From positions 3,720,001-3,784,000 of the forward strand of contig NZ_CP040128.1 of the NCBI RefSeq assembly GCF_007874125.1: a stretch of 64,000 nt of DNA. The letters are read 5' to 3'. This DNA is from Noviherbaspirillum sp. UKPF54 (GTDB taxonomy: Bacteria > Pseudomonadota > Gammaproteobacteria > Burkholderiales > Burkholderiaceae_D). A model generated the notes under the pieces. That model was not told the origin of the DNA, ran no database searches, and saw nothing but the letters and a program-made list of their open reading frames with translations. Shown here one piece after another: positions 1-64,000 of this stretch (position 1 is its first letter; each line of letters starts with the position of its first letter). The position numbers were made by a program, and so were the translations under genes.

Positions 1-1098
1 CGCCGGAACGTCGTTCTCCGGGCTATCGGTAGCGCCGACAACCATACAGGCTACGTGTTCGGGATGCACCTTAACTTCGACCCTTTCCTGAATCCGTCCG
101 AAGTCGAGTCGGATGCCTTGGCCGCCCGTGATGCCGAGTTGCCATATCCGCACCGGAAGTACGCTCGGGTCTGGCTTAGTCACGACTACGAGGAGGGGTT
201 GGACGCGGTAAAGCGCGAGCGCGACCGGAAATCAGCCAAGGCGAAGAAGGGCCCGGTGTCGCAGGCGCTAGGCGCCAAGATTGAGGACCAGTACGACGCT
301 GCGGCGTCACGCGAAGATTCCGAGGTTTCTGAACTGAAGGACGAAGGGCAAAAGCTACCCGAAGCGAAGGGTATGCAGACTCACGAGGAATACGTGATGT
401 ATGCCCATTTCTTGTTCCTGAAAGGGTTGCTGCGGCGGGTCGAGAAAATCAGGTTCTTTCTGGACCAGGACTCCGGTATACGTGCCGCTTGCTTAGCCGC
501 ATTCGCACCCGACATCCGGGCTCGCCGCGTAGATGTGTTCTATGTCCGAACCGCCAAGGAGATGACCATTGACAAGAAGCGGTCGGCCATCAGTTCAGCC
601 CGCGCAATCTTTAAGGCCTACCAGGACGCAAATCCCGCCCTGTCACCGCAGGGCGTGGAACTGGCCATGATGAAGGACGAAATCAGCCGGGCAGTCGCAG
701 TTGGCAAATGGAGCGACCGTTGGTGCGTCCACCCGATTCCAAACATGTCAGAGCCTGAAAAGGCGATGTGTTGGCTAACGGACCTCGGGGATTATGACCT
801 GGACCATCAAGCAATGCTGTTTCTCAAGGCAAGCCTGCATGGCATCGACAATTTCTTCCAGAGGGTTCGCCGAAGTCTCAATCCCTTGGAGCGGCCTATC
901 AAAACCGCCAGTCGGGATGGCCGGACCTGGTACGGCTATAGCCCATACAACCCAGCTTTCGTGGAAAAGTTACTTGGTATTTACCGCGTCATCCATAACT
1001 TCACCGAAGTCGGCAAGGACGGAAAAACTCCAGCCATGCGGTTGGGACTCGCTCAGGCTCCCCTTGAGCCCGAAGAAATCATTTATTTCACACGATAA
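1..1098 (+). CDS. DDE-type transposase, C-terminal part (5' end outside window)
   Basis: The reading frame is open from base 1, so the gene begins before the window; about 365 residues are visible. The last 60 residues look like the end of a DDE insertion-sequence transposase: a segment with NPLERPI, where the catalytic Glu would be expected, then a stretch ending GKDGKTPAMRLGLA, which resembles the usual closing TPAMRLGLA of such enzymes. A candidate second Asp sits in FFLDQDSGIRAACL. The middle (around residues 70-120) is charged and low in complexity, which is atypical for compact transposases. The family (IS1/IS1595-like or other) is not settled and no terminal inverted repeat was found. 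It is convergent with the small gene at 1107-1319. An unrelated integrase-core protein is the alternative. Confidence 0.6.
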   Translation, partial: RRNVVLRAIGSADNHTGYVFGMHLNFDPFLNPSEVESDALAARDAELPYPHRKYARVWLSHDYEEGLDAVKRERDRKSAKAKKGPVSQALGAKIEDQYDAAASREDSEVSELKDEGQKLPEAKGMQTHEEYVMYAHFLFLKGLLRRVEKIRFFLDQDSGIRAACLAAFAPDIRARRVDVFYVRTAKEMTIDKKRSAISSARAIFKAYQDANPALSPQGVELAMMKDEISRAVAVGKWSDRWCVHPIPNMSEPEKAMCWLTDLGDYDLDHQAMLFLKASLHGIDNFFQRVRRSLNPLERPIKTASRDGRTWYGYSPYNPAFVEKLLGIYRVIHNFTEVGKDGKTPAMRLGLAQAPLEPEEIIYFTR

Positions 1099-1106
1099 CC
1101 CGGCCC

Positions 1107-1319
1107 TCAGCCACAACAACTCCGCTGTTCCTGGATAGGCGGGCATTTTACGGACCCGTAAGAGCAAAAGACGCAGCAGTCGCCTGGCTTGGGCCGAAGA
1201 ATTGCCTTGCAGTTCTCGCATTCGTAGTAGAACTGGCAGGCGTCGGTAGGCATCGTCTCGCGCTTGGCAAAACCACAGTTCGGGCATGTCAGCACGGATT
1301 CGAGGACGGCTGTACTCAT
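1107..1319 (-). CDS. Small Cys-rich (zinc-ribbon-like) GDCCxFCSYG protein
   Basis: This is a 70-residue protein. The ATG at 1319 was chosen because the upstream extension (to 1388) is hydrophobic and lacks family character. There is a CPNC pair at about residue 12, a CENC pair at about residue 36, then a GDCCVFCSYG block and a final SCCG. The paired Cys suggest a zinc ribbon. Proteins with the GDCCxxCSYG block recur as small unknowns near metal-resistance genes and mobile elements; that is from family memory. No metal-resistance gene is visible nearby. Function is unknown. Confidence 0.65.
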   Translation of the reverse strand: MSTAVLESVLTCPNCGFAKRETMPTDACQFYYECENCKAILRPKPGDCCVFCSYGSVKCPPIQEQRSCCG

Positions 1320-1375
1320 TATTGATTGGCTCTGCAGGAGAAAACAGTAGCCATGATACTGCAGCCCAAAGAAAA

Positions 1376-1404
1376 ACCCGCGGAGCATTGCTGCTTACGC
1401 GGGC
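1376..1404. terminator. Hairpin with T-tracts on both sides
   Basis: Arms CCCGCG and CGCGGG enclose AGCA/TGCT around a TTGC loop. The top strand continues TTAATTTTTT, and the bottom strand continues TTTTTCTTT. The element can therefore end transcripts from either side. It lies just upstream of the small Cys-rich gene and isolates it from the region to the right. Confidence 0.6.
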
Positions 1405-1799
1405 TTAATTTTTTCAACACGTTAACTTAACGCCTAGAGCATTTGCTGGGCTTTTTTGTTAGTGCGTCCGGCAAAAAATCGGCCGATTCCGTTGAAGAAT
1501 GTGCCTTTGATGCGATGTGGGCAGGAACGACGAAAGTCGGTCGGTTTGCCCGGGTCATTCGAGTTTGGCCAATGACCGCGTGTTGAACGTTTTGCGTCAT
1601 TGCACGCGGAGCCGGATTGACTGACCACGGCGCCGAATAGGTTGATCGCGAGTGTCGAAATACCCACGACGAATCGACGCGACAAATTGTTGTGCACGAT
1701 CAGTGCTACACAAGCCGGTAAGTAGCCGTTTCCTTTGGTCACTACGGCAGACACAATGAGCACCCTCGAAATTGCAAAGAATTAACAAAACTGCCGCAC
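1405..1799. other. No confident gene (about 395 bp)
   Basis: Two bottom-strand frames are open here (1434-1763 and 1597-1806) and one starts with a signal-peptide-like MKCAAVLLILC. They overlap each other in different frames, have no clear ribosome site, and resemble no family I know. This may be decayed coding sequence or spacer. Confidence 0.4.
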
Positions 1800-1828
1800 A
1801 TTTCATAATGTGAAATATGTGGTAAAAT
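1800..1828 (+). promoter_or_regulatory. Palindrome plus -10 element: regulated promoter
   Basis: ATTTCA (1800-1805), TAATG, TGAAAT (1811-1816) is a perfect inverted repeat. A TAAAAT hexamer follows at 1823-1828, suitable as a -10 box. The palindrome covers where a -35 box would lie, as expected for a repressor or activator site. Predicted transcription starts near 1835 and would read through the leader into the gene at 2065. Confidence 0.5.
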
Positions 1829-2064
1829 AGCTATCCGCTGAGCGTGGTTTTGCTGCACCGCAGCAAATACTTCACTCGTCGGCATCCGGCTACCGGCTGC
1901 GTCTGCGCGGTTCGGCACCGCCGTTGCTCCCCTCATCGCCCGCCTCTGCCACATCGTGACGCTGACTGTTGATGCGTCATGATGCTCTGCCCTGTCCACT
2001 GAAATCGCATCCGCATTGCTGGAGGTCGGCGCTCGTCCATCGCTTTGCATTTTTTGGAGAAGCC
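1829..2064 (+). ncRNA. Candidate structured leader RNA upstream of the 2065 gene
   Basis: About 235 nt between the promoter-like site and the start codon at 2065 hold no convincing reading frame. TTTGCTGC (1849-1856) and GCAGCAAA (1860-1867) form a perfect 8-bp stem with a 3-nt loop. Further on are a CCGG-CTA-CCGG repeat and a GCGGT/ACCGC stem. The top strand is markedly pyrimidine-rich up to the purine-rich Shine-Dalgarno stretch GGAGA at 2056-2060. The layout fits a cis-regulatory leader or a small RNA; its role is unknown. Confidence 0.4.
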
Positions 2065-2460
2065 ATGTCCTCTCGCCGCTTACGTAACACTGTGGCGCAG
2101 TTCGCCACACCAAACCTGCACCGTCGGCGCTCGCTTGCTACGGTTGTTACCCCTGACTTGCACGACCGTTTTCCTCAGCATGCATTACCCCTGTTCGCCA
2201 TCGGCCAAGTCATTGTCACACCGCGTGCCGCTGCCTCCCTGCTCCAAGCTGGAATTGCACCGGCCGATTTACTCGCACGCCATCAGCACGGCGATTGGGG
2301 TGACCTTACCGCTACCGAAATCGCCGCCAATGATCTCGCCTTGCGTTGTGGCCAGCAGATACGCTCGGCGTATTCCATTGGCGCACCACCAACGCCAGTC
2401 TGGGTCGTGACTGACCGCGATCGCTGCACCACCACACTGCTCGTACCAGGCGAGGCGTAA
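2065..2460 (+). CDS. Plasmid-type small conserved protein
   Basis: 131 residues. The ATG at 2065 is preceded by GGAGA with good spacing. The conserved part runs from about residue 40: FAIGQVIVTPRAAASLLQAG, then LLARHQHGDWGDL, and near the end a WVVTDRDRCTTTLLVP block. That pattern (promoter of growth arrest unrelated) belongs to a family of 90-130-residue proteins commonly labelled plasmid-related in Proteobacteria. No enzymatic motif is visible. It lies 2 bp ahead of the peptidase-like gene, so the two are probably co-transcribed behind the long leader. Function is unknown. Confidence 0.65.
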   Translation: MSSRRLRNTVAQFATPNLHRRRSLATVVTPDLHDRFPQHALPLFAIGQVIVTPRAAASLLQAGIAPADLLARHQHGDWGDLTATEIAANDLALRCGQQIRSAYSIGAPPTPVWVVTDRDRCTTTLLVPGEA

Positions 2461-2462
2461 CC

Positions 2463-3125
2463 ATGAAACATCGAACATTGGTGCAGCGTCTGCATCCGGA
2501 GTTGCGCGTGGACATGCTGCCTTCGGTCGCACGCAAGAATCGACTTGAACCGCTGTTGGCGCGCCAAGGGATTTGGGATTCCGGCTGCGGCGCGCACTGC
2601 GTCGCCATGGCCATGGCATTGGCTGGTGAATTGCACAGTGTGGTGGAACTGGCAGAGCGTCGGCGCGGCGTGGCTGGACGCCTACGGAGAGCCGCGCAAG
2701 CCACCTATTTCGATGGCGCGACGCTCGACGAGCTCGCCGCCATGATTGAGTCGTTGCGAACCGGACGCAGCATTACAAGCTGCGCCGGTACCACCACGGC
2801 GTGCTTACCGTTTGCGCTTGCTGCGCTGGATGCCGGCTCCATCGTACTTGTCAGCTGGCACAGTCGTCACGGTCGTCAACACCACTTTGCGCTGCTTGTC
2901 GGTAGCGAAGGCGTCCAATCTGGCGCCAACTACACTCCGCACGCGCTGCTCGCTTTGGACCCAGGCGTCGACGATGTTTCACTGTGCGGTTATAACGCGC
3001 GCTTGGAATTCACCGTTCATCCGCGTCCGGTGTCGCCGCTCTACTTTCGGTACGCAAGCGGCGATGGAAACACGCTAGCCGTCCGCTTGACCGGCGCACT
3101 AGCCATCGGCGATCGCTGCAACTGA
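2463..3125 (+). CDS. C39-like papain-fold cysteine peptidase (putative)
   Basis: 220 residues. Residues 38-51 (WDSGCGAHCVAMAM) resemble the catalytic start of C39-type peptidases, where a Cys opens a helix. A His in RQHHFALLVG (about residue 141) and an Asp in ALLALDPG (about residue 166) could complete a Cys-His-Asp triad in the right order. There is no signal peptide or membrane segment, so it would act in the cytoplasm. It follows the 131-residue gene with only 2 bp between them. Substrate is unknown. A catalytically dead papain-like domain is an alternative. Confidence 0.5.
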   Translation: MKHRTLVQRLHPELRVDMLPSVARKNRLEPLLARQGIWDSGCGAHCVAMAMALAGELHSVVELAERRRGVAGRLRRAAQATYFDGATLDELAAMIESLRTGRSITSCAGTTTACLPFALAALDAGSIVLVSWHSRHGRQHHFALLVGSEGVQSGANYTPHALLALDPGVDDVSLCGYNARLEFTVHPRPVSPLYFRYASGDGNTLAVRLTGALAIGDRCN

Positions 3126-3465
3126 ACCGGCCGATCCGATGCTGCGCCATAACTGGCCATGCAATAGCGCAGCCCTTTGTAACGTCAATAGCGGCTGCGC
3201 CCGCTTCCCTCGGCGGGAATTTGCATTGCGCTCCCGCCAATACGTCAGCAACAAGATTTCGAGCAGAAAAACGCTAAGCAGAAGCACGTATTGGTTGAGC
3301 GCAATAGCCCCAGAAGCCGAGGCTAGGTCGTGATCTTGATGAATATCAGGTAGCAGCAAAGTCGCTGTTGGACCTTTCGCGCTTCAGAGATAAAGTGACA
3401 AAACCGATATGTAATCCACTACACCACAACTTCGTCACCTTGTGATTCTAATAAGCAAGCAAACC
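3126..3465. other. Intergenic, no confident gene (340 bp)
   Basis: The bottom strand has a TTG-started frame (3099-3359) with one hydrophobic stretch (about 17 residues) that could be a tiny membrane protein, but it overlaps the end of the peptidase-like gene and has a poorly spaced ribosome site. Otherwise nothing recognisable was seen. Confidence 0.35.
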
Positions 3466-4551
3466 ATGGAACAAGACGCGTCGATCGATGAACAGCTGCT
3501 TCGCCGCCCATTCGGGTACACGTTTGAACAGTTTAAAGAAGACATACGCTGGGTTTTCTACTTGCAGGCCGAAATGATCGCCGCAATGAGAGATGCAGGA
3601 ACGGCAATGCGCTTCCTAGGTAAGGAACGCACAGCCGACTTTGCTGACTTTGATCCGGAACGCGTCCCGGACGATTTCACCTATGACGATATACGCCATA
3701 CGCCTTTCGCCCTCAGTCTCGAAGCCATGTATCGCTACGCCTATCATGGAGAAGTGGATAACACCATCGAACCGCTAGGCCCAGGCGGCTTCCACATCGT
3801 CATGGCAGCCATCATCCGCGACCTAGCTAACTCCAGTCTCGTCAAATTTTGGATGCACATTGGGGGACAAGGCCGAGAAAGTGTTTCGAACTGCTTGCGT
3901 ACTGCCGAATTGGCGAATGCGCGGTTAATACTCGAGGGAGAAGAACGGTTTTTTAACTTCGATAGCGGCGGCGAATACGAGTCGCTCGCGATGGTGGATC
4001 GTGTTGAACCACCACACGGGGGATATGGAAAGGCGCTAACGATCCGACAAATGGCTTTGTTGGCTGACATGGGGGAGCCGACAATACGTACCGCAGCGAA
4101 TCCTAAGCGAGCCCACCATATTCCAACCTACTCGCACGACGGGCGCACCGTAATCGCAATTCAAGATGCCAAAGACTGGCTGCAAAAGAAGGGCCGCTAT
4201 ATTTCAATCAAACCACGTCAAGATATTCGCGTACTTGAGCTTGCCGAACGTCGGTTCACGGACATAAAAGACTTGCTCGGCACATTCGTCACACGCGTAG
4301 TCGCACTTGATAACGGTTCCGCTGAAAATCCGGAACATCTAACTGCGTTCCAGCGCCTATGTCAGCAGTACGGTTTTACCGCGGAAAATATTACCCCCCT
4401 TTCCGACCCAACGTTTGTCGCTGAACTCGCAGAGCTGCTGAGCTTTCCGCCGCGGCTCTTTGCGCTACGTGTCGAAGAAGTGCTTCTCGCCGAACGGCTC
4501 AAGGCACTGCGTCAAGAAGTGAAGGAAACGGTTCAACATTCGCTTACATAA
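3466..4551 (+). CDS. Unknown protein with central HTH-like segment
   Basis: 361 residues from the ATG at 3466; a GTG at 3442 would add eight residues. No enzymatic motif is recognised. The middle (about residues 200-255) reads LTIRQMALLADMGEPTIRTA, then HIPTYSHDGRTVIAIQDAKDWL. This resembles an excisionase/MerR-type winged helix followed by the amino acids that usually precede the wing. The rest is mainly helical and charged, ending in a probable coiled coil. A DNA-binding role on the element is inferred. The next gene starts 28 bp downstream, suggesting co-transcription. Confidence 0.55.
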   Translation: MEQDASIDEQLLRRPFGYTFEQFKEDIRWVFYLQAEMIAAMRDAGTAMRFLGKERTADFADFDPERVPDDFTYDDIRHTPFALSLEAMYRYAYHGEVDNTIEPLGPGGFHIVMAAIIRDLANSSLVKFWMHIGGQGRESVSNCLRTAELANARLILEGEERFFNFDSGGEYESLAMVDRVEPPHGGYGKALTIRQMALLADMGEPTIRTAANPKRAHHIPTYSHDGRTVIAIQDAKDWLQKKGRYISIKPRQDIRVLELAERRFTDIKDLLGTFVTRVVALDNGSAENPEHLTAFQRLCQQYGFTAENITPLSDPTFVAELAELLSFPPRLFALRVEEVLLAERLKALRQEVKETVQHSLT

Positions 4552-4579
4552 TCGCCACTCAAATCAACGAGGCAATCCC

Positions 4580-4849
4580 ATGTACGTCACTCGACATGCA
4601 CAAATTCGCCAACAGCAGCGCGGCATTCCGCCCATTGTGGTTGATCTGTTGCTCGGCTTTGGCGCCACCAAATACGCCGGCAAAGGCGCGACTACACACT
4701 ACTTCGATAAAGCAGCACGACGCAAGATAAGAGTGTACGCCGGTCGGCTAGCGCCATTGATTGACGAGTATTTGGATTACTACGCAATTACCAGCGAGGA
4801 TGGCGCACTTGTTACCGTGGCACCACGCATCAAGAGACCACGACACTGA
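4580..4849 (+). CDS. DUF4258-like small protein
   Basis: 89 residues with GAGGCAA upstream of the ATG. It opens YVTRHAQIRQQQRGIPP, the HAxxRxxQRGI pattern of DUF4258-like proteins, which are distantly related to toxin-type RNase folds. It continues with a GAT(K)..YFDKAARRKIR block. Proteins of this kind recur on integrative elements. No partner antitoxin is obvious, so I do not call it a toxin. Confidence 0.55.
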   Translation: MYVTRHAQIRQQQRGIPPIVVDLLLGFGATKYAGKGATTHYFDKAARRKIRVYAGRLAPLIDEYLDYYAITSEDGALVTVAPRIKRPRH

Positions 4850-5000
4850 AGCGGCACCGAGAAAACCATCGTGTCGTCCGCGCGCTCTATGGCGAAGAAA
4901 ACTTCAGCTGGACTGCACCGGACTGCGTTTCAAGTATTTTCAATGGCCGTCTCGTGCATGTTGCATAGGGAAGCAACGCAATCACAGAAGAAAGGCTTCT

Positions 5001-5417
5001 ATGAAAAAGAGAATTGCACTCGTTTCATGCGTAAAGTCTAAGCGGCAGCATGCCGTTGCGGCAGCCGAGATGTACACGTCGCCGCTATTCGCCGGGATGC
5101 GCCGTTACGCAGAACGGCATACGGATGCTTGGTACATTCTGTCAGCCGAATTCGGACTGCTCCGTCCCGACACCGTCATTTCCCCCTACGAGCGCACATT
5201 AAACACGATGCTTAAACATGAACGCGCAATATGGGCGGAACGGGTTAAGCAGCAGTTGAATGATGTGCTGTCGGCCGAAGCATCTGTGGTTGTATTAGCT
5301 GGCAAGCGTTATCGCGAATCCCTAATCCCATTCCTTGAAAGCAAACAGCTTTCAGTCGAAGTGCCGATGCACGGTCTGTCGTTCGGAAGACAACTTCGCT
5401 GGCTTAAGGAGCATTAA
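5001..5417 (+). CDS. DUF6884 family protein
   Basis: 138 residues. The ATG at 5001 follows AGAAAGG and starts the conserved MKKRIALVSCVKSKR; a longer frame to 4761 has no family character. Family features: CVKSKR, a MYTSPLFAGMRRYA block, WYILSAEFGLLRPDTVI, PYERTLNTM and VVVLAGKRYRE. This is the DUF6884 pattern, related to YaaA/nucleoside-modification-like folds; biochemical role unknown. The stop is directly followed by the start of the GIY-YIG-like gene (no gap), so the two are almost certainly translated from one message. Confidence 0.7.
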   Translation: MKKRIALVSCVKSKRQHAVAAAEMYTSPLFAGMRRYAERHTDAWYILSAEFGLLRPDTVISPYERTLNTMLKHERAIWAERVKQQLNDVLSAEASVVVLAGKRYRESLIPFLESKQLSVEVPMHGLSFGRQLRWLKEH

Positions 5418-6134
5418 ATGGAACGTCATAAAGCACACATGGATCGCTTTTATCGTCTCCTCGCCGACCTCGAAAAGTACCCTGATCAAGGTGGATACTT
5501 ACGTGACTACACTGGGCGGACGCCCTTCCCCACCCGCGGCGTCTATTTCTTTCGGGAGCCAGGTCAATATCGAAGCTCCCATACAGACACGTTGCGGATT
5601 GTGCGCGTTGGCACGCACGCGGTAAGCGCCAATGCAAAAAGCAAGTTGTGGAGTCGGTTGCGCACCCATCGCGGCACCCGAAGCGGCGGCGGAAACCATC
5701 GCGGCTCGGTCTTCCGCTTGCATGTAGGCGCAGCGTTGCTCGCCTATGATGGATTTGCACTGCCATCCTGGGGTAACGGCAAAAAGATGCCCGCGGAAGT
5801 CCGCGCCAGTATTGCCGCTAGAGCCTTGGAAGCGGAATGGGAACAAAAGGTATCAGCATACATCGGTGCGATGAGCATATTGTGGCTCAACGTTCCCGAT
5901 GCGCCCGGTCCCACTAGCATGCGGGCACGGATCGAGCAAAACGCCATCGCACTTCTAGCAAGCCATGGTGAATCGTTGGATGCTACGAATCCCGGCTGGC
6001 TTGGCAAGTACAGCCCGCGACTGGAAATTCGGCAGAGCGGTTTATGGAATTTGGACTATGTCGAGCAACCATACGATCCGGACTTTCTAGACGACTTGGA
6101 AGCACTCGTAGAGTCCATGAAAAAGCCACATTGA
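5418..6134 (+). CDS. GIY-YIG-like nuclease domain protein
   Basis: 238 residues. The N-terminal third fits a divergent GIY-YIG fold: RGVYFFREPGQYR (about residue 40) for the GIY strand, RIVRVGTHAV (about residue 62) for the YIG strand, then SKLWSRLRTHRG with the Arg expected on the following helix. The C-terminal half is unassigned. Start follows the DUF6884 stop without a gap. The pairing suggests joint action on a nucleic acid, perhaps a modified one. That is inference. A loss of activity cannot be excluded, since the catalytic Glu is not identified. Confidence 0.6.
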   Translation: MERHKAHMDRFYRLLADLEKYPDQGGYLRDYTGRTPFPTRGVYFFREPGQYRSSHTDTLRIVRVGTHAVSANAKSKLWSRLRTHRGTRSGGGNHRGSVFRLHVGAALLAYDGFALPSWGNGKKMPAEVRASIAARALEAEWEQKVSAYIGAMSILWLNVPDAPGPTSMRARIEQNAIALLASHGESLDATNPGWLGKYSPRLEIRQSGLWNLDYVEQPYDPDFLDDLEALVESMKKPH

Positions 6135-6159
6135 TCGGCAACCGCGATGTAGCCACCAT

Positions 6160-7026
6160 TCATGTGAATGGACGAATGCCTTTACACGAAGGATAAGCCA
6201 CGCAGCCCCAAAACGATTGGCCGGCGTGGGTTCCCTTCTTAGCCGATCGCTGCACCATGGCTTTGGCGCAACGAGGACACGATGGTGTGCCGAACGCTGT
6301 GCTCACCGTAGAATTAACATTGCCAACCGTTCGGTTGACAGCCGTTGCCTGTCGAGTCGCGGTCGCATGTTTGATCAGCTTCATCAACACTGGCCCGTCC
6401 ATCAGCTTCAAGTTTCGCCCCTGTGCGAACTCGGTTGCCGCATCGGTGAAGCGACCGGAAGTCACCACAAAGCCTCCGGAAGCGCCATGCGCCGCCATCA
6501 CACCGTACAGTTCGCGGACAACTTCGACACCGACTTTGTACGCTTTCCATTGCTTGCACTGCACGAAGAACTTCTCGTTGTTCTTGCGCAGCACCAGATC
6601 AACGCCGCCATCCGCGCCGTTGCCGCCGGTTTCCACAACCTGGTATCCCTGCAGCCGGAACGCTTCACCAACAAGCATCTCGAATTCGCGCCATGTTATG
6701 CCGTCCAATGTATCGGCGGTAGGGATTGCCGCCACATTGGCAATCAGCGCGCGGCGCTGCTTGCGCTTGCATGCAGAGATGACCGCACCGAACAGACACA
6801 GCATCGGCAGAAAGAACTGACCGTAGTACGCGAGCGACTGCCACAACATTCTTGATACCATTTGGCCGATCTGCCCTGGCTGCGCAGCCGTCATCGGTAC
6901 ACGGGCAGCGAGTGCATGCAGTACGAAGTAGCTTACGAGCGCCAGCGCCACCCCGCTCCACCATGGCAACATGGACACCAGATCAAGCAAGTCTTCCGCC
7001 GGACTGGAATTCCTTTTGCGTCCCAT
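6160..7026 (-). CDS. Membrane-anchored Mrr-type restriction endonuclease with zinc ribbon
   Basis: 288 residues; CAGGAG precedes the start. Two hydrophobic segments (about residues 23-40 and 68-86) anchor it in the membrane. An Mrr-type PD-(D/E)xK nuclease follows: WREFEMLVGEAF, then GADGGVDLVL (Asp near 143) and FVQCKQWK (Gln-x-Lys near 156-158). The last 40 residues have CPRC and a C-x(5)-C pair, like the zinc ribbon at the end of topoisomerase I. Family enzymes cut DNA, often modified DNA (type IV). It lies 55 bp downstream of a second Mrr gene in the same direction. Confidence 0.8.
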   Translation of the reverse strand: MGRKRNSSPAEDLLDLVSMLPWWSGVALALVSYFVLHALAARVPMTAAQPGQIGQMVSRMLWQSLAYYGQFFLPMLCLFGAVISACKRKQRRALIANVAAIPTADTLDGITWREFEMLVGEAFRLQGYQVVETGGNGADGGVDLVLRKNNEKFFVQCKQWKAYKVGVEVVRELYGVMAAHGASGGFVVTSGRFTDAATEFAQGRNLKLMDGPVLMKLIKHATATRQATAVNRTVGNVNSTVSTAFGTPSCPRCAKAMVQRSAKKGTHAGQSFWGCVAYPSCKGIRPFT

Positions 7027-7081
7027 CGCATCTCCTGGATATTGCGTCTTGTACGTGTCACGGTTTAGTGAAGAAATGCAG

Positions 7082-7987
7082 TTACGTTTGCGGCGTCAGG
7101 AAGTAGATCGGCGTCAGTGGCAAGCGCCGCCGCGCCATGTCGTCTAGTTTGCCGTAATGCGTAATCCATAAATCCACCAGCTTATCAACCGCGATCAATG
7201 TGACTTTTCGGCTTTCCTGCGCACGAGCGAAATCTTCAGCGTCTTTCGTAAAGCCGCCGGTCGAAACAAAGAGTCCAACGTCGTCATTGCCAATCAATGA
7301 CGCAAAAGACCGCAAACCTTCCACTGTCACCTTTTGGCTAATTCGCTTCACTTGCACTTTAATGCGCGGCGGCCGCGTACCCAGCGGATCGTTATAAGCG
7401 AGAATATCCACGCCCCCGTCCTTGCCCGGCGGTGAAATCCAAGCGACGTGATACCCCATCGCTGTCAGCAAATCGGCCACTAGATCTTGAAACTCATACG
7501 GATTCATGGCCTGAAGATACTGTTCGATTTCCGTCCATGCTTGTTCTTCGGCTTGCTCGAACGTGATACTGGACTCCTTTTCGCTCTCTTCTTGTCCAAG
7601 CGTCGATTCTTCCGAAGTCGGCGCTGCACTGGGACCCGGCTGGCTGGCTTTCCAAGCGTTGTACAACTTCACGGCTTCTTTGTAGAAGGCCTCGGGATCA
7701 GCGTACATGCCATACGCGGTCAAGCCGGTCGGCGTTAACGTCCATCTCCCCTTGTGTTTTAGCATCCACCCGGCTTTCACACAATCGACGGTGGCGAAAC
7801 GAACGATCTTTTCAAAGCGCCGCTCGCCGGTCGATTCGTAGCTGCCGCTTTCATACAAACTGAGCGTCACGCGGCTCTCCAATGCCTTCAGTGCGTCACG
7901 TGCCTGCAAACCTTCCGGCGTCTCTTTAAGCACGTCGAACAGCTCCCGTAACAGCTCTCCGGTGCGACGACGAGTAATCTCCGCCAT
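7082..7987 (-). CDS. Mrr-type restriction endonuclease
   Basis: 301 residues; GGGGAAAC precedes the start. Residues 1-90 look like the Mrr winged-helix domain that reads DNA (TLTPTGLTAYG near its end). A charged linker follows. The nuclease domain is in the C-terminal half: NPYEFQDLVADLLTAMGYHV, GKDGGVDILAYND and IKVQVKRIS hold the Asp and the Gln-x-Lys of the Mrr active site, followed by GLFVSTGGFTKDAEDFA. The protein is predicted to be soluble. Same strand as the membrane-anchored Mrr gene, so the two may form one unit. Type IV-like cutting of methylated DNA is known for the family. Confidence 0.85.
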   Translation of the reverse strand: MAEITRRRTGELLRELFDVLKETPEGLQARDALKALESRVTLSLYESGSYESTGERRFEKIVRFATVDCVKAGWMLKHKGRWTLTPTGLTAYGMYADPEAFYKEAVKLYNAWKASQPGPSAAPTSEESTLGQEESEKESSITFEQAEEQAWTEIEQYLQAMNPYEFQDLVADLLTAMGYHVAWISPPGKDGGVDILAYNDPLGTRPPRIKVQVKRISQKVTVEGLRSFASLIGNDDVGLFVSTGGFTKDAEDFARAQESRKVTLIAVDKLVDLWITHYGKLDDMARRRLPLTPIYFLTPQT

Positions 7988-8314
7988 ATGTTTCCCCGAC
8001 CTAGTTGGTTGAATTGCAGATTGTAAAGGTAAGAGCGTACAACGACGGCCGCTCCGTCCCTACTTGTCGGAATAAGTGCGAGATTTTCGGTCGTCCGCAC
8101 ATAAGCCGGGCTTTCCAGTAAGGCATCGCAATCGACCGGACACAATGTAACTTCTATGCGTACACAAGCCTCCTTAACGTCTGCGAGATTTGCAGTGTCA
8201 AGAGTATCTGCTATACATTTCACTCTTTCCATGTAGCCAAACGCCCGTGTTCTCGCATTACAGCTATGTCGTCTAAAACGGCTACAGTTGACAGCTTAAG
8301 GGAATCAGATTTAC
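7988..8314. other. Intergenic between divergent genes (327 bp)
   Basis: This region should hold the promoters for the Mrr pair (bottom strand) and the 8315 gene (top strand). A bottom-strand frame crosses it but overlaps the Mrr start by 100 bp and has no family character. No clear operator was seen. Confidence 0.4.
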
Positions 8315-9283
8315 ATGAGCCAAACAAGAGCAGATGCACTTAGGCAGGAACTAGAAGATCTCATTGCGAACAAGAGTTCGACAGTTCTGCCTTTGCTGCG
8401 AGGACAAATTAATTGGATCGCCAAAACTCGCTCCAATCACTCATTTCTGCCAGAGACTTGGGTCCTTCGCGCGCAAGAAGGAACTATCGAGAAATTCGAC
8501 ACAATACTGGCTGAGTCACATCTACAAGGTGCGGTTGAGCTTATCGCTCTGTCAAGAAACATTTTTGAAAACCTAATCTGGCTGAAATTGTTCAACAAGG
8601 ATCGCCATTACGGGCTCGTGTTTTATCAGCAGCTACTGGAGCAACAGCTCGACAGTCAGAAACAGGCGATCGAAAAAGCGAATGAGGAGATCGCCCTTTT
8701 CAATGCCCTGAAAGACGAAGAATCGCCCGACTTCGACGCTATCAAGCATCTCATCTCGAAAAACGAACCATCAGAAGAGGATGGACGCGCTATCCGTGAC
8801 TACATAAAGGCTCACGAAGCCGCAGTAGACGCAAAGGTTCGCGCAACTTTTTCCCTTTATGGCGAACAAGCGAAAACAAATGGCTTTGCTTTTCAAGCCC
8901 ACCTTATCGAAACTAAGGCAATACCCCATCACCGCGAGCGGATTGAGACGTTACAGCGCCACCTTCACGAGCTTAAGGCATCAATGCCGACTGATTTGCC
9001 GGCGGCTATGCAACGAGAACTTGATGAGCCCGTACGTTGGAACTGGGCAGATCGGGCGACAAGTGTTGGAATGCAGTCTCACTACAAATTTCTGTACAAA
9101 TACACCAGCAGGCTTCTGCACTCGACGCCAATGAACCTGATAACTCCTAAAGAGTTAGATGATGCAGAAACGTGCACCTTACTCGACTATCTGTGTGTGG
9201 CGGTCAATGAAGCTTATGCTGAAATTGAGAGGTTCACATATCCAAACAAGAGGAACGTTATTTTCGTAAACGTTGGCGAGTAG
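8315..9283 (+). CDS. Helical protein of unknown function (DUF5677-like?)
   Basis: 322 residues, almost all helical, with no signal peptide. AAGGGAA lies upstream of the ATG. Residues 68-85 (GAVELIALSRNIFENLIW) and residues 270-283 (HYKFLYKYTSRLLH) recall the Arg-rich helix and Tyr-x(n)-Ser/Leu-His motif of DUF5677-type proteins, which have a HEPN-like helical bundle. The similarity is loose. A glutamate-rich segment of about 60 residues lies between. The gene stands alone between the Mrr pair and the next unknown. In a defence island a HEPN-like RNase would fit, but no R-x(4-6)-H motif is certain. Confidence 0.45.
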   Translation: MSQTRADALRQELEDLIANKSSTVLPLLRGQINWIAKTRSNHSFLPETWVLRAQEGTIEKFDTILAESHLQGAVELIALSRNIFENLIWLKLFNKDRHYGLVFYQQLLEQQLDSQKQAIEKANEEIALFNALKDEESPDFDAIKHLISKNEPSEEDGRAIRDYIKAHEAAVDAKVRATFSLYGEQAKTNGFAFQAHLIETKAIPHHRERIETLQRHLHELKASMPTDLPAAMQRELDEPVRWNWADRATSVGMQSHYKFLYKYTSRLLHSTPMNLITPKELDDAETCTLLDYLCVAVNEAYAEIERFTYPNKRNVIFVNVGE

Positions 9284-9355
9284 ATAACATTTACGAGAGT
9301 ACGAGACCGACGGTGCTCTCGATTTTTAAAACGACGTTCCTTAAAGAGTCTTTAA

Positions 9356-9982
9356 GTGCTACAAAACAGAGTCAATCCGTGGGGCCAGCTGGTTGTAGTA
9401 CCCGATCGTGGATCGCTGATGGGCAATCGCGGCATCCTGCACGATGCGAGCAACCGTATCGTGAAAGGCTGGGCACATAAATCGTGGGTCACTTGTCTGC
9501 TTTTGTATAAGGGCACTAAGCGGCCCAAACCGTTCTCGGCAGGGAATTATTCAGAACTGTTCTTTCTGGACGAGGCGACCGCCTTTGCGGCTGGGCACCG
9601 TCCCTGCTCTTACTGCCAGCGGCAGCGCAGCAATGCCTTCAAAGCCGCTTGGCTCAGTGCAAATGTCCCGCCACATGAACATGCAAAGTTTACTTTGCCG
9701 CAGTTGGACGCATGCTTACATCCGGAGCGCACACGGCGCGGCGGCGGCAAAGTTACGTATGAAGCCGCGTTGGCAACGCTGCCAACCGGCTCAATGTTTC
9801 AGCACGATATAAATGCCTATCTCGTGTTTGCCGGTCGCTACATGCCCTGGTCGTTTGCCGGGTACGGACTGGCGGTTTCCTTCCCGACCTCGGCAGTGGT
9901 GACAGTGCTCACGCCACAATCGGTTGTGGCCGCTTTCTCGTCCGGTTTCGTTCCATACGTGCATGAAAGCGCGATTAGGTGA
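9356..9982 (+). CDS. Conserved protein of unknown function with HRPCxxCQR motif
   Basis: 208 residues from a GTG start; an internal ATG after residue 20 is an alternative. The N-terminus is NPWGQLVVVPDRGSLMGNRG, and an HRPCSYCQRQRSNAFKAAW block (about residue 82) carries two Cys and several Arg, as in nucleic-acid-binding or metal-binding sites. The C-terminal part has SFAGYGLAVSFP. I know this pattern as a widely scattered unknown. Function is not assigned. It could be a nuclease-like accessory protein, given the setting. Confidence 0.5.
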   Translation: MLQNRVNPWGQLVVVPDRGSLMGNRGILHDASNRIVKGWAHKSWVTCLLLYKGTKRPKPFSAGNYSELFFLDEATAFAAGHRPCSYCQRQRSNAFKAAWLSANVPPHEHAKFTLPQLDACLHPERTRRGGGKVTYEAALATLPTGSMFQHDINAYLVFAGRYMPWSFAGYGLAVSFPTSAVVTVLTPQSVVAAFSSGFVPYVHESAIR

Positions 9983-10403
9983 TGCCGCCGCGCTTAACGG
10001 CGAACTCCAGCGCATCCGGAACGATACGGTCAATTTGATTCACATTTGAGTCTCATTTCAGCTCGCAACAACATTTTCCACCCGGATTTAACTGCTGGAT
10101 CTGCAGTTTTGGCTAGCAGCGTCCAGGACCTACCGGGGCCGACCTGATTGCTGCCTAGGTCGAAATTGCACGTCCCTTCCCCATCGAAACAGTGACAGTC
10201 GGCCAGCTAGGGGCCTTTGTGCCTGTTTCCAGCACGCGCTCATCAAGACACCGACGAATCCGTACGAGCAGCCGCTGTTTTTAGCCAACCAATTTTCGGA
10301 TTTAGGCATTAGATCCGGCTGTAGATGCCGCCCCCCGCAGGCGATGCGTTTCCCTATGCTTCTTTAGCGACGTGCCTAAAATGGCATTCCAATAGCAATT
10401 TAC
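9983..10403. other. No gene recognised (about 420 bp)
   Basis: No frame here has family character or a ribosome site. Base composition is mixed. The stretch becomes AT-rich near 10,390 where the SOS-type promoter begins. Confidence 0.4.
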
Positions 10404-10425
10404 CTGTTCATATATACAGTATAAT
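10404..10425 (+). promoter_or_regulatory. SOS (LexA) box overlapping a -10 element
   Basis: CTGTTCATATATACAG (10404-10419) is a CTGT-N8-ACAG match to the LexA consensus of Beta- and Gammaproteobacteria, with the AT-rich core typical of strong sites. A perfect TATAAT sits at 10420-10425, so the box lies in the promoter spacer as in classic SOS promoters. A 28-codon frame begins at 10424, but that is too close to be translated from this promoter with a leader. The first plausible gene is ParC-like at 10682, about 250 bp on. Confidence 0.65.
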
Positions 10426-10623
10426 GGCATTTATGTTATCGAAATCCGTCGACTCGTTGCGGTGGTGCTCTCGTTCGGAATTTCCTGTGGCTTGCGCCAA
10501 AGAACGATGACGGTAGGGCCGAATTCGCCAATATTGCGAGACGCCGAGTCGAATGGACCGAGCCTTGGTGAGAATGACACAACGCCATTCGAAAAATCCC
10601 ACGATCGCGCTTCGCATGTTGAC

Positions 10624-10658
10624 GGATAATGTTATCCTTTGCGACATTTATTAATGTC
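10624..10658. promoter_or_regulatory. Twin palindromes upstream of the methyltransferase operon
   Basis: Two inverted repeats stand side by side just upstream of the start at 10682: GGATAA-TG-TTATCC (10624-10637) and GACATT-TATT-AATGTC (10643-10658). Both are perfect in their 6-bp arms. Such pairs often bind an autoregulator such as a ParC-type protein, a controller protein or the methyltransferase itself. Which protein binds is unknown. Confidence 0.5.
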
Positions 10659-10681
10659 TGATTCACCGCGAGAGTTTACCG

Positions 10682-11008
10682 ATGGGTGACGAAATTAAGG
10701 AAGCCGCCTTAAAGGAGCTTGCCGAAGCCAGCTCAATCAACGGCGTGTTGGTTTACGGGCAACACGGTGGATTTGGGCTTCGCGTCAAATGCGGATCAAC
10801 CGACAAAATGTTGATAACCGCGAAAGGAACTGCGCGTCTGTTTGGCTCGCTGGACAGCGCAATGGAGTTTCTGCGAAGAATGGAAATTTTCCGGTTTGAA
10901 GTGGATGCGTCAACATACAAGCGCGCGCTCCTACGTAGCCCCAGACCAGATCGCGCAGAGGCGCTCAAACAAACAAGAACTAGACCCACACAGAGCCAGC
11001 TATGGTGA
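10682..11008 (+). CDS. ParC-family partition-associated protein
   Basis: 108 residues. Motifs: SSINGVLVYGQHGGFGLRV, KMLITAKGTARLFGSLDSAM, FRFEVDASTYKRAL and RPDRAEALK. That succession matches the small ParC family seen beside plasmid and element genes. Its C-terminal codons overlap the first methyltransferase start by 7 bp (ATGGTGA), so translation is coupled. It probably sits first in a four-gene operon behind the twin palindromes. Whether it binds them is untested. Function in partition is inferred from the family name only. Confidence 0.6.
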   Translation: MGDEIKEAALKELAEASSINGVLVYGQHGGFGLRVKCGSTDKMLITAKGTARLFGSLDSAMEFLRRMEIFRFEVDASTYKRALLRSPRPDRAEALKQTRTRPTQSQLW

Positions 11009-12369
11009 AATTATCTGATACCGAACTTGCGCGTGAACCCGAAGGCGAAGTTGCTGACACCGCCCCTTCCATCACGCGTCGCAAGGTTCCAGCCAAACGC
11101 ACAACGACAAAAAGATCACAATCTCGCTCCGACTACGTGCAAATTTTCCGCAAAGCTGAGACTGCCTTGGGGAGTTGGAAGCCTTTATCAAAGGCCACTC
11201 CACAAGCACGCTATCAAGTAATCGATTTCTTCTCCGGCTGCGGCGGTGTTTCATTAGGCTTCGCGGCATTGGGCAAAGTTACTAAGTCCATTGAAGTCGT
11301 AGGAGGCTGCGATATAGATCCTGTGGCTGCAAACACGTTCGAGGCGAACTTTGGAGTTCCGTGTGTCGTGGCCGATATTGCAGAAGTATCGCAAAGCAAA
11401 ACTCGGATAAAAGGATTACTTGAGCAATATCCGCGATACGACCCAAGCAGGGAAACGATCCTTATCGGTTGCGCGCCCTGCCAGGGTTTTTCGTCACACC
11501 GAAAAAAATCGTGGGACAAGCCCGACCCGCGCAACTCCCTTCCGGCACGCTTCGCCCTAATCGCGAAGGAAATCAATCCGGTATGCGTCGTGATGGAAAA
11601 TGTGCCGGAAATGTTGTCGACGAAGTATTGGGATGAATTTAGTGCAGCCAAGCGGATTCTCGAAGAAGCAGGCTACATCGTTAAGCAATCAATTTACAAC
11701 GCTGCGACGTTTGGTGTGGCCCAGGAGAGATTTCGCGCAGTGGTCATCGCGATGAAGCGGGACTTTGTGCTACCGCTTCCGCCATTAACGGATCACTCAC
11801 AGTTTCGCACTGTGCGCGATGCCATTGGCCATCTTCCCGCCGTGGCAGCCGGAGAACGCACATACGCGGATTCGTTGCATTACTCAGCGAGCCACAAACC
11901 ATCGACGATGACGACCATCCGTGCGGTGCCGCCAAACGGAGGAAGCCGTCCGATCGGAGTCGGGCCTGCTTGCCTCGACCGCATCAAGGGATTTTCCGAC
12001 GTGTACGGAAGGCTATATTGGGAACGCCCTTCGATCACAATAACGCACTATGCACGTAATCCGGCCAGCGGACGCTTTGTGCATCCGGAACAGCATCGCG
12101 GACTAACTATCCGCGAGTGCGCGCAATTGCAGAGTTTCCCTCCTGGTTTCACGTTTACCGGGCAATCCGATGGAATTTATCGTCAAATCGGCGAGGCCGT
12201 TCCTCCGCTTCTCTCACTAGGTGTGGCCGCTCATGTGTTGAACGAGCTTAGCTTGGATCCACCGACGGCGGACGAGATTCAACAGAGCCCTGCAAGCATT
12301 GAGACGCCGGTCAGCAGCTCATACTCCAGTGTCATTGCAGGTATCAAGTCGAGCAGGTCTAAAAAATGA
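11002..12369 (+). CDS. C5-cytosine DNA methyltransferase 1
   Basis: 455 residues. All main C5 motifs are present in order: I VIDFFSGCGGVSLGF (about residue 73), IV with the catalytic PCQ at 159-161 (GCAPCQGFSSHRK), VI VMENVPEM, VIII QERFRAVVIAMK, IX RECAQLQSFPPGF and X RQIGEAVPP. A basic, Ser/Thr-rich extension of about 70 residues precedes motif I. The target-recognition region between VIII and IX is only about 100 residues. The 3' end overlaps the next gene by 4 bp. Target site unknown. Confidence 0.92.
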   Translation: MVKLSDTELAREPEGEVADTAPSITRRKVPAKRTTTKRSQSRSDYVQIFRKAETALGSWKPLSKATPQARYQVIDFFSGCGGVSLGFAALGKVTKSIEVVGGCDIDPVAANTFEANFGVPCVVADIAEVSQSKTRIKGLLEQYPRYDPSRETILIGCAPCQGFSSHRKKSWDKPDPRNSLPARFALIAKEINPVCVVMENVPEMLSTKYWDEFSAAKRILEEAGYIVKQSIYNAATFGVAQERFRAVVIAMKRDFVLPLPPLTDHSQFRTVRDAIGHLPAVAAGERTYADSLHYSASHKPSTMTTIRAVPPNGGSRPIGVGPACLDRIKGFSDVYGRLYWERPSITITHYARNPASGRFVHPEQHRGLTIRECAQLQSFPPGFTFTGQSDGIYRQIGEAVPPLLSLGVAAHVLNELSLDPPTADEIQQSPASIETPVSSSYSSVIAGIKSSRSKK

Positions 12370-13448
12370 AGTACACCTGCATTGATAGTTTCGCAGGCGC
12401 AGGTGGACTGTCGTTAGGTCTAACGAACGCAGGCTTTGATGTGCTGTTGAGTTTTGATTTCGACGCACACTGCATAGCGACGCAGAATCTAAACAAGAAA
12501 CGCTTACGCCATCCCGCAAGACAGGCAGACGTAAATGATTTGTTGGGTGGTGCACTACTGCGAGAGTTAAATCTCGAGCAAGGGGAACTGTTCCTTCTGG
12601 CTGGCGGCCCACCCTGCCAAGGGTTTTCGGTACAGCGCATCGGAAATGATCGCGACGCGCGGAACACCTTGGTCTCTTCCTACTTCAAACTGGTGGATGA
12701 AGTACGCCCTGCCTATTTCTTGATGGAGAACGTACCGGGCATCACCGGCAAACGCGGACGCTTAATCCTGGACAAGGAAATCGAAAGGGTCACAAAACTC
12801 GGTTATGCAGTGCACTGCAAGACGCTTGATGCTCAAGACTTCGGCGTGCCCCAGCGTAGGCGTCGAGTTTTCTTTGTCGGTGAGCGGCTGGACGGTTACC
12901 TTCCCACATTTGAATTTCCGGCCCCTATGCGCGGCAAAAAGATAACCGTCCGAGAAGTGATTGGCCACCTACCGCCGCCGCCGCTTGATGGTTCGGAACA
13001 TCCTACTATCGTCCATCATCGCTCCGACAAGCTGAGTGAGTTAAACAAGAAGCGATTAGCTGCACTCCCTCCAGGCAAGGGTAGGGATCATTTACCGCCT
13101 GAGCTCCTTGCGGACTGCCACAAAATTAGCTCTTCGATAATCGGCCATCGCAATGTGTACGGAAAAATGGCTTGGGATGAAGTAGCTCCGACTATCACGG
13201 CCCGATTCGATAGCTTCACGCGTGGTCTCTTCGGGCATCCCGAACAGCTCCGCACCATTTCGTTGCGCGAAGGGGCCCTGCTGCAAACGTTTCCGCAGGA
13301 TTTTGTGTTCAGCGGGTCGAAAGTGGACATTGCGCGACAAATCGGCAATGCCGTTCCCGTTAAGCTGGCCGAAGTACTCGGGCGGCAAATAATCTCGTGC
13401 CACTCAATAAAAGCAAAACAATATGACCTTTCAGACGCTGTCTCGTAA
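12366..13448 (+). CDS. C5-cytosine DNA methyltransferase 2
   Basis: 360 residues. Motif I is CIDSFAGAGGLSLGL near the N-terminus. The catalytic PCQ is at residues 83-85 (GGPPCQGFS), followed by FLMENVPGI, QDFGVPQRRRRVFFVGER, LREGALLQTFPQDFVF and RQIGNAVPVKLAEVLG. It is compact, with no long N-terminal extension, and differs clearly from its neighbour in its target-recognition region. The ATGA overlap with the first methyltransferase and a 26-bp overlap with the next gene point to tight translational coupling. Two C5 enzymes in a row usually mean an asymmetric site or two specificities. Confidence 0.92.
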   Translation: MKYTCIDSFAGAGGLSLGLTNAGFDVLLSFDFDAHCIATQNLNKKRLRHPARQADVNDLLGGALLRELNLEQGELFLLAGGPPCQGFSVQRIGNDRDARNTLVSSYFKLVDEVRPAYFLMENVPGITGKRGRLILDKEIERVTKLGYAVHCKTLDAQDFGVPQRRRRVFFVGERLDGYLPTFEFPAPMRGKKITVREVIGHLPPPPLDGSEHPTIVHHRSDKLSELNKKRLAALPPGKGRDHLPPELLADCHKISSSIIGHRNVYGKMAWDEVAPTITARFDSFTRGLFGHPEQLRTISLREGALLQTFPQDFVFSGSKVDIARQIGNAVPVKLAEVLGRQIISCHSIKAKQYDLSDAVS

Positions 13449-16400
13449 GTACCTCAAAGAATTAGAGCAAACCTTCCAAGCGAGTGTTACAGGAGGAGCG
13501 ACGCCGGAGCTGTCGTACCGCCCCGCGTTGGATGCGTTTTTGCGAGACTTAAAGGAAGAGATCTACAAAGATGGCATCGAAATCATATTCGAGCCCCGGA
13601 AGCAGCAAATGGCCGGCAGACCAGATTGGCGGTTTTATCACAAAACCAATCTCGGGGTGTACGGATTCATCGAGGCGAAAGCTCTAAATCCTGAGAACGC
13701 TTTGAATCCGTCGAAAGACGAAGAACAGATTCAACGCTATCTTGCACTTCAACAAAATCTAATACTTACGGATGGTATCGATTTTATTTTCTATCTGACA
13801 GCAGAGAACTGGAAACCGATCACAGTCTCATTGCTGCCGAAGCCGCTTCCGTCCACCGGTTGGGACAAGCTGGATCCGAATCCATTGTTGGAAGCTCGAT
13901 TCAAGCAATTTTTTTCGTCTCCGCATCAACGTGAATGCTCTGAGGAGCACTTAGTTGGCGAAGTTGCCGTTCGAGCCGTACGATTGGCCGAACAAATCGA
14001 GGAATTGGTTCCTTTGGACCCTGCCGCTGCGCTCAGCGAGAGCGAACAGAAAGTCATCAAGAAACTTCAGTCTCTTAAGAATTTTCTACAACAAAATCAT
14101 GATCCGTCACTTGCAGCGAGTAAGCCCTTTTCTGACTTTGTCGCTCAGGTGCTTTGTTTCGGTTTGTTGTATTCACATCGCTCAAGCTCACAGGGCGAAG
14201 TTACGCCGACAGAACGCTATATGCGCATTCACGAATATTGGATCGATGGCTTAGCAGGAAAAGTGGTCCCGCTTCGACCTTTTCAGGAATTAATTCTCCA
14301 ATTGAAGGACGAACTAGAGCCTAAAGACCACTACGAATCGGCTTTAAGCACGTGGTACGACGATTGCCGGCGTTTACTCTCATACGTTCGACTTACGACA
14401 AACCAGACGCAAACACCGGACTTCCACTTACTATTTGAGCGATTCCTCGAGAAATACGACCCGCAAACGCGATTCGACTTCGGCGCATACTATACGCCTC
14501 CCGCGCTCGCGAAGTTCACAGTGTCGGCGGTAGACCACGCCGCTCGCAAGGTTTTCGGAGAGTCGGTATTTACCTCCGGCAATAAGCTGATTGATCCATG
14601 TTGCGGCACGGGCACTTTCATCGAGCAGATGCTTGAATGTTTACCGGACGGTTCGTCGCCTCAAATTATTGGCTTCGAGATCCTGCCCGCTCCGTACGCG
14701 TTGGCTCATTACCGCTTGAGTCTAAAACTGGCAGCGAAAGCGGCTATCAAAAATCAAATCCACGTCTTACTTACTAACACGCTGAGCGACCGCTTGAATC
14801 TGCCGGTTGACGCCGAAGCGGAATCTCCTAATCGCTTTCAAGAGGAGCAGATCGACGCTCGAAAGTTTGCAAAACCGCCGATTATCGCGGTAATCGGAAA
14901 TCCGCCTTCCTCCGATTCCACAAAAGCGGAACATCAATTGGCTAAGGTCTACTCCGACATTGCGGAGCTGATCGAGGATTTTCGTCCCCCTCAGGAACAC
15001 AGAGGAACACGACAGAACATTCAAAAACAGCTTCGGAATGATTTCGTACGCTTTCTTCGCTGGTCTGCCGATAGGGCAACGAGGAGCGAACGCGGCATCA
15101 TTGCGCTGATTGTGCCCGAGTCTTTTCTGGAACACGGCTCCTATCGTTTTGCCCGTAAATGGCTGGCAGAGAACTTCCGCTTTATATGGACGCTGGATCT
15201 CGACGCCGATCTGCGCTCAGGCAGCGCAGGGGCCGGCCTTTTTAACACTTTACAAGGTCGTGCTCTACTCATCGCGGCCTTTGACGAATCGGATTCGTCC
15301 TGGTCTCCGACTACGATGAGATATGGATCTATCCGGAATTTGGCGTTGCAGGAAAAGAAGGACTACTTGACGCAGTCAATGACGCCGGAACGATTCGACC
15401 GCGTGTTCGACAAAGTCGTCGAATTGGATGCCTTATATAGGTTTCGGCCTAGCGAGTTTTACGACCCAGAGCTTTGGCAAAGCTGCTGGCCAATTTACTC
15501 GGCAAGTTCGAAGTCACAGCTCGCGAAAGGGGAGCATTCAATTTTCGTAAGGCATTCGTCGTCGTTAAAACTCGGAGCAACCTCTCTCTTGGTGCACGCT
15601 AATCACGCCCTTCTGACTCGACGCAGCAAGGCCATCTCCAAGGACGGAGTGCCCTTCGCCGAAGTGCAACGTGATTGGTTCTCAGGCCAAAGTAAGCCGC
15701 CGACCGAACAAAAGCTCAATGCATTGAAACCTTCCCTACGCAAGGCGGCAGACCGTAACAGTGCGACTCCTTATTTGCATCGGCCGTTCGTCAATCTTTA
15801 TGCGGTCCTTGACGAAGAAGTGTTATCCGCGTTGTCGTCGATGCCGGGAGGAGGGGCGCGAGCTCGTCCGGAGGTCCGGAGCGCAGTCTCAATTCAAAGC
15901 AATCTTGCGTTCACCATAGCTCCATCGAGGAAAGACATTGCGGAGGATTTGCATCGCTTTGTCTCTTTTTGCTGGGGTGTCCCCGACAATGATCTTTGCC
16001 GCCGTGGGAACGCGCAATTTGTGAGCAGGCTCTTTCCAAATTACAAGCCGGCGAAAGGAGATTGGGATAAGACGCCCATCCCGAACTTTGATGCTTCTTT
16101 GATCGGCAGCATTCCTAAAATCCACGGCATGGCGCCGGACGAGGCGCTCGTTTATTACAGTTACGCAATGCTCTGCTCCGACGCCTATTTGGAGGCGTTT
16201 TCGGGAGCCCTGTTTACGACGGCTTCGTCGCAAACCATTCCCCGTTTGCCTATTGCGGCAAACGGCGACTGGTTTCGGGAGATCGCTGAAAGCGGCAAAC
16301 GTTTGGCCGATTTGGAAAACCCGAAATCTTCTATTGGATTATCAAGCGTCAGACGAGAGCTGTTGGAACGCTATGAAGAAAAGGACGAAAAAAAGCTGCA

Positions 16401-16728
16401 TGGGGTCAGTCAAGTGGTTCAGGACGACGGAAGAGTCACGCTAAACTTGGTCGATGCAAACGGCGCGGCGTTGTTCTCGACAGATCCGGTGGACGCAGCA
16501 GTCGCCAACATTCGCATATCCGGCTATGCCGTGATCGAGGAATGGGTAAAATGGTTTTCCTATCGTTATGCTCGAGTGCCGCTTCGGAAAGCTACAATTG
16601 AAGAATTTTTGGCACTGTTATCGCGGCTTGAGCAGCAGTTAGATGAGATCTCCAAATTAAATCTGGTGATTGACCAGGTTCTGAGCCAACCTAAGGCATG
16701 GATTAAGTGCCCTTCACCTACCGTCTAA
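13423..16728 (+). CDS. Type ISP/IIG-like restriction-modification protein (nuclease + N6 methylase + specificity)
   Basis: 1101 residues. The N-terminus has a PD-(D/E)xK-like core: GRPDWRFY (Asp 68) and GFIEAKA (Glu-Ala-Lys at 84-86). A gamma-type N6-adenine methylase follows: DPCCGTGTF (391-399, motif I) and NPPS (493-496, motif IV, with Ser where Tyr is usual). The last 450 residues resemble the specificity part of type ISP enzymes (e.g. HRPFVNLYAVLDEEVL, FTIAPSRKDIAEDLHRF). There is no helicase domain, so it is shorter than LlaBIII-type ISP enzymes. It closes the operon and is convergent with vsr. The NPPS variant may lower methylase activity. Confidence 0.8.
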   Translation: MTFQTLSRKYLKELEQTFQASVTGGATPELSYRPALDAFLRDLKEEIYKDGIEIIFEPRKQQMAGRPDWRFYHKTNLGVYGFIEAKALNPENALNPSKDEEQIQRYLALQQNLILTDGIDFIFYLTAENWKPITVSLLPKPLPSTGWDKLDPNPLLEARFKQFFSSPHQRECSEEHLVGEVAVRAVRLAEQIEELVPLDPAAALSESEQKVIKKLQSLKNFLQQNHDPSLAASKPFSDFVAQVLCFGLLYSHRSSSQGEVTPTERYMRIHEYWIDGLAGKVVPLRPFQELILQLKDELEPKDHYESALSTWYDDCRRLLSYVRLTTNQTQTPDFHLLFERFLEKYDPQTRFDFGAYYTPPALAKFTVSAVDHAARKVFGESVFTSGNKLIDPCCGTGTFIEQMLECLPDGSSPQIIGFEILPAPYALAHYRLSLKLAAKAAIKNQIHVLLTNTLSDRLNLPVDAEAESPNRFQEEQIDARKFAKPPIIAVIGNPPSSDSTKAEHQLAKVYSDIAELIEDFRPPQEHRGTRQNIQKQLRNDFVRFLRWSADRATRSERGIIALIVPESFLEHGSYRFARKWLAENFRFIWTLDLDADLRSGSAGAGLFNTLQGRALLIAAFDESDSSWSPTTMRYGSIRNLALQEKKDYLTQSMTPERFDRVFDKVVELDALYRFRPSEFYDPELWQSCWPIYSASSKSQLAKGEHSIFVRHSSSLKLGATSLLVHANHALLTRRSKAISKDGVPFAEVQRDWFSGQSKPPTEQKLNALKPSLRKAADRNSATPYLHRPFVNLYAVLDEEVLSALSSMPGGGARARPEVRSAVSIQSNLAFTIAPSRKDIAEDLHRFVSFCWGVPDNDLCRRGNAQFVSRLFPNYKPAKGDWDKTPIPNFDASLIGSIPKIHGMAPDEALVYYSYAMLCSDAYLEAFSGALFTTASSQTIPRLPIAANGDWFREIAESGKRLADLENPKSSIGLSSVRRELLERYEEKDEKKLHGVSQVVQDDGRVTLNLVDANGAALFSTDPVDAAVANIRISGYAVIEEWVKWFSYRYARVPLRKATIEEFLALLSRLEQQLDEISKLNLVIDQVLSQPKAWIKCPSPTV

Positions 16729-17132
16729 TCCGTCAAGAATTTTATTAGACACTCATCCAGACGCTGCGGGTCGCGGAGTTCACACTCCCAAAGGACTAGT
16801 ACGCTCCAACCCGCGGCCTCTAGTGCAATACGGTGTTGCTCGTCTCTTTCCCGATTGCGCTCTAATTTTTGACGCCAAAATGAAGTGTTTGATGCGGGCA
16901 GTCGCGATTTCGGACACCCGGCGTGCAGATGCCAAAAGCATCCATGGACGAAAATAATCTTCTTTAACCGAGGAAAGACCATGTCCGGTTTTCCCGGCAA
17001 ATCGGCACGATGGAGCCTATAGCGGAAACCCATCTTATGTACGGCGCGCCGTACGAGCCACTCCGGCGTCGTGTCTTTCGCTCGGACTCTCGCCATTACC
17101 GCGCTTCGCTGCTGGCGCGAAATTCTATCCAT
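16725..17132 (-). CDS. vsr: Very short patch repair endonuclease Vsr
   Basis: 135 residues, the usual length. It has MARVRAKDTTPEWLVRRA, LPGKPDMVF (catalytic Asp about residue 50), IIFVHGCFWHLH (active-site His 63, 68 and 70) and the C-terminal VLVLWECEL. It nicks next to T:G mismatches left by deamination of 5-methylcytosine. The gene is convergent with the ISP-like gene, overlapping its stop by 4 bp. It serves the two cytosine methyltransferases upstream. Confidence 0.93.
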   Translation of the reverse strand: MDRISRQQRSAVMARVRAKDTTPEWLVRRAVHKMGFRYRLHRADLPGKPDMVFPRLKKIIFVHGCFWHLHAGCPKSRLPASNTSFWRQKLERNRERDEQHRIALEAAGWSVLVLWECELRDPQRLDECLIKFLTD

Positions 17133-17390
17133 TTCAATTAATTCAGGACAACGTCTTGCAAGGGAATGAAGTCACGAAGGCGCGTGGCAATTTGTCATCA
17201 CACCTTAAGACCATATCAAAGCCAGGATTCATCTGTATGCCTAATGGAAATGCAGTGTGGCAATTTCCGTGCATTCACATGCGCTACACTGACTTAGACA
17301 ACAAACAGGCTTCGACACCTTTTGAAGGCTGCGCACATCCTTGAACCAGCATGCGCCCGTTCTTTAATAAAAAACAACAAAGAAAGACCT

Positions 17391-19166
17391 ATGTATATTT
17401 CACGCGTTCAGATAAAGAATTTTCGGAATTTTGCTTCGCTTGACGTGCCGCTTTCTCAAAATATCGTCATGCTTGGGGCAAACCGCGCTGGAAAAAGCAA
17501 TTTTATCTATGCCCTGAGGCTGGTCTTGGACATAGTGTTGCCGGATTCTGCCCGCCAGCTCAAGCTGTCCGACATTTGGGATGGTGCCGATCTTGCTACA
17601 TCGCCAGGAGTCGAAATTCACCTTGACTTTGTGGAATTCGACGCCGATCCGGCGCGAACGACGCTCCTTACTGACTACCGGCTAGCTTCCGACTACAGAA
17701 CAGCCAGGTTGAGCTATGTATTTCGTAAGAAAAGCGAGGTCTCTGGACCGCCCCAATCAGAGGCTGACTATGATTTTAAGCTCTTCGGCGGCGGCGATGA
17801 GACGCGATCGTTTCGCACCGACCTTCGCCGTCGCATCTGCTTAGATCTGCTGCATGCGCTCAGAGATGCGGAAAACGATTTAGCATCATGGAGAGTTTCG
17901 CCGCTGAGGCCATTACTCGAAAATGCCGTTGCGCAAGTGCCGAGAGCTGACTTGGATGCGCTTACCGCAGATATTGCCAACGCAACGGATAGGTTAAGCA
18001 ACCTACCGGCTATCTCCGCATTGGAAACGTCTCTGCGCAACGATATTGCTGAACTTGCAGGCCCCATTCACGACGTGCGCCCGAAGCTTGGCTTTGCGGC
18101 AATGGAATCGATGCGGCTTTTTCGTTCGATTGGTTTTTTTATAGACGATGGAAAGCGCGGCATTGCGGACGCCAGCCTTGGTGCCGCAAACGTGACGTTG
18201 CTGGCACTCAAACTGGCAGAGTTCGGTTGGCGCCAGCAAAAGAATGAGAGGAACTACACAGTACTCTGTGTAGAAGAGCCGGAAGCGCACTTGCATCCGC
18301 AGCTGCAACGCAAAGTGTTTCAAAAGATCTTCACGGAGAAGACAAGCGAATCCCATGCGTTGCTGCTAACTACGCATTCTCCGAACATTGCGGGCATCGC
18401 TCCGCTGAACTCTATCGTGCTCCTAAAACCAACACCGGATCGCGGCACGGAAGCGTTTTCGCTGGCGGGCCTTGCTTTGACGGCCGAAGAGTTTGAAGAC
18501 CTGCAGCGGTATTTGAATGCGACTCGCGCCGAAATCCTCTTCTCAAACGGAATCCTTTTTGTAGAAGGCGATGCCGAAGAAGCTTTAATGCCTGGGTTTG
18601 CTGCAAGCTGTGGCCATAATCTGGACGAGCTAGGCATTACCGTCTGCAATGTCGCGGGGGTGAATTTCAGGCCATATGTCAAGTTAGCGGCGGCCCTCGC
18701 GATTCCATATGCGGTTATCACCGATTGGGACCCAATTGATCCCAATGCTCCACTCGGTCGTAAGCGCATATTGGATTTGTTCGATGCAACTCAGGAGATC
18801 CGAAACAATCCAGTGCTCGATGCGACCACCAAAGGTGCACTTGTCGCCAATGATGAATTGCTTCGCACAGAAATGGGCAAAGCCGGACTGTTTGTCAATA
18901 CGTCTACGCTTGAAGTAGAGATCGCTCAGACGCCGGCTTTGGTGAACAGTCTGCTGGCAGTTTTGGAGGAAGAGGGTTTCGGTGCAAAGAGAAAGCGCCG
19001 TCTAGCGGCATGGAAAGCCGATCCCAAAACTGTCGATAGCGAACAGCTACTATCCATGATTGCCGATGTTGGGAAGGGACGGCTTGCCGGCCGATTGGCT
19101 CGCAAGACTGCAGGGCTCCCTCCACCGCCATACATTCGTGCAGCAATCGATTTCCTGATTGCTTGA
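17391..19166 (+). CDS. gajA: Gabija GajA-like OLD-family ATPase/TOPRIM nuclease
   Basis: 591 residues. The ATG at 17391 follows AAGAAAG and opens with YISRVQIKNFRNF; a longer frame to 17322 is unlikely. Walker A is GANRAGKS (29-36). The ABC-like signature half has VCVEEPEAHLHPQLQRK, then LLLTTHSPNIA. The C-terminal TOPRIM domain has LFVEGDAEE (Glu 392) and ITDWDP (Asp 445, Asp 447), as in OLD nucleases. In Gabija, GajA tetramers cut phage DNA when nucleotide pools drop. The UvrD-like gene starts 6 bp downstream. Gene name given from the pair's architecture. Confidence 0.82.
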   Translation: MYISRVQIKNFRNFASLDVPLSQNIVMLGANRAGKSNFIYALRLVLDIVLPDSARQLKLSDIWDGADLATSPGVEIHLDFVEFDADPARTTLLTDYRLASDYRTARLSYVFRKKSEVSGPPQSEADYDFKLFGGGDETRSFRTDLRRRICLDLLHALRDAENDLASWRVSPLRPLLENAVAQVPRADLDALTADIANATDRLSNLPAISALETSLRNDIAELAGPIHDVRPKLGFAAMESMRLFRSIGFFIDDGKRGIADASLGAANVTLLALKLAEFGWRQQKNERNYTVLCVEEPEAHLHPQLQRKVFQKIFTEKTSESHALLLTTHSPNIAGIAPLNSIVLLKPTPDRGTEAFSLAGLALTAEEFEDLQRYLNATRAEILFSNGILFVEGDAEEALMPGFAASCGHNLDELGITVCNVAGVNFRPYVKLAAALAIPYAVITDWDPIDPNAPLGRKRILDLFDATQEIRNNPVLDATTKGALVANDELLRTEMGKAGLFVNTSTLEVEIAQTPALVNSLLAVLEEEGFGAKRKRRLAAWKADPKTVDSEQLLSMIADVGKGRLAGRLARKTAGLPPPPYIRAAIDFLIA

Positions 19167-19172
19167 TTACCG

Positions 19173-20957
19173 ATGCTTGATCGAGAGCTAGTTTATGCCG
19201 CGATTGCGGATATGCGGGAGAACCGGGAGCAACACGATGCTATCCACGAAATGCAGCATTGTGTTGTGCTTGCGGGCCCTGGAAGCGGCAAGACGAAAAC
19301 GTTAACAGCCGCAATTGCGCGGGCGCTATTGGATGATGTTTTCGAGCCTAGAGGAGTCGCCTGCATCACCTACAACAATGAATGCGCCTTGGAGCTTGAG
19401 GGCCGCCTGGCGAAACTGGGAATCGAACCAAGCAGCCGCATCTTTATCGGTACGGTTCACGGATTTGCCCTATCGCAGGTAATCAGCCCCTATGCGCGCT
19501 GCGTCTTGCCGGAACTGCCTCCAATCTTCCGTGTTGCCACCGAAGCGGAACGCCGCGGCATTGTGGAAGATGCATACAAAACCATCTTCGGGAGTGCTGG
19601 CGACCCGCATCAAATGTGGCGTTTCGCTGTTGAGAAGCGTTTGCGTCAGGTAAATAGAGACGCCCCGTCATGGCGCGGGCGCAATCCCGAACTGGCCCGC
19701 TTCGTCGAAGAGTACGAGCGGCAACTGCACGCACAGGGATTGATTGACTTTGATGACATGCCATTGCTTGCCTATCGAATGATCGCCAAACACCGCTGGA
19801 TCGCGGAGGCGCTCGAAGCTCGCTTTCCCGTCCTGTTTGTCGACGAATATCAGGACCTTGGCCATGCTCTACACGAATTAGTTCTAAAGCTTTGTTTTGA
19901 CGGTCGGATGCGGCTATTTGCAGTCGGCGATGTTGACCAATCCATCTATGCATTTACGGGTGCCAATCCACAGTTGCTGGCTGGCCTCGCTGAAAGACCT
20001 GATGTAAAAACTTACCGACTACGGTTCAATTATCGCTCCGGCACGACGATCATCAACGCCTCCATGGCAGCTCTTGGTGAGGATCGCGGCTATGTTGCAC
20101 CGAACGGTACGAGCACAGGAGTAGTGGAGTTTCGCGCGCACTCAGGAGACACACAGGATCAGGCCCGAGACATTGCAGAAAATCTGGTTCCCCAGCTAAT
20201 CGAGCGAGGCTTTGCGCCTGAAGAAATTGCGATCCTCTACCGAGAAGCGTCCCTAGGATCCGATATGGCCCTGGCATTAGCATGGATGAACTTGCCTTTC
20301 GTCCGCGCCGACAATCAGGCTTTGGTGAAAAGAAGCTCGCGGCTTGCGCGCTTCGTCGAGGCTTGCGCGCGGTGGGTAACAGGTGGGTGGAAGGAAGCCA
20401 ATCCGCTATTTCGCCGGCTGGCCGACGAGGCCGTGAACCTTGTTAAGGGGCCATATGCTACGAATGATGAACGGCACGCGGTCCATTTGCAATTAATTGA
20501 ATTTTTACAGAAAAGCATTGGTGTCGATGAGACGGCACATCTCTGGTTGATCCGGCTCCGCGATACGCTCATCACGCCATGGGCTCAAAGCGCGGCCGAT
20601 CTTACCGAAGACTGGAAAACGATCGACTTGATGATTGAACGGACCGCTTCATCCTCACCCAATGAAAATATGCCACTTGCACATTTAGGAGGACGCATTG
20701 AAGGCGGTGGACGCATCAACTTGAGTACGCTGCATAGCGCCAAAGGACGAGAGTTTGATGCAGTGATTCTGTTTGCGATGAACAGCGACGTAATTCCAAG
20801 TTGGAGGGATAGGACACCAGAGGCAGTCAAAGAAGCCCGGAGACTTTTTTACGTCGGTGTGACCCGCCCGCGCAAAGAGTTGCACGTCTGCTTTCGAGCG
20901 AAACAAAATTCGCCATGGGTCAAAGAACTTTTTGACCGGCTGCATCCCTCGTCTTGA
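19173..20957 (+). CDS. gajB: Gabija GajB-like UvrD/Rep-type helicase
   Basis: 594 residues, somewhat longer than the typical GajB. Motif I is AGPGSGKT (34-41), motif II is FVDEYQDLGH, motif III is AVGDVDQSIYAFTGANP, motif IV is FNYRSGTTI, motif V is TLHSAKGREFDAVIL and motif VI is FYVGVTRPRKEL. All superfamily 1 motifs are intact. The gene lies 6 bp behind gajA, the standard Gabija order. GajB is thought to sense DNA ends and hydrolyse nucleotides. An unrelated OLD plus helicase pair (e.g. an anti-plasmid system) is the alternative. Confidence 0.82.
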   Translation: MLDRELVYAAIADMRENREQHDAIHEMQHCVVLAGPGSGKTKTLTAAIARALLDDVFEPRGVACITYNNECALELEGRLAKLGIEPSSRIFIGTVHGFALSQVISPYARCVLPELPPIFRVATEAERRGIVEDAYKTIFGSAGDPHQMWRFAVEKRLRQVNRDAPSWRGRNPELARFVEEYERQLHAQGLIDFDDMPLLAYRMIAKHRWIAEALEARFPVLFVDEYQDLGHALHELVLKLCFDGRMRLFAVGDVDQSIYAFTGANPQLLAGLAERPDVKTYRLRFNYRSGTTIINASMAALGEDRGYVAPNGTSTGVVEFRAHSGDTQDQARDIAENLVPQLIERGFAPEEIAILYREASLGSDMALALAWMNLPFVRADNQALVKRSSRLARFVEACARWVTGGWKEANPLFRRLADEAVNLVKGPYATNDERHAVHLQLIEFLQKSIGVDETAHLWLIRLRDTLITPWAQSAADLTEDWKTIDLMIERTASSSPNENMPLAHLGGRIEGGGRINLSTLHSAKGREFDAVILFAMNSDVIPSWRDRTPEAVKEARRLFYVGVTRPRKELHVCFRAKQNSPWVKELFDRLHPSS

Positions 20958-21294
20958 CTGTGTGCAGTCCATTCACGATCATTTAGCATTCCGATTGTCT
21001 AAGGTTTACTTCGCGCCGTAAGGTCGCCCTATTCCACCAACATTAACTTTGGGGCCAATGCGCTGGCATGCGATGCGAGAACGGAAGAATCAGATTCACC
21101 AGGCGAGCCTACTAAAAGAGACAGCTAAGTCGCTTAACGATCACAGTCGATGCATTCAGGTTATGCCTGCTATGTAGCCAGCGCCCAATCACTCGCATCA
21201 GCGTCGCGTTCCGTTCTCCCCCGTACACTACATTGCCGCTGTCTCCTTTGAGCTTACGAAGCTGAAAGTTGTGTTTGTGCAGCGTTTGATCCGC
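20958..21294. other. No gene recognised (337 bp)
   Basis: Separates the Gabija pair (top strand) from the Nmad genes (bottom strand). The bottom strand has about 60 codons without a stop and no start codon near its beginning (around 21,120-21,300), with an RLLHxRH-like end, that could be the tail of a broken gene. No terminator was clear. Confidence 0.35.
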
Positions 21295-21954
21295 TCACGA
21301 AAGCAGCCACCCAACAGTCCTCTCTTCGTGCGCAGCGGGCACCCAGCGGCCGACGGCCCGCATTACAGACCCGTGAAATCCTACGATTTGCGCAATCTCT
21401 GGCAAAACCCGCTGACCACCGTCCGAAAACGGCCTTGTCAACGTCAGCAACCTGGAACCGGAGGGGTCACCCTCCACGACGACGAGCGTCTTCTCGGGAT
21501 TCTTCCGTCGAAAGTGCGCGTTCCGGTGCAGATGCACCAGTGACGCGGGTGGCCAAGCGGAGTCGGTCGGCGCAGGATGAATTTGATTGACGCAGAAATA
21601 TCCAATGACGAAGCACGTGCCCGGCGCGATGCCTGGCCCTTGGAATCCGGCATAAAAGACCAAGTAGTCGTCTGGCTTCAACCGGAGCAGTTGCGAACGC
21701 TTCGGTTCGCTCGGCTCGCCATACGTGTATGTCTCAAACTCGGGATCATAATGCGTGTAACGGTGCGAGCGTACGTAGCTGGTGAGCGACACACCGCATC
21801 TGGCTGGCAGATCCGCATAGGTGACGCCGCGCCCTTCCGCGATTTCGGAAAACTCGGGTATCGGCACGTATTCAAACGTCCCGTCTTCAAAACGTGGAGA
21901 TAAGCTGCCACCGCAGCCGCGGTCAATACCGACACGTAGGAACAGAATGCTCAT
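21295..21954 (-). CDS. Nmad3-family protein (nucleotide modification associated domain 3)
   Basis: 219 residues from the ATG at 21954, which begins MSILFLRVGIDRGCGG; a longer frame to 22059 lies wholly inside the neighbour. The opening FLRVGIDRGCGGSLSPRF and FEYVPIPE are the signature of Nmad3. Other conserved pieces are THYDPEFETYTYG, LKPDDYLVFYAGF and GYFCVNQIH. In published domain surveys Nmad3 occurs near systems that modify DNA bases. The start overlaps the Nmad2 stop by 32 bp, so the two are translated together. Enzymatic role unknown. Confidence 0.75.
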   Translation of the reverse strand: MSILFLRVGIDRGCGGSLSPRFEDGTFEYVPIPEFSEIAEGRGVTYADLPARCGVSLTSYVRSHRYTHYDPEFETYTYGEPSEPKRSQLLRLKPDDYLVFYAGFQGPGIAPGTCFVIGYFCVNQIHPAPTDSAWPPASLVHLHRNAHFRRKNPEKTLVVVEGDPSGSRLLTLTRPFSDGGQRVLPEIAQIVGFHGSVMRAVGRWVPAAHEERTVGWLLS

Positions 21955-22636
21955 GGCTGCCGCCCCTATTGCTGGTCTGACTCGAACACGTGGAGCGCGC
22001 TGCTTTGCATCCTTCCGGCTCTTGCCACAGGCATGGCTTGCCATGGACGCCCGGCTCATACCGCTGATCGTGCAGAAAGCGCCGAATGTTTTCGAGATCG
22101 GATTCGGAACAATAGAATGTCCGGCCTTTGGATAGCGTGATGCCGATACTGTCCCACCCGCCGCGCGGAACCGGACAATTTCTGCCGAAGTAGTAAAAAA
22201 TGTCCGCGATGAGCACGTTCACCCCGCCTGTGTCATGACGAATAGTACTTAATGAATCATCATGCGAATCGTTTGGCAATTGCCGATAGCCGCCTGCCCC
22301 ATCCGAGTCGTAGATGTTGTCTCCGCACCGAAGAATCGAATCGTTGGCGCCCTTCAGCGGCTTCTTATGCTGGTACCGTGCATCGTGAAAATAGTCTTCT
22401 AGCCTCAACACTTCCCCGACACGCATCAGATACAGCAGCCCTGACACTGGAATGCTGACGCCGGCGCGACGACTGGTATGCACCAAATCCTGCGATGCAA
22501 ATCCGGCCACCCAATCGCCACGCAACTTGGTGCGTCGGATGGCCGGTTTGCACGTCGCCAAGGTTAATTGGCTGCCAAACGGGTTAGGCGCAAAACCGGT
22601 GTCGTGGGTCATCTTGTAAGCAATCAGGCGGCTCAT
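21923..22636 (-). CDS. Nmad2-family protein (nucleotide modification associated domain 2)
   Basis: 237 residues. The N-terminus AYKMTHDTGFAPNPFG, followed by TLATCKPAIRRTKLRGDWVAG and SGLLYLMRVGEVLRLEDYF, fits Nmad2. Further family parts: GDNIYD, VNVLIADIFYYFGRN and CPVPRGG. The last 30 residues are Cys/Ser-rich and run into the start of the Nmad3 gene. No ribosome site is strong at the start. It is first in the two-gene unit and runs against the Gabija pair. Confidence 0.75.
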   Translation of the reverse strand: MSRLIAYKMTHDTGFAPNPFGSQLTLATCKPAIRRTKLRGDWVAGFASQDLVHTSRRAGVSIPVSGLLYLMRVGEVLRLEDYFHDARYQHKKPLKGANDSILRCGDNIYDSDGAGGYRQLPNDSHDDSLSTIRHDTGGVNVLIADIFYYFGRNCPVPRGGWDSIGITLSKGRTFYCSESDLENIRRFLHDQRYEPGVHGKPCLWQEPEGCKAARSTCSSQTSNRGGSHEHSVPTCRY

Positions 22637-23079
22637 TTTTTTGGTCTGTCGTGAAAAGCTTTCGGTTTCGCATTTGGCTCACTGAGCGATTGTTTTGTCG
22701 GCGTAACAGCTACGCGGAGCACAAAGCGTAGCTCATATCTCGGCGGCATTTCTCAGTGGCAAATATACTTGCGGCCAATTCGACGGCAGCACTGCCGCTT
22801 CAAGCTTGGCCGGCAAGCCGCTTTTTACGCGATTGGAGCCGCTTTTCGCTCCGCGGCAGCTCAATGGCCGCATCAGCGAAAAGAATGGCTCCAGCACGAT
22901 TGTAAAACTCATGTCAGACTTGCCACATTGATCCATGTGTTATCTGCATTGACTTGTCTTAAGTAAAATTTCGAGCTGCGAATTGCCAGTTGATCAAGAT
23001 CGCGCCGCCGACGCGGCTTCGTCCGTCACGGCCAACCAGCCGCGACGGTACATTGCCAGGCGACGCGTGGCTTGTCGGG
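22637..23079. other. No gene; hairpin and inverted repeats (443 bp)
   Basis: AGCTACGC (22708-22715) and GCGTAGCT (22726-22733) form a perfect 8-bp stem with a 10-nt loop. A GGAGCCGC...GCTCCGCGGC block near 22,830 can also pair. The stretch lies between the Nmad pair and the Rep-like gene, both on the bottom strand, so it must carry the promoter for the Nmad pair. It could also hold a replication or nick site for the Rep, but no iterons were recognised. Confidence 0.4.
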
Positions 23080-24249
23080 CTACCCTCTCAAGAGTTTCCA
23101 CAACAGTCGGCTACGTAAAGCCGACTGCATGTCGAGCAGCATACGTTCTGGGCGCCACCAGTCCGCCTTGTAGCGGTCAAGTTGCTGCTCGAAGCGACTG
23201 ACATGCTCGCAACCGCGGCCTTCGAGGTATAAGCGAGCGCCAGCCACACCGCGCCACCGTACCGCATCCAAGTACGCCGCAAACTCCCAGTCCTTGCGCA
23301 ACGCCGGCACATCCCGAATTTGCCACACGTCCCATCGGTCAAACGGAGCCGTCCATTCATCCAATACGTCCAGCGTCGGCAGGTCTTTGAATACGCGCCG
23401 TGCTTCAAAGCGGGTACGTTGCAACACCACTTCTGCGTCATCTCTAGACTTGGTGCGGTTACGCTCGAGCGGCGGCAATGATGTGGTCTCTCCCACCGCT
23501 TGCTTGAACGCGTCACTTGCTTGCTGGTCGTAGACGACACCATGCAAATCGGATGCAATCGAGCCAAGGTACATGGTCTCCACGCGGCCAACGGAATCGG
23601 TGGCCATGAAGTACTTCGATTGCACGGTGCAACGTCGTAACCGCACGATGAGCTGATTTATATCTTCCGGAATATCCACACACACGTCGCAACGGTACAG
23701 GCGCAACTGCCTCATCATTTCGGAGCGACGCCCCGGAAATAACATACGCAACAACCTGCCAAACCACTTGACGCGCTTCTCATCCATCAAGCTCGGGTTG
23801 AACGTTATATTCATGAATTGACGGGAATGAAGCTCCCGCGTTGGATTGACCCGGACCTCGATACTAAAGTTGTCTTTGTACGTCTTCACATAAACGTTCT
23901 TGAAGCCGCGTCCTTTGGCAGACCCCTTGTAGAGCTTGCCTTCCCGCTTCAGTCGGTCGAGAACGCTCGTAACAACGTTGCGTTCATCAAGGCTCACATC
24001 CTCCAGCAGAACGGCCAGCGTCAGTTTGTCGATTTTGATTGCACGCGGGACGCCCGCCGCCGGCACGGCGAGATCGTCCGTATCGGCATGCTGCTTCGGG
24101 ATGGCGATCTTGCGACGGGTCGTGTCTTGATCTGCGCTGGTATTCGTTGGCGAGAAAGACTTGGGTATTCCTCTCTTCGGCATTGGCATTGCTCGCATCT
24201 CTTCCATCTGCGTACTCTTCTTATTTACCGATTTCATCTGAACTGGCAT
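23080..24249 (-). CDS. Rolling-circle-type replication initiation protein (Rep_trans-like)
   Basis: 389 residues. The start at 24249 has AGGAG seven bases upstream. The first 70 residues are basic and disordered. The core has an Ile/Leu-rich strand set: QLRLYRCDVCVDIPEDI (about residue 205), YLGSIASDLHGVVYDQQAS, then RTRFEARRVFKDL (about residue 282). This succession is characteristic of Rep_trans/phage-type nicking initiators that act at double-strand origins. The exact catalytic Tyr is not pinned down. It is followed upstream by the AlpA-like regulator on the same strand, together forming the element's mobility module. Confidence 0.6.
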   Translation of the reverse strand: MPVQMKSVNKKSTQMEEMRAMPMPKRGIPKSFSPTNTSADQDTTRRKIAIPKQHADTDDLAVPAAGVPRAIKIDKLTLAVLLEDVSLDERNVVTSVLDRLKREGKLYKGSAKGRGFKNVYVKTYKDNFSIEVRVNPTRELHSRQFMNITFNPSLMDEKRVKWFGRLLRMLFPGRRSEMMRQLRLYRCDVCVDIPEDINQLIVRLRRCTVQSKYFMATDSVGRVETMYLGSIASDLHGVVYDQQASDAFKQAVGETTSLPPLERNRTKSRDDAEVVLQRTRFEARRVFKDLPTLDVLDEWTAPFDRWDVWQIRDVPALRKDWEFAAYLDAVRWRGVAGARLYLEGRGCEHVSRFEQQLDRYKADWWRPERMLLDMQSALRSRLLWKLLRG

Positions 24250-24602
24250 GTCCGCGTTCTCCTAAATTTGTGAAATATGCTGCGTCATCTGCATACACGT
24301 GACTGTGGTTTTTCAATGTAGACGGCACACAAACACTGATTCCGGTCGTCCCTTTGGCCGCCATGTCTACCGTGCTTAGCTATTTACAGTATTGGCTTGA
24401 CGACGGAGCGCCTGCGAAACGAAGAAACGGCCGCGCTGCTGTACATAACCAGCCTTTTCTTCGTCTTTTCCGTGATGCATGCGCTGGCACGTTGTAAGTC
24501 GGACCGTGCTTGGCACATCTACCGAGCTTGATTCGCTCCTCCGCGACCGTCCCGCCCGTTTCCAGGGGATGCCGAGCGACGTACAACGGCCTAGCGCGCT
24601 CG
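24250..24602. other. No gene recognised (353 bp)
   Basis: Lies between the AlpA-like gene and the Rep-like gene, both on the bottom strand. It presumably holds the Rep promoter. No operator or repeat stands out. Confidence 0.35.
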
Positions 24603-25346
24603 CTATGCTGTGTCTGGTTTCCATCGGCCGTCTCGATACGCGAGGACTTGAGACGCCTTCCAAAAGCTGCTGCGTCCGCGCTTGATCCGTTGCGGGAAGT
24701 GTCCGCTCTTCATCTTGCGATATATCGTCGGACGCGACTCATTGACGCAAAACATCACTTCGTCAATTTTTAGGTCGCTATCCATACCGCGTTCCGCTGC
24801 CTTGACCACTGCAATCAGTTTTTCGGCAAGCTCCTCGCTACGAGCGGTACGCTGGCGACGCGCACATGGCTGACCGGCTGGTTGCATATCAGCTGGATTT
24901 GATACGACAGGCGAGGATTGGCGCCGGCGCGTAGGTTGTTGCGCCATGGGCTTTGCATGGCTGGCACCGCGCGAGACGTGTGGGTGATCGAGCAGCTCAC
25001 CTCGAAATACAAGTAGTTCTCCTGTACGAATATCCCGGCATGACAGTCGTTGAAGGGACTTACCGGATGACTGCCCTGGTATGGTTCCGGCGACTGGCGC
25101 GAGCACAGTCATTCGCGCTGCACTTTGGCGCGTGGCACGGCACTCGCGATAGATCATGCCTCGCCCTCGCAAGACAATGTCAGGGGCACTGGGTTGGATG
25201 AAACGAAGCGACTTGTCGGCCGCTTCGCCAATGAATTGCAAAGCGTCGTGCGGCGCGCGTTTGCCGCCGATTTTCACCTGGCGGCCGTTGAATGCTGCTG
25301 CGCCTGCTATGTCGTCAGACTGCTTCCTTTTCGTGAGACGTTTCAT
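24603..25346 (-). CDS. AlpA-like excisionase/transcriptional regulator
   Basis: 247 residues from the ATG at 25346, which has GGAGAAAGG ten bases upstream. A start at 24947 (114 residues) would be nearer the family's usual length but lacks a ribosome site. The last 60 residues form an AlpA-type winged helix: KIDEVMFCVNESRPTIYRKM, then FPQRIKRGRSSFWKASQVLA. AlpA-like proteins control integrase or excision genes of phage-like elements. The first 130 residues are Arg/Ser-rich and unassigned. It heads the bottom-strand unit that contains Rep and is divergent from the 25523 gene. Confidence 0.65.
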   Translation of the reverse strand: MKRLTKRKQSDDIAGAAAFNGRQVKIGGKRAPHDALQFIGEAADKSLRFIQPSAPDIVLRGRGMIYRECRATRQSAARMTVLAPVAGTIPGQSSGKSLQRLSCRDIRTGELLVFRGELLDHPHVSRGASHAKPMAQQPTRRRQSSPVVSNPADMQPAGQPCARRQRTARSEELAEKLIAVVKAAERGMDSDLKIDEVMFCVNESRPTIYRKMKSGHFPQRIKRGRSSFWKASQVLAYRDGRWKPDTA

Positions 25347-25522
25347 TTCATGGTGACCTTTCTCCGGTTGTCGAACACGTGCTTAGCCCGTTTTGGAACT
25401 CAAGCCGACACAGTCTACGAACGATTCAGGTGGCTTTTTTTTGGGGGAGGACGGGGGATGTTTTGCCTGGCGAGTCAGTAAGTCGGCTGTTACCATGGCG
25501 TTTTTCACATCGAAAGAACGGA

Positions 25523-26461
25523 ATGGAGTTCGATACCGTGTGGTCTGCTGTCACAGCAGTCCGTGAGCTGTTCGCGCTAGGGCCAACGCTGACTGATGAC
25601 CCCGAGCGAGCACGGCAGGACGGAATCATTCGAGAGTTGTTTTGCCGAAGGCTGGAGGATGTACCGGTGCCAGCTGTAGGAACAGACAGTATCGTGCACC
25701 GTGTCGTCACAAAGCTGCGCAACAGTGCGTACACGCACGAGACTACTTGGCACGCGCTGGTGTGGCTGCGCTGGGCGGTGCAAAGCGAATTCGCGCATGG
25801 AATCAAGCCGTCGTTGTGGAATCACTTCAACCAATGGCGCGACGATCACCCAACGCCCGGCATGTGGGTACTTCGCTACGCGAGCGGATCAGGCAGTCGG
25901 GGACGGCCCGTAGCAAGCGTATTTGCTGATGACAAACGTGAACGCCGCTTCGACAATGAAGGTGGGTTCCCGTTGGATGAATTTCTTCACGCACGCGACT
26001 TGTGCATGAAGAATGGCTCAAAAGTTACGCGAGTAGAGAGCAAAGAATGGAAATTGAAAAGGGCGCAAAGAATCCCTACAGATGATGATAAGGCCAAAGC
26101 GAAAGAAGGGATCCGGACATATCGCAGTACGGAAGCCATGCAGATTCGCTGCGGCAGCCATCTGCTGAAAGAGGTGACCAAGTGCGTCAAAATCGCAGTC
26201 AAATCTGAACCTAAGCATGACTTTTTGACCGGAAAACGCTTTGACGGCAGATACAAGTGCGCTTTTAGGCGCGATGATCTCGTGGAATGGCTGCAGGCAC
26301 ACTTTCCGACCCTTGCAACGTATAGCGCGTCGACGCTGCGCTCTGCCGTCTCGATGGTCGTATATTGTCCAAGAGCCAATAGCAAAAAAGGCTGGAGGGC
26401 ATTGACCGCAGCTGATCTAAAACCGCGCGGTCAGCGTGAGACAACCAGGAAGCGAAGGTGA
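25523..26461 (+). CDS. Unknown protein at the island's right edge
   Basis: 312 residues from the ATG at 25523 (AAGAACGGA upstream). A longer frame to 25379 exists but is less likely. Helical N-terminal half (HETTWHALVWLRWAVQSEFA), basic centre and a C-terminal RKR tail. No known domain is recognised. It is the last gene with island-type composition before the GC-rich chromosome. A role in DNA binding for the element is only a guess. Confidence 0.45.
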   Translation: MEFDTVWSAVTAVRELFALGPTLTDDPERARQDGIIRELFCRRLEDVPVPAVGTDSIVHRVVTKLRNSAYTHETTWHALVWLRWAVQSEFAHGIKPSLWNHFNQWRDDHPTPGMWVLRYASGSGSRGRPVASVFADDKRERRFDNEGGFPLDEFLHARDLCMKNGSKVTRVESKEWKLKRAQRIPTDDDKAKAKEGIRTYRSTEAMQIRCGSHLLKEVTKCVKIAVKSEPKHDFLTGKRFDGRYKCAFRRDDLVEWLQAHFPTLATYSASTLRSAVSMVVYCPRANSKKGWRALTAADLKPRGQRETTRKRR

Positions 26462-26615
26462 GAAGTCGCTCGCTACCGATGCAGTTGTCGCATGGCAGCT
26501 CACAAAACTAGCGGCATTGGTGACGGTATTTACAAAAGCGGCGAACATTTGTTCTATGTCGCTCAAACACTTATCTACTGAATTTGATAGACGCCGCCCC
26601 ACCAGAATGTCAAAA

Positions 26616-26650
26616 GCCCGGCCAACCATCACGGTTGCGCCGGGTTTTTT
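26616..26650. terminator. Bidirectional terminator at the island/chromosome change
   Basis: GCCCGGC, AACC, a 5-nt loop, GGTT and GCCGGG form a strong stem (26616-26644) followed by TTTTTT (26645-26650). On the other strand it ends in CTTTT. It can terminate the 25523 gene and the membrane protein gene that ends at 26649. Confidence 0.75.
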
Positions 26651-27065
26651 ATTGGCGCGCCGCAAAACCGCGCACTCGTGCCGCCACGGCCGGTGCCAAC
26701 AGCGTGAACGCCAGCCCCACCCCCATATAGCCGCCATTGAACAAGTCGTAGTCGGACAGGATGCGCTCGCGCGAATATCCCGGCGCCAGGCCCAGACCTC
26801 CCTCGAAGGTGACGATCAGCACCAGCCAGGCCAAGCCGACCTGCAGTTGTTCAACCCATGTTTGCGCGCCGATCCAGCGAATGGTCGCACTCGCAATAAG
26901 AAAAACAATCAGGCAGCCAACGGGAACACCGATTTGGCGGGCAGGAAAATCGCCGACGACCGGTGCCAGATAGACTTGCCTGAGGAAGCCATGCACGGTC
27001 TCGGCGGCCACGATCAGAAGCCAGCCGACGAATGTCCTGGACCAGCTCATGAGGGAAGGCGGCAC
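26649..27065 (-). CDS. Small integral membrane protein, unknown
   Basis: 138 residues with four hydrophobic segments (about residues 9-23, 44-62, 73-92 and 108-128). A start at the internal Met 6 (MSWSRTFVG) is equally possible. Composition matches the GC-rich chromosome. No enzymatic motif; the loop EGGLGLAPGYSRERILSDYD is likely external or periplasmic. Function unknown. Confidence 0.65.
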   Translation of the reverse strand: MPPSLMSWSRTFVGWLLIVAAETVHGFLRQVYLAPVVGDFPARQIGVPVGCLIVFLIASATIRWIGAQTWVEQLQVGLAWLVLIVTFEGGLGLAPGYSRERILSDYDLFNGGYMGVGLAFTLLAPAVAARVRGFAARQ

Positions 27066-27161
27066 GGCGCCGAGCCCCGCGCGCTCACGCCGCCGCCAGC
27101 CTGCGAACGGTTGATTTCAATGAACACGCGACGCTCCGGCCCAGTCCGTTAATGAGGCGTA

Positions 27162-27177
27162 CAGTATAGTAATACTG
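27162..27177. promoter_or_regulatory. Operator-like palindrome between divergent genes
   Basis: CAGTAT (27162-27167), AGTA, ATACTG (27172-27177) is a perfect AT-rich inverted repeat in a GC-rich setting. It lies between the divergent membrane-protein gene and the phosphoesterase gene, where a shared regulator would bind. The binder is unknown. Confidence 0.4.
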
Positions 27178-27295
27178 AATCTGCGTAACAAATCATCCGC
27201 AAAACGCCTGCCCCCGAGGTCGACTTCCGGTCGGGCGCTTCTTATCATGAAACCGAGGACGCACCAGCCCCGGCATTAACCAGCAAACACTGCGC

Positions 27296-28081
27296 ATGAA
27301 CATCCAAATCGCCTCCGACCTGCATCTGGACCTCCTGGAAAAGCAGTTTCCCGGCTACCGTGCCGTCGAACCCGCCGACGCCGACGTGCTGGTGCTCGCC
27401 GGCGACATCCATCGCTCAACCGAGGCGATCGCGGCTTTCGCGGACTGGCCGGTGCCGGTGATCTATGTGCACGGCAACCACGAGGCTTACCATGAACAGT
27501 ATGCCGAGCTGGAAGACAAGCTGCGCAGCGCCTGCGCCGGCACCAATGTCCGCTACCTGGAGCGCGGCGAGCACATCGTCGGCGGCGTGCGTTTTCTGGG
27601 CTGCTGCCTGTGGACAGATTATCTGCTGGACCCGGAGCACCAGCGCGAGGCGATGCAGGAAGCCGAGCAGATGTTGCGCGACCATCAGGTTATCCACACC
27701 GAGCGCGGCCCCTTCACGGCGCAGGATGCCTTGCGGCTGCACCGCCAGTCGCGCGCCTGGCTGGAGCAAAAACTGGCAGAGCGCTTCGCCGGCCGCACCG
27801 TCGTCGTCACGCACCACGGCCCGCATCCGCAATCCATCCATCCGCGTTATGCCGGCGTGCGCCTGAACGCTGCCTTCATCAGCGACTTGACGCCGCTGGT
27901 CGAGCAGGCCGACTTGTGGATCCACGGCCACGTGCACGACAGTTTCGATTACGACGTCGCCGGCACGCGGGTGATCGCCAATCCGCGCGGCTACGCGCTC
28001 AATCGCCGCGCAGTGCAAACGCCGGAACAGCTGATCTGGGAGAACGAGAAGTTCGGGCCGCGCCTGACGGTGAGCATCTGA
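27296..28081 (+). CDS. Metallophosphoesterase
   Basis: 261 residues of the calcineurin-like fold. The metal ligands are clear: SDLHLD (Asp 8, His 10), AGDIHR, VIYVHGNHEAY, VVVTHHGPH and DLWIHGHVHD. There is no signal peptide, so it acts in the cytoplasm. Substrate is unknown; relatives hydrolyse nucleotides or phospholipid head groups. It is followed by the patatin-like gene on the same strand, about 120 bp on. Confidence 0.85.
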   Translation: MNIQIASDLHLDLLEKQFPGYRAVEPADADVLVLAGDIHRSTEAIAAFADWPVPVIYVHGNHEAYHEQYAELEDKLRSACAGTNVRYLERGEHIVGGVRFLGCCLWTDYLLDPEHQREAMQEAEQMLRDHQVIHTERGPFTAQDALRLHRQSRAWLEQKLAERFAGRTVVVTHHGPHPQSIHPRYAGVRLNAAFISDLTPLVEQADLWIHGHVHDSFDYDVAGTRVIANPRGYALNRRAVQTPEQLIWENEKFGPRLTVSI

Positions 28082-28202
28082 GACGGCATCCTTGATCCAG
28101 ATCGGACGGCCTGCCGGCGCGCGGGCGGATCATTGCATACGGCGCGCCGGACCGGACGCGCCGCATGCACTCCCGCACCAACTCATGCTCACGGGGACCA
28201 TC

Positions 28203-29405
28203 ATGACGACAGCGAACAATGCCAAAAAGAGGAAAATCACGCTGGCGCTGCAGGGCGGCGGCGCCCATTCCGCCTACGTGTGGGGCGTGGTGGACCGGCT
28301 GCTGCAACAGGACGATCTGGATATCGTCGCGGTGAGCGGCACCAGCGGCGGCGCGATGATCGCCGCCGTGCTGGCGTATGGCCTGAGCCTGGAGCGCGAT
28401 GCCGGCGGCCGCCGGCTCGACGACACGACGCGGCGCGCCCACGCGCGGGAGTTGCTCGACAAGTTCTGGCACCGGGTGGCGGAAATCGGCGACGCCTATC
28501 TGAACCCGTACCGCTTCACGCCCAACCCGTTCCACCGTTCCTGGAACATCGACGGCATGCCGGTGCCGATCGCGCTCAACGCGCTGTCGCTCGTCACCTC
28601 GCCCTACCAGTCGTGGGGCGGGCCGCGCCAGAATCCGATCGCGCAGGCGATTGCCGACTGCATCGACCTCGATGCGCTCAACCGCAGCACGACCGGCCCT
28701 GCGCTCTACGTGTGCGCGACCAACGTGCGCACCAGCCAGCCGAAAGCCTTCGGCAAGGCCGAGATCCAACTACCCCACCTGCTCGCGTCGGCCTGCCTGC
28801 CGACGGTCGACCGCGCCGTGTCCATCGACGGCGAGTACTACTGGGACGGCGGCTACGTCGCGGACCCGGCGCTGGCGCCGCTGGTCGAGCATCACAAGCA
28901 GGATACGCGCGACTTGGTGATCGTGGGCGTCAACCCGATCGTGATGCAGAAGAGCGCCGTCCCTCCCGACACGGCATGGGAAATCATCGACCGCATCAAC
29001 GAGATCACCTTCAACGCATCGCTCATCTCGGAAATCAAGCGCATCCATCAGGTCAACGAACTGCTGCGCCAGGTTCCCGCGGACGCGCGCGCCCGGCAGG
29101 CCGGCGGCAAGCTGCACGGCAAGGACGAAATCTTGCTTCACTACATTCCGCCGCATGCGGACATGGCCGGATTCGGCGTGGCCAGCAAGAGCAACACGGC
29201 CCTGCCCTTCCTGCGGCACCTGAAGGAACTGGGGCGCAACGTGGCGGAAAAATGGCTGTCCGGCGAGACCGACGGCGGCGGCGCGGCGCGTCTGGGCGTT
29301 TCGTCCGATGCCAATCTCGAGCAACTGTTCATCGATCCTCACCGCCCGGATGCGCCGCCGCTGCCGGACGCGGTGCAAGGGGTGCATACGGCACCTGGCA
29401 GCTGA
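28203..29405 (+). CDS. Patatin-like phospholipase
   Basis: 400 residues from the ATG at 28203, the best start among several in-frame Met codons. Oxyanion loop is GGGAHSAYVWG (18-28). Nucleophile elbow is GTSGGA (46-51, Ser 48). The catalytic Asp is in YWDGGYVADP (Asp 215). That is the complete Ser-Asp dyad. No signal peptide. The family hydrolyses phospholipid acyl chains. The enzyme's target is unknown. Confidence 0.85.
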   Translation: MTTANNAKKRKITLALQGGGAHSAYVWGVVDRLLQQDDLDIVAVSGTSGGAMIAAVLAYGLSLERDAGGRRLDDTTRRAHARELLDKFWHRVAEIGDAYLNPYRFTPNPFHRSWNIDGMPVPIALNALSLVTSPYQSWGGPRQNPIAQAIADCIDLDALNRSTTGPALYVCATNVRTSQPKAFGKAEIQLPHLLASACLPTVDRAVSIDGEYYWDGGYVADPALAPLVEHHKQDTRDLVIVGVNPIVMQKSAVPPDTAWEIIDRINEITFNASLISEIKRIHQVNELLRQVPADARARQAGGKLHGKDEILLHYIPPHADMAGFGVASKSNTALPFLRHLKELGRNVAEKWLSGETDGGGAARLGVSSDANLEQLFIDPHRPDAPPLPDAVQGVHTAPGS

Positions 29406-29629
29406 GCCGCGTCCCCTTTCCTGATAACGTGCATCGACATTTCTTGCTTCAAACAATGAATGGAACTATGTGTCCATTTCAATCTCCTATAAAACCATTG
29501 ACGCTTTCATAACCCGAGTGAAATGCAATGCGGGCACCTGCGTTCGCATCGCCGTGCCGGCTGGTCTGATCAGGCATGCGCAAAAGGGGCAGGCATTGTT
29601 TTTCACATGATTTGGTAAGGAGATACATC

Positions 29630-30490
29630 ATGGCAATTTCTACGAGCGATACCACCGGCATGCTCACTGCATTGTTTACCGACCGCGACAGCGCGGAACG
29701 CGCCTATCAGGTCGTGTCGGATCGCGGCTATGCCAAAGACGACATCAATGTGGTGATGTCCGACGAAACGCGCTCGAAACAGTTTTCGCAAGCCGGGGCG
29801 CAACAGACCGAACTTGGCAACAAGGCAGCGGAAGGCGCGGGCATCGGCGGCGCCGTCGGCGGCACGCTGGGCGCGATCCTCGCCGCTGTCGCGGCCACCG
29901 GCACGAGCCTGGCGCTGCCCGGCCTGGGTCTGGTGATCGCCGGGCCGATCGCCGCGGCGCTGGCCGGCGCCGGCGCCGGCGCGGCCACCGGCGGCTTGCT
30001 GGGCGCGCTGGTCGGATGGGGCATTCCGGAAGAGCGCGTCAAGCATTACGAGAGCGGCATCAAGCAAGGCGGCATCCTGATCGGCGTGCGGCCGCGCTCG
30101 GAAGCCGACGCCGACTACATCGAACAGCAGTGGCGCAGCCTCAACGGCCAGCACATCTACCGGCCGGCCAGCACGATGCAGTCGACGTCCACCGTGCGCA
30201 CGACGACCACGGCCGCCGAGCCGATCGGCACCACCGCGGACGACGCCTCCGAGTACCGCCGCCACTGGCAAAGCGCTTACGGCACGTCGGGCGGACGTTA
30301 TGAAGACTATGACTCGGCATACCGCTACGGATCGACCATGGCCGGCAGCGAGCGCTACCAGAACTACCAGTGGAACGATGTCGAGCCGCAACTGCGCAGC
30401 GACTGGGAAGCCAACCATCCCGAAAGCACCTGGGACAAGGTGAAGGACGCGGTGCGTTTCGGCGCGGAGCGCGTCTCCCGCCGGCACTGA
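29630..30490 (+). CDS. Glycine-zipper stress-type protein (YflT/17M-like)
   Basis: 286 residues. The ATG at 29630 has AAGGAG with ideal spacing. The N-terminal 55 residues (TALFTDRDSAERAYQVVSDRG) have the general-stress-protein fold. Residues 70-135 are a Gly/Ala-rich hydrophobic stretch with a glycine-zipper pattern (GAGIGGAVGGTLGAIL), likely membrane-associated. The C-terminal third is Thr/Tyr-rich and hydrophilic, with WQSAYG and YDSAYRYG repeats. It is followed by a terminator. Confidence 0.7.
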   Translation: MAISTSDTTGMLTALFTDRDSAERAYQVVSDRGYAKDDINVVMSDETRSKQFSQAGAQQTELGNKAAEGAGIGGAVGGTLGAILAAVAATGTSLALPGLGLVIAGPIAAALAGAGAGAATGGLLGALVGWGIPEERVKHYESGIKQGGILIGVRPRSEADADYIEQQWRSLNGQHIYRPASTMQSTSTVRTTTTAAEPIGTTADDASEYRRHWQSAYGTSGGRYEDYDSAYRYGSTMAGSERYQNYQWNDVEPQLRSDWEANHPESTWDKVKDAVRFGAERVSRRH

Positions 30491-30519
30491 CCGACACGCC
30501 TGCCAGCGCAACCGCGCAA

Positions 30520-30550
30520 GGGCTGCACGCAAACGTGCAGCCCTTTTTTT
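30520..30550 (+). terminator. Rho-independent terminator
   Basis: GGGCTGCACG (30520-30529) and CGTGCAGCCC (30534-30543) form a 10-bp stem with a 4-nt loop, followed by a run of seven T. It ends the stress-protein transcript. Confidence 0.92.
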
Positions 30551-30652
30551 GCGGGCCGCGAACACGGGGGCTCCTTTGCCGCAGGCATGGCGACGCGATG
30601 CAGTGATGCTATAGTAGGTCGCGCGCCATTCGCCTTATTCTCTGGAGGAATC

Positions 30653-31243
30653 ATGATCGCTCTCGTCGTCGTGCTGGCCCTCGCACTCGCGCTGGCATTC
30701 TGGGCCATGGGAACCTACAACAGGCTGGTCAGCCTGCGCAATCGCTTCAAGAATGCCTTCATGCAGATCGATGTGCAATTGAAGCGGCGCTACGACCTGA
30801 TCCCGAACCTGGTCGAAACCGCCAAGGGCTACATGAAGCATGAGCGCGGCACGCTGGAAGCCGTGATCGCCGCGCGCAACAGCGCCGTGTCGGCCAATGC
30901 CCGCGCCGCGACCGACCCGACCGACGCGGCGGCGGTGCATCAGATGGCGGCGGCCGAAGGCGCGCTGAACCAGAGCCTGGGCCGCCTGTTCGCGCTGTCG
31001 GAAGCCTATCCCGACCTGAAGGCGAATCAGAACATGATGCAGTTGAGCGAAGAGCTGACCAGCACGGAAAACCGCATCGCCTTCGCGCGCCAGGCCTACA
31101 ACGACAACGTGATGGAGTACAACACGACAGCCGAGCAATTCCCCGGCTCGATCATCGCCGGCATGTTCTCGTTCAAGGCGGCCGAACTGCTGCAGTCGAC
31201 CGAGGCGCCCGAGGAGCGCAAGGCGGTGAAGGTGTCGTTCTGA
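30653..31243 (+). CDS. lemA: LemA family protein
   Basis: 196 residues; the ATG at 30653 follows CTGGAGGAATC. An N-terminal transmembrane segment (about residues 2-19) is followed by the typical LemA sequence: YNRLVSLRNRFKNAFMQIDV, LKRRYDLIPNLVETAKGYM and ENRIAFARQAYNDNVMEYN. The domain lies outside the membrane. The M48 protease gene follows after 24 bp, a frequent partnership in bacteria. Exact function is not known for the family. Confidence 0.9.
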   Translation: MIALVVVLALALALAFWAMGTYNRLVSLRNRFKNAFMQIDVQLKRRYDLIPNLVETAKGYMKHERGTLEAVIAARNSAVSANARAATDPTDAAAVHQMAAAEGALNQSLGRLFALSEAYPDLKANQNMMQLSEELTSTENRIAFARQAYNDNVMEYNTTAEQFPGSIIAGMFSFKAAELLQSTEAPEERKAVKVSF

Positions 31244-31267
31244 CGCGATGCGCGCCGCGCATCCGCC

Positions 31268-33241
31268 ATGAACTTCTTCGAGCACCAGGACCAGGCGCGC
31301 CGCCAAACCCGCACGCTGGTCATCCTGTTCATCCTCGCGGTGATCGCGATCGTCATCGCGGTCAACGCCGCCATGGCCCTCGTCTGGCTGTGGACCAAGG
31401 GTGTGCGCATGGACGGCCCCTACGGTTACCCGCGCGGCTTCTTCGTCACCAACACCTTCGTCACGCTCGCGCTGATCGGCGGCGGCACCGCCATCGAACT
31501 GTTCAACCTGCGCGAGGGCGGTGACGCGGTCGCGAAGATGGCGGGCGGCAGGCTGGTCGCGCCGGCTTCCACCGTGCTGCTGGAGCGTCGCCTGCAGAAC
31601 GTGGTCGAGGAAATGGCGATTGCCTCCGGCATCGCCTGTCCGAAAGTCTATGTGCTCGATCGCGAGGATGCCATCAATGCGTTCGCCGCCGGCTACAACC
31701 CGAACGAGGCGGTGCTTGCCGTCACGCGCGGCACGCTGCAACGCCTGACGCGCGACGAGCTGCAGGGCGTGATCGGCCATGAATTCAGCCACATCCTCAA
31801 CGGCGACATGCGCCTGAACATGCGCCTGATCGGCGTATTGTTCGGCATCCAGATGATCGCCGGCTTTGGCCAGCACTTGATGGACTTCGCACGCTACTTC
31901 GTGCCGTCACGCTCGCGCAGCCGCGACGACAAGGGGCCGTCGGCGGCACTGGTCGTGTTCGTCAGCGGCGCCGCCCTGTTTGCAATCGGCTATATCGGCG
32001 TGTTCTTCGGCCGCCTGATCAAGTCGGCGGTATCGCGCCAGCGTGAATACCTCGCCGACGCCAGCGCAGTGCAATTCACGCGCAACCGCGACGGTATCGG
32101 CGGCGCATTGCGCAAGATCGGCGGCCTGTCGCGCGAGATGGAACTCGGCTCGCGCATCACGCATCCGAATGCCGAACAGCTGTCGCACCTGTTTCTCGGC
32201 GCGGTCAAGCCCGGCCTGGTAGCCGGCCTGTTTGCCACGCATCCGCCGATCGAGGAGCGCCTGCGCCGCCTGTATGGCAGGAAGGTGGAATTGCTCGATG
32301 CGCCGGTGCAAGAGGAAGCACCGCAGCAGGAGCCGATGCTGCCCGATATCCCGTTTTCTACTGCCGGCTTTGCAGCTGCGCAACCCGCCGTCCGATCCGC
32401 GCCGCTATCGACGCAAAAGGATAACGGCGCATCCATGGCCTCGGCAATCGCATTCGGCCACGGTGCCGGCGAGCGGACGGCCCTGGCGCCGCAGCTCGAC
32501 AGCGCGGTGCGCGACCCGCATGCGGCCTGCGCCGTCGTCTACGCCTTGCTGCTCGGGCAGGATGGGCAGCGCGAGACGCAGATGGCGGCGTTGAATGCCG
32601 CCGACGCCAGGCAAGGCGCGCTGGCAGCCTATCTGGCCGACGCAGTCGCCGCCATGCCGAAAAGCGCGCGGCTGCCCCTGCTCGACCTGGCGATGCCGGC
32701 GCTGCGCCAGCTGCCGCAACCGGAGCGTGACGAGGTGCTAGCCATGGCCGCCCGGCTGATTGCGGCCGACAAGCGCGTCACGCTGTCCGAATTCGTGCTG
32801 CAGACGGTGTTGCAACGCCGGCTCGACCCGCATGCAGGCCGCGCGGTGCCGGTTCGTTATCCCACTATCGGAGCGTTGCGGCAGGAAACAGCGGTGCTGC
32901 TCTCGCTGGTGGCGCATATGGCGGCAAAGTGCAATGGCGAAACCGCATTCGCGGCCTATACGCGCGGAGCAAACATGGTCGATCTCAACGACGCGCCGAG
33001 CGACATCGCCCTCCTCGGCTCCGAACGCATACGCGCCGCGCTGATGGCAGCCAATGAACTGGCCCCGCTGGCCAAGCCTGTGCTGATCCGGGCGCTGGTC
33101 GCGACGGCGACAGCCGGCACGCAAGACATGCCTGTCGAAACCGCCGACCTGCTGCGCGCAATTTGCGCCGCCATCGATGTCCCCTTGCCGGCCATCGTGG
33201 CATCGACCTATATGCAGCATGCATGGGCCGCGGCATCGTAA
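31268..33241 (+). CDS. M48-family membrane metalloprotease with C-terminal extension
   Basis: 657 residues, about twice the usual HtpX length. Transmembrane segments at about 16-38 and 58-80, more after residue 215. Zinc site is HEFSH (171-175), with the distal Glu in REYLADASAVQF. After about residue 340 comes a second domain of about 300 residues with RLIAADKRVTLSEFVLQTVL, recalling TerB-like helical bundles that bind metal. The gene follows lemA. Likely role: quality control of envelope proteins. The substrate is unknown. Confidence 0.85.
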   Translation: MNFFEHQDQARRQTRTLVILFILAVIAIVIAVNAAMALVWLWTKGVRMDGPYGYPRGFFVTNTFVTLALIGGGTAIELFNLREGGDAVAKMAGGRLVAPASTVLLERRLQNVVEEMAIASGIACPKVYVLDREDAINAFAAGYNPNEAVLAVTRGTLQRLTRDELQGVIGHEFSHILNGDMRLNMRLIGVLFGIQMIAGFGQHLMDFARYFVPSRSRSRDDKGPSAALVVFVSGAALFAIGYIGVFFGRLIKSAVSRQREYLADASAVQFTRNRDGIGGALRKIGGLSREMELGSRITHPNAEQLSHLFLGAVKPGLVAGLFATHPPIEERLRRLYGRKVELLDAPVQEEAPQQEPMLPDIPFSTAGFAAAQPAVRSAPLSTQKDNGASMASAIAFGHGAGERTALAPQLDSAVRDPHAACAVVYALLLGQDGQRETQMAALNAADARQGALAAYLADAVAAMPKSARLPLLDLAMPALRQLPQPERDEVLAMAARLIAADKRVTLSEFVLQTVLQRRLDPHAGRAVPVRYPTIGALRQETAVLLSLVAHMAAKCNGETAFAAYTRGANMVDLNDAPSDIALLGSERIRAALMAANELAPLAKPVLIRALVATATAGTQDMPVETADLLRAICAAIDVPLPAIVASTYMQHAWAAAS

Positions 33242-34134
33242 AGCAGGCATGCAGCCAGCGCACCGGCCATCCTGACAACGGTGCATTTATTCCGACTTTC
33301 CGCCATTTCATTTACTCGCACACCCCATATCGCCGAACACATCTTCGCAGGCGCCCCGAATACGACGTTGATCGAGGCGCCTGCCAGGCGAGCCTATCGC
33401 ACAGGATGTGGCAGCGTGCGCTCTCCGATCCTCTGCTCTCCGTGATTTGCATCTCGCGTCTGCGGCGAGTTCGCAGCCCGCATTGCCACCGATCCCCGAA
33501 CGTCCCATTGCCTCAAGGATGAGATCAAGCAATTGATTGCCATCACGCCTTTAAATAATGGCAATCAATCCAAAGCCGATTGTGGAGCGAGCTGAGCATA
33601 GGCAGATTTTCTAGGTGGCGACTTTAAGTCTATGGACGTCTTCACCATCACTATTACCGACAGAGAAAAACCAATAAAAATAGTTTTCTTAAGGAAATCA
33701 CTTATTTTGGATCAATATTTAGATAAGTAATTTGCAGGGAATGTGTTGCGATATATCAAAAGATACACATTCGCGCCGAGTAAAATTGACTCGCTACAAG
33801 TTCTAGTAGGCAATCTTTCCAAGAGAGAACCAACGGTATGCCTTATACCGACCAGAAGCGGCCTCCGCATTACGCTTCGGTTTTCCTTTGACTGCGCTTT
33901 CCATACTGTTCATGGCAAATCGTCTAGGGCGGCCTAAGTCTAACCGGGCATTCAGGCTGCCCCTGCACCATGGGCACAACAGAAATTCCGGGACTGTACA
34001 CGCAAGCAGTGCAATGTAATACCCGATGGAAACAATAACGAGTACAGGGCATCCGCCTTTCCCATGCAACGGTGAAAAGCAAAACGTTTTACGTGGCCCT
34101 TTCCGATCAAACGCCGTCAGTAGGGAGGAATTCC
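33242..34134. other. No gene recognised (893 bp)
   Basis: Several short frames exist but none has a ribosome site or family pattern. The middle (about 33,600-33,780) is AT-rich and could hold promoters. An inverted repeat at 33532-33569 is listed separately. A weak hairpin GAAGCG...CGCTTC lies near 33,855. Confidence 0.4.
33532..33569. repeat. Long perfect inverted repeat
   Basis: ATTGATTGCCAT (33532-33543) and ATGGCAATCAAT (33558-33569) are 12-bp perfect arms separated by 14 bases. No T-tract follows, so a simple terminator is unlikely. Options are a regulator site, the edge of a lost insertion sequence, or a regulatory RNA stem. Confidence 0.6.
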
Positions 34135-36114
34135 ATGGCCAAGATTTCACGGCGCCAAGTTGCTGATAATGCTGTCGTTGCAGTCGCGTTCTTCCTGACT
34201 GCGTGGGCGGGCCAAACCCTATGCTTTCCCCCCTTCGTTGCCAGTGTCGTTTGCCCGGCCTCGGGAGTGGCGCTGGCTATGACCATCATTCGCGGTCGGC
34301 ATGTCTGGCCGGGTGTTCTTGCTGGCACTTTTGCCATTCTGGCGAAGGTGCTGGTAATGGACGGCGGCGCGCCGCTTGCCGCCGGTCTGGCATGTGCGCT
34401 CTTCGTCGGCGTTGCACAGGCAGTCCAGGCTTATGCGGGCGGGCTATTCTTCAAAAGGTGGGTCAACGATCCGTGCTTCGAATCGCCAGCTGCTGCATTC
34501 CGCTACGTGTTCGTCGCGATCACTAGCGCCATTCTCGGGTCAAGCGGCGCGGTCCTTGCCCTCATCCTGTTCGGCTTCATACAGGCCGACGTGCTGTCTG
34601 AAATAACGGTCTGGACCGTGGGACGTACAGCCGGCATGTTGATCTTCACCCCGACAATCGTCCTGTTTGCGCAGCGGCGCAACCGCGCCCTTCCAAACGA
34701 ACGCCGCATGGAAGCACTGTTGCTGCTGACAGTGATGGCTGCGATCAGCGTCACCGTGTTTAGCGTTCCTGGCGAGCTGGCGAACCGCTACCCTGTCGAA
34801 TACATTGTATTTCCCGGCCTGCTCTGGGCGTTAGAGCGTTTTAGCAACCGTGAATCTGCCTTGCTGGTGACGATCGTATCGGTGATCGCGACTTATGGCA
34901 CCGCTCATCAACTCGGCCCGTTCGCGGTCAGCGCTGATCCGAACATATCGCTGATGCTCATGGAACTCTATTTCGCTGTCATGACGATCAGTTCGCTAGT
35001 TGGCGGCGCCGTTGTTGCGCAGCGCAACTGCGCGCAGCGGATGGTTGAGAATGCGCGCCAGGTACTGGAAGAGCGCGTTGCGCAGCGTACCCATGAATTA
35101 CGCCAGGTGAACGAGACGCTTGAGGCGGAAATCAACGAACGCCGGCTTCTTGCCAAAGCGTTTGAGCATAGCGTGGAACCGACCTTGATCACTGATGCCG
35201 ATCTGCGCATTCTGACGGTCAACGCCGCTTTTACCTCTGTCACCGGCTATGCCCTGGCGGAGGTCAGGGGACATTGCCTCGATCTCCTGGTCGCACATTG
35301 CACGGATCAGGGCCGCTACGAGCAGCTAATGGCGCAACTCGACGGCAAGGACGAGGCAAAAGGCGAGATCCGCTGCCGTCGTCATCAGGATAAGGACATC
35401 GCCGTATTTCCGTCATGGGTATCAATTGCCGTCGTGCGCGACACCGGCGGCCGCATTACCCAACACATCGTCAGTTTGGCCGACATCACGGAACAGAAGG
35501 CATTGGAGGAACACCGAGCCTATCGTGCCAATCACGACCTGCTGACCGGGCTGCTCAACCGCGCTTCGCTGGAAGATGTCTTGCACCGGACAATTGCCTA
35601 TGCGCGCCGCAGCCGGCTGCGATTCGGCATGTTATTCGTCGACCTCGATTACTTCAAGACGATCAACGACGAATACGGCCATATCATTGGCGACAAGCTC
35701 CTCAAGCTGATTGCGGAGCGGCTTCTTTCGCAGGTACGCAACGAGGACTCGGTAGCCCGGCTCGGCGGCGACGAATTTGTCATCGTGCTGCCTCACGTCC
35801 AGGAGGCGTCCGATGTGGAGCGGGTCGCATTCGCCGTTGTTGACCAGTTGGCCAAGCCGTTCCATATTGATAGCTATGAACTGAACATCTCGTCTAGCAT
35901 CGGCGCCTGCTTTTTCCCGGATGACGCACAAACAGCCGAGGAGTTGCTGACACGCGCCGACACGGCGATGTACCAAGCAAAAACGAGCCGCAACACCTAC
36001 CGGTTCTATTCAACCGACCCGTGCGCCTGCACACTCAGCTTGGATGAGGCACAAAATAATCCGGAGGAATTAACCCTCGCGAGGGATTCGCGCCGACTAG
36101 TGGAAGCGGCCTGA
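34135..36114 (+). CDS. MASE1-PAS-GGDEF diguanylate cyclase
   Basis: 659 residues. The ATG at 34135 follows GGGAGGAATTCC. Residues 10-310 form a MASE1-type sensor with about eight membrane segments (VADNAVVAVAFFLTAWAGQT at the start). A short coiled linker (about 310-335) leads to a PAS domain (about 340-450). The GGDEF domain has FGMLFVDLDYFKTINDEYGH and the signature GGDEF at 544-548. RNED at 535-538 fits the inhibitory RxxD site, so it should be active and feedback-inhibited. Its signal is unknown. Confidence 0.9.
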   Translation: MAKISRRQVADNAVVAVAFFLTAWAGQTLCFPPFVASVVCPASGVALAMTIIRGRHVWPGVLAGTFAILAKVLVMDGGAPLAAGLACALFVGVAQAVQAYAGGLFFKRWVNDPCFESPAAAFRYVFVAITSAILGSSGAVLALILFGFIQADVLSEITVWTVGRTAGMLIFTPTIVLFAQRRNRALPNERRMEALLLLTVMAAISVTVFSVPGELANRYPVEYIVFPGLLWALERFSNRESALLVTIVSVIATYGTAHQLGPFAVSADPNISLMLMELYFAVMTISSLVGGAVVAQRNCAQRMVENARQVLEERVAQRTHELRQVNETLEAEINERRLLAKAFEHSVEPTLITDADLRILTVNAAFTSVTGYALAEVRGHCLDLLVAHCTDQGRYEQLMAQLDGKDEAKGEIRCRRHQDKDIAVFPSWVSIAVVRDTGGRITQHIVSLADITEQKALEEHRAYRANHDLLTGLLNRASLEDVLHRTIAYARRSRLRFGMLFVDLDYFKTINDEYGHIIGDKLLKLIAERLLSQVRNEDSVARLGGDEFVIVLPHVQEASDVERVAFAVVDQLAKPFHIDSYELNISSSIGACFFPDDAQTAEELLTRADTAMYQAKTSRNTYRFYSTDPCACTLSLDEAQNNPEELTLARDSRRLVEAA

Positions 36115-36657
36115 AAAGCGCGCCTATCCATTCGGCGCTAAGTACTCAGCACATCTGCTGAGCACGCCGCACTTTTTCGACGCACGCATCGCCGATGGCT
36201 GCCAGGAACTTATCCCTAAAAATTTTTAGGCCATGGCACCTTTCGAAACACCGTGGCCGGCATCCCGGTAGCCGTCTATGAAAGATGCGTATGGAAATGA
36301 TGTAGAGCCCGGTCCGCCAGTACTCCCCCGGTTAACCTGCGAAGCGGAGCCGGCATATTGGCAACATTATTTAACGCCATCTCTGTTCACTCATCCCACG
36401 GATGTCCATAGTTACAGCCGTTCGCAAATCCTTGGTGCGCAGATGAATGCCGCCCAACGTTCAACGCGCGCGGCCAGCCCGGACGCTTCCGCCCGGTGTC
36501 CGAAATCATCGATTTAATGTCCTTTGCAAATATAACAACACGTCGAATCTATCGCTAACATTGGCCGATCAGATCTCGCCGCTATTGCCCTGCGCCCGCG
36601 TTGCGGCCGGGCTTTCATCGCGAGGTCACCCGGACATTTCAGCCAGATAGCCGACGC
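36115..36657. other. No gene recognised (543 bp)
   Basis: A 16-bp palindrome CCTAAAAATTTTTAGG lies at 36215-36230, about 100 bp after the cyclase stop. Otherwise only short frames without family pattern. The promoter for the acyl-CoA dehydrogenase operon must lie here. Confidence 0.4.
36215..36230. promoter_or_regulatory. AT-core palindrome
   Basis: CCTAAAAATTTTTAGG is a perfect 16-bp palindrome. As a hairpin it has no loop, so it is more likely a protein-binding site. Binder unknown. Confidence 0.4.
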
Positions 36658-37791
36658 ATGGACATCGATCACGAAGACTTGAAACACTTGCTCGCCGAGG
36701 TGGGGCGTTTCGCTGCTGAACGCATCGCAGGCGCCACGCAACGGCCGGAGTCCCCGATGCGGCCGGACATGCTGGAACAACTGACGAATGAAGCTATCGA
36801 GCTCGGCATCCTTTCGCTATCGCCGGACGGCGACGGCTTTGGCCTCTGGGAGCATGGCGACGATGCCCACGCGATGGCATTCAATATCGGTACTCTCAGG
36901 CATCTCGGCCGCGCCAACGCCGGCATCGCATTTTCCTGGCACCGCACTGCGCTTGCGCACGAACTCTCGCGGCAGCTGGGGTTCGGGCAGGACGTCGCCC
37001 GCGCGCTTGGAACGGCTTTCGTGCCCACCGGCCATTACGGTCTGGCGCGCACCAGCCTTGCCCGCTGGATCAAAACCCCGCAGCCGCAACCCGATGATCT
37101 GGTGCTGCTTGCGGACTGGTTCGACCGCGACGTCCATGCGATCCCCCTCTGCGCCATGACCTCCTGGCAAAGCCTGCTGTGGCCGGTCTGGCGCAACGGC
37201 ACCGTCGCATGGCAGCTGGCTGAGCGGCGCATGCTCGCGGTGGAATCATGCCGGCCGCAGCATGGCTTCGACGAACTCGCCGCGTTCACGGTGCGGCATG
37301 CCGGCGCCGCCGGGGAGCTGCGGCTGCCCGATGCCGAAACCTCCCGCCGGCTCTATGCGCGCGTTCTGAAGATGGACATGATCGGCTTACTTGCGATCGG
37401 CGCCGGCGCCATTGCGCGCGCCCAGCAGATGGCGTCCAGTTATGCAGCGGTGCGCCGGCAAGGGGGCAAGCTCATCGGCGACCATCCGGCGGTCCAGCAG
37501 TTGCTGAGCGAAATCGAAGTGGCCCGGCAACAGGCCGAATCCATGCTGGCCATGTTCGCATGTCCGATCGACGAAACCGATCTCGGCGTGGTCGCTGCGG
37601 CGCGTGCCGCAGCGCACGACGCGCTATGTCATGCGGCCAATCAGGCCGTGCAGGTGCATGGCGGTATCGGCTACATGCGCGACACCGGCCCGGAGAAAAT
37701 CCTGCGCGACCAGAACATGCTGAAGCTGCAGGCCGGCGGCACACGGGAAGCCTATTCCTTTGTCGCGGGCTGGACGGGAGAACAGGCATGA
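36658..37791 (+). CDS. Acyl-CoA dehydrogenase-like protein, divergent
   Basis: 377 residues. The N-terminal helical domain is followed by a shortened, diverged middle part. The C-terminal helical domain is typical: IGAGAIARAQQMASSYAAVR, then NQAVQVHGGIGYMRDTGPEK and RDQNMLKLQAGGTREAY. The usual catalytic Glu region (IxEGTxxI) is replaced by QAGGTREA, so activity differs or the protein pairs with its neighbour. It overlaps the next gene by ATGA. The partner enzymes downstream suggest a joint pathway. Binding of FAD is likely. Confidence 0.75.
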   Translation: MDIDHEDLKHLLAEVGRFAAERIAGATQRPESPMRPDMLEQLTNEAIELGILSLSPDGDGFGLWEHGDDAHAMAFNIGTLRHLGRANAGIAFSWHRTALAHELSRQLGFGQDVARALGTAFVPTGHYGLARTSLARWIKTPQPQPDDLVLLADWFDRDVHAIPLCAMTSWQSLLWPVWRNGTVAWQLAERRMLAVESCRPQHGFDELAAFTVRHAGAAGELRLPDAETSRRLYARVLKMDMIGLLAIGAGAIARAQQMASSYAAVRRQGGKLIGDHPAVQQLLSEIEVARQQAESMLAMFACPIDETDLGVVAAARAAAHDALCHAANQAVQVHGGIGYMRDTGPEKILRDQNMLKLQAGGTREAYSFVAGWTGEQA

Positions 37792-39170
37792 ACGTCTCGA
37801 ATCATTTGCATGGCTATCTGGCGCCAGATCATCCGCTGTCGCCGCATTGGCAATACCGCGACTTCCCCTTGCTGGCCCGCCTGCTCGCTGACTACCGGCC
37901 TGCCGATTTGTGGGACACGGATTTCGCCAGGCTGCCCCGGCCCCTGGCGCGCGTGCGGCGCAAGGCGCGCGAGTTTGCCGAGCAATTCATGCAGCCGGTG
38001 GCCGCCGAGCTTGACCTCGCCGCGCACCTGCCCGCAGGGGAGTGTCATCCTCTCGCGCACCAGCTGCTCGTTGAAGCCGGGCGGCAGGGATGGCTCAGCT
38101 ATTTCCTGCCGCCGCCGCTGGGCAGCATGGCATGGCGCTCGCTGTCCTATCCGGTGATCTGGCAAGCCTGCATGGTGGTCGAGGAATTCAGCCGCGTGTG
38201 CGGCGGCCTGATGCTTCTGCTGTCGGCCCACCATCTCGGGGCGATGCCGCTGCTGCTATCGGGGAGCGTCGGCACGGTGCTGCGCTTTCTCGCGCCGGTC
38301 TATCGCAGCTGCCAGCGGGGAGACCCGCATCTGATCGCCTTCGCCATTACGGAGCCGGGGGCCGGTTCCGACGCCGAGGAAGGGCACGGCGCAGCCGCCT
38401 ACCGGCCGGGCGTGGTCGCCACGCCAGTCGATGGCGGCTATCTGCTGAACGGGCGCAAATGCTTCATCAGCGGCGGCGACCTTGCCAGGAGCGCGACCGT
38501 GTTTGCCGCGCTCAAGGGGGAGGGCATGGAGTCGTGGACCTGCTTCTATGTCGACTGCGCCGCGCCCGGGTTCAAGGTGGCGCGCACCGAACTGAAGATG
38601 GGAATGCGCGCCTCCGGCGCGGCCGAACTCGAATTCGCCGATGTCTTCGTTCCCGCCGACCGCGTCATCGGCGGTTTGCGCAAGGGATGGGCGATCAATC
38701 GCGCCACGCTGAACGCGTCCCGCATTCCGGTCGCCTCGATGGGCGTCGGCTTCGCCCGCGCCGCGACCGAACTGGCGGCGGATTTCGCCCGACGCTACAC
38801 GCTCGGCGGCAAGCGGCTGATCGACTACCAGGACGTGCAGCTGCAGCTGGCCACGATGGTGGCCGAAACCCGTGCCATGCGCAGCCTGGTATGGCAGGAG
38901 GCGCGCCATGCATGGCAGCCTCGGCAGTTGCATGCGGCGCTGTGCAAGTTCCACGTCACCGACCGCGCCCAGCGCGTGTGCGAAATGGCGATGGACCTGC
39001 TTGCCGACCACGGCGGGCTGCATGAGCAGCGCGTCGAAAGAATCTTCAGGGATGTGCGCCTGACGCGGATTTTCGAGGGCACCAATCAGATCAACCGGCT
39101 TGCCTTGATGGAGGACTGGCAGGGCCAGCTGCTCGCCTCCGGCGACGGCATGCATCACTTGGGAGTATAG
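37788..39170 (+). CDS. Acyl-CoA dehydrogenase
   Basis: 460 residues. The ATG at 37788 overlaps the previous stop; a longer frame to 37248 is a shadow of the preceding gene. Acyl-CoA dehydrogenase features: IAFAITEPGAGSDAE (about residue 180), GRKCFISGGDLA, FYVDCAAPGFKV, YQDVQLQLATMVAETRA and the C-terminal RIFEGTNQINRL with the catalytic-type Glu-Gly-Thr. This is the more complete of the two. The two genes together likely act as one oxidation step, perhaps as a heteromer. Substrate unknown. Confidence 0.88.
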   Translation: MNVSNHLHGYLAPDHPLSPHWQYRDFPLLARLLADYRPADLWDTDFARLPRPLARVRRKAREFAEQFMQPVAAELDLAAHLPAGECHPLAHQLLVEAGRQGWLSYFLPPPLGSMAWRSLSYPVIWQACMVVEEFSRVCGGLMLLLSAHHLGAMPLLLSGSVGTVLRFLAPVYRSCQRGDPHLIAFAITEPGAGSDAEEGHGAAAYRPGVVATPVDGGYLLNGRKCFISGGDLARSATVFAALKGEGMESWTCFYVDCAAPGFKVARTELKMGMRASGAAELEFADVFVPADRVIGGLRKGWAINRATLNASRIPVASMGVGFARAATELAADFARRYTLGGKRLIDYQDVQLQLATMVAETRAMRSLVWQEARHAWQPRQLHAALCKFHVTDRAQRVCEMAMDLLADHGGLHEQRVERIFRDVRLTRIFEGTNQINRLALMEDWQGQLLASGDGMHHLGV

Positions 39171-39172
39171 GA

Positions 39173-39955
39173 ATGAAACCGTGGCAGAACGATCCGTTTT
39201 TCCAGTATCCGCAAACCGCCGTGTCCGCCAGCGAGGGAGAGGTTGACCTGCCGATCCTGTATTTCGACGATTCCAACCTGATGGCGCTGTTCAGAGTGGA
39301 CTACGACAAGGCGCAGGCGATGGTCGCGCCGCACGGCCTGCGCGCGGTGCGTTTCGCCGGCGGCAAGGCGCTTGCCGGCGTCGCCTTCTACGAATACCGG
39401 GAAACCTCGATCGCCGACTATCGCGAAGCTGGCGTCGCGATTGCGGTCGTCCCCGACGGCGCCGCGATGCCGGCCTTGCCGCTGCTGTCCCTGTTCAGCC
39501 ATCCGGATGTCAGCAACGCAGGCTTCTATATCCTCGACCTGCCGGTCACGACAGCGGCCGCCTGCGCGGCAGGCCGCGAGATCTGGGGCTATCCGAAGTT
39601 CATCACGCCGATCGGTTTTTCCTTGCAGGGAAACCGCTTCGAAGGGACCATCACCGATCCCGACTCCGGCGACATCATGGTGAAACTGTCCGGGAATGCC
39701 GGCCTCGGCACGCCGGGGCCCTTGCTGGATTTGATCCTGTATTCGCGGCGCGACGACGCGATGCTGCGCACGCTGGTGAACACCCGCGGCGGCGGAAGAA
39801 TCTGCCTGCCCGGCACGATCCGGCTGGAAGTCGCCGGCAGCCACCCGATGGCGCAGCGCCTCGTCGCGCTCGGCCTGAAGAACGCCAGACCGGCGTGCGT
39901 GCTCCACACCCATGCGCTGCAGCTGCGCCTGAATGCAGGAGCCGTGTTGCCATGA
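39173..39955 (+). CDS. Acetoacetate decarboxylase family protein
   Basis: 260 residues. GREIWGYPKFITPIGFSL holds the Lys that forms a Schiff base in acetoacetate decarboxylase (the Glu-x-x-Gly-x-Pro-Lys pattern). Before it comes VAFYEYRETSIADYREAG, typical of the family. The gene starts 2 bp after the dehydrogenase and overlaps the SDR gene by 4 bp. Relatives act on beta-keto acids or as polyketide-type decarboxylases/hydratases. Substrate unknown. Confidence 0.85.
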   Translation: MKPWQNDPFFQYPQTAVSASEGEVDLPILYFDDSNLMALFRVDYDKAQAMVAPHGLRAVRFAGGKALAGVAFYEYRETSIADYREAGVAIAVVPDGAAMPALPLLSLFSHPDVSNAGFYILDLPVTTAAACAAGREIWGYPKFITPIGFSLQGNRFEGTITDPDSGDIMVKLSGNAGLGTPGPLLDLILYSRRDDAMLRTLVNTRGGGRICLPGTIRLEVAGSHPMAQRLVALGLKNARPACVLHTHALQLRLNAGAVLP

Positions 39956-40758
39956 ACCGGCCGCAGCGCTATGCGGTGGTCACGGGCGCCGCGTCGGGAA
40001 TCGGACTGGCGCTCGTTGCGCTGCTGGTCAAGCGAGGCTGGACCGTCGGCATGTTCGATATCGATCATGTGGCCCTACACGATGCGGTGCGCCGGCTCGG
40101 CAATCAGGCGGTGGCGCTTCCCGCCGACGTGTCCGATCCAGCCGCGGTCCGCTCGGCATTCGGGCACTTCGAGGGGCTCAGTGTGGGCAGGCTCGACCTG
40201 CTGGTCAATTGCGCGGCCCTGCTCTATACCGGGCACTTCGAGGACATGCCACCGCGGCACCTTGCTCATCTGCTGGCCGTCAACAACGTCGGGCTTGCGC
40301 TCTGTTGCCAGGCTGCGCTGCCGCTGCTCAGCCGCAGCGCCGAGCAGCATCGTGCACCCGCCGTGGTCAACCTCTCGTCCGCTTCGGCGGTGTACGGCAT
40401 TCCGAGCATGGCGCTCTACTCGGCCAGCAAGTTCTGGGTGCGCGGTTTCACGGAAGCGCTGGCCGTCGAGTGGGCCAGGCATGGCATTGCGGTGCGCGAC
40501 GTGATGCCGCCCTTTGTGGACACGCCGATGCTGCGTGGCCGAGATGACAATCTTTTTGTGCGGCGTCTGGGCGTGAGTCTGAGCGCGGGCGACGTCGCGC
40601 ATCAGGTCCTCGCCGCAGCGCGGGGCGGGCCGCTGCACCGCCCTGTCTCCTGGCATCTCAAGGCGCTGTTGCTGGCGTCGCATGTCATTCCTGCTGCCGT
40701 TATACGCGCCGCGCTGGCATTTGCGGGCGGCTATCCGCGTGCGAACGCCGGCCGATAG
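39952..40758 (+). CDS. Short-chain dehydrogenase/reductase
   Basis: 268 residues from the ATG at 39952, overlapping the previous stop. NAD(P)-binding TGAASGIG (about 12-19), NNVG, then Ser in NLSSASAVYG and the Tyr-x-x-x-Lys pair in LYSASKFWVRG. The C-terminus is hydrophobic (LKALLLASHVIPAAVIRAAL), suggesting membrane association. It closes the four-gene operon and is convergent with the AraC-type gene. Confidence 0.87.
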   Translation: MNRPQRYAVVTGAASGIGLALVALLVKRGWTVGMFDIDHVALHDAVRRLGNQAVALPADVSDPAAVRSAFGHFEGLSVGRLDLLVNCAALLYTGHFEDMPPRHLAHLLAVNNVGLALCCQAALPLLSRSAEQHRAPAVVNLSSASAVYGIPSMALYSASKFWVRGFTEALAVEWARHGIAVRDVMPPFVDTPMLRGRDDNLFVRRLGVSLSAGDVAHQVLAAARGGPLHRPVSWHLKALLLASHVIPAAVIRAALAFAGGYPRANAGR

Positions 40759-40765
40759 CGCTCGA

Positions 40766-41800
40766 TCAGCGCGGGCCAAGGCGCTCCGCACGCATCATCA
40801 GACGATAGGCGTGCGGCGTCTGCCCGGTCCAGCGCTTAAAGGCATTGATAAAGCAGGTCGATTCGGCATAGCCGAGACGCTCGCCAATCTGTTCGATGGA
40901 CAGGCATGAGGTGGCAAGCAGCTCCCTGGCCATGTTCAGGAGAACCTCGTCGCGCAGTACGATAAAGCTGGTGTTCTCGGACAACAGGCGCCGGCGCAGC
41001 GTACGCGTCGTCATGCAGAGCTGATCGGCCAGAGTATCCATATCGGGCATGCGCGGAGCGCTTGCGGCAAGGCGCTCGCGCACCTGAGCGACAATTCCTG
41101 CCTGGGCCGACCGCTCGCCGATCAGCCGGCGGCATTGCTCTTCTGCGGCACGTTGCGCCAGCTCGTTAGCTTGTGGCAAGGGAAGCTGCAGCAGGCGGCC
41201 ATCGAATACCGCCAAATTAGCCGGCGCGGCGAACAACGGGGACACACCGAACACCGCCTTGTATTCCGGCGCTTGCGCCGGCCTGTCGAAACTGAAGGCG
41301 AGGCGCTGTAATGGCGCTTGCTGGGCAAACAGGTCGCGCTGGATGGTGATGAGCGCGCACGCATCCCTCTCGACGATAAACCGGCGCAATTCCTTAGGAA
41401 TCCCCGCATCGTCCAGCACGATCTGCGTCTCGCCGTCCCGGTCCGCCACCTGAAAGCGGGTGAAGGCGAACGTCAGGCCGAAATACCGCATCGTGACGTC
41501 CAGCGCGCTGCGCATGGTAGGACTGCTGATCATGGCCAGGCCGAGCGTGCCGAAGGCTGTGAAGTGGTAACGGCGGCCGGCTTCCAGCCCCAGAGACGGG
41601 CACTCGCCAAGGTATTCCACCAGATTGCGGATCAGGCGAAGTTCCTGATTGGCCGTCACCAGCGCAGCCGGATCGGCCAGACTTTTCTCGGGAACGCCCG
41701 TCCCCGCCAGGCACGCGCCCAGCGACATGCCGTGGTCCGCCGCCAACTCTGCCAACACCCGCATGCTCGTCACGCTGCGCATGAGCTCTCTGCCTGGCAT
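40766..41800 (-). CDS. AraC-family regulator
   Basis: 344 residues. The N-terminal 210 residues resemble the Arabinose_bd/OruR-type ligand domain (LGLEAGRRYHFTAFGTLGLA). The C-terminal AraC domain has two helix-turn-helix units, with LADQLCMTTRTLRRRLLSE and IGERLGYAESTCFINAFKRW. CAGGAGGAGACACG lies before the start. It is convergent with the acyl-CoA dehydrogenase operon and divergent from paoABC, so either could be its target. Confidence 0.88.
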   Translation of the reverse strand: MPGRELMRSVTSMRVLAELAADHGMSLGACLAGTGVPEKSLADPAALVTANQELRLIRNLVEYLGECPSLGLEAGRRYHFTAFGTLGLAMISSPTMRSALDVTMRYFGLTFAFTRFQVADRDGETQIVLDDAGIPKELRRFIVERDACALITIQRDLFAQQAPLQRLAFSFDRPAQAPEYKAVFGVSPLFAAPANLAVFDGRLLQLPLPQANELAQRAAEEQCRRLIGERSAQAGIVAQVRERLAASAPRMPDMDTLADQLCMTTRTLRRRLLSENTSFIVLRDEVLLNMARELLATSCLSIEQIGERLGYAESTCFINAFKRWTGQTPHAYRLMMRAERLGPR

Positions 41801-42124
41801 CGTGTCTCCTCCTGGCGTAGTTATGTTTTTTCTGATTTATGGAAATATCGCAGATTGCCAATAGCACTGCTTAATTCACCGTGTATTTCATAATTCGGGT
41901 TTTATTGCCATTAATTTTAATAACGTTCGTTCAATTAGCCAGGTACTGCGTTTCAATATTTCCAGACTATCGGCTGCTTTTGGGGCATCTGATCGCCCAT
42001 CAACAATCTGCAGCCGATCATTCGGTACGTCCGGCACGAGATTCCGAACATTTGCCCCCTCTCCGGATTTTTTCCGCATGCCGTGAATCGAATGCCAAGT
42101 CTTGCAGCTCACGGGGAAAAAGAC
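41801..42124. other. Regulatory region between araC-type gene and paoA (324 bp)
   Basis: Clearly AT-rich (about 41,820-41,960) in a GC-rich neighbourhood. It should hold the divergent promoters for the AraC-type gene and paoABC. No single operator stands out. Confidence 0.5.
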
Positions 42125-42831
<707 letters not shown>

Positions 42832-42835
<4 letters not shown>

Positions 42836-43818
42836 ACCCGGCGGCGTACCGGCGCGCCGCCAGCGTCGAGGAGGCGCTGCGCCTGGCGCAGGAACCGGGC
42901 GCGGCATTCATCGGCGGCGGCACCAACCTGCTCGACCTGATGAAGGGCGGCGTCGCCGCGCCGCATACGCTGATCGACGTGAGCCGCCTGCCGCTGGCCG
43001 CGATCACCGAACTGCCGGACGGCAGCGTGCGCATCGGCGCCATGGCGCGCAATACCGACGTCGCCAACCATGCGCTGATCCGCATCCGCTACCCCCTGCT
43101 GTCGCAAGCCCTGCTCGCGGGCGCGTCACCGCAGCTGCGCAACATGGCCACGGTCGGCGGCAATCTCCTGCAACGCACGCGCTGCTATTACTTCTACGAC
43201 ACCGGATTCGACCGCTGCAACAAGCGCCTTCCCGGTTCCGGCTGCGCCGCGCGCGACGGCTACAACCGGATTCACGCGGTGCTCGGCGCCAGCGACGCCT
43301 GCATCGCCACCAATCCCTCGGACATGAGCGTGGCGCTGGCCGCCCTGCGCGCGGTGGTTCGCGTGCGCGGCGCGGGCGGCGAACGCACGATCGCGATCGG
43401 CGACTTCCACCGGCTGCCGGGCGACGCGCCAGAGCGCGACACCACCCTGAACCAGGGCGAGCTGATTACGGCCGTCGATCTGCCGCGCTCGCCGTTTGCC
43501 GAACATGCGCACTACCTCAAGATACGCGACCGCGCGAGCTATGCGTTCGCGCTGGTGTCGGTGGCGGCGGCGCTCGACCTGCGCGACGGCGTGGTGCGCG
43601 AAGCGGCGCTCGCGCTGGGCGGCGTGGCGCACAAGCCGTGGCGCACGGCGCAGGCCGAAGCCGCCCTGGCCGGCCGCACCCTTGACGCGCAATCGATGCA
43701 GGCCGCCGCGGCCGCGCTGCTGCAGGGCGCACGCCCGTATCAGCACAATGGCTTCAAGGTGGACCTGGCGCGGCGCGCCGTCATCCGTGCACTGAGCACG
43801 GCGGGAGGACTGGCATGA
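42832..43818 (+). CDS. paoB: Periplasmic aldehyde oxidoreductase, FAD subunit
   Basis: 328 residues from the ATG at 42832; a longer frame to 42757 is a shadow. FAD-binding [16 protein letters not shown], and [20 protein letters not shown] with a Cys-rich insert ([20 protein letters not shown], then C) that in PaoB holds an extra [4Fe-4S] cluster. Family C-terminal part has [18 protein letters not shown]. Overlaps both neighbours by 4 bp. It has no signal of its own, consistent with hitchhiker export with PaoA. Confidence 0.92.
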
Positions 43819-46022
43819 AAAACATCGGCGCTCCCCTCGACCGCATCGACGGCCCGCTGAAAGTGTGCGGCGCGGCGCGCTACAGCGCCGAATTCGCCCT
43901 GCCGCGCATGGCGCACGCGGTGCTGGTGCAGAGCACGATCCCGAACGGCCGCATTACGCGCATCGAGGGCGCGGCGGCCGAGCACGTGCCCGGCGTCATT
44001 GCCGTGCTCACCCACAAGAATGCGATGAAGCTGCCGCAGGGCGGTCGTGCGGCCGTGCAGCCGCCGCACGGGCGCGTGCTGTCGCTGCTGCAGGACGACA
44101 AGGTGCATTACACCGGCCAGCCGGTAGCCGTGGTGGTGGCCGAGTCGCCGGAGCAGGCGCAACAGGCGGCAGCCATGCTGCGCATCGATTACGCGCGCGT
44201 GCCGGCGGCGCTCGATTTCGCCGCCGCCAGGCCGCAGGCCTATTCGCCCGGCAAGGTGCTGGACATGGCGGCCGATTCGCGGCGCGGTGACGTGGCGGCG
44301 GGTCTGGCGCAGGCGTCGCATCGCAAGACGCTGGTCTACACCACGCCGATGGAGCATCACAACCCGATGGAGCCGCACGCCACGCTCGCCGCCTGGGAAG
44401 GCAACCGGCTGACACTGCACGACTCCACCCAATACGTGGCCGGCGTGCAAAAGACGATCGCCAAGACCTTCGGCATCCCGGCCGATCAGGTGCGCGTCAT
44501 TTGCCCCTATACCGGAGGCGGCTTCGGCGGCAAGGGCTCGGCCTGGTCGCATGTGGCGCTGGCGGCGATGGCCGCGCGCCATACCGCGCGGCCAGTGCGG
44601 CTGGTGCTGCAGCGCCCGCAACTGTTCGGCCCGGTGGGCGGCCGCCCGCACACCGAGCAGACGATCGCGCTCGGCTGCGAAGGCGGCGGCAAGCTCACGG
44701 CGATAGAGCACCGCGTCATCTCCAGCACCTCGATGATCGAGGACTGGACAGAATCGTCCGCGATGGTCACGCGCATGCTCTATGCCTGTCCGAACGTCGC
44801 AACCTCGCACCGGCTGGTCAAGCTGAACGTCGGCACGCCGACCTTCCAGCGCGCGCCGGGCGAGGCGACCGGCAGCTTTGCGCTGGAAAGCGCGCTCGAC
44901 GAACTCGCGTATGAAGCCGGCATCGATCCGCTCGAACTGCGCCTGGCCAATTACGCCGAGCGCGATTCCGACCGCGACCTGCCGTTTTCGAGCAAGGCGC
45001 TGCGCGAGTGTTATCGCGCCGGCGCCGCGCGCTTCGGCTGGGCCAAGCGCAATCCGCAGCCGCGCTCGATGCAGCAGGGCCGCTGGCTGGTCGGCATGGG
45101 CATGGCAAGCGCCACCCGTCCCGCCAAGCGCAGCCCGGCGGCGGCGCGCGTGCGCCTTCTGTCCGACGGGCAGGCGGTGGTGCAGTCGAGCACGGAAGAC
45201 CTGGGCACCGGCACGTACACGGTCATGACGCAGGTGGCTGCGGACGCGCTGGGTTATCCGATCGAGCGCGTGCGCTTCGAGCTGGGCGACACCAGCATGC
45301 CGGAAGCGCCGATCTCGGCGGGATCGATGACAGTGGAAAGCGTCGGCTCAGCGGTGCATGCAGCGTGCCTGAATGCGCGGCAGCGGCTGGTCGAACTGGC
45401 GGCGGCCGACCCGCACTCGCCGCTGTCGGGCGCGGCGAGCGCCGACATCGTGCTCGACAACGGCTGGCTGCAGCTGGCATCGGATAAGCGCCGGCGCGAG
45501 CCCGCCGCCGCCGTCATCGCACGCAACGGTGCGCGCGCCATCGAAGCGCAGGGCGACAGCAAGCCCGGCGGCGAAACGCAGCAATATTCGATGCATTCGT
45601 TCGGCGCGGTATTCACCGAAGTGCACGTCGACCGCGATCTGGGCACCATCCGCGTGCCGCGCGTGGTCGGCGCCTATGGCGTGGGCAACCTGATGAATGC
45701 CAAGACCGCGCACAGCCAGCTCATGGGCGGCATCGTGTGGGGCATCAGCATGGCGCTGTTCGAGGATTCCGTGCTGGACCGGCGCTACGGGCGCTTCGTC
45801 AACGCCAACCTGGCGGAATACCACGTTCCGGTGAACGCCGACATCGGCGACATCGAGATCATCGTGGTGCCGGAGCAGGATACGCAGGTCAATGCGCTCG
45901 GCGCCAAGGGCATCGGCGAAGTATCGACCACGGGCGTCGCCGGCGCCATCGCCAACGCGGTGTACCACGCCACCGGGCGGCGCATCCGCAATTTGCCGAT
46001 CACGCTAGACAAACTGATTTGA
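43815..46022 (+). CDS. paoC: Periplasmic aldehyde oxidoreductase, molybdenum subunit
   Basis: 735 residues, the same as E. coli PaoC. Motifs for the molybdopterin cytosine dinucleotide fold: [49 protein letters not shown], a Gln/Ser-rich segment, then the active-site Glu near the C-terminus in [20 protein letters not shown]. Oxidises aromatic and other aldehydes to acids. The chaperone gene (paoD/mocA) that inserts the cofactor is not visible downstream, where a convergent gene follows. Confidence 0.92.
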
Positions 46023-46059
46023 ACGGCCTTCCGGCGCGCAGGGACGGGGATGAGGGCAA

Positions 46060-46917
46060 TTAATCCTCGCCGGCGGCCAGCCGCACCTTGTACTGTCCGG
46101 TCTTTTCGTCGCGGATAATCTGCAGCAAGCCGTGCTTTTGCGCGTCTTCCATCAGTTCCTTGAACGAGCGGTAGCCGTAAGCCGATTCGGAAAATCCGGG
46201 ACGCCGGCGCTTCATGGTCTGCTTGACCATCGAGCCCCAGATCTTCTCGTCCTCGCCGCGTTCGGCGATCAATGCCTCGACCGTTTCGACGGCGAAGTCG
46301 AGCGCGTCCTGGCGGCGGTCCTCGTCGGTTTTTTCCTCGCTCTTTTCCTCGCTCTTCTGGGCCGGCGCCTTGGCGCCCGCGCTGGCGGCGGCCTTCTTGG
46401 CCGGCGCCTTCTTTTCGGCCGGCTTGCGCTTGGGTTTCTGCTCGCGCACCAGGTCGTCGTAGAAAATGAATTCGTCGCAGTTGGCGGCCAACAGGTCGGA
46501 GGTGGAATCCTTGACGCCGATGCCGATCACGTACTTGTTGTTCTCGCGCAGCTTGGACACCAGCGGCGAGAAGTCGGAGTCGCCGCTGATGATGACGAAG
46601 CAGTCGACATGCGACTTGGTGTAGCACAGGTCGAGCGCGTCGACGACCATGCGGATGTCGGCCGAGTTCTTGCCCGACTGGCGCAGGTGCGGGATCTCGA
46701 TCAGTTCGAACGCCGCTTCGTGCATCGGCGCCTTGAAATCCTTGTAGCGGTCCCAGTCGCAATAGGCTTTCTTGACCACGATGCTGCCCTTGAGCAGCAG
46801 GCGCTCGAGCACGCGGCGGATGTCGAAATGCGCGAACCTGGCGTCGCGCACGCCCAATGCGATGTTCTCGAAGTCGCAGAACAGCGCCATGCTGGTGATC
46901 TCGAATTGTGCCGCCAT
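46060..46917 (-). CDS. NYN-domain RNase-like protein with LOTUS/OST-HTH domain
   Basis: 285 residues. Acidic PIN-like centres: FCDFENIALG (Asp near 15), GKNSADIRMVVDALD and IISGDSDFSPLV. That is the NYN pattern. A Lys/Ala-rich linker (about residues 160-200) precedes a C-terminal OST-HTH/LOTUS domain (MKRRRPGFSESAYGYRSFKE). Likely an RNA-cleaving or RNA-binding protein. Target unknown. Convergent with paoC. Confidence 0.88.
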   Translation of the reverse strand: MAAQFEITSMALFCDFENIALGVRDARFAHFDIRRVLERLLLKGSIVVKKAYCDWDRYKDFKAPMHEAAFELIEIPHLRQSGKNSADIRMVVDALDLCYTKSHVDCFVIISGDSDFSPLVSKLRENNKYVIGIGVKDSTSDLLAANCDEFIFYDDLVREQKPKRKPAEKKAPAKKAAASAGAKAPAQKSEEKSEEKTDEDRRQDALDFAVETVEALIAERGEDEKIWGSMVKQTMKRRRPGFSESAYGYRSFKELMEDAQKHGLLQIIRDEKTGQYKVRLAAGED

Positions 46918-47035
46918 CGGTTACTCCTTCTTTCTTTTTGAGGCGCGCGGGAAACTGCCGCGCCGCGGGTGTCGATGGTTGGCAAGGGTACACTGTTTCG
47001 CCGGCGCTGGCGCCCCCTGAGCGGGCATCCGGTTT

Positions 47036-47686
47036 TCAGTTGAGCGAGGGCGACTGGAAGCGGTGGTAACGTTCCAGCACCATCGGCACGTAGCGCTGCG
47101 TTTCCTGGTAGGGCGGGATGCGCCGGCCGTGCCGGATCACCGCATTCTCGCCGGCGTTATAGGCGGCCACCGCGAGCTGGACATTTCCGCCGAACATAGA
47201 CAGCAGGTCGCGCAGGTAGCGCGCGCCGACTTCGATATTCTGTTCCGGCGCGTACAGGTCGTACTGCCCGTAGCGCGCTGCGGTGGCGGGCATCACCTGC
47301 ATCAGGCCGATCGCGCCCTTGGGGGAACGGGCGCGCGCATTGAAGCCGGATTCGACTTCGATGACGGCCTTGAGCAGGGCCGCGTGCACGCCGTGCGCCT
47401 GCGCCACGCGCCGCACCAGCGGGTCGAACGCGCTGCGGCGCGCCGACAGCTGGGCCGTGGTCACCGGAGCGCCGCCGGCGCGCGGCCACAACCGGTTGCC
47501 GTCGAATACCGCGAATACCTGCGAAGTCCGGTTGAGCGGCCGGTCGGAAAAGGTTGGCCGTCCGGACGCATCGTAAGAACGGTAGATCCTGGCCTCCTCG
47601 GCCCAGGCCAATCCAGTTGCGCATAACGCCATCCCCAGCGCAAAGCGCCACGCCCACCCACCACTTTCCACCCGCGTGGAATCCAT
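47036..47686 (-). CDS. Lytic transglycosylase (SLT type)
   Basis: 216 residues from the ATG at 47686, with AGGGAGGATGCA upstream; a longer frame is less likely. N-terminal signal segment (about residues 12-28). A DUF4124-like region (RIYRSYDASGRPTFSDRPLN) is followed by the SLT domain: LLKAVIEVESGFNARARSPKG with the catalytic Glu in IEVES, GLMQVMPATAARYG, and AVAAYNAGENAV. It cleaves peptidoglycan glycan chains in the periplasm. Confidence 0.88.
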   Translation of the reverse strand: MDSTRVESGGWAWRFALGMALCATGLAWAEEARIYRSYDASGRPTFSDRPLNRTSQVFAVFDGNRLWPRAGGAPVTTAQLSARRSAFDPLVRRVAQAHGVHAALLKAVIEVESGFNARARSPKGAIGLMQVMPATAARYGQYDLYAPEQNIEVGARYLRDLLSMFGGNVQLAVAAYNAGENAVIRHGRRIPPYQETQRYVPMVLERYHRFQSPSLN

Positions 47687-47882
47687 TGCATCCTCCCTGT
47701 ACAAGCGTACGATAAGCCCGCGACAAGGTTTCCTGCAAGCAATGATGTTATGGCGATGTTGTGGCGCCGGCACATTCCGGGAACAAGCTATCGCATCCAT
47801 CGGAACTGCCAATCCCGTGCCGGGATAGAAAGCGGTCCGGGCTTGTCAATATGACTCTCTCCTTGCCTGCGAAAGGAATGTC

Positions 47883-49469
47883 ATGAGCGACAAGCGCCCG
47901 ACCCTCACCACCCGCCAAGGCCATCCTGTCAGCGACAACCAGTCGCTGCGCTCGGTGGGCGAACGCGGCCCGGCCACGCTGGAAAATTACCAGTTCATCG
48001 AAAAGATCACGCACTTCGACCGCGAGCGCGTGCCGGAGCGCGTGGTGCATGCGCGCGGCACCGGCGCGCACGGTTATTTCGAAGCCTACGGCAAGATCGG
48101 CAACGAGCCGGCTTCCAGGTACACGCGGGCGAAGGTGCTCAACCAGACCGGCGTGCGCACGCCGGCGTTCGTGCGCTTCTCGACCGTCATCGGCGGCAAG
48201 GACTCGCCGGAAACGGCGCGCGATCCGCGCGGCTTCGCGGTGAAGCTGAAAACCGTCGACGGCAACTGGGACCTGGTCGGCAACAACCTGAAACTCTTTT
48301 TCATCCGCGACGCGATCAAGTTTCCCGACATGATCCATGCCTTCAAGCCCGACCCGGTGACCAACCGCCAGGAGCCGTGGCGCTTCTACGATTTCGTGTC
48401 GCAGTCGCCGGAGACGCTGCATATGCTGACGTGGGTGAAAAGCCCGTGGGGCATCCCGGCCAACTACCGCGAAATGGAAGGCGCGGGCGTCAACACCTAC
48501 AAGCTGGTCAACGACCAGGGGGTGGCACACCTGGTCAAATTCCACTGGCGTCCGAAACAGGGCGTGCGCAATCTGACGGCGGTACAGGCGGCCGACATCC
48601 AGGCGCATGATGTGGGCCATGCGACGAAAGACTTGTACGAAGCGATCGCGCGCGGCGATTTTCCGGAGTGGGAATTCTGCGTGCAGCTGATGACCGACGG
48701 CGGCCACCCGGAACTCGACTTCGACCCGCTGGACGATACCAAGCTCTGGCCGGAGGACAAGTTCCCGCTGCTGCCGGCAGGCCGCATGGTGCTCGACCGT
48801 AATCCCGACAATGTCTTCGCCGAGACGGAGCAATCGGCCTTCGGCACAGGCGTCCTGGTCGATGGCGTGGATTTTTCGGACGACAAGATGCTGCAGGGGC
48901 GCACGCTGTCGTACTCGGACACGCAGCGCTACCGGGTCGGGCCGAACTACCTGCAATTGCCGGTCAACGCGCCGCAGGAAAAGGCGCACGCACGCACCAA
49001 CCAGCGCGACGGCCAGATGGCCTATTACGTCGACACGGATGCCGGCAACAAGCACATCAACTACGAGCCGAGCACCGTCGGCGGCCTGCAGGAAGCGCCC
49101 CGGCCGGACAAGGAATATCACCAGTGGGTGGAAGGCCACCTCGGGCGCTACCAGACCTCGCGCACGACCGACGACTACCGGCAAGCCGGCGAGCGCTACC
49201 GCACGTTCAGTGATGGGGAGCGCGAGGAACTGATCGCCAACATCGGCGGCGACCTGCGGCAATGTCCGGAATCGATCCAGCTGCGCATGGTGTGGCACCT
49301 GTGGCATTGCGACGAGGACTACGGCCGGCGCGTAGCGCAAGCCGCCGGCGTCGATCTTGAGAAAGCCAAGGCGCTGCCGCCGCTACCGGGGAAGCCGGCG
49401 CCCCACGAACGGCGCGCGGCGGCGACCTACACCAGCGGCAAGGCCGAGGAAGCCGCGCCGGCCAAGTAG
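47883..49469 (+). CDS. katA: Catalase (clade 3 type, haem-containing)
   Basis: 528 residues. Active-site His 56 in [16 protein letters not shown], the Asn motif in [18 protein letters not shown], and the haem-ligand Tyr 344 in [13 protein letters not shown]. The C-terminal tail is extended and Ala/Lys-rich. There is no signal peptide. It decomposes hydrogen peroxide in the cytoplasm. AGGAATGTCATG gives a good start. No OxyR gene lies next to it. The gene symbol is a class name. Confidence 0.92.
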
Positions 49470-49497
49470 CAACTACCGGCCGTCCTGCGGGAAGAAA

Positions 49498-49527
49498 GCC
49501 AGGGCGGCCGGGCGCCTTCCCTGGCTC
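49498..49527. terminator. Hairpin between convergent genes
   Basis: AGCCAGGG (49498-49505) and CCCTGGCT (49520-49527) pair perfectly. The T-tract is weak. It lies between the converging catalase and nitrobindin-like genes and can serve both. Confidence 0.5.
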
Positions 49528-50155
49528 AGCGAGCGAGCGGATTGGGCGTCGGTTCCGCCAGCTTGAGCAGCGTATTGCGGTCCGTATGGTGGAACGGTTC
49601 GTCCTTGCCGCGGATTATCATCACCGTGTCTTCGTCGTACGACCAGCTGCCGTCGGTGTTGATCGTCACCTTGATGCGGTATTCCACCGTGTTGAATGCG
49701 TAATCGAGGAAGGGATTGGAGCGAATGCCCCAGTTATCCGACTCCTTGCGGGCGACCAGCTCGAAGCTGGTGGCATCCGCGCTCGCGCTGCCGCTGGCCA
49801 TGGCGATCTGCCCGCGCGGGATCGCCAGCGTCTGGATGACAGTGCCGCTGGCCGGCTCCCACAGCCAGTAGCCGACCTGGTCGTGGTATGTCTTGACCTG
49901 GTCGGGCTTGGTCACATGGGTGTGATAGCGCAGGCCGTAAAACAATTGCGGGCCATTGGTGACCGGGTCGATCGGCTGCAGCTCGATGCGCTCGACGAAA
50001 GCTTGCTTGCGCGCGCCGTCGGCCTTGGGCTTGACATCCAGCCCGCGCGTGCCCTGCCACACGCCGGCCATGCCGCGCAGGGGGCCAAGATTGGCGAGGG
50101 TGTCGACGTCGATGCCGGACGGTTCGGTAAAGATATCTTCTGGAAAATCGTTCAT
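49526..50155 (-). CDS. Nitrobindin-like haem-binding beta-barrel protein (DUF1794)
   Basis: 209 residues. LRGMAGVWQGTRGLDVK (about residue 27) resembles the start of the THAP4/nitrobindin barrel. Other parts fit the same fold: LFYGLRYHTHVT, GYWLWEPASGTVIQTLAIPRG and SYDEDTVMIIRGKDEPFHHT. Convergent with catalase. In this family haem-binding is common, and the proximal His is near the C-terminus. Role in peroxide or nitrogen-oxide handling is inferred. Confidence 0.78.
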   Translation of the reverse strand: MNDFPEDIFTEPSGIDVDTLANLGPLRGMAGVWQGTRGLDVKPKADGARKQAFVERIELQPIDPVTNGPQLFYGLRYHTHVTKPDQVKTYHDQVGYWLWEPASGTVIQTLAIPRGQIAMASGSASADATSFELVARKESDNWGIRSNPFLDYAFNTVEYRIKVTINTDGSWSYDEDTVMIIRGKDEPFHHTDRNTLLKLAEPTPNPLAR

Positions 50156-50332
50156 GGTGTCGTTGAGAAGTCAGACGATGAATCCGAGGTAAGGCGATTG
50201 TAGAGGCAAAATATTGCCTACGCTTAAGCACCAAGCCGGCATCCGGCGAAATATGATAGGCTGTCCCGCTTAGTTTCCTATAGGCATTTTTCCCGGCCCT
50301 GCCCGGCTGCGGCTTAACGCATTGTCATCGCC

Positions 50333-50908
50333 ATGAATTCCGGTCCCGACGCGGCGCGTCCCGTCCCGCGCTCTCCCACCCATCTGTTTGTCGCCTTCAC
50401 GCTGCTCGCGCTGCAGGGTTTCGGCGGCGTGCTGGCGATCGTGCAGCGCGAGCTGGTCGAGCGCAGGCGCTGGCTGACGCAGGAAGAGTTCCTGGAAGAC
50501 TGGGCCGTCGCGCAGATCATGCCGGGGCCAAACGTGGTGAATATTTCATTGATGATCGGCGCACGCCATTTCGGCCTGCGCGGCGCCCTGGCCGCGCTGG
50601 CCGGCATGCTGCTGGTGCCGCTGGCGGTCTTGCTGCTGGTGGCGCTGTTTTACGCCCGCTACGCCGACTACCCGGCCATGGCAGGCGCGCTGCGCGGCAT
50701 GGGCTCGGTGGCGGCCGGCCTGATCGCGGCGACCGGCTTGAAGCTGTTCGGCGCATTGAAGAAGAACGTGCTCGGCCTGGGCACCTGCGTCGTCTTGTTC
50801 AGCCTGGCTTTGGTGGCCATAGCGCTGCTGCGCGTGCCGCTCGTGTACGTGCTGCTGGTGCTGGGCGGCGCCGCCTGCGTGCTGGCCTACCGGAAGCTGG
50901 CGCCATGA
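50333..50908 (+). CDS. chrA: Chromate transporter ChrA, N-terminal-half type
   Basis: 191 residues. The ChrA sequence FTLLALQGFGGVLAIVQREL, then LTQEEFLEDWAVAQIMPGPN (the PGPN signature), and several membrane segments. It overlaps the next ChrA gene by ATGA. The pair forms the split, short-chain type of ChrA transporters, which work as a heterodimer. It removes chromate from the cytoplasm. Confidence 0.88.
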   Translation: MNSGPDAARPVPRSPTHLFVAFTLLALQGFGGVLAIVQRELVERRRWLTQEEFLEDWAVAQIMPGPNVVNISLMIGARHFGLRGALAALAGMLLVPLAVLLLVALFYARYADYPAMAGALRGMGSVAAGLIAATGLKLFGALKKNVLGLGTCVVLFSLALVAIALLRVPLVYVLLVLGGAACVLAYRKLAP

Positions 50909-51489
50909 ACGAGGCGCTGCACCTGTCCCTGGGCTGGAGCGACTGGCTCCATCTGTTCCTGCATTACCTGTCGCTGTCGCTGCTGGCGGTGGGCGGCGCG
51001 ATCACGACGGTGCCGGAAATGCACCGCTATCTGGTGAATGAACAGCATTGGCTCACCGATGCGCAGTTCAATGCGTCGGTATCGATCGCCCAGGCCGCGC
51101 CCGGGCCGAACGTGCTGTTCGTCGCGCTCATGGGATGGAATGTGGGCATGAATGCCGGCGGCATCTGGCCGGCGCTGCTCGGCGTATGCGCGACCATGGC
51201 CGGCATCCTGATCCCCAGCACCACTCTGACCTATCTTGCAGCGCGCTGGGGCCAGCGCAACCGCGAACTGCGCGCGGTGCGCGCTTTCAAGCAGGGCATG
51301 GCGCCGATCGTGGTCGCGCTGCTGGTCGCCACCGGCTGGATCCTTGCCAGCGCCAACGGCAATCCGCTCGAAAACTGGCGCCAGTGGATGCTGACGATTG
51401 CCGTCACCCTGCTCATCTGGCGCACCCGGCTGCACCTGCTGTGGCAGCTGGGCGCGGGGGCACTGCTGGGCGCGTTCGGCTTCGTCTGA
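50905..51489 (+). CDS. chrA: Chromate transporter ChrA, C-terminal-half type
   Basis: 194 residues. It opens LHLFLHYLSLSLLAVGGAIT, then LTDAQFNASVSIAQAAPGPN, a second copy of the AxAPGPN motif, and about six membrane segments. Starts inside the previous stop. The two half-genes together equal one full-length ChrA. No chrB regulator lies next to them. Confidence 0.88.
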   Translation: MNEALHLSLGWSDWLHLFLHYLSLSLLAVGGAITTVPEMHRYLVNEQHWLTDAQFNASVSIAQAAPGPNVLFVALMGWNVGMNAGGIWPALLGVCATMAGILIPSTTLTYLAARWGQRNRELRAVRAFKQGMAPIVVALLVATGWILASANGNPLENWRQWMLTIAVTLLIWRTRLHLLWQLGAGALLGAFGFV

Positions 51490-51531
51490 GCGGCCATGCC
51501 GGCCGCGCCGAACTCCATCCCTGAACCTGTC

Positions 51532-51726
51532 CTAGTCGCTCGCGCCGTGTTCCTGGTACGAGGCCGTCGGCTGGACGCGCCACTTGCCGCGCACCCACTG
51601 GGGCGGCGGCTGGATGCGTCCCTTGCGGATCCAGCAGCGCAGCGCATACATGCTGGGCGCGTATTCTCCATAAACCAACGTCGCCCAATGCGTGAGCGGG
51701 ATGCCGGATTCGGCTTCTGAAGCCAT
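51532..51726 (-). CDS. Excisionase-like small HTH protein
   Basis: 64 residues; AGAGGAAACACCG upstream. THWATLVYGEYAPSMYALRC, then WIRKGRIQPPPQWVRGKW and VQPTASY are a typical Exc/excisionase pattern (a winged helix that reads DNA). No integrase or phage gene lies next to it. The pattern of neighbouring core genes suggests it is an orphan or a repurposed regulator. Confidence 0.7.
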   Translation of the reverse strand: MASEAESGIPLTHWATLVYGEYAPSMYALRCWIRKGRIQPPPQWVRGKWRVQPTASYQEHGASD

Positions 51727-51807
51727 CGGTGTTTCCTCTTGTTTTTCGTTCTGGAGCGCACGGAAGGCGCACCGCGCGGCGCGTCTTCCGTGGCATGGCG
51801 GACAGGC

Positions 51808-52116
51808 TTACTTCGCCTGGCCGATCATGTAGTCGGCGGCGGCGATCACGTCCGCATCCGACAGGCTGGCGTTACCGCCCTTGGCCGGCATCACGCCCTT
51901 GCCCTTGAGGGCGGAAGCGTGCAGCGCGTCGGCGCCGGTCTTGATGCGCGGTGCCCATGCTGCCTTGTCGCCAATCTTCGGCGCGCCGGCCGCGCCGGTG
52001 GCGTGGCATGCGGCGCAGGTGGATTCATAGACGGCCTTGCCATCGGCGGCCATTGCTTGGGTGCCAGCAACCAACAAACCTGCAGCGATAGCGATACCGA
52101 CAAAACTGGATTTCAT
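51808..52116 (-). CDS. Cytochrome c5-like protein
   Basis: 102 residues. Start at 52116 was chosen because GGAGAG has better spacing to it than to the Met just before. Signal peptide (GIAIAAGLLVAGTQAMA), then haem-binding CAACH and a Met ligand in GKGVMPAKGG. Small periplasmic electron carrier. An FNR/Anr-type box lies about 120 bp upstream. Confidence 0.88.
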   Translation of the reverse strand: MKSSFVGIAIAAGLLVAGTQAMAADGKAVYESTCAACHATGAAGAPKIGDKAAWAPRIKTGADALHASALKGKGVMPAKGGNASLSDADVIAAADYMIGQAK

Positions 52117-52236
52117 CATTACTCTCCGGGGATTCAAAAGTCATCGAAACGCATGCCGCTCCCGGCATGCCATTGCCATAGAGCAATTGTCATGCCACGC
52201 AGACATGCGCCCGGAAAGGAGTTTTGAAGAGAAAAG

Positions 52237-52256
52237 CGCTTGATTCAAATCAAGCG
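52237..52256. promoter_or_regulatory. FNR/Anr-type box
   Basis: TTGATTCAAATCAA (52240-52253) is a perfect match to the FNR consensus TTGAT-N4-ATCAA; flanking CGC/GCG extend the palindrome to 20 bp. It lies upstream of the cytochrome c gene on the bottom strand, where activation or repression by an oxygen sensor would make sense. Confidence 0.75.
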
Positions 52257-52324
52257 GTTCTTGAATCTGCAAAAGAATGGCGGGAGTTTTCCCGAAGAGC
52301 AATCAATCAGGCCGCCACGCCCGC

Positions 52325-52564
52325 TTATTCTTCCAGCCCGCCACCGAATTCGGCGGCCGCCTTGGCGGCCCACAGCGCTTCGTTGTACGAGCCGAAAGGC
52401 GCGTCGTAACTGTCGACGGCGCCATCGTCGCCGACAAAATTGGTCCACCAGCCGTCGCCTTCCTGTACCAGGGCAATATCACCCGGCCGGCATTGGCCGG
52501 CGATCGTTTCGCCGGCGGCGAGCGTGACGATGTTGACGTTGCGGTGCGTGATCGTGGTTGCCAT
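52325..52564 (-). CDS. Small protein of unknown function
   Basis: 79 residues, acidic. It contains GDIALVQEGDGWWTNFVGDD and a C-terminal Gly/Glu end. No known domain. AGCTCCTTTG... on the top strand gives an AGGAGCT ribosome site upstream of its start. It lies between the cytochrome and TetR genes. Confidence 0.65.
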   Translation of the reverse strand: MATTITHRNVNIVTLAAGETIAGQCRPGDIALVQEGDGWWTNFVGDDGAVDSYDAPFGSYNEALWAAKAAAEFGGGLEE

Positions 52565-52627
52565 GCAAGCTCCTTTGCGGCGCGAAGATCGGGCCGATAG
52601 TGTAATCCCGCGGCCGGCACACTGGCG

Positions 52628-53248
52628 TCAGGCCGATTTCCTTTGGCTGGCGGCGCCGACCGCGCGCACGGCATACGGCTCGAACAGGCTCATGACTTGC
52701 GCGAAGCCCCAGCCGATGTGCTCGCGCGTGACCTGCTCGACGTTGTGGCGCGAATGCAGGTAGTCCAGCCAGTAGCTCGACACGATCCAGGCGTTGACCA
52801 CCAGCCGCTCGATCTCGCCGCTCGTGGCCTTGAGCAGGCCGGCATCGGCCATCTGCTGCAGCGCGCGCCGCACGTCGGCCTGCCCGCGCTCGGCCAGCGC
52901 CATGCCCTTGCCGTGCAGCGCGGGCGCCATGCGCTTGATGGCGGCCGTGTCGCGGTAAAAGAAGCGCCATTCCCACATCAGGTTGAACCACTTCTCCAGG
53001 TAGCCGGGTCCGACGTCGTGCGCGGCCGGCGGCGCGTTGGCCACGTCGTCGAGCGCCGCCTCGAATTGCTCGAACAGCGCCACCAGGATGTCTTCCTTCT
53101 TCTTGAAGTAGTAATACAGGTTGCCTTCGTTGATGCCGACGGTGCGCGCGATTTCGGCGGTGGTGACCGCCGCCGGGTTGGATTCATTGAACAAGCGCAA
53201 ACATGTTGCAAGAATCCGGCCGCGCGTATTGAGGGCCTCTGAGGTCAT
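52628..53248 (-). CDS. TetR-family regulator
   Basis: 206 residues. The N-terminal DNA-binding domain has AEIARTVGINEGNLYYYFKK. The C-terminal ligand domain is unassigned. Divergent from the SDR gene at 53392, with a perfect TAAGGT/ACCTTA palindrome between them. Likely represses its own gene and the SDR/monooxygenase operon. Confidence 0.9.
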   Translation of the reverse strand: MTSEALNTRGRILATCLRLFNESNPAAVTTAEIARTVGINEGNLYYYFKKKEDILVALFEQFEAALDDVANAPPAAHDVGPGYLEKWFNLMWEWRFFYRDTAAIKRMAPALHGKGMALAERGQADVRRALQQMADAGLLKATSGEIERLVVNAWIVSSYWLDYLHSRHNVEQVTREHIGWGFAQVMSLFEPYAVRAVGAASQRKSA

Positions 53249-53266
53249 GATTATCCTTTTGATGAT

Positions 53267-53282
53267 TCTAAGGTATTCACCT
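53267..53282. promoter_or_regulatory. Putative TetR operator
   Basis: TAAGGT (53267-53272), ATTC, ACCTTA (53277-53282) is a perfect inverted repeat 18 bp upstream of the TetR-type start and about 110 bp before the SDR start. Site for the divergent TetR-type protein by position. Confidence 0.6.
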
Positions 53283-53391
53283 TACACTGAATCTACACTG
53301 CAGGATCTGGCGCAGCGCAAGCCATTGTGGCACGCCCGGGCCGGAAGATCGCGCAAAAAATGTGTCCATCTGAAACGGACGGAGGAAGCGC

Positions 53392-54255
53392 ATGGCATTC
53401 GAACTGAACAACAGCGTTGCCGTCGTCACCGGCGCGGCGCACGGCATCGGCGCCGCCCTGGCGCACGAACTGGCGCGCCGCGGCTGCCACCTGGCGCTGA
53501 CGGACCGCGATACGCAGCAGCTGGCGCGCACCGCGCAGTCGGTGCGCGCGCTCGGCGTGCGCGTAAGCGAGCACTCGCTCGACATTGCCGACGCGGCTGC
53601 CGTCGCCGCCCTGCCCGCTGCCGTCCTCGCCCAGCACGGGCGCGCCAACCTGCTGATCAATAACGCCGGCGTGGCGCTGATGGGCAACATCGAACAGCTC
53701 GCGCTGGAAGAAATCGAATGGCTCATGGACATCAATTTCTGGGGCGTGGTGCGCACCACCAAGGCTTTCCTGCCGCTCCTGCGGCGCGAGGCGCAGGCCC
53801 ACCTGGTGAACCTGTCGAGCGTGTTCGGACTGGTGGCGCCGGCCGGACAAGGCCCCTACTGCGCCAGCAAGTTCGCGGTGCGCGGCTTTACCGACGCGCT
53901 GCGCCACGAGCTGGCGGGCAGCGCGCTTTCCGTGTCGGTGGTGCACCCGGGCGGCATCCGGACCCGCATCGCGCACCGGGCGCGGCGCACCGCGCAGTTC
54001 AGCGACAGCGAGGCGCAACAGCTGGCGGACAAGTTCTTCCGGGAGGTGCGCACCACGCCCGAACAGGCGGCGCTGTGCATCGTGCGCGGCATCGAGGCCC
54101 GCGCGCCGCGCATCCTGGTCGGGCCGGATGCGCGCGTGCTCGACTGGCTGTCGCGCCTGGCGCCGCTGGGTTACTGGGCGCTGATCCGGCGCCTGTTCGA
54201 GACGCATGGCGTAGCCAACGCCCCCCTCCCTCTCGATGAAAAGAGGCCGTCATGA
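53392..54255 (+). CDS. Short-chain dehydrogenase/reductase
   Basis: 287 residues. TGAAHGIG nucleotide-binding loop, NNAG, Ser in NLSSVFGLV and Tyr-x-x-x-Lys in PYCASKFAVRG, all canonical. A GGAGGAAGCG ribosome site precedes the ATG. Overlaps the next gene by ATGA. The partner monooxygenase suggests it makes ketones from alcohols before oxygenation, which is inference. Confidence 0.88.
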   Translation: MAFELNNSVAVVTGAAHGIGAALAHELARRGCHLALTDRDTQQLARTAQSVRALGVRVSEHSLDIADAAAVAALPAAVLAQHGRANLLINNAGVALMGNIEQLALEEIEWLMDINFWGVVRTTKAFLPLLRREAQAHLVNLSSVFGLVAPAGQGPYCASKFAVRGFTDALRHELAGSALSVSVVHPGGIRTRIAHRARRTAQFSDSEAQQLADKFFREVRTTPEQAALCIVRGIEARAPRILVGPDARVLDWLSRLAPLGYWALIRRLFETHGVANAPLPLDEKRPS

Positions 54256-56684
54256 GCAGCTGGCAAGCCCGTTTCTTCAGCGCCCTGCTGCGCCGCACCT
54301 TCAAGCGCCGGCTGGCCGCGGCCGCCGACGCCGCCGGCGCGCGCCGCGTGCTCGGCGGCGTGGCCTACCGCGCGCCCAAGGATGTGACGATCACGCCGCA
54401 CACGCTGGGCGGCGTGCCCGGCGAATGGGTCGAGTCGCGCGCCGGCGGCGGCAGCGTCACGCTGCTGTACCTGCACGGCGGCGGCTACTTCGCATGTTCG
54501 CCGCGCACCCACCGCGCGGTCACGACGTATTTCGCGCGCCAGGGTTTTCGCGTGTTCGTTCCGGATTACCGGCTGGCGCCCGAATTCCCGTTCCCGGCCG
54601 CCATCGAGGATGCGGAATCGGTGTACACGGCACTGCTCAACAGCGGCTGCGATCCGGCGCGGCTGGTGGTGGCGGGCGACTCGGCCGGCGGCGGCCTGGC
54701 ACTGGCGCTCATGCTGCGGCTGCGCGACGACCGCATGCCGATGCCGGCCGCCGCCGCCCTGTTCTCGCCGCTGACCGACATGGAAAACACGCTTCCCTCG
54801 CGCATGGGCAACAGCAGCCGCTGCGCGATGTTCGTCGGCGAGCGCATGCCGCTGGCGGCCGAGGCTTACCTGGCCGGGGCCGACCCGTGCTCGCCGCTAG
54901 CCTCCCCGGTGCGCGCCGATTTGCGCGGCCTGCCGCCGCTGTTGATCCACGTCGGCACCGACGAGGTCTTGCTCGACGATTCGACCGAGCTGGCGCGGCG
55001 CGCGCAGGCCGCCGGCGTGGCGGTGGACTTGCGCGTGTGGCCGGCAGTGCCGCATGTATGGCAGCTGTTTCACTGGTTCATTCCGGAGGGGCGCGAATCG
55101 CTCGCGGCAGCCACGGCCTTCCTGAAAAAGACGGCCGCATTCGGCGCCGCCGACGGCCGGGCAACGACCGCGCCCGCGCGCCCCGATTTGGAGGCGGTCA
55201 TCATCGGCACAGGATTCTCCGGCCTGGGCATGGCGATCAGGCTCAAGCAGGCCGGCATCGCCTCCTTCCTGCTGCTGGAAAAGTCGCGCGAGATCGGTGG
55301 CACCTGGCGCGAGAACACCTATCCCGGCTGCGCCTGCGACGTGCCGTCGCACATGTATTCGTTTTCGTTCGAGCGCAAGGCCGACTGGAGCCGCATGTAT
55401 TCCGGCCAGGCCGAAATCCTGGCCTACCTCAGGCACTGCGTCGACAAGTACCGGCTCGCGCCGCACATCTGCTTTGGCGCGGAAATGCGGGACGCGGTGT
55501 TCGACGAGGCGAACGACCTGTGGCGCGTGCGCACCGCCGACGGCAGGTCGCTGACCGCGCGCATCGTGGTGTCGGCCATGGGCGCGCTGCACCGCCCGGC
55601 CTATCCGGCGCTGCCAGGCATCGAGCGTTTTCGCGGCGTGGCATTCCACTCGGCCGAGTGGAACCACGGGTATGACTTGTCCGGCAAGCGGATCGCGGTG
55701 ATCGGCACCGGCGCCAGCGCCATCCAGTTCGTGCCGCAGATCGCGCCGCGCACCGCGCAGCTGACGCTGTTCCAGCGCACGCCTGCCTGGGTGCTGCCGA
55801 AGATGGATCATCCGATCAGCCGGCGCGCGCAGGCGATCCTGCGGCGCGTTCCCGGCGCCATGCGGTTGTTGCGCTGCTTCGTGTACTGGCGCCAGGAATT
55901 GGGCGGACTGGCCTTCCTGCATCCGAAACTGATGACGCTGGCCGAGAAGATGGGCCGCCGCCACATCGCCCGGCACATCGCCGACCCGGCGCTGCGCGCC
56001 AAGCTCACGCCCGGCTACACCATCGGCTGCAAGCGCATCCTGCTGTCGAACGATTACTACCCGGCGCTGGCGCGGCCGAACGTCGCCGTCGTCACCGACA
56101 CCATCGCCGAAGTCACCGAAGACGGCATCGTCGACAGCCGCGGCGTCAAGCACGCCGCCGACGCCATCGTCTACGGCACCGGCTTTCGCGTCACCGACCT
56201 GCTGTCGCCGGTGCGCTTCGTCGGGCGCGGCGGCATCGATCTGAACGACGCCTGGCGCGACGGCGCGCAGGCGTACTGCGGCCTGATGGCGGCCGGCTAT
56301 CCCAACCTGTTCATGCTGCTGGGCCCGAACACCGGCCTGGGCCACAATTCGGTCGTGTTCATGGCCGAGCAGCAGATCGACCACGCGATGAAATGCCTGA
56401 AGCTCATGCGCAAGAACGGCATGACCTCGATCGAGGTGAATCCGCAGGCGCAGGCGCAATTCAATGCACGCCTGCAACAGCGCATGCACAAGACGGTGTG
56501 GGCTTCGGGCTGCAAGAGCTGGTACCTCGATGCGCACGGCAGGAATGTCACACTGTGGCCGGGGTTCACGTTCTCGTACTGGGCGCGCATGAAGCGGGTG
56601 CGCCTGCCGGATTACCGCTTCGGCCGTGCCGGCGATGTATCCCACGCCGGCGCCACGGGACAGGCCGCGCTGCACGGAAATTGA
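54252..56684 (+). CDS. Fusion: alpha/beta hydrolase (HSL type) + Baeyer-Villiger-type flavin monooxygenase
   Basis: 810 residues. The N-terminal 300 are an esterase of the hormone-sensitive-lipase type: LYLHGGGYF oxyanion loop (75-78) and GDSAGG (Ser 144). The C-terminal part is a flavin monooxygenase: IIGTGFSGLGMAIRL (about residue 315), GGTWRENTYPGCACDVPSHM, FRGVAFHSAEW (the BVMO fingerprint FxGxxxHxxxW) and IAVIGTGASAIQFVPQIA. One chain can oxygenate a ketone to an ester and hydrolyse it. Frame is unbroken. Overlaps the SDR gene and is followed by the MazG-like gene. Confidence 0.85.
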   Translation: MSSWQARFFSALLRRTFKRRLAAAADAAGARRVLGGVAYRAPKDVTITPHTLGGVPGEWVESRAGGGSVTLLYLHGGGYFACSPRTHRAVTTYFARQGFRVFVPDYRLAPEFPFPAAIEDAESVYTALLNSGCDPARLVVAGDSAGGGLALALMLRLRDDRMPMPAAAALFSPLTDMENTLPSRMGNSSRCAMFVGERMPLAAEAYLAGADPCSPLASPVRADLRGLPPLLIHVGTDEVLLDDSTELARRAQAAGVAVDLRVWPAVPHVWQLFHWFIPEGRESLAAATAFLKKTAAFGAADGRATTAPARPDLEAVIIGTGFSGLGMAIRLKQAGIASFLLLEKSREIGGTWRENTYPGCACDVPSHMYSFSFERKADWSRMYSGQAEILAYLRHCVDKYRLAPHICFGAEMRDAVFDEANDLWRVRTADGRSLTARIVVSAMGALHRPAYPALPGIERFRGVAFHSAEWNHGYDLSGKRIAVIGTGASAIQFVPQIAPRTAQLTLFQRTPAWVLPKMDHPISRRAQAILRRVPGAMRLLRCFVYWRQELGGLAFLHPKLMTLAEKMGRRHIARHIADPALRAKLTPGYTIGCKRILLSNDYYPALARPNVAVVTDTIAEVTEDGIVDSRGVKHAADAIVYGTGFRVTDLLSPVRFVGRGGIDLNDAWRDGAQAYCGLMAAGYPNLFMLLGPNTGLGHNSVVFMAEQQIDHAMKCLKLMRKNGMTSIEVNPQAQAQFNARLQQRMHKTVWASGCKSWYLDAHGRNVTLWPGFTFSYWARMKRVRLPDYRFGRAGDVSHAGATGQAALHGN

Positions 56685-56730
56685 CGCCGCGGCGCTATAC
56701 TGGCAGCCCCGCATTCGCCAGGCGCACCCG

Positions 56731-57111
56731 ATGTCCGACCTCAACACGCTCAGGGACTTGCTGGTCCGGTTCCGCGACGAGCGGAACTGGAAGCAGTTCC
56801 ACACGCTGAAAAACCTCATCATTTCCCTCAACCTGGAAGCCGCCGAGCTGCTGGAGCTGACGCAGTGGAAGAGCGACGCCGAGCTGGCCGCATTGCAGTC
56901 GGACGAGGGATTCCGGCAGCAGCTGCGGGAGGAATGCGCCGACGTGCTGCATTACCTGCTGCTGATCGCGGAAGACAATGGCTTCGACCTGATCGCGGCA
57001 GCGCAGGAAAAAATCCGCAAGAACGCGCAGCGCTATCCGGTCGAGCAGTCATACGGCTCGGCGAAAAAATACACCGAACTCAAGCAGCGGGCGCGCGACG
57101 GGCAAGACTGA
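56731..57111 (+). CDS. MazG-like nucleotide pyrophosphohydrolase
   Basis: 126 residues from the ATG at 56731. LNLEAAELLELTQWK, then EECADVLHYLLLIAEDNGFD carry the ExxE...ExxD metal site of the MazG/dCTPase (RS21-C6) family. It cleaves noncanonical or excess nucleoside triphosphates. The longer frame upstream lies in the previous gene. Confidence 0.88.
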   Translation: MSDLNTLRDLLVRFRDERNWKQFHTLKNLIISLNLEAAELLELTQWKSDAELAALQSDEGFRQQLREECADVLHYLLLIAEDNGFDLIAAAQEKIRKNAQRYPVEQSYGSAKKYTELKQRARDGQD

Positions 57112-57160
57112 GCAACACCGGGGCGCCATGCAATTTATTGCGCAAGCCGTGGTCTACTGG

Positions 57161-57216
57161 CTGAAGCAAGGTGATGTCGGCTGAAGCAAGGTGATGTCGG
57201 CTGAAGGAATGTGATG
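57161..57216 (+). repeat. Tandem 20-bp repeat carrying the RtcB ribosome site
   Basis: CTGAAGCAAGGTGATGTCGG occurs twice in a row (57161-57180 and 57181-57200), then a partial, altered third copy (CTGAAGGAATGTGATG, 57201-57216) holds the ribosome site and start codon of rtcB. Each full copy has its own AAG-start like triplet, so the repeat duplicates the initiation region. Confidence 0.8.
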
Positions 57217-58446
57217 AAGCACGAGCAATACGATGTGCTGGCCGTCGCCGGGGGACGACCGGTCAAGATGTGGACCCGCGGGGTGCCGGTGGAAGAGGAA
57301 GCGAAACGCCAGCTGGCCAATACCGCGCAGATGCCCTTCATTTACAAGCACATCGCGGCGATGCCGGACGTGCATCTCGGCAAGGGCTCGACCATCGGCA
57401 GCGTGATCCCGACCGTCGGCGCCATCATTCCGGCCGCCGTCGGCGTCGACATCGGCTGCGGCATGATGGCGGCCAGGACCACGCTGACGGCCAAGGATCT
57501 GCCGGACAACCTCGGCAAGCTGCGCGGCGCGATCGAGCGCGCGATCCCGCACGGGCTGTCGAAGGTGCGCGGACGCAAGGGCCACGACGTGGGTTCGTGG
57601 GATACGCCGCCGCGCTCGGTGGACGCCGCCTGGGCGCAGCTGAAGGAGGAATTCGACGCCATCTGCGCCAAGACGCCGAAGCTGAGAAACACCAACAACT
57701 ATCGCCATCTCGGCACGCTCGGCACCGGCAACCATTTCGTGGAGATCTGCCTGGACGAGGCCGGCTTCGTGTGGCTGATGCTGCATTCCGGCTCGCGCGG
57801 CGTGGGCAACGCGATCGGCTCGCACTTCATCGAGCTGGCCAGGCAGGACATGCGCGCGCACCAGGTCAATCTGCCGGACCAGGACCTCGCCTACCTGTCC
57901 GAAGGAACGAAGCACTACGACGACTACGTGCAGGCGGTCGGCTGGGCGCAGAAGTTCGCGCGCATGAACCGCGAGGTGATGATGCAGAACCTGGTGGCGG
58001 CGGTGCGCAGCGTGATCGTAAAACCGTTCGACGCACATGTGGAGGCGGTCAATTGCCACCACAACTACGTGCAGAAGGAGACGCACTTCGGCCGCGAAGT
58101 GCTCGTCACGCGCAAGGGCGCGGTGTCGGCGCGCGCCGGGGAGCTGGGCATCATTCCCGGCTCGATGGGCGCGAAAAGCTACATCGTGCGCGGCAAGGGC
58201 AACCCGGAAAGCTTCCACAGCTGCAGCCACGGCGCCGGCCGTACCATGAGCCGCAGCGAAGCGAAGCGGCGCTACACGGTCGACGACCAGGTCCGGGCCA
58301 CGCAGGGTGTCGAATGCCGCAAGGACGCCGGCGTGATCGATGAAATCCCGATGGCGTACAAGGATATCGATGCGGTGATGCAGGCACAGCAAGACCTGGT
58401 GGAAGTGGTGCATACCCTCAAGCAGGTGGTGTGCGTCAAAGGATAA
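57214..58446 (+). CDS. rtcB: RNA-splicing ligase RtcB
   Basis: 410 residues from the ATG at 57214 (GAAGGA five bases upstream); a GTG one codon earlier is possible. RtcB features: MPDVHLGKGSTIGSVIP, GVDIGCGMMA (metal site Cys), GTGNHFVEIC, LHSGSRGVGN, NCHHNYVQKE and SFHSCSHGAGRTMSRSEAKR (the guanylylated His region). It joins 2',3'-cyclic phosphate and 5'-OH RNA ends. No RtcR/RtcA lies adjacent. Confidence 0.93.
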   Translation: MKHEQYDVLAVAGGRPVKMWTRGVPVEEEAKRQLANTAQMPFIYKHIAAMPDVHLGKGSTIGSVIPTVGAIIPAAVGVDIGCGMMAARTTLTAKDLPDNLGKLRGAIERAIPHGLSKVRGRKGHDVGSWDTPPRSVDAAWAQLKEEFDAICAKTPKLRNTNNYRHLGTLGTGNHFVEICLDEAGFVWLMLHSGSRGVGNAIGSHFIELARQDMRAHQVNLPDQDLAYLSEGTKHYDDYVQAVGWAQKFARMNREVMMQNLVAAVRSVIVKPFDAHVEAVNCHHNYVQKETHFGREVLVTRKGAVSARAGELGIIPGSMGAKSYIVRGKGNPESFHSCSHGAGRTMSRSEAKRRYTVDDQVRATQGVECRKDAGVIDEIPMAYKDIDAVMQAQQDLVEVVHTLKQVVCVKG

Positions 58447-58459
58447 GCGCGACGCGGGC

Positions 58460-58530
58460 ATGCGCGGCGTCCAACGTCTTTGGATCGACCGCGTTGCAAG
58501 CCCCTGGTTCATTCGGCGCTGCAACGCCGC
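58460..58530 (+). pseudogene. chrB: Remnant of chrB (chromate resistance regulator)
   Basis: The frame from 58460 has RLWIDRVASPWFIRR (58475-58519), which resembles the ChrB C-terminal signature (W-x-x-R-x...DRIACPWLIRRF). The similarity stops abruptly and no upstream part of chrB exists, because rtcB ends at 58446. It lies just before the chrA gene, where intact chrB sits in chromate operons. Its end is arbitrary. Confidence 0.5.
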
Positions 58531-58608
58531 GGGACGCAACGCACTGCTGAATCAAATCGGCGTCGTCCTCGACTCATTGCGCAGGTATTTTGGCAAGAAA
58601 GGTTCCAT

Positions 58609-59781
58609 ATGGACGAGGCACACAACGCATCAAGGTATACGCTCTGGCAAATGGTGCTGTACATGCTGCGCCTGGGCGCGCTCGGATTCGGCGGGCCGGT
58701 CGCGCTGGTGGGCTACATGCACCGCGACCTGGTGGAAGACCGCAAATGGATTTCCGACAGCGATTACAAGGAAGGGCTGGCACTGGCGCAAATGGCGCCC
58801 GGCCCCCTGGCCGCCCAGCTCGGCATTTACCTCGGGTATGTGCACTACCGCATTCTCGGTGCGACGCTTGCCGGGATTGCCTTCGTCCTGCCGTCGTTTC
58901 TCATGGTAGTGGCACTTGGCTGGGCCTATGTCCGCTTTGGCGGCTTGTCCTGGATGCAGGCGGTTTTCTATGGCGTGGGAGCGGCCGTCATCGGCATCAT
59001 TGCGATGAGCGCGAAGAAGCTCACCGATAAAAGCATCAAGAAGGACAAGCTGCTTTGGGCCATTTACCTGCTGCTCGTCGTCGTGACCGTCGTCACGGAA
59101 TCAGAAGTCGCATGGTTATTTATTGCGTCCGGCGTGCTGGTGTGGTTCCTGCGGGCTCCGCCGAAATGGTTTGCCGGGAGCAGCCTGAACGCGGCAGCTC
59201 TTGCACACGTTCCATTAGCCGCCGGAATGCTTGGCACGACGGGAGCGCCGTTGCTCGCCAAAATCGCGCTGTTCTTCGGCAAAGCCGGCGCGTTCGTCTT
59301 TGGCTCCGGCCTGGCGATCGTCCCCTTCCTGTATGGCGGGGTTGTGCAGGAGCACCATTGGCTCAACGACAAGCAGTTCGTCGACGCCGTCGCGGTGGCG
59401 ATGATCACGCCTGGACCGGTCGTCATTACTGTCGGATTTATCGGCTTCCTGATTGCCGGATTCGCAGGAGCAGTGGTTGCGGCGCTGGCTACGTTCATCC
59501 CTTGCTACCTGTTCACCATCATCCCGGCGCCGTACTTCAAGAAATACGGCAAGTTGCCGGGCGTGGTCGCCTTCGTCGACGGGATTACCGCCGCCGCCAT
59601 CGGCGCCATTACCGGTTCGGTCATCGTGCTGGCACGCCGTTCGATGGTTGATATTCCGACCGTCGTCATCGCGCTGGCCACCGCAGCCCTGCTGTGGCGA
59701 TTCAAGAAGCTGCAGGAGCCCGTTGTCATTGCCGCTGCAGCGTTTGCCGGCCTGGTTCTTTATCCGCTCATGCATTCGTGA
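58609..59781 (+). CDS. chrA: Chromate transporter ChrA, full-length
   Basis: 390 residues. The ATG at 58609 follows AGAAAGG. LYMLRLGALGFGGPVALVGY, LALAQMAPGPLAAQLGIYLG and a second half with FGSGLAIVPFLYG and VAVAMITPGPVVITVGF are ChrA hallmarks. About ten to twelve membrane segments. It exports chromate. The following DUF1259 gene is 12 bp on, a common chromate operon order. Confidence 0.92.
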   Translation: MDEAHNASRYTLWQMVLYMLRLGALGFGGPVALVGYMHRDLVEDRKWISDSDYKEGLALAQMAPGPLAAQLGIYLGYVHYRILGATLAGIAFVLPSFLMVVALGWAYVRFGGLSWMQAVFYGVGAAVIGIIAMSAKKLTDKSIKKDKLLWAIYLLLVVVTVVTESEVAWLFIASGVLVWFLRAPPKWFAGSSLNAAALAHVPLAAGMLGTTGAPLLAKIALFFGKAGAFVFGSGLAIVPFLYGGVVQEHHWLNDKQFVDAVAVAMITPGPVVITVGFIGFLIAGFAGAVVAALATFIPCYLFTIIPAPYFKKYGKLPGVVAFVDGITAAAIGAITGSVIVLARRSMVDIPTVVIALATAALLWRFKKLQEPVVIAAAAFAGLVLYPLMHS

Positions 59782-59793
59782 AGGAGATCCGCC

Positions 59794-60702
59794 ATGTTGA
59801 ACCGTTTTGCTGTTTCTGTCGCCATTTCAGCCGCACTTGCCGCGCCTGTCTGGGCGCAAGGGCCGGCATTCGATACCGCGCGCATTGAACAAGCCATTGG
59901 CATGAAGGGCAGCTACAACGCCAAAGAAAACGTCTTCAAGGTAACGAAGCCCCGCCCGAATATGGCGGCTGTGACCGGGTGGAAGATTCCGCCTTTTCTG
60001 GGCGCCAGCTCATATGCCGCCTTTACGCCGGCCGGGAACGGCGAGGCGCTGGTCATGGGGGACAACGTCCTGTACGAGGACGAGGTTGGTCCGGCAATGG
60101 ACGCCGCCCTGCAGAATGGGCTCGAAGTGACCGCCTTGCATAACCACTTTTTCTTTGAAGAGCCTCGCATCTACTTCATGCACATCGACGGCATGGGGGA
60201 CCCGGCGAAGCTCGGCGCCGGCGTGAAGAAAGTGCTGGAGGCCGCCGACCGCGTCCGGTCGCAGCACGCCGCCCCTGCCAATCAATACCCCGCTGAACCT
60301 GTCCCCGCGCAGAACCGGATTACGGGTGCGCCGCTGGAAGCCGTCTTCGGCAAGAAAGGCGAAAGCAGCAACGGGATGTTCAAGGTCTCCTTCGGACATC
60401 CGGTCAAGATGCACGGGGTAACCGCGGGCGACGCGATGGGGGCAAACACCTGGGCCGGATTTGCCGGAACCGATAGCCAGGCGGTCGTCGACGGCGATTT
60501 TGCCGTGTCGGAGGATGAACTGCAGCCGGTCTTGAAATCCCTGCGCGGCGCCGGCATTAACATCGCCGCGATTCACCAGCACATGACGCACGAGGAACCT
60601 CGGCTCATGTTCCTGCATTATTGGGGACAGGGCAAGGCGCAAGACCTGGCCAAGGCAGTCATGGCAGCCGTCAACCTGACAGCGGCGAAGGCGCAGTCAT
60701 GA
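59794..60702 (+). CDS. DUF1259 (LppY/LpqO-like) periplasmic protein
   Basis: 302 residues with a signal peptide (VSVAISAALAAPVWAQ). Two repeated halves: NGLEVTALHNHFFFEEPRIYFMHIDGMGD-type in the first (split here by position about 110-140) and INIAAIHQHMTHEEPRLMFL in the second, each with an H-N-H or H-Q-H metal-like cluster. Follows chrA after 12 bp. Proteins of this family accompany chrA in chromate resistance loci. Biochemical role is unknown. Confidence 0.82.
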   Translation: MLNRFAVSVAISAALAAPVWAQGPAFDTARIEQAIGMKGSYNAKENVFKVTKPRPNMAAVTGWKIPPFLGASSYAAFTPAGNGEALVMGDNVLYEDEVGPAMDAALQNGLEVTALHNHFFFEEPRIYFMHIDGMGDPAKLGAGVKKVLEAADRVRSQHAAPANQYPAEPVPAQNRITGAPLEAVFGKKGESSNGMFKVSFGHPVKMHGVTAGDAMGANTWAGFAGTDSQAVVDGDFAVSEDELQPVLKSLRGAGINIAAIHQHMTHEEPRLMFLHYWGQGKAQDLAKAVMAAVNLTAAKAQS

Positions 60703-60741
60703 AACTGGCATAACTATCCCGATGCGAAAGGCTGCCATAAT

Positions 60742-60788
60742 AGGTCGTTAGTGCGACCTGCCTGGGCGCTTTATCGCCCGCAGGCAGG
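60742..60788. promoter_or_regulatory. Two competing hairpins before the flavin oxidoreductase gene
   Basis: AGGTCG...CGACCT (60742-60759) and CCTGCCTG-GGCG...CGCC-CAGGCAGG (60757-60788) share three bases, so only one can form fully. The second could be a terminator for the chrA unit, but there is no T-tract. An attenuator for the gene at 60833 is possible. Confidence 0.4.
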
Positions 60789-60832
60789 CCAACGAAGAAC
60801 CCGATATCCCATAAAAAAATACGAACAGTCGC

Positions 60833-61960
60833 ATGAACAGTGTGAAAGCAGATTTCCTTGTCATCGGCGCCGGTATCGCCGGGTCATCCATCGCCTACTG
60901 GCTGTCGCGGCATGCCCAGGTGATCGTTCTTGAGCGCGAATCCCACGCCGGGTACCACAGCACGGGACGCTCCGCGGCGCTGTACATGGCAAGCTACGGC
61001 CCGCCGCAGGTGCGCGCGCTGACGTGCGCGAGCCGGGCCTTCTTCGATGCGCCGCCGGCAGGGTTCTGCGAGCATCCGCTGCTGACGCCGCGCGGCGCCT
61101 TGGCCTTTGCGCGGGAAGGGCAGGAAGCCGAGCTGGATGCGCATGAGGCGCTGGTGCGCCTGGTGTCGTCCGTCGACCGCCTCGACAAGAAGGAAACGCT
61201 CGCCTGCATCCCCGTGCTGAAACCGGACGGACTGGTCGGCGCGGTGCTGGAGAGGGATGCGGCCGATATTGACGTCGACGGCCTGCTGCAGGGATTCCTG
61301 CGCGGCGTGCGCGCCAACGGAGGCAGCGTCGTCGTCGACACGCAGGTGCAGGGTTTGCGTCGATACGATGGCCAGTGGCAGGTGAGCACGAACCACGGCG
61401 TCATTTCCGCCAATGTCATCGTCAATGCCGCCGGCGCGTGGGCGGACGAGATCGGCCGTCTGGCCGGCGCCCGTCCGATCGGCTTGATCCCGAAGCGTCG
61501 GTCGGCCATGCTCTTCGCGCCTCCGGACGGCGTCGCAGCCGGCCGCTGGCCGCTATTCATGGATACGGGCCATTCCTTTTATGTGAAGCCCGACGCGGGA
61601 CTGCTGCTCGGTTCGCCGTTCAACGCGGACCCGGTCGAGCCGCACGATGTCCAGGCCGAGGAACTGGACATCGCGACGGCGATCGATGTCATTCAGACGC
61701 AGACGACGATGACGGTACGCCGGCCCAAACATGTCTGGGCCGGGCTGCGGTCGTTTGTCGCCGACGGCGAATTGGTCGGCGGCCATGACCCCGATGTGCC
61801 TGGATTTTTCTGGGCGGCCGGACAGGGCGGATATGGCATCCAGACTGCCCCTGCAGCCGGGATGCTTTACGCGTCGCTCGTGCGTGGTGAACCCGTTCCC
61901 GACGCGGTGGCAGCCTTCCGTGTCGACCTGGATGCGCTCAGTCCGAAGCGCCTCAGGTAG
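60833..61960 (+). CDS. FAD-dependent oxidoreductase (D-amino-acid-oxidase type)
   Basis: 375 residues. FLVIGAGIAGSSIAYWLS binds the ADP part of FAD. VNAAGAWADEIGRLAG (about residue 200) and WAAGQGGYGIQTAPAAG near the C-terminus fit the DAO family. Substrate is probably an amino or hydroxy acid. The 3' end overlaps the convergent SRPBCC gene by 8 bp. Confidence 0.85.
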   Translation: MNSVKADFLVIGAGIAGSSIAYWLSRHAQVIVLERESHAGYHSTGRSAALYMASYGPPQVRALTCASRAFFDAPPAGFCEHPLLTPRGALAFAREGQEAELDAHEALVRLVSSVDRLDKKETLACIPVLKPDGLVGAVLERDAADIDVDGLLQGFLRGVRANGGSVVVDTQVQGLRRYDGQWQVSTNHGVISANVIVNAAGAWADEIGRLAGARPIGLIPKRRSAMLFAPPDGVAAGRWPLFMDTGHSFYVKPDAGLLLGSPFNADPVEPHDVQAEELDIATAIDVIQTQTTMTVRRPKHVWAGLRSFVADGELVGGHDPDVPGFFWAAGQGGYGIQTAPAAGMLYASLVRGEPVPDAVAAFRVDLDALSPKRLR

Positions 61961-62375
61961 ATTCACCGTCCCCGGCTGCCTCGACATGGCGGGTGAAGCT
62001 GTCCAGAATGGCCTGCCACCCGTCGCGCTGCTGTTCGATCGAATACGTGGGCTCGCTGTCGAAGGTGACGCGCACCCGGACGCCTTGCGGACGGTCGTCG
62101 AACTCGACTTGCGCTGCGCGGTCGCCGAAGGAATACTCGATCAATTTGTGCTTGACGATATTCGTGTAAGTGCCGGCGAAATCGAATCCCACGCTGCCGT
62201 CCCTGGCCTCCATGCGCGAGGAGAAGGAGCCGCCGACACGCAGGTCCACTGCGGCGGCGGTTGTGTGCCAATCGGCGGACGCGGCATTCCACTGCTTGAT
62301 GTCCTCGGGCGTCGTATATGCCCGCCAGACTTCCTCGATGGGTGCGGCGACGGTGGTTTCAACGGCGATTTTCAT
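61953..62375 (-). CDS. SRPBCC (AHSA1-like) protein
   Basis: 140 residues. IAVETTVAAPIEEVWRAYTT and PEDIKQWNAASADWHTT begin the START-like fold. The end has DGWQAILDSFTRHVEA, as in AHSA1-type proteins. Function is unknown; such proteins bind hydrophobic ligands. Near the GST gene on the same strand. Confidence 0.85.
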   Translation of the reverse strand: MKIAVETTVAAPIEEVWRAYTTPEDIKQWNAASADWHTTAAAVDLRVGGSFSSRMEARDGSVGFDFAGTYTNIVKHKLIEYSFGDRAAQVEFDDRPQGVRVRVTFDSEPTYSIEQQRDGWQAILDSFTRHVEAAGDGEST

Positions 62376-62406
62376 GGCACGGCTCCTTTTTTGAACGCTG
62401 CGAATG

Positions 62407-63015
62407 CTAGGCGGGCAATCCTTCTTCGCGCATGGCTTGCTTTACCTTTTCCCGGCCGGCGACGCGCGCCATGTAGCCCGGGATGTTCTGCCACTGGCCG
62501 AGGTCGATTTTGTGGAAACGGGTCCAGTTCAAGACCGTGAACAGGTACGCATCGGCGACCGTGAAGCGCTCGCCCATCATGAATGCACGGCCGGCCAGCA
62601 TCTGGTCCAGGGTGTTTAGCCTGCGGGTGATCGTTGCGGTCTGCACCACTCTCATCTCCGCGGTGAGCGCGGGATTAAACAGCGCGCCGATCTGCTTGTG
62701 CACTTCCGTCGCAACGAAATTGAGGGCAGACATCAACTGGTAACGCTCCATCGTCCCCAAGGCGGCAGCAAGCCCGCTTGCCGGCGCCTGGTCGGCGAGA
62801 TACTGGCAGATCACGGCCACTTCGGTGATGAGCTCGCCATTGTCGAGCACCAGCGCGGGCACGTATCCCTTCGGGTTGATTTTCCAAAAATCGTCCCCGC
62901 TTTCCGTCTTCTTGTTGGGGATGTCGACCTTGACCAGTTCCATTTTCAAACCCGCTTCCAACGCGACGATGTGCGGAGCCATCGAGCATGCACCGGGGGA
63001 GTAATACAGTTTCAT
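62407..63015 (-). CDS. gstA: Glutathione S-transferase
   Basis: 202 residues from the ATG at 63015. YYSPGACSMAPHIVALEAGL carries the active-site Cys and is typical of bacterial beta-class GSTs. NPKGYVPALVLDNGELITEV is the cis-Pro and glutathione-binding region. The helical C-terminal domain has RFTVADAYLFTVLNW. Conjugates electrophiles to glutathione. Confidence 0.9.
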   Translation of the reverse strand: MKLYYSPGACSMAPHIVALEAGLKMELVKVDIPNKKTESGDDFWKINPKGYVPALVLDNGELITEVAVICQYLADQAPASGLAAALGTMERYQLMSALNFVATEVHKQIGALFNPALTAEMRVVQTATITRRLNTLDQMLAGRAFMMGERFTVADAYLFTVLNWTRFHKIDLGQWQNIPGYMARVAGREKVKQAMREEGLPA

Positions 63016-63160
63016 CGAACACCTTTCCCTATCAATAAGCAATTCATGCAGTCTTACCTTTGCGCCTCACCGCTCGCTAGCGGAAGGCATCGCTCATTTT
63101 GCCTGAACCTGGTTCTTTCATCATGGGCGAAGGTCAGCCCGCCCTTTGCGTCGTTTCCCG

Positions 63161-64000
63161 TTATTTTCCGGATCGCGCACCGATACCCCAGCAAACCATG
63201 GCGAGCACGAAAACCACCGCCATGCCTTCCGCCAATTTGACCGCGCTATCGAAGAGCATGGGGGCAATGACACCCGAAACGAGAGAGAAGATCAGCATCT
63301 GCACAAAACTCACCAGGGACGCCGCCATCCCGCGCACCTTCGGAAACAGGTCGAGCGTCATGAGGCTCATCACCGGCATCGTCAGGCCCAATCCAAACGT
63401 GTACAGCATGATCGGCAGGACGGCCCAGGGCACTGCGGCGACAAAGAACCCGTTGTAGACAAGGTTGGCGCCGGCGGCAAGTCCCATGCAGGCGAACCCG
63501 ATCCGCAGCACGGCGGGCGGCCGCACGCGATGCGCCAGCCTGGCGCTGAAGGCGGAACCGATCATCATCCCGCCGATCATCGGCAAGAACAGCCAGGCGA
63601 AGGCAGTCTCGGGCAGATGCAAGATCTTGATGATGAAACTGGGCGCCGAGGCGATATACAGTCCCAGTCCGCCAAAGCCAAGTCCGACAGCCAGTGTCCT
63701 GGCGACGAATTGCGGATGCCGCAACGCGCTCCAATAATTTCCCGCCAGCGTGACGGGATGAAACCGGATACGGGATGCCGGCGGCAGGCTCTCGGGCAAG
63801 AAACGAAGACATGCCGCCAACAATGCCAGCCCGAGCACCGTCATGAAAACGAAGACCGAGCGCCAGCCGAACGCGACATGCAAATACCCTCCCAGCACCG
63901 GCGCGATGGCCGGCGCCAGTCCGAACACCAGCGTGACATGGGACATCAGGCGCTGCGCCGCCGCGCCCGAGAAACGGTCGCGGATGATGGCCTGGCCGAT
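63161..64000 (-). CDS. Bcr/CflA-type MFS efflux transporter (5' end outside window)
   Basis: The frame is open to base 64000; the visible 279 residues lack the N-terminus. AIIRDRFSG (before the first listed Met) and LVFGLAPAIAPVLGGYL match the characteristic loop of Bcr/CflA drug transporters. About eight membrane segments are visible. It pumps drugs or related molecules. Confidence 0.85.
   Translation of the reverse strand: MGQAIIRDRFSGAAAQRLMSHVTLVFGLAPAIAPVLGGYLHVAFGWRSVFVFMTVLGLALLAACLRFLPESLPPASRIRFHPVTLAGNYWSALRHPQFVARTLAVGLGFGGLGLYIASAPSFIIKILHLPETAFAWLFLPMIGGMMIGSAFSARLAHRVRPPAVLRIGFACMGLAAGANLVYNGFFVAAVPWAVLPIMLYTFGLGLTMPVMSLMTLDLFPKVRGMAASLVSFVQMLIFSLVSGVIAPMLFDSAVKLAEGMAVVFVLAMVCWGIGARSGK

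What the first reader, a model, noticed from the sequence alone, without database searches (positions are those of the whole stretch)
21295..22636. Nmad2/Nmad3 pair next to Gabija with no visible base-modifying enzyme
The two Nmad domains are linked by a 32-bp overlap and face the Gabija pair. Published domain surveys place Nmad proteins near DNA-base hypermodification systems, but no oxygenase, glycosyltransferase or thymidylate-synthase-like gene is in view. The pair may form a self-contained two-protein system that senses or processes modified DNA or nucleotides. I know of no experimental role.
Basis: partly seen in the sequence, partly recalled or inferred. Interest (0 to 1): 0.8.

Follow-up and report, generated by a model that had tools for sequence, protein, structure and literature searches.

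The report
Paired base-reader-like proteins in defence island
Two small overlapping genes beside an anti-phage system encode proteins that, in structure predictions, both resemble domains that recognise chemically modified DNA or RNA bases; in some other microbes they occur side by side or fused into one protein, so they probably work together, but what they do has not been tested.

Summary
Nmad3 (21295-21954, -) and Nmad2 (21923-22636, -) overlap by 32 bp and converge with Gabija. No hypermodification enzyme appears among 19 window proteins scanned, but two cytosine-C5 methyltransferases and a IIG-like methyltransferase lie 4.6-10 kb away. AlphaFold2 models of both (pLDDT 90.9, 94.4) match one PUA-like superfamily (YTH/EVE/ASCH/McrB-N) at middling scores, without sequence similarity. 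The pair recurs and is fused Nmad3-Nmad2 in four loci. None of 15 pair loci showed the thymidylate-synthase/kinase/MazG-like/UDG genes that accompany Nmad2 elsewhere. On plasmids Nmad2 instead follows a ThsB-type TIR gene. A C-terminal cysteine tail sits on Nmad2 when Nmad3 is its partner and on the TIR when TIR is. Nmad2 diverges faster than Nmad3. Best reading: a two-subunit modified-base recognition module used in defence, effector unknown; a nucleotide-processing enzyme is the main rival. New variant of a known kind; no experiment on this pair was found in the library searched.

The parts
21923..22636 (-). Nmad2 gene, 237 aa; PUA-like predicted fold; C-terminal cysteine tail (ends PTCRY)
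21295..21954 (-). Nmad3 gene, 219 aa; PUA-like predicted fold; invariant G9, D11, H68-x-D70-P71, D96, H147
21923..21954 (-). 32-bp overlap of the Nmad2 end (cysteine tail) with the Nmad3 start
   Evidence: sequence and ORF list
17391..19166 (+). GajA (Gabija), convergent neighbour, not shown to be part of the module
   Evidence: PADLOC PDLC00070 E 3.9e-219
19173..20957 (+). GajB (Gabija), convergent neighbour
   Evidence: PADLOC PDLC00117 E 7.8e-225
11002..13448 (+). two overlapping C5-cytosine methyltransferase genes (11002-12369, 12366-13448) in the same island
   Evidence: PF00145 E 2.9e-50 and 2.9e-60
13423..16728 (+). type IIG-like restriction-methyltransferase
   Evidence: PADLOC PDLC03610 E 9e-54; Type_ISP_C
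16725..17132 (-). Vsr mismatch endonuclease
   Evidence: PF03852 E 6.7e-28

Best explanation
Nmad2 and Nmad3 form a two-subunit module built from two remotely related PUA-like domains (the superfamily of EVE, YTH, ASCH and McrB-N readers). Most likely the complex recognises a modified base or nucleotide of invading DNA, with the faster-diverging Nmad2 contributing more of the specificity, and so takes part in anti-phage or anti-element defence. Shown here: pairing, fusion, faster divergence of Nmad2, partner exchange with ThsB-type TIR, the cysteine-tail rule, and defence genes near some pairs. Predicted from models: the folds. Inferred: physical complex, modified-base ligand, defence role. 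Unknown: the effector step; candidates are chemistry at the invariant Asp/His residues of Nmad3 or at the cysteine tail of Nmad2, or recruitment of another protein.
Confidence: 0.42

Rival explanations
1. The pair is an enzyme that processes modified nucleosides or nucleotides, either cleaning up phage-derived precursors or making a toxic or signalling nucleotide, as the ASCH-fold YqfB hydrolyses N4-acetylcytidine.
For: Invariant polar residues beyond what a reader obviously needs: D11, H68, D70, D96, H147 in 17 of 17 diverse Nmad3; D12 (19 of 19 with a letter), C29, D41, D106 in 21 diverse Nmad2. The conserved cysteine tail looks chemical. Nmad2 elsewhere sits with NTP-pyrophosphohydrolase (MazG-like), UDG, TS and nucleotide-kinase genes. 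YqfB precedent (PMC6972931, listing and abstract start seen).
Against: No catalytic motif of a known enzyme was identified and no pocket was mapped; 15 pair loci showed none of those nucleotide-metabolism genes by phmmer.
Confidence: 0.28
2. The pair is an accessory sensor or regulator of neighbouring systems, above all a WYL / DUF2779 / dual-AAA cassette, and in the window of Gabija.
For: WYL and/or DUF2779 near 7 of 12 bacterial pair loci against 0 of 10 solo Nmad loci with the same search; in L007 DUF2779-WYL-Nmad2-Nmad3 are consecutive with gaps of at most 25 bp; L098 has a solo Nmad3 near a Gabija-like pair.
Against: Gene order and orientation vary; the genes are absent from the window, L009, L117, L124 and L126. 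Pair loci had 7-21 kb read (window 64 kb) and solo loci 14-15 kb, unmatched for taxonomy.
Confidence: 0.16
3. The pair is a remnant or accessory of a DNA base-hypermodification system, as the domain names suggest.
For: Nmad2 without Nmad3 lies near thymidylate-synthase, O-methyltransferase and nucleotide-kinase genes in L100 and L138 and with a TIR, MazG-like and kinase genes in L123. An NMAD is in one legend with TS and 5hmdU kinase among validated defence systems (PMC13092281).
Against: None of those genes was found by single-sequence phmmer in 15 pair loci (window, L006-L010, L016, L018, L022, L117, L118, L124-L127). The Pfam summary of 99 neighbours shows no such family, but prints only 25 of 78.
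Confidence: 0.1

Closest known systems
EVE-HNH modification-dependent endonuclease VcaM4I (PUA-superfamily reader plus nuclease)
   Different: Nmad2 and Nmad3 carry no nuclease domain and are two proteins; pocket residues were not mapped.
McrB N-terminal reader domain of Thermococcus gammatolerans
   Different: No McrB GTPase or McrC nuclease among the 19 window proteins scanned.
YTH (Mmi1, YTHDC1, YTHDF2), THYN1 and ASCH domains, including the amidohydrolase YqfB
   Same: Same predicted fold superfamily (YqfB itself is not among the rows shown).
   Different: No sequence similarity; Nmad2 and Nmad3 recur as a pair.
Thoeris ThsB TIR protein
   Same: The small TIR next to plasmid Nmad2 matches PADLOC ThsB (L099, E 1.1e-89) and PF08937 (L101, E 1.2e-18), so Nmad2 takes part in a TIR-type arrangement elsewhere.
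   Different: The window pair has no TIR; of nine plasmid regions opened only L102 has a SIR2-family gene listed nearby (the gene table is incomplete).
NMAD-containing systems of DefensePredictor (PMC13092281)
   Same: An Nmad protein in a validated and in a predicted defence system (figure legends).
   Different: The legends list them with TS, dNMP kinase, 5hmdU kinase, UDG and others; the text seen does not name the Nmad family.

Membership tests
Pfam Nmad2 (PF18753) and Nmad3 (PF18754) | profile match above the curated cut-off | tested here: met
   170.3 bits against 26.1 and 89.5 against 27
PUA-like superfamily (EVE/YTH/ASCH) | PUA-like beta-barrel fold | tested here: met
PUA-like superfamily (EVE/YTH/ASCH) | sequence similarity to a solved member | tested here: not met
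   profile searches of PDB sequences give no credible relative
PUA-like modified-base readers | aromatic pocket that binds a flipped modified base | not tested
Type IV / modification-dependent restriction | reader coupled to a nuclease in the same protein or operon | tested here: not met
   no nuclease domain in either protein; the next gene on the same strand (23080-24249) has no Pfam match; Mrr-type genes at 6160-7987 are 13 kb away
Thoeris | ThsB TIR together with ThsA | tested here: not met
   no phmmer match in the window to two ThsB-type TIRs; no PADLOC hit to either Nmad
Base-hypermodification operon | TS-like, nucleotide-kinase, MazG-like or UDG genes near the pair | tested here: not met
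   no phmmer hit in 15 pair loci with the plasmid proteins as queries
Base-hypermodification operon | oxygenase or glycosyltransferase gene near the pair | tested here: inconclusive
   none among 19 window proteins; for other pair loci the Pfam summary shows 25 of 78 families
Defence system | protection against phage when expressed | not testable with these tools
   needs infection assays

The most novel reading that the evidence does not exclude
Nmad2 is the common part of a previously unnamed set of two-protein immune modules: one protein reads a modified base or nucleotide, its partner is exchangeable (Nmad3 or a ThsB-type TIR), and exactly one member carries a disordered C-terminal cysteine tail that is the reactive or attachment site. 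The Nmad2-Nmad3 version then works without any nuclease, TIR or cyclase, by a mechanism not yet described.
Probability: 0.2. Interest if true: 0.82.

Novelty: new variant of a known kind. Interest (0 to 1): 0.6.

Why it matters
It turns two 'associated domain' labels into a testable hypothesis: two PUA-like proteins that come as a pair or fusion in bacteria and archaea, in part in defence islands, and may read modified bases. The fusion, the partner exchange with ThsB-type TIR and the cysteine-tail rule give direct experiments. If the pair protects against phages with modified DNA, it would be a reader-only immune module with an unknown effector step.

Tried and rejected
Considered and set aside: (1) chance ORFs - rejected by Pfam, homologues and codon-position pattern. 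(2) Phage origin - tblastn of both proteins against 50,697 phage records found nothing; of viral-contig scans, one with Nmad2 alone and one with the Nmad3 alignment found none, one with the Nmad2 alignment found four distant loci, of which L088 has TIR-Nmad2-MazG-like-UDG. Nmad3 does resemble PHROG 34025, E 2.8e-14. Three phage papers that use the phrase concern Nmad1, an unspecified Nmad and Nmad5 (passages). (3) Pair as part of Gabija - no consistent link. (4) The cysteine tail as an effect of the 32-bp overlap or of gene order - rejected, because Nmad2 keeps it where Nmad3 comes first (L124, L125, L126) or the genes do not overlap (L006). (5) Common ancestry visible in sequence - hhalign finds none.

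Results against the reading: Nmad3 without Nmad2 in 63 listed haloarchaeal loci (L023-L085, by HMM) and in six of nine Pseudomonadota genomes with Nmad3. In L010 the Nmad2 cysteines lie before the last 8 residues; L127 (Nmad3 broken) and L013 (contig end) lack the tail. Of 12 TIR-linked Nmad2, 5 have one cysteine in the last 45 residues, none in the last 8. The tail counts come from related sequences and are not independent; the Fisher values printed should not be read as probabilities. Three of 120 listed Nmad2 proteins (under 195 aa) were left out of the tail count. K91 and H125 of Nmad2, invariant in 119 homologues, do not hold in the wider set. For the structure alignments one Nmad2 of 120 (P0061) and three Nmad3 of 120 (P0213, P0230, P0235) were left out. 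The pair matrix uses 14 non-window pairs inferred only from equal contig lengths in two listings, of unknown taxon, and a shortened Nmad2 for L009. The solo set of 10 for WYL/DUF2779 left out L098, L123, L128, L129, L130, which show none either.

Full report
What is in the window. Two genes on the minus strand, Nmad2 (21923-22636, 237 aa) and Nmad3 (21295-21954, 219 aa), overlap by 32 bp. Pfam: PF18753 E 4.7e-50 and PF18754 E 3.6e-25. They converge with gajA (17391-19166) and gajB (19173-20957). The island also holds two overlapping C5-cytosine methyltransferases, a IIG-like restriction-methyltransferase, Vsr and two Mrr-type genes at 6160-7987, and weak traces of a mobile element: a replication-initiation-like match at 23080-24249 (E 0.0045) and an AlpA/excisionase-like protein at 24603-25346. 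GC is 0.51-0.57 in stretches sampled between 1 and 26.5 kb against 0.64-0.65 to the right. So 'no base-modifying enzyme' is right for oxygenases, glycosyltransferases and thymidylate synthases among the 19 proteins scanned, but base methylation is present 4.6-10 kb away. Neither Nmad protein is hit by PADLOC or NCBIfam.

The pair recurs. The protein search gave 1028 Nmad2 and 414 Nmad3 homologues; among the 120 listed of each, 15 Nmad3 rows share their longest-contig length with a listed Nmad2 row, the window included, which suggests the same contig. The genome scan kept the best 80 of 159 loci. L023-L085 (63 loci, haloarchaeal) have Nmad3 without Nmad2 by HMM. Of the other 17 (L006-L022), six have Nmad2 adjacent (L006-L010, L022) and four have Nmad3 and Nmad2 in one protein (L013, L015, L016, L018; Pfam run on L013 and L016 confirms both domains), i.e. 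10 of 17. Of the rest, L011 and L012 have another domain without a Pfam match behind Nmad3, fused or adjacent, L017 has a different extension, L014 is broken, L019 and L021 start at a contig edge so that a partner could be cut off, and L020 is alone. Gene order is not fixed: Nmad3 comes first in L124, L125 and L126. In a draw of 398 Pseudomonadota genomes Nmad3 is in 9, Nmad2 in 6 and both in 3, own genome included (same size and handles, so taken as the same draw), adjacent each time. Both families are rare: for instance Nmad3 in 6 of 399 genomes of the order and Nmad2 in 3 of 60 relatives.

Conserved residues. In a diverse set of 21 Nmad2 (paired, fused and TIR-linked) the positions without exception among letters include D12 (19 of 19), C29, D41, G45, Y82, D106, Y149 and G151; in 17 Nmad3 (solo and haloarchaeal included) G9, D11, I32-P33, H68, D70-P71, G79, D96, F100 and H147. 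In the closer sets of 119 and 117 many more hold. This is more polar conservation than a passive reader obviously needs, hence the enzyme rival.

Divergence. The two identity matrices correlate (Mantel r 0.54, 0 of 2000 permutations as high). For the 20 unfused pairs without L022 the means are 0.44 and 0.67, lower in 188 of 190. The partners were largely inherited together and Nmad2 changes faster, or was replaced in L007-L010, where it is only 27-32% identical to the window while Nmad3 is 58-69%.

Neighbourhoods. Recognised defence genes stand near 5 of 15 pair loci: Gabija and restriction genes in the window, DndD in L008 about 6 kb away, an Hma/DUF1156-type methyltransferase and a DrmD/BrxH-like helicase in L016, one gene upstream of the fused gene, Macro, GmrSD_N and HsdR in L126, AbiEii in L117. 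Scanning was not uniform and no matched control was run; the bulk PADLOC scan of 99 neighbours does not say which protein matched. A WYL and/or DUF2779 gene lies near 7 of 12 bacterial pair loci (L006, L007, L008, L010, L118, L125, L127; not the window, L009, L117, L124, L126) and near 0 of 10 solo Nmad loci searched the same way (L116, L119-L122, L137-L141); stretch lengths and taxa are not matched, so this is an indication. In L007, L008 and L010 a dual-AAA ATPase gene is also present. No match to the TS, O-methyltransferase, nucleotide-kinase, MazG-like, UDG or TIR proteins of the plasmid loci was found in 15 pair loci (window, L006-L010, L016, L018, L022, L117, L118, L124-L127). The 99 neighbours scanned in bulk matched 78 Pfam families, of which 25 are printed, none in more than two proteins.

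Nmad2 has a second setting. Of 16 plasmid records with an Nmad2 match I opened nine (one search is an Nmad3 hit). In all nine, Nmad2 directly follows a small gene, annotated as TIR in eight and as hypothetical in L106, which is similar to the others (phmmer best E 1e-8). Members tested match ThsB (L099, PDLC00418 E 1.1e-89) and PF08937 (L101, E 1.2e-18). Genes annotated as NTP pyrophosphohydrolase family (I call them MazG-like), UDG, TS or nucleotide kinase are within about 4 kb in eight of the nine, not in L105. L123 and viral contig L088 show the same arrangement.

A cysteine tail. Among 117 Nmad2 homologues of 195 aa or more, 98 have a cysteine in the last 8 residues; among 120 listed Nmad3, 12; among 99 neighbour proteins 10; among 64 annotated plasmid proteins 3. 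Of 12 TIR-linked Nmad2 none has a cysteine in the last 8; there the TIR-position protein has one in 12 of 12 (nine plasmid couples, a second couple in L107, L088, L123). The fused L015, L016 and L018 end with cysteine; L013 is cut by the contig end. The tail is not explained by gene order or overlap. Its role is unknown.

Mechanism. The evidence best fits a two-subunit recognition module of PUA-like domains acting in defence, with Nmad2 as the variable part; the fusions make a physical complex likely. Whether it only binds or also reacts is open, and the effector is unknown.

Known or new. Searches of the held library for Nmad2/Nmad3, the phrase 'nucleotide modification associated domain', Nmad as a whole word (20 of 166 listed) and ThsB with Nmad showed no study of this pair in what was listed. 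DefensePredictor (PMC13092281; outline, section 7 and passages read) lists an NMAD in a legend of validated systems and another among predictions. The other three papers with the phrase are phage genomes with Nmad1, an unspecified Nmad and Nmad5 (passages). The EVE/DCD survey PMC7641849 holds no 'Nmad' (passages). The older domain surveys are not held, so priority for the fold assignment cannot be judged. I rate it a new variant of a known kind, interest 0.6.

Noticed in passing
L099-L107 (plasmid records), L123, L088: ThsB-type TIR gene directly before Nmad2, often near NTP-pyrophosphohydrolase (MazG-like) and UDG genes or TS/O-methyltransferase/nucleotide-kinase genes; the TIR-position protein ends in a cysteine tail in 12 of 12 couples looked at.
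   Followed up: partly
L007, L008, L010, L118, L125, L127: Recurrent WYL and DUF2779 (weak Cas4-like) genes near Nmad2-Nmad3 (L010 WYL only), with a dual-AAA ATPase in L007, L008 and L010; may be an unnamed defence cassette.
   Followed up: partly
L011, L012, protein P0213: A domain family without a Pfam match (IYKRTHSGDPD/IYKRTHEGDPD start, cysteine-containing tail) behind Nmad3, fused or adjacent, in the place of Nmad2.
   Followed up: partly
L023-L085 (haloarchaea): Nmad3 without Nmad2 in 63 listed loci; genes that look by eye like gyrA and gyrB lie a few kb away in 25 and 18 of them, so it looks like a chromosomal gene rather than a defence-island one.
   Followed up: partly
L022:970-4142 and L019:67-2598: In ANME-1/Methanophagales archaea Nmad3 (in L022 the Nmad2-Nmad3 pair) is followed within 1-2 bp by a dihydroorotate-dehydrogenase-type protein.
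   Followed up: no
window 11002-17132: Two overlapping C5-cytosine methyltransferases, a IIG-like enzyme and Vsr in one block, with two Mrr-type genes at 6160-7987.
   Followed up: no
L098 (Cupriavidus necator megaplasmid pHG1): Nmad3 without Nmad2, near a restriction-endonuclease (Mrr-like) gene, a Gabija-like AAA/helicase pair and avs1a.
   Followed up: partly
window 21295-21954: Nmad3 matches PHROG family 34025 (E 2.8e-14, unknown function), though no phage record matches by tblastn.
   Followed up: no
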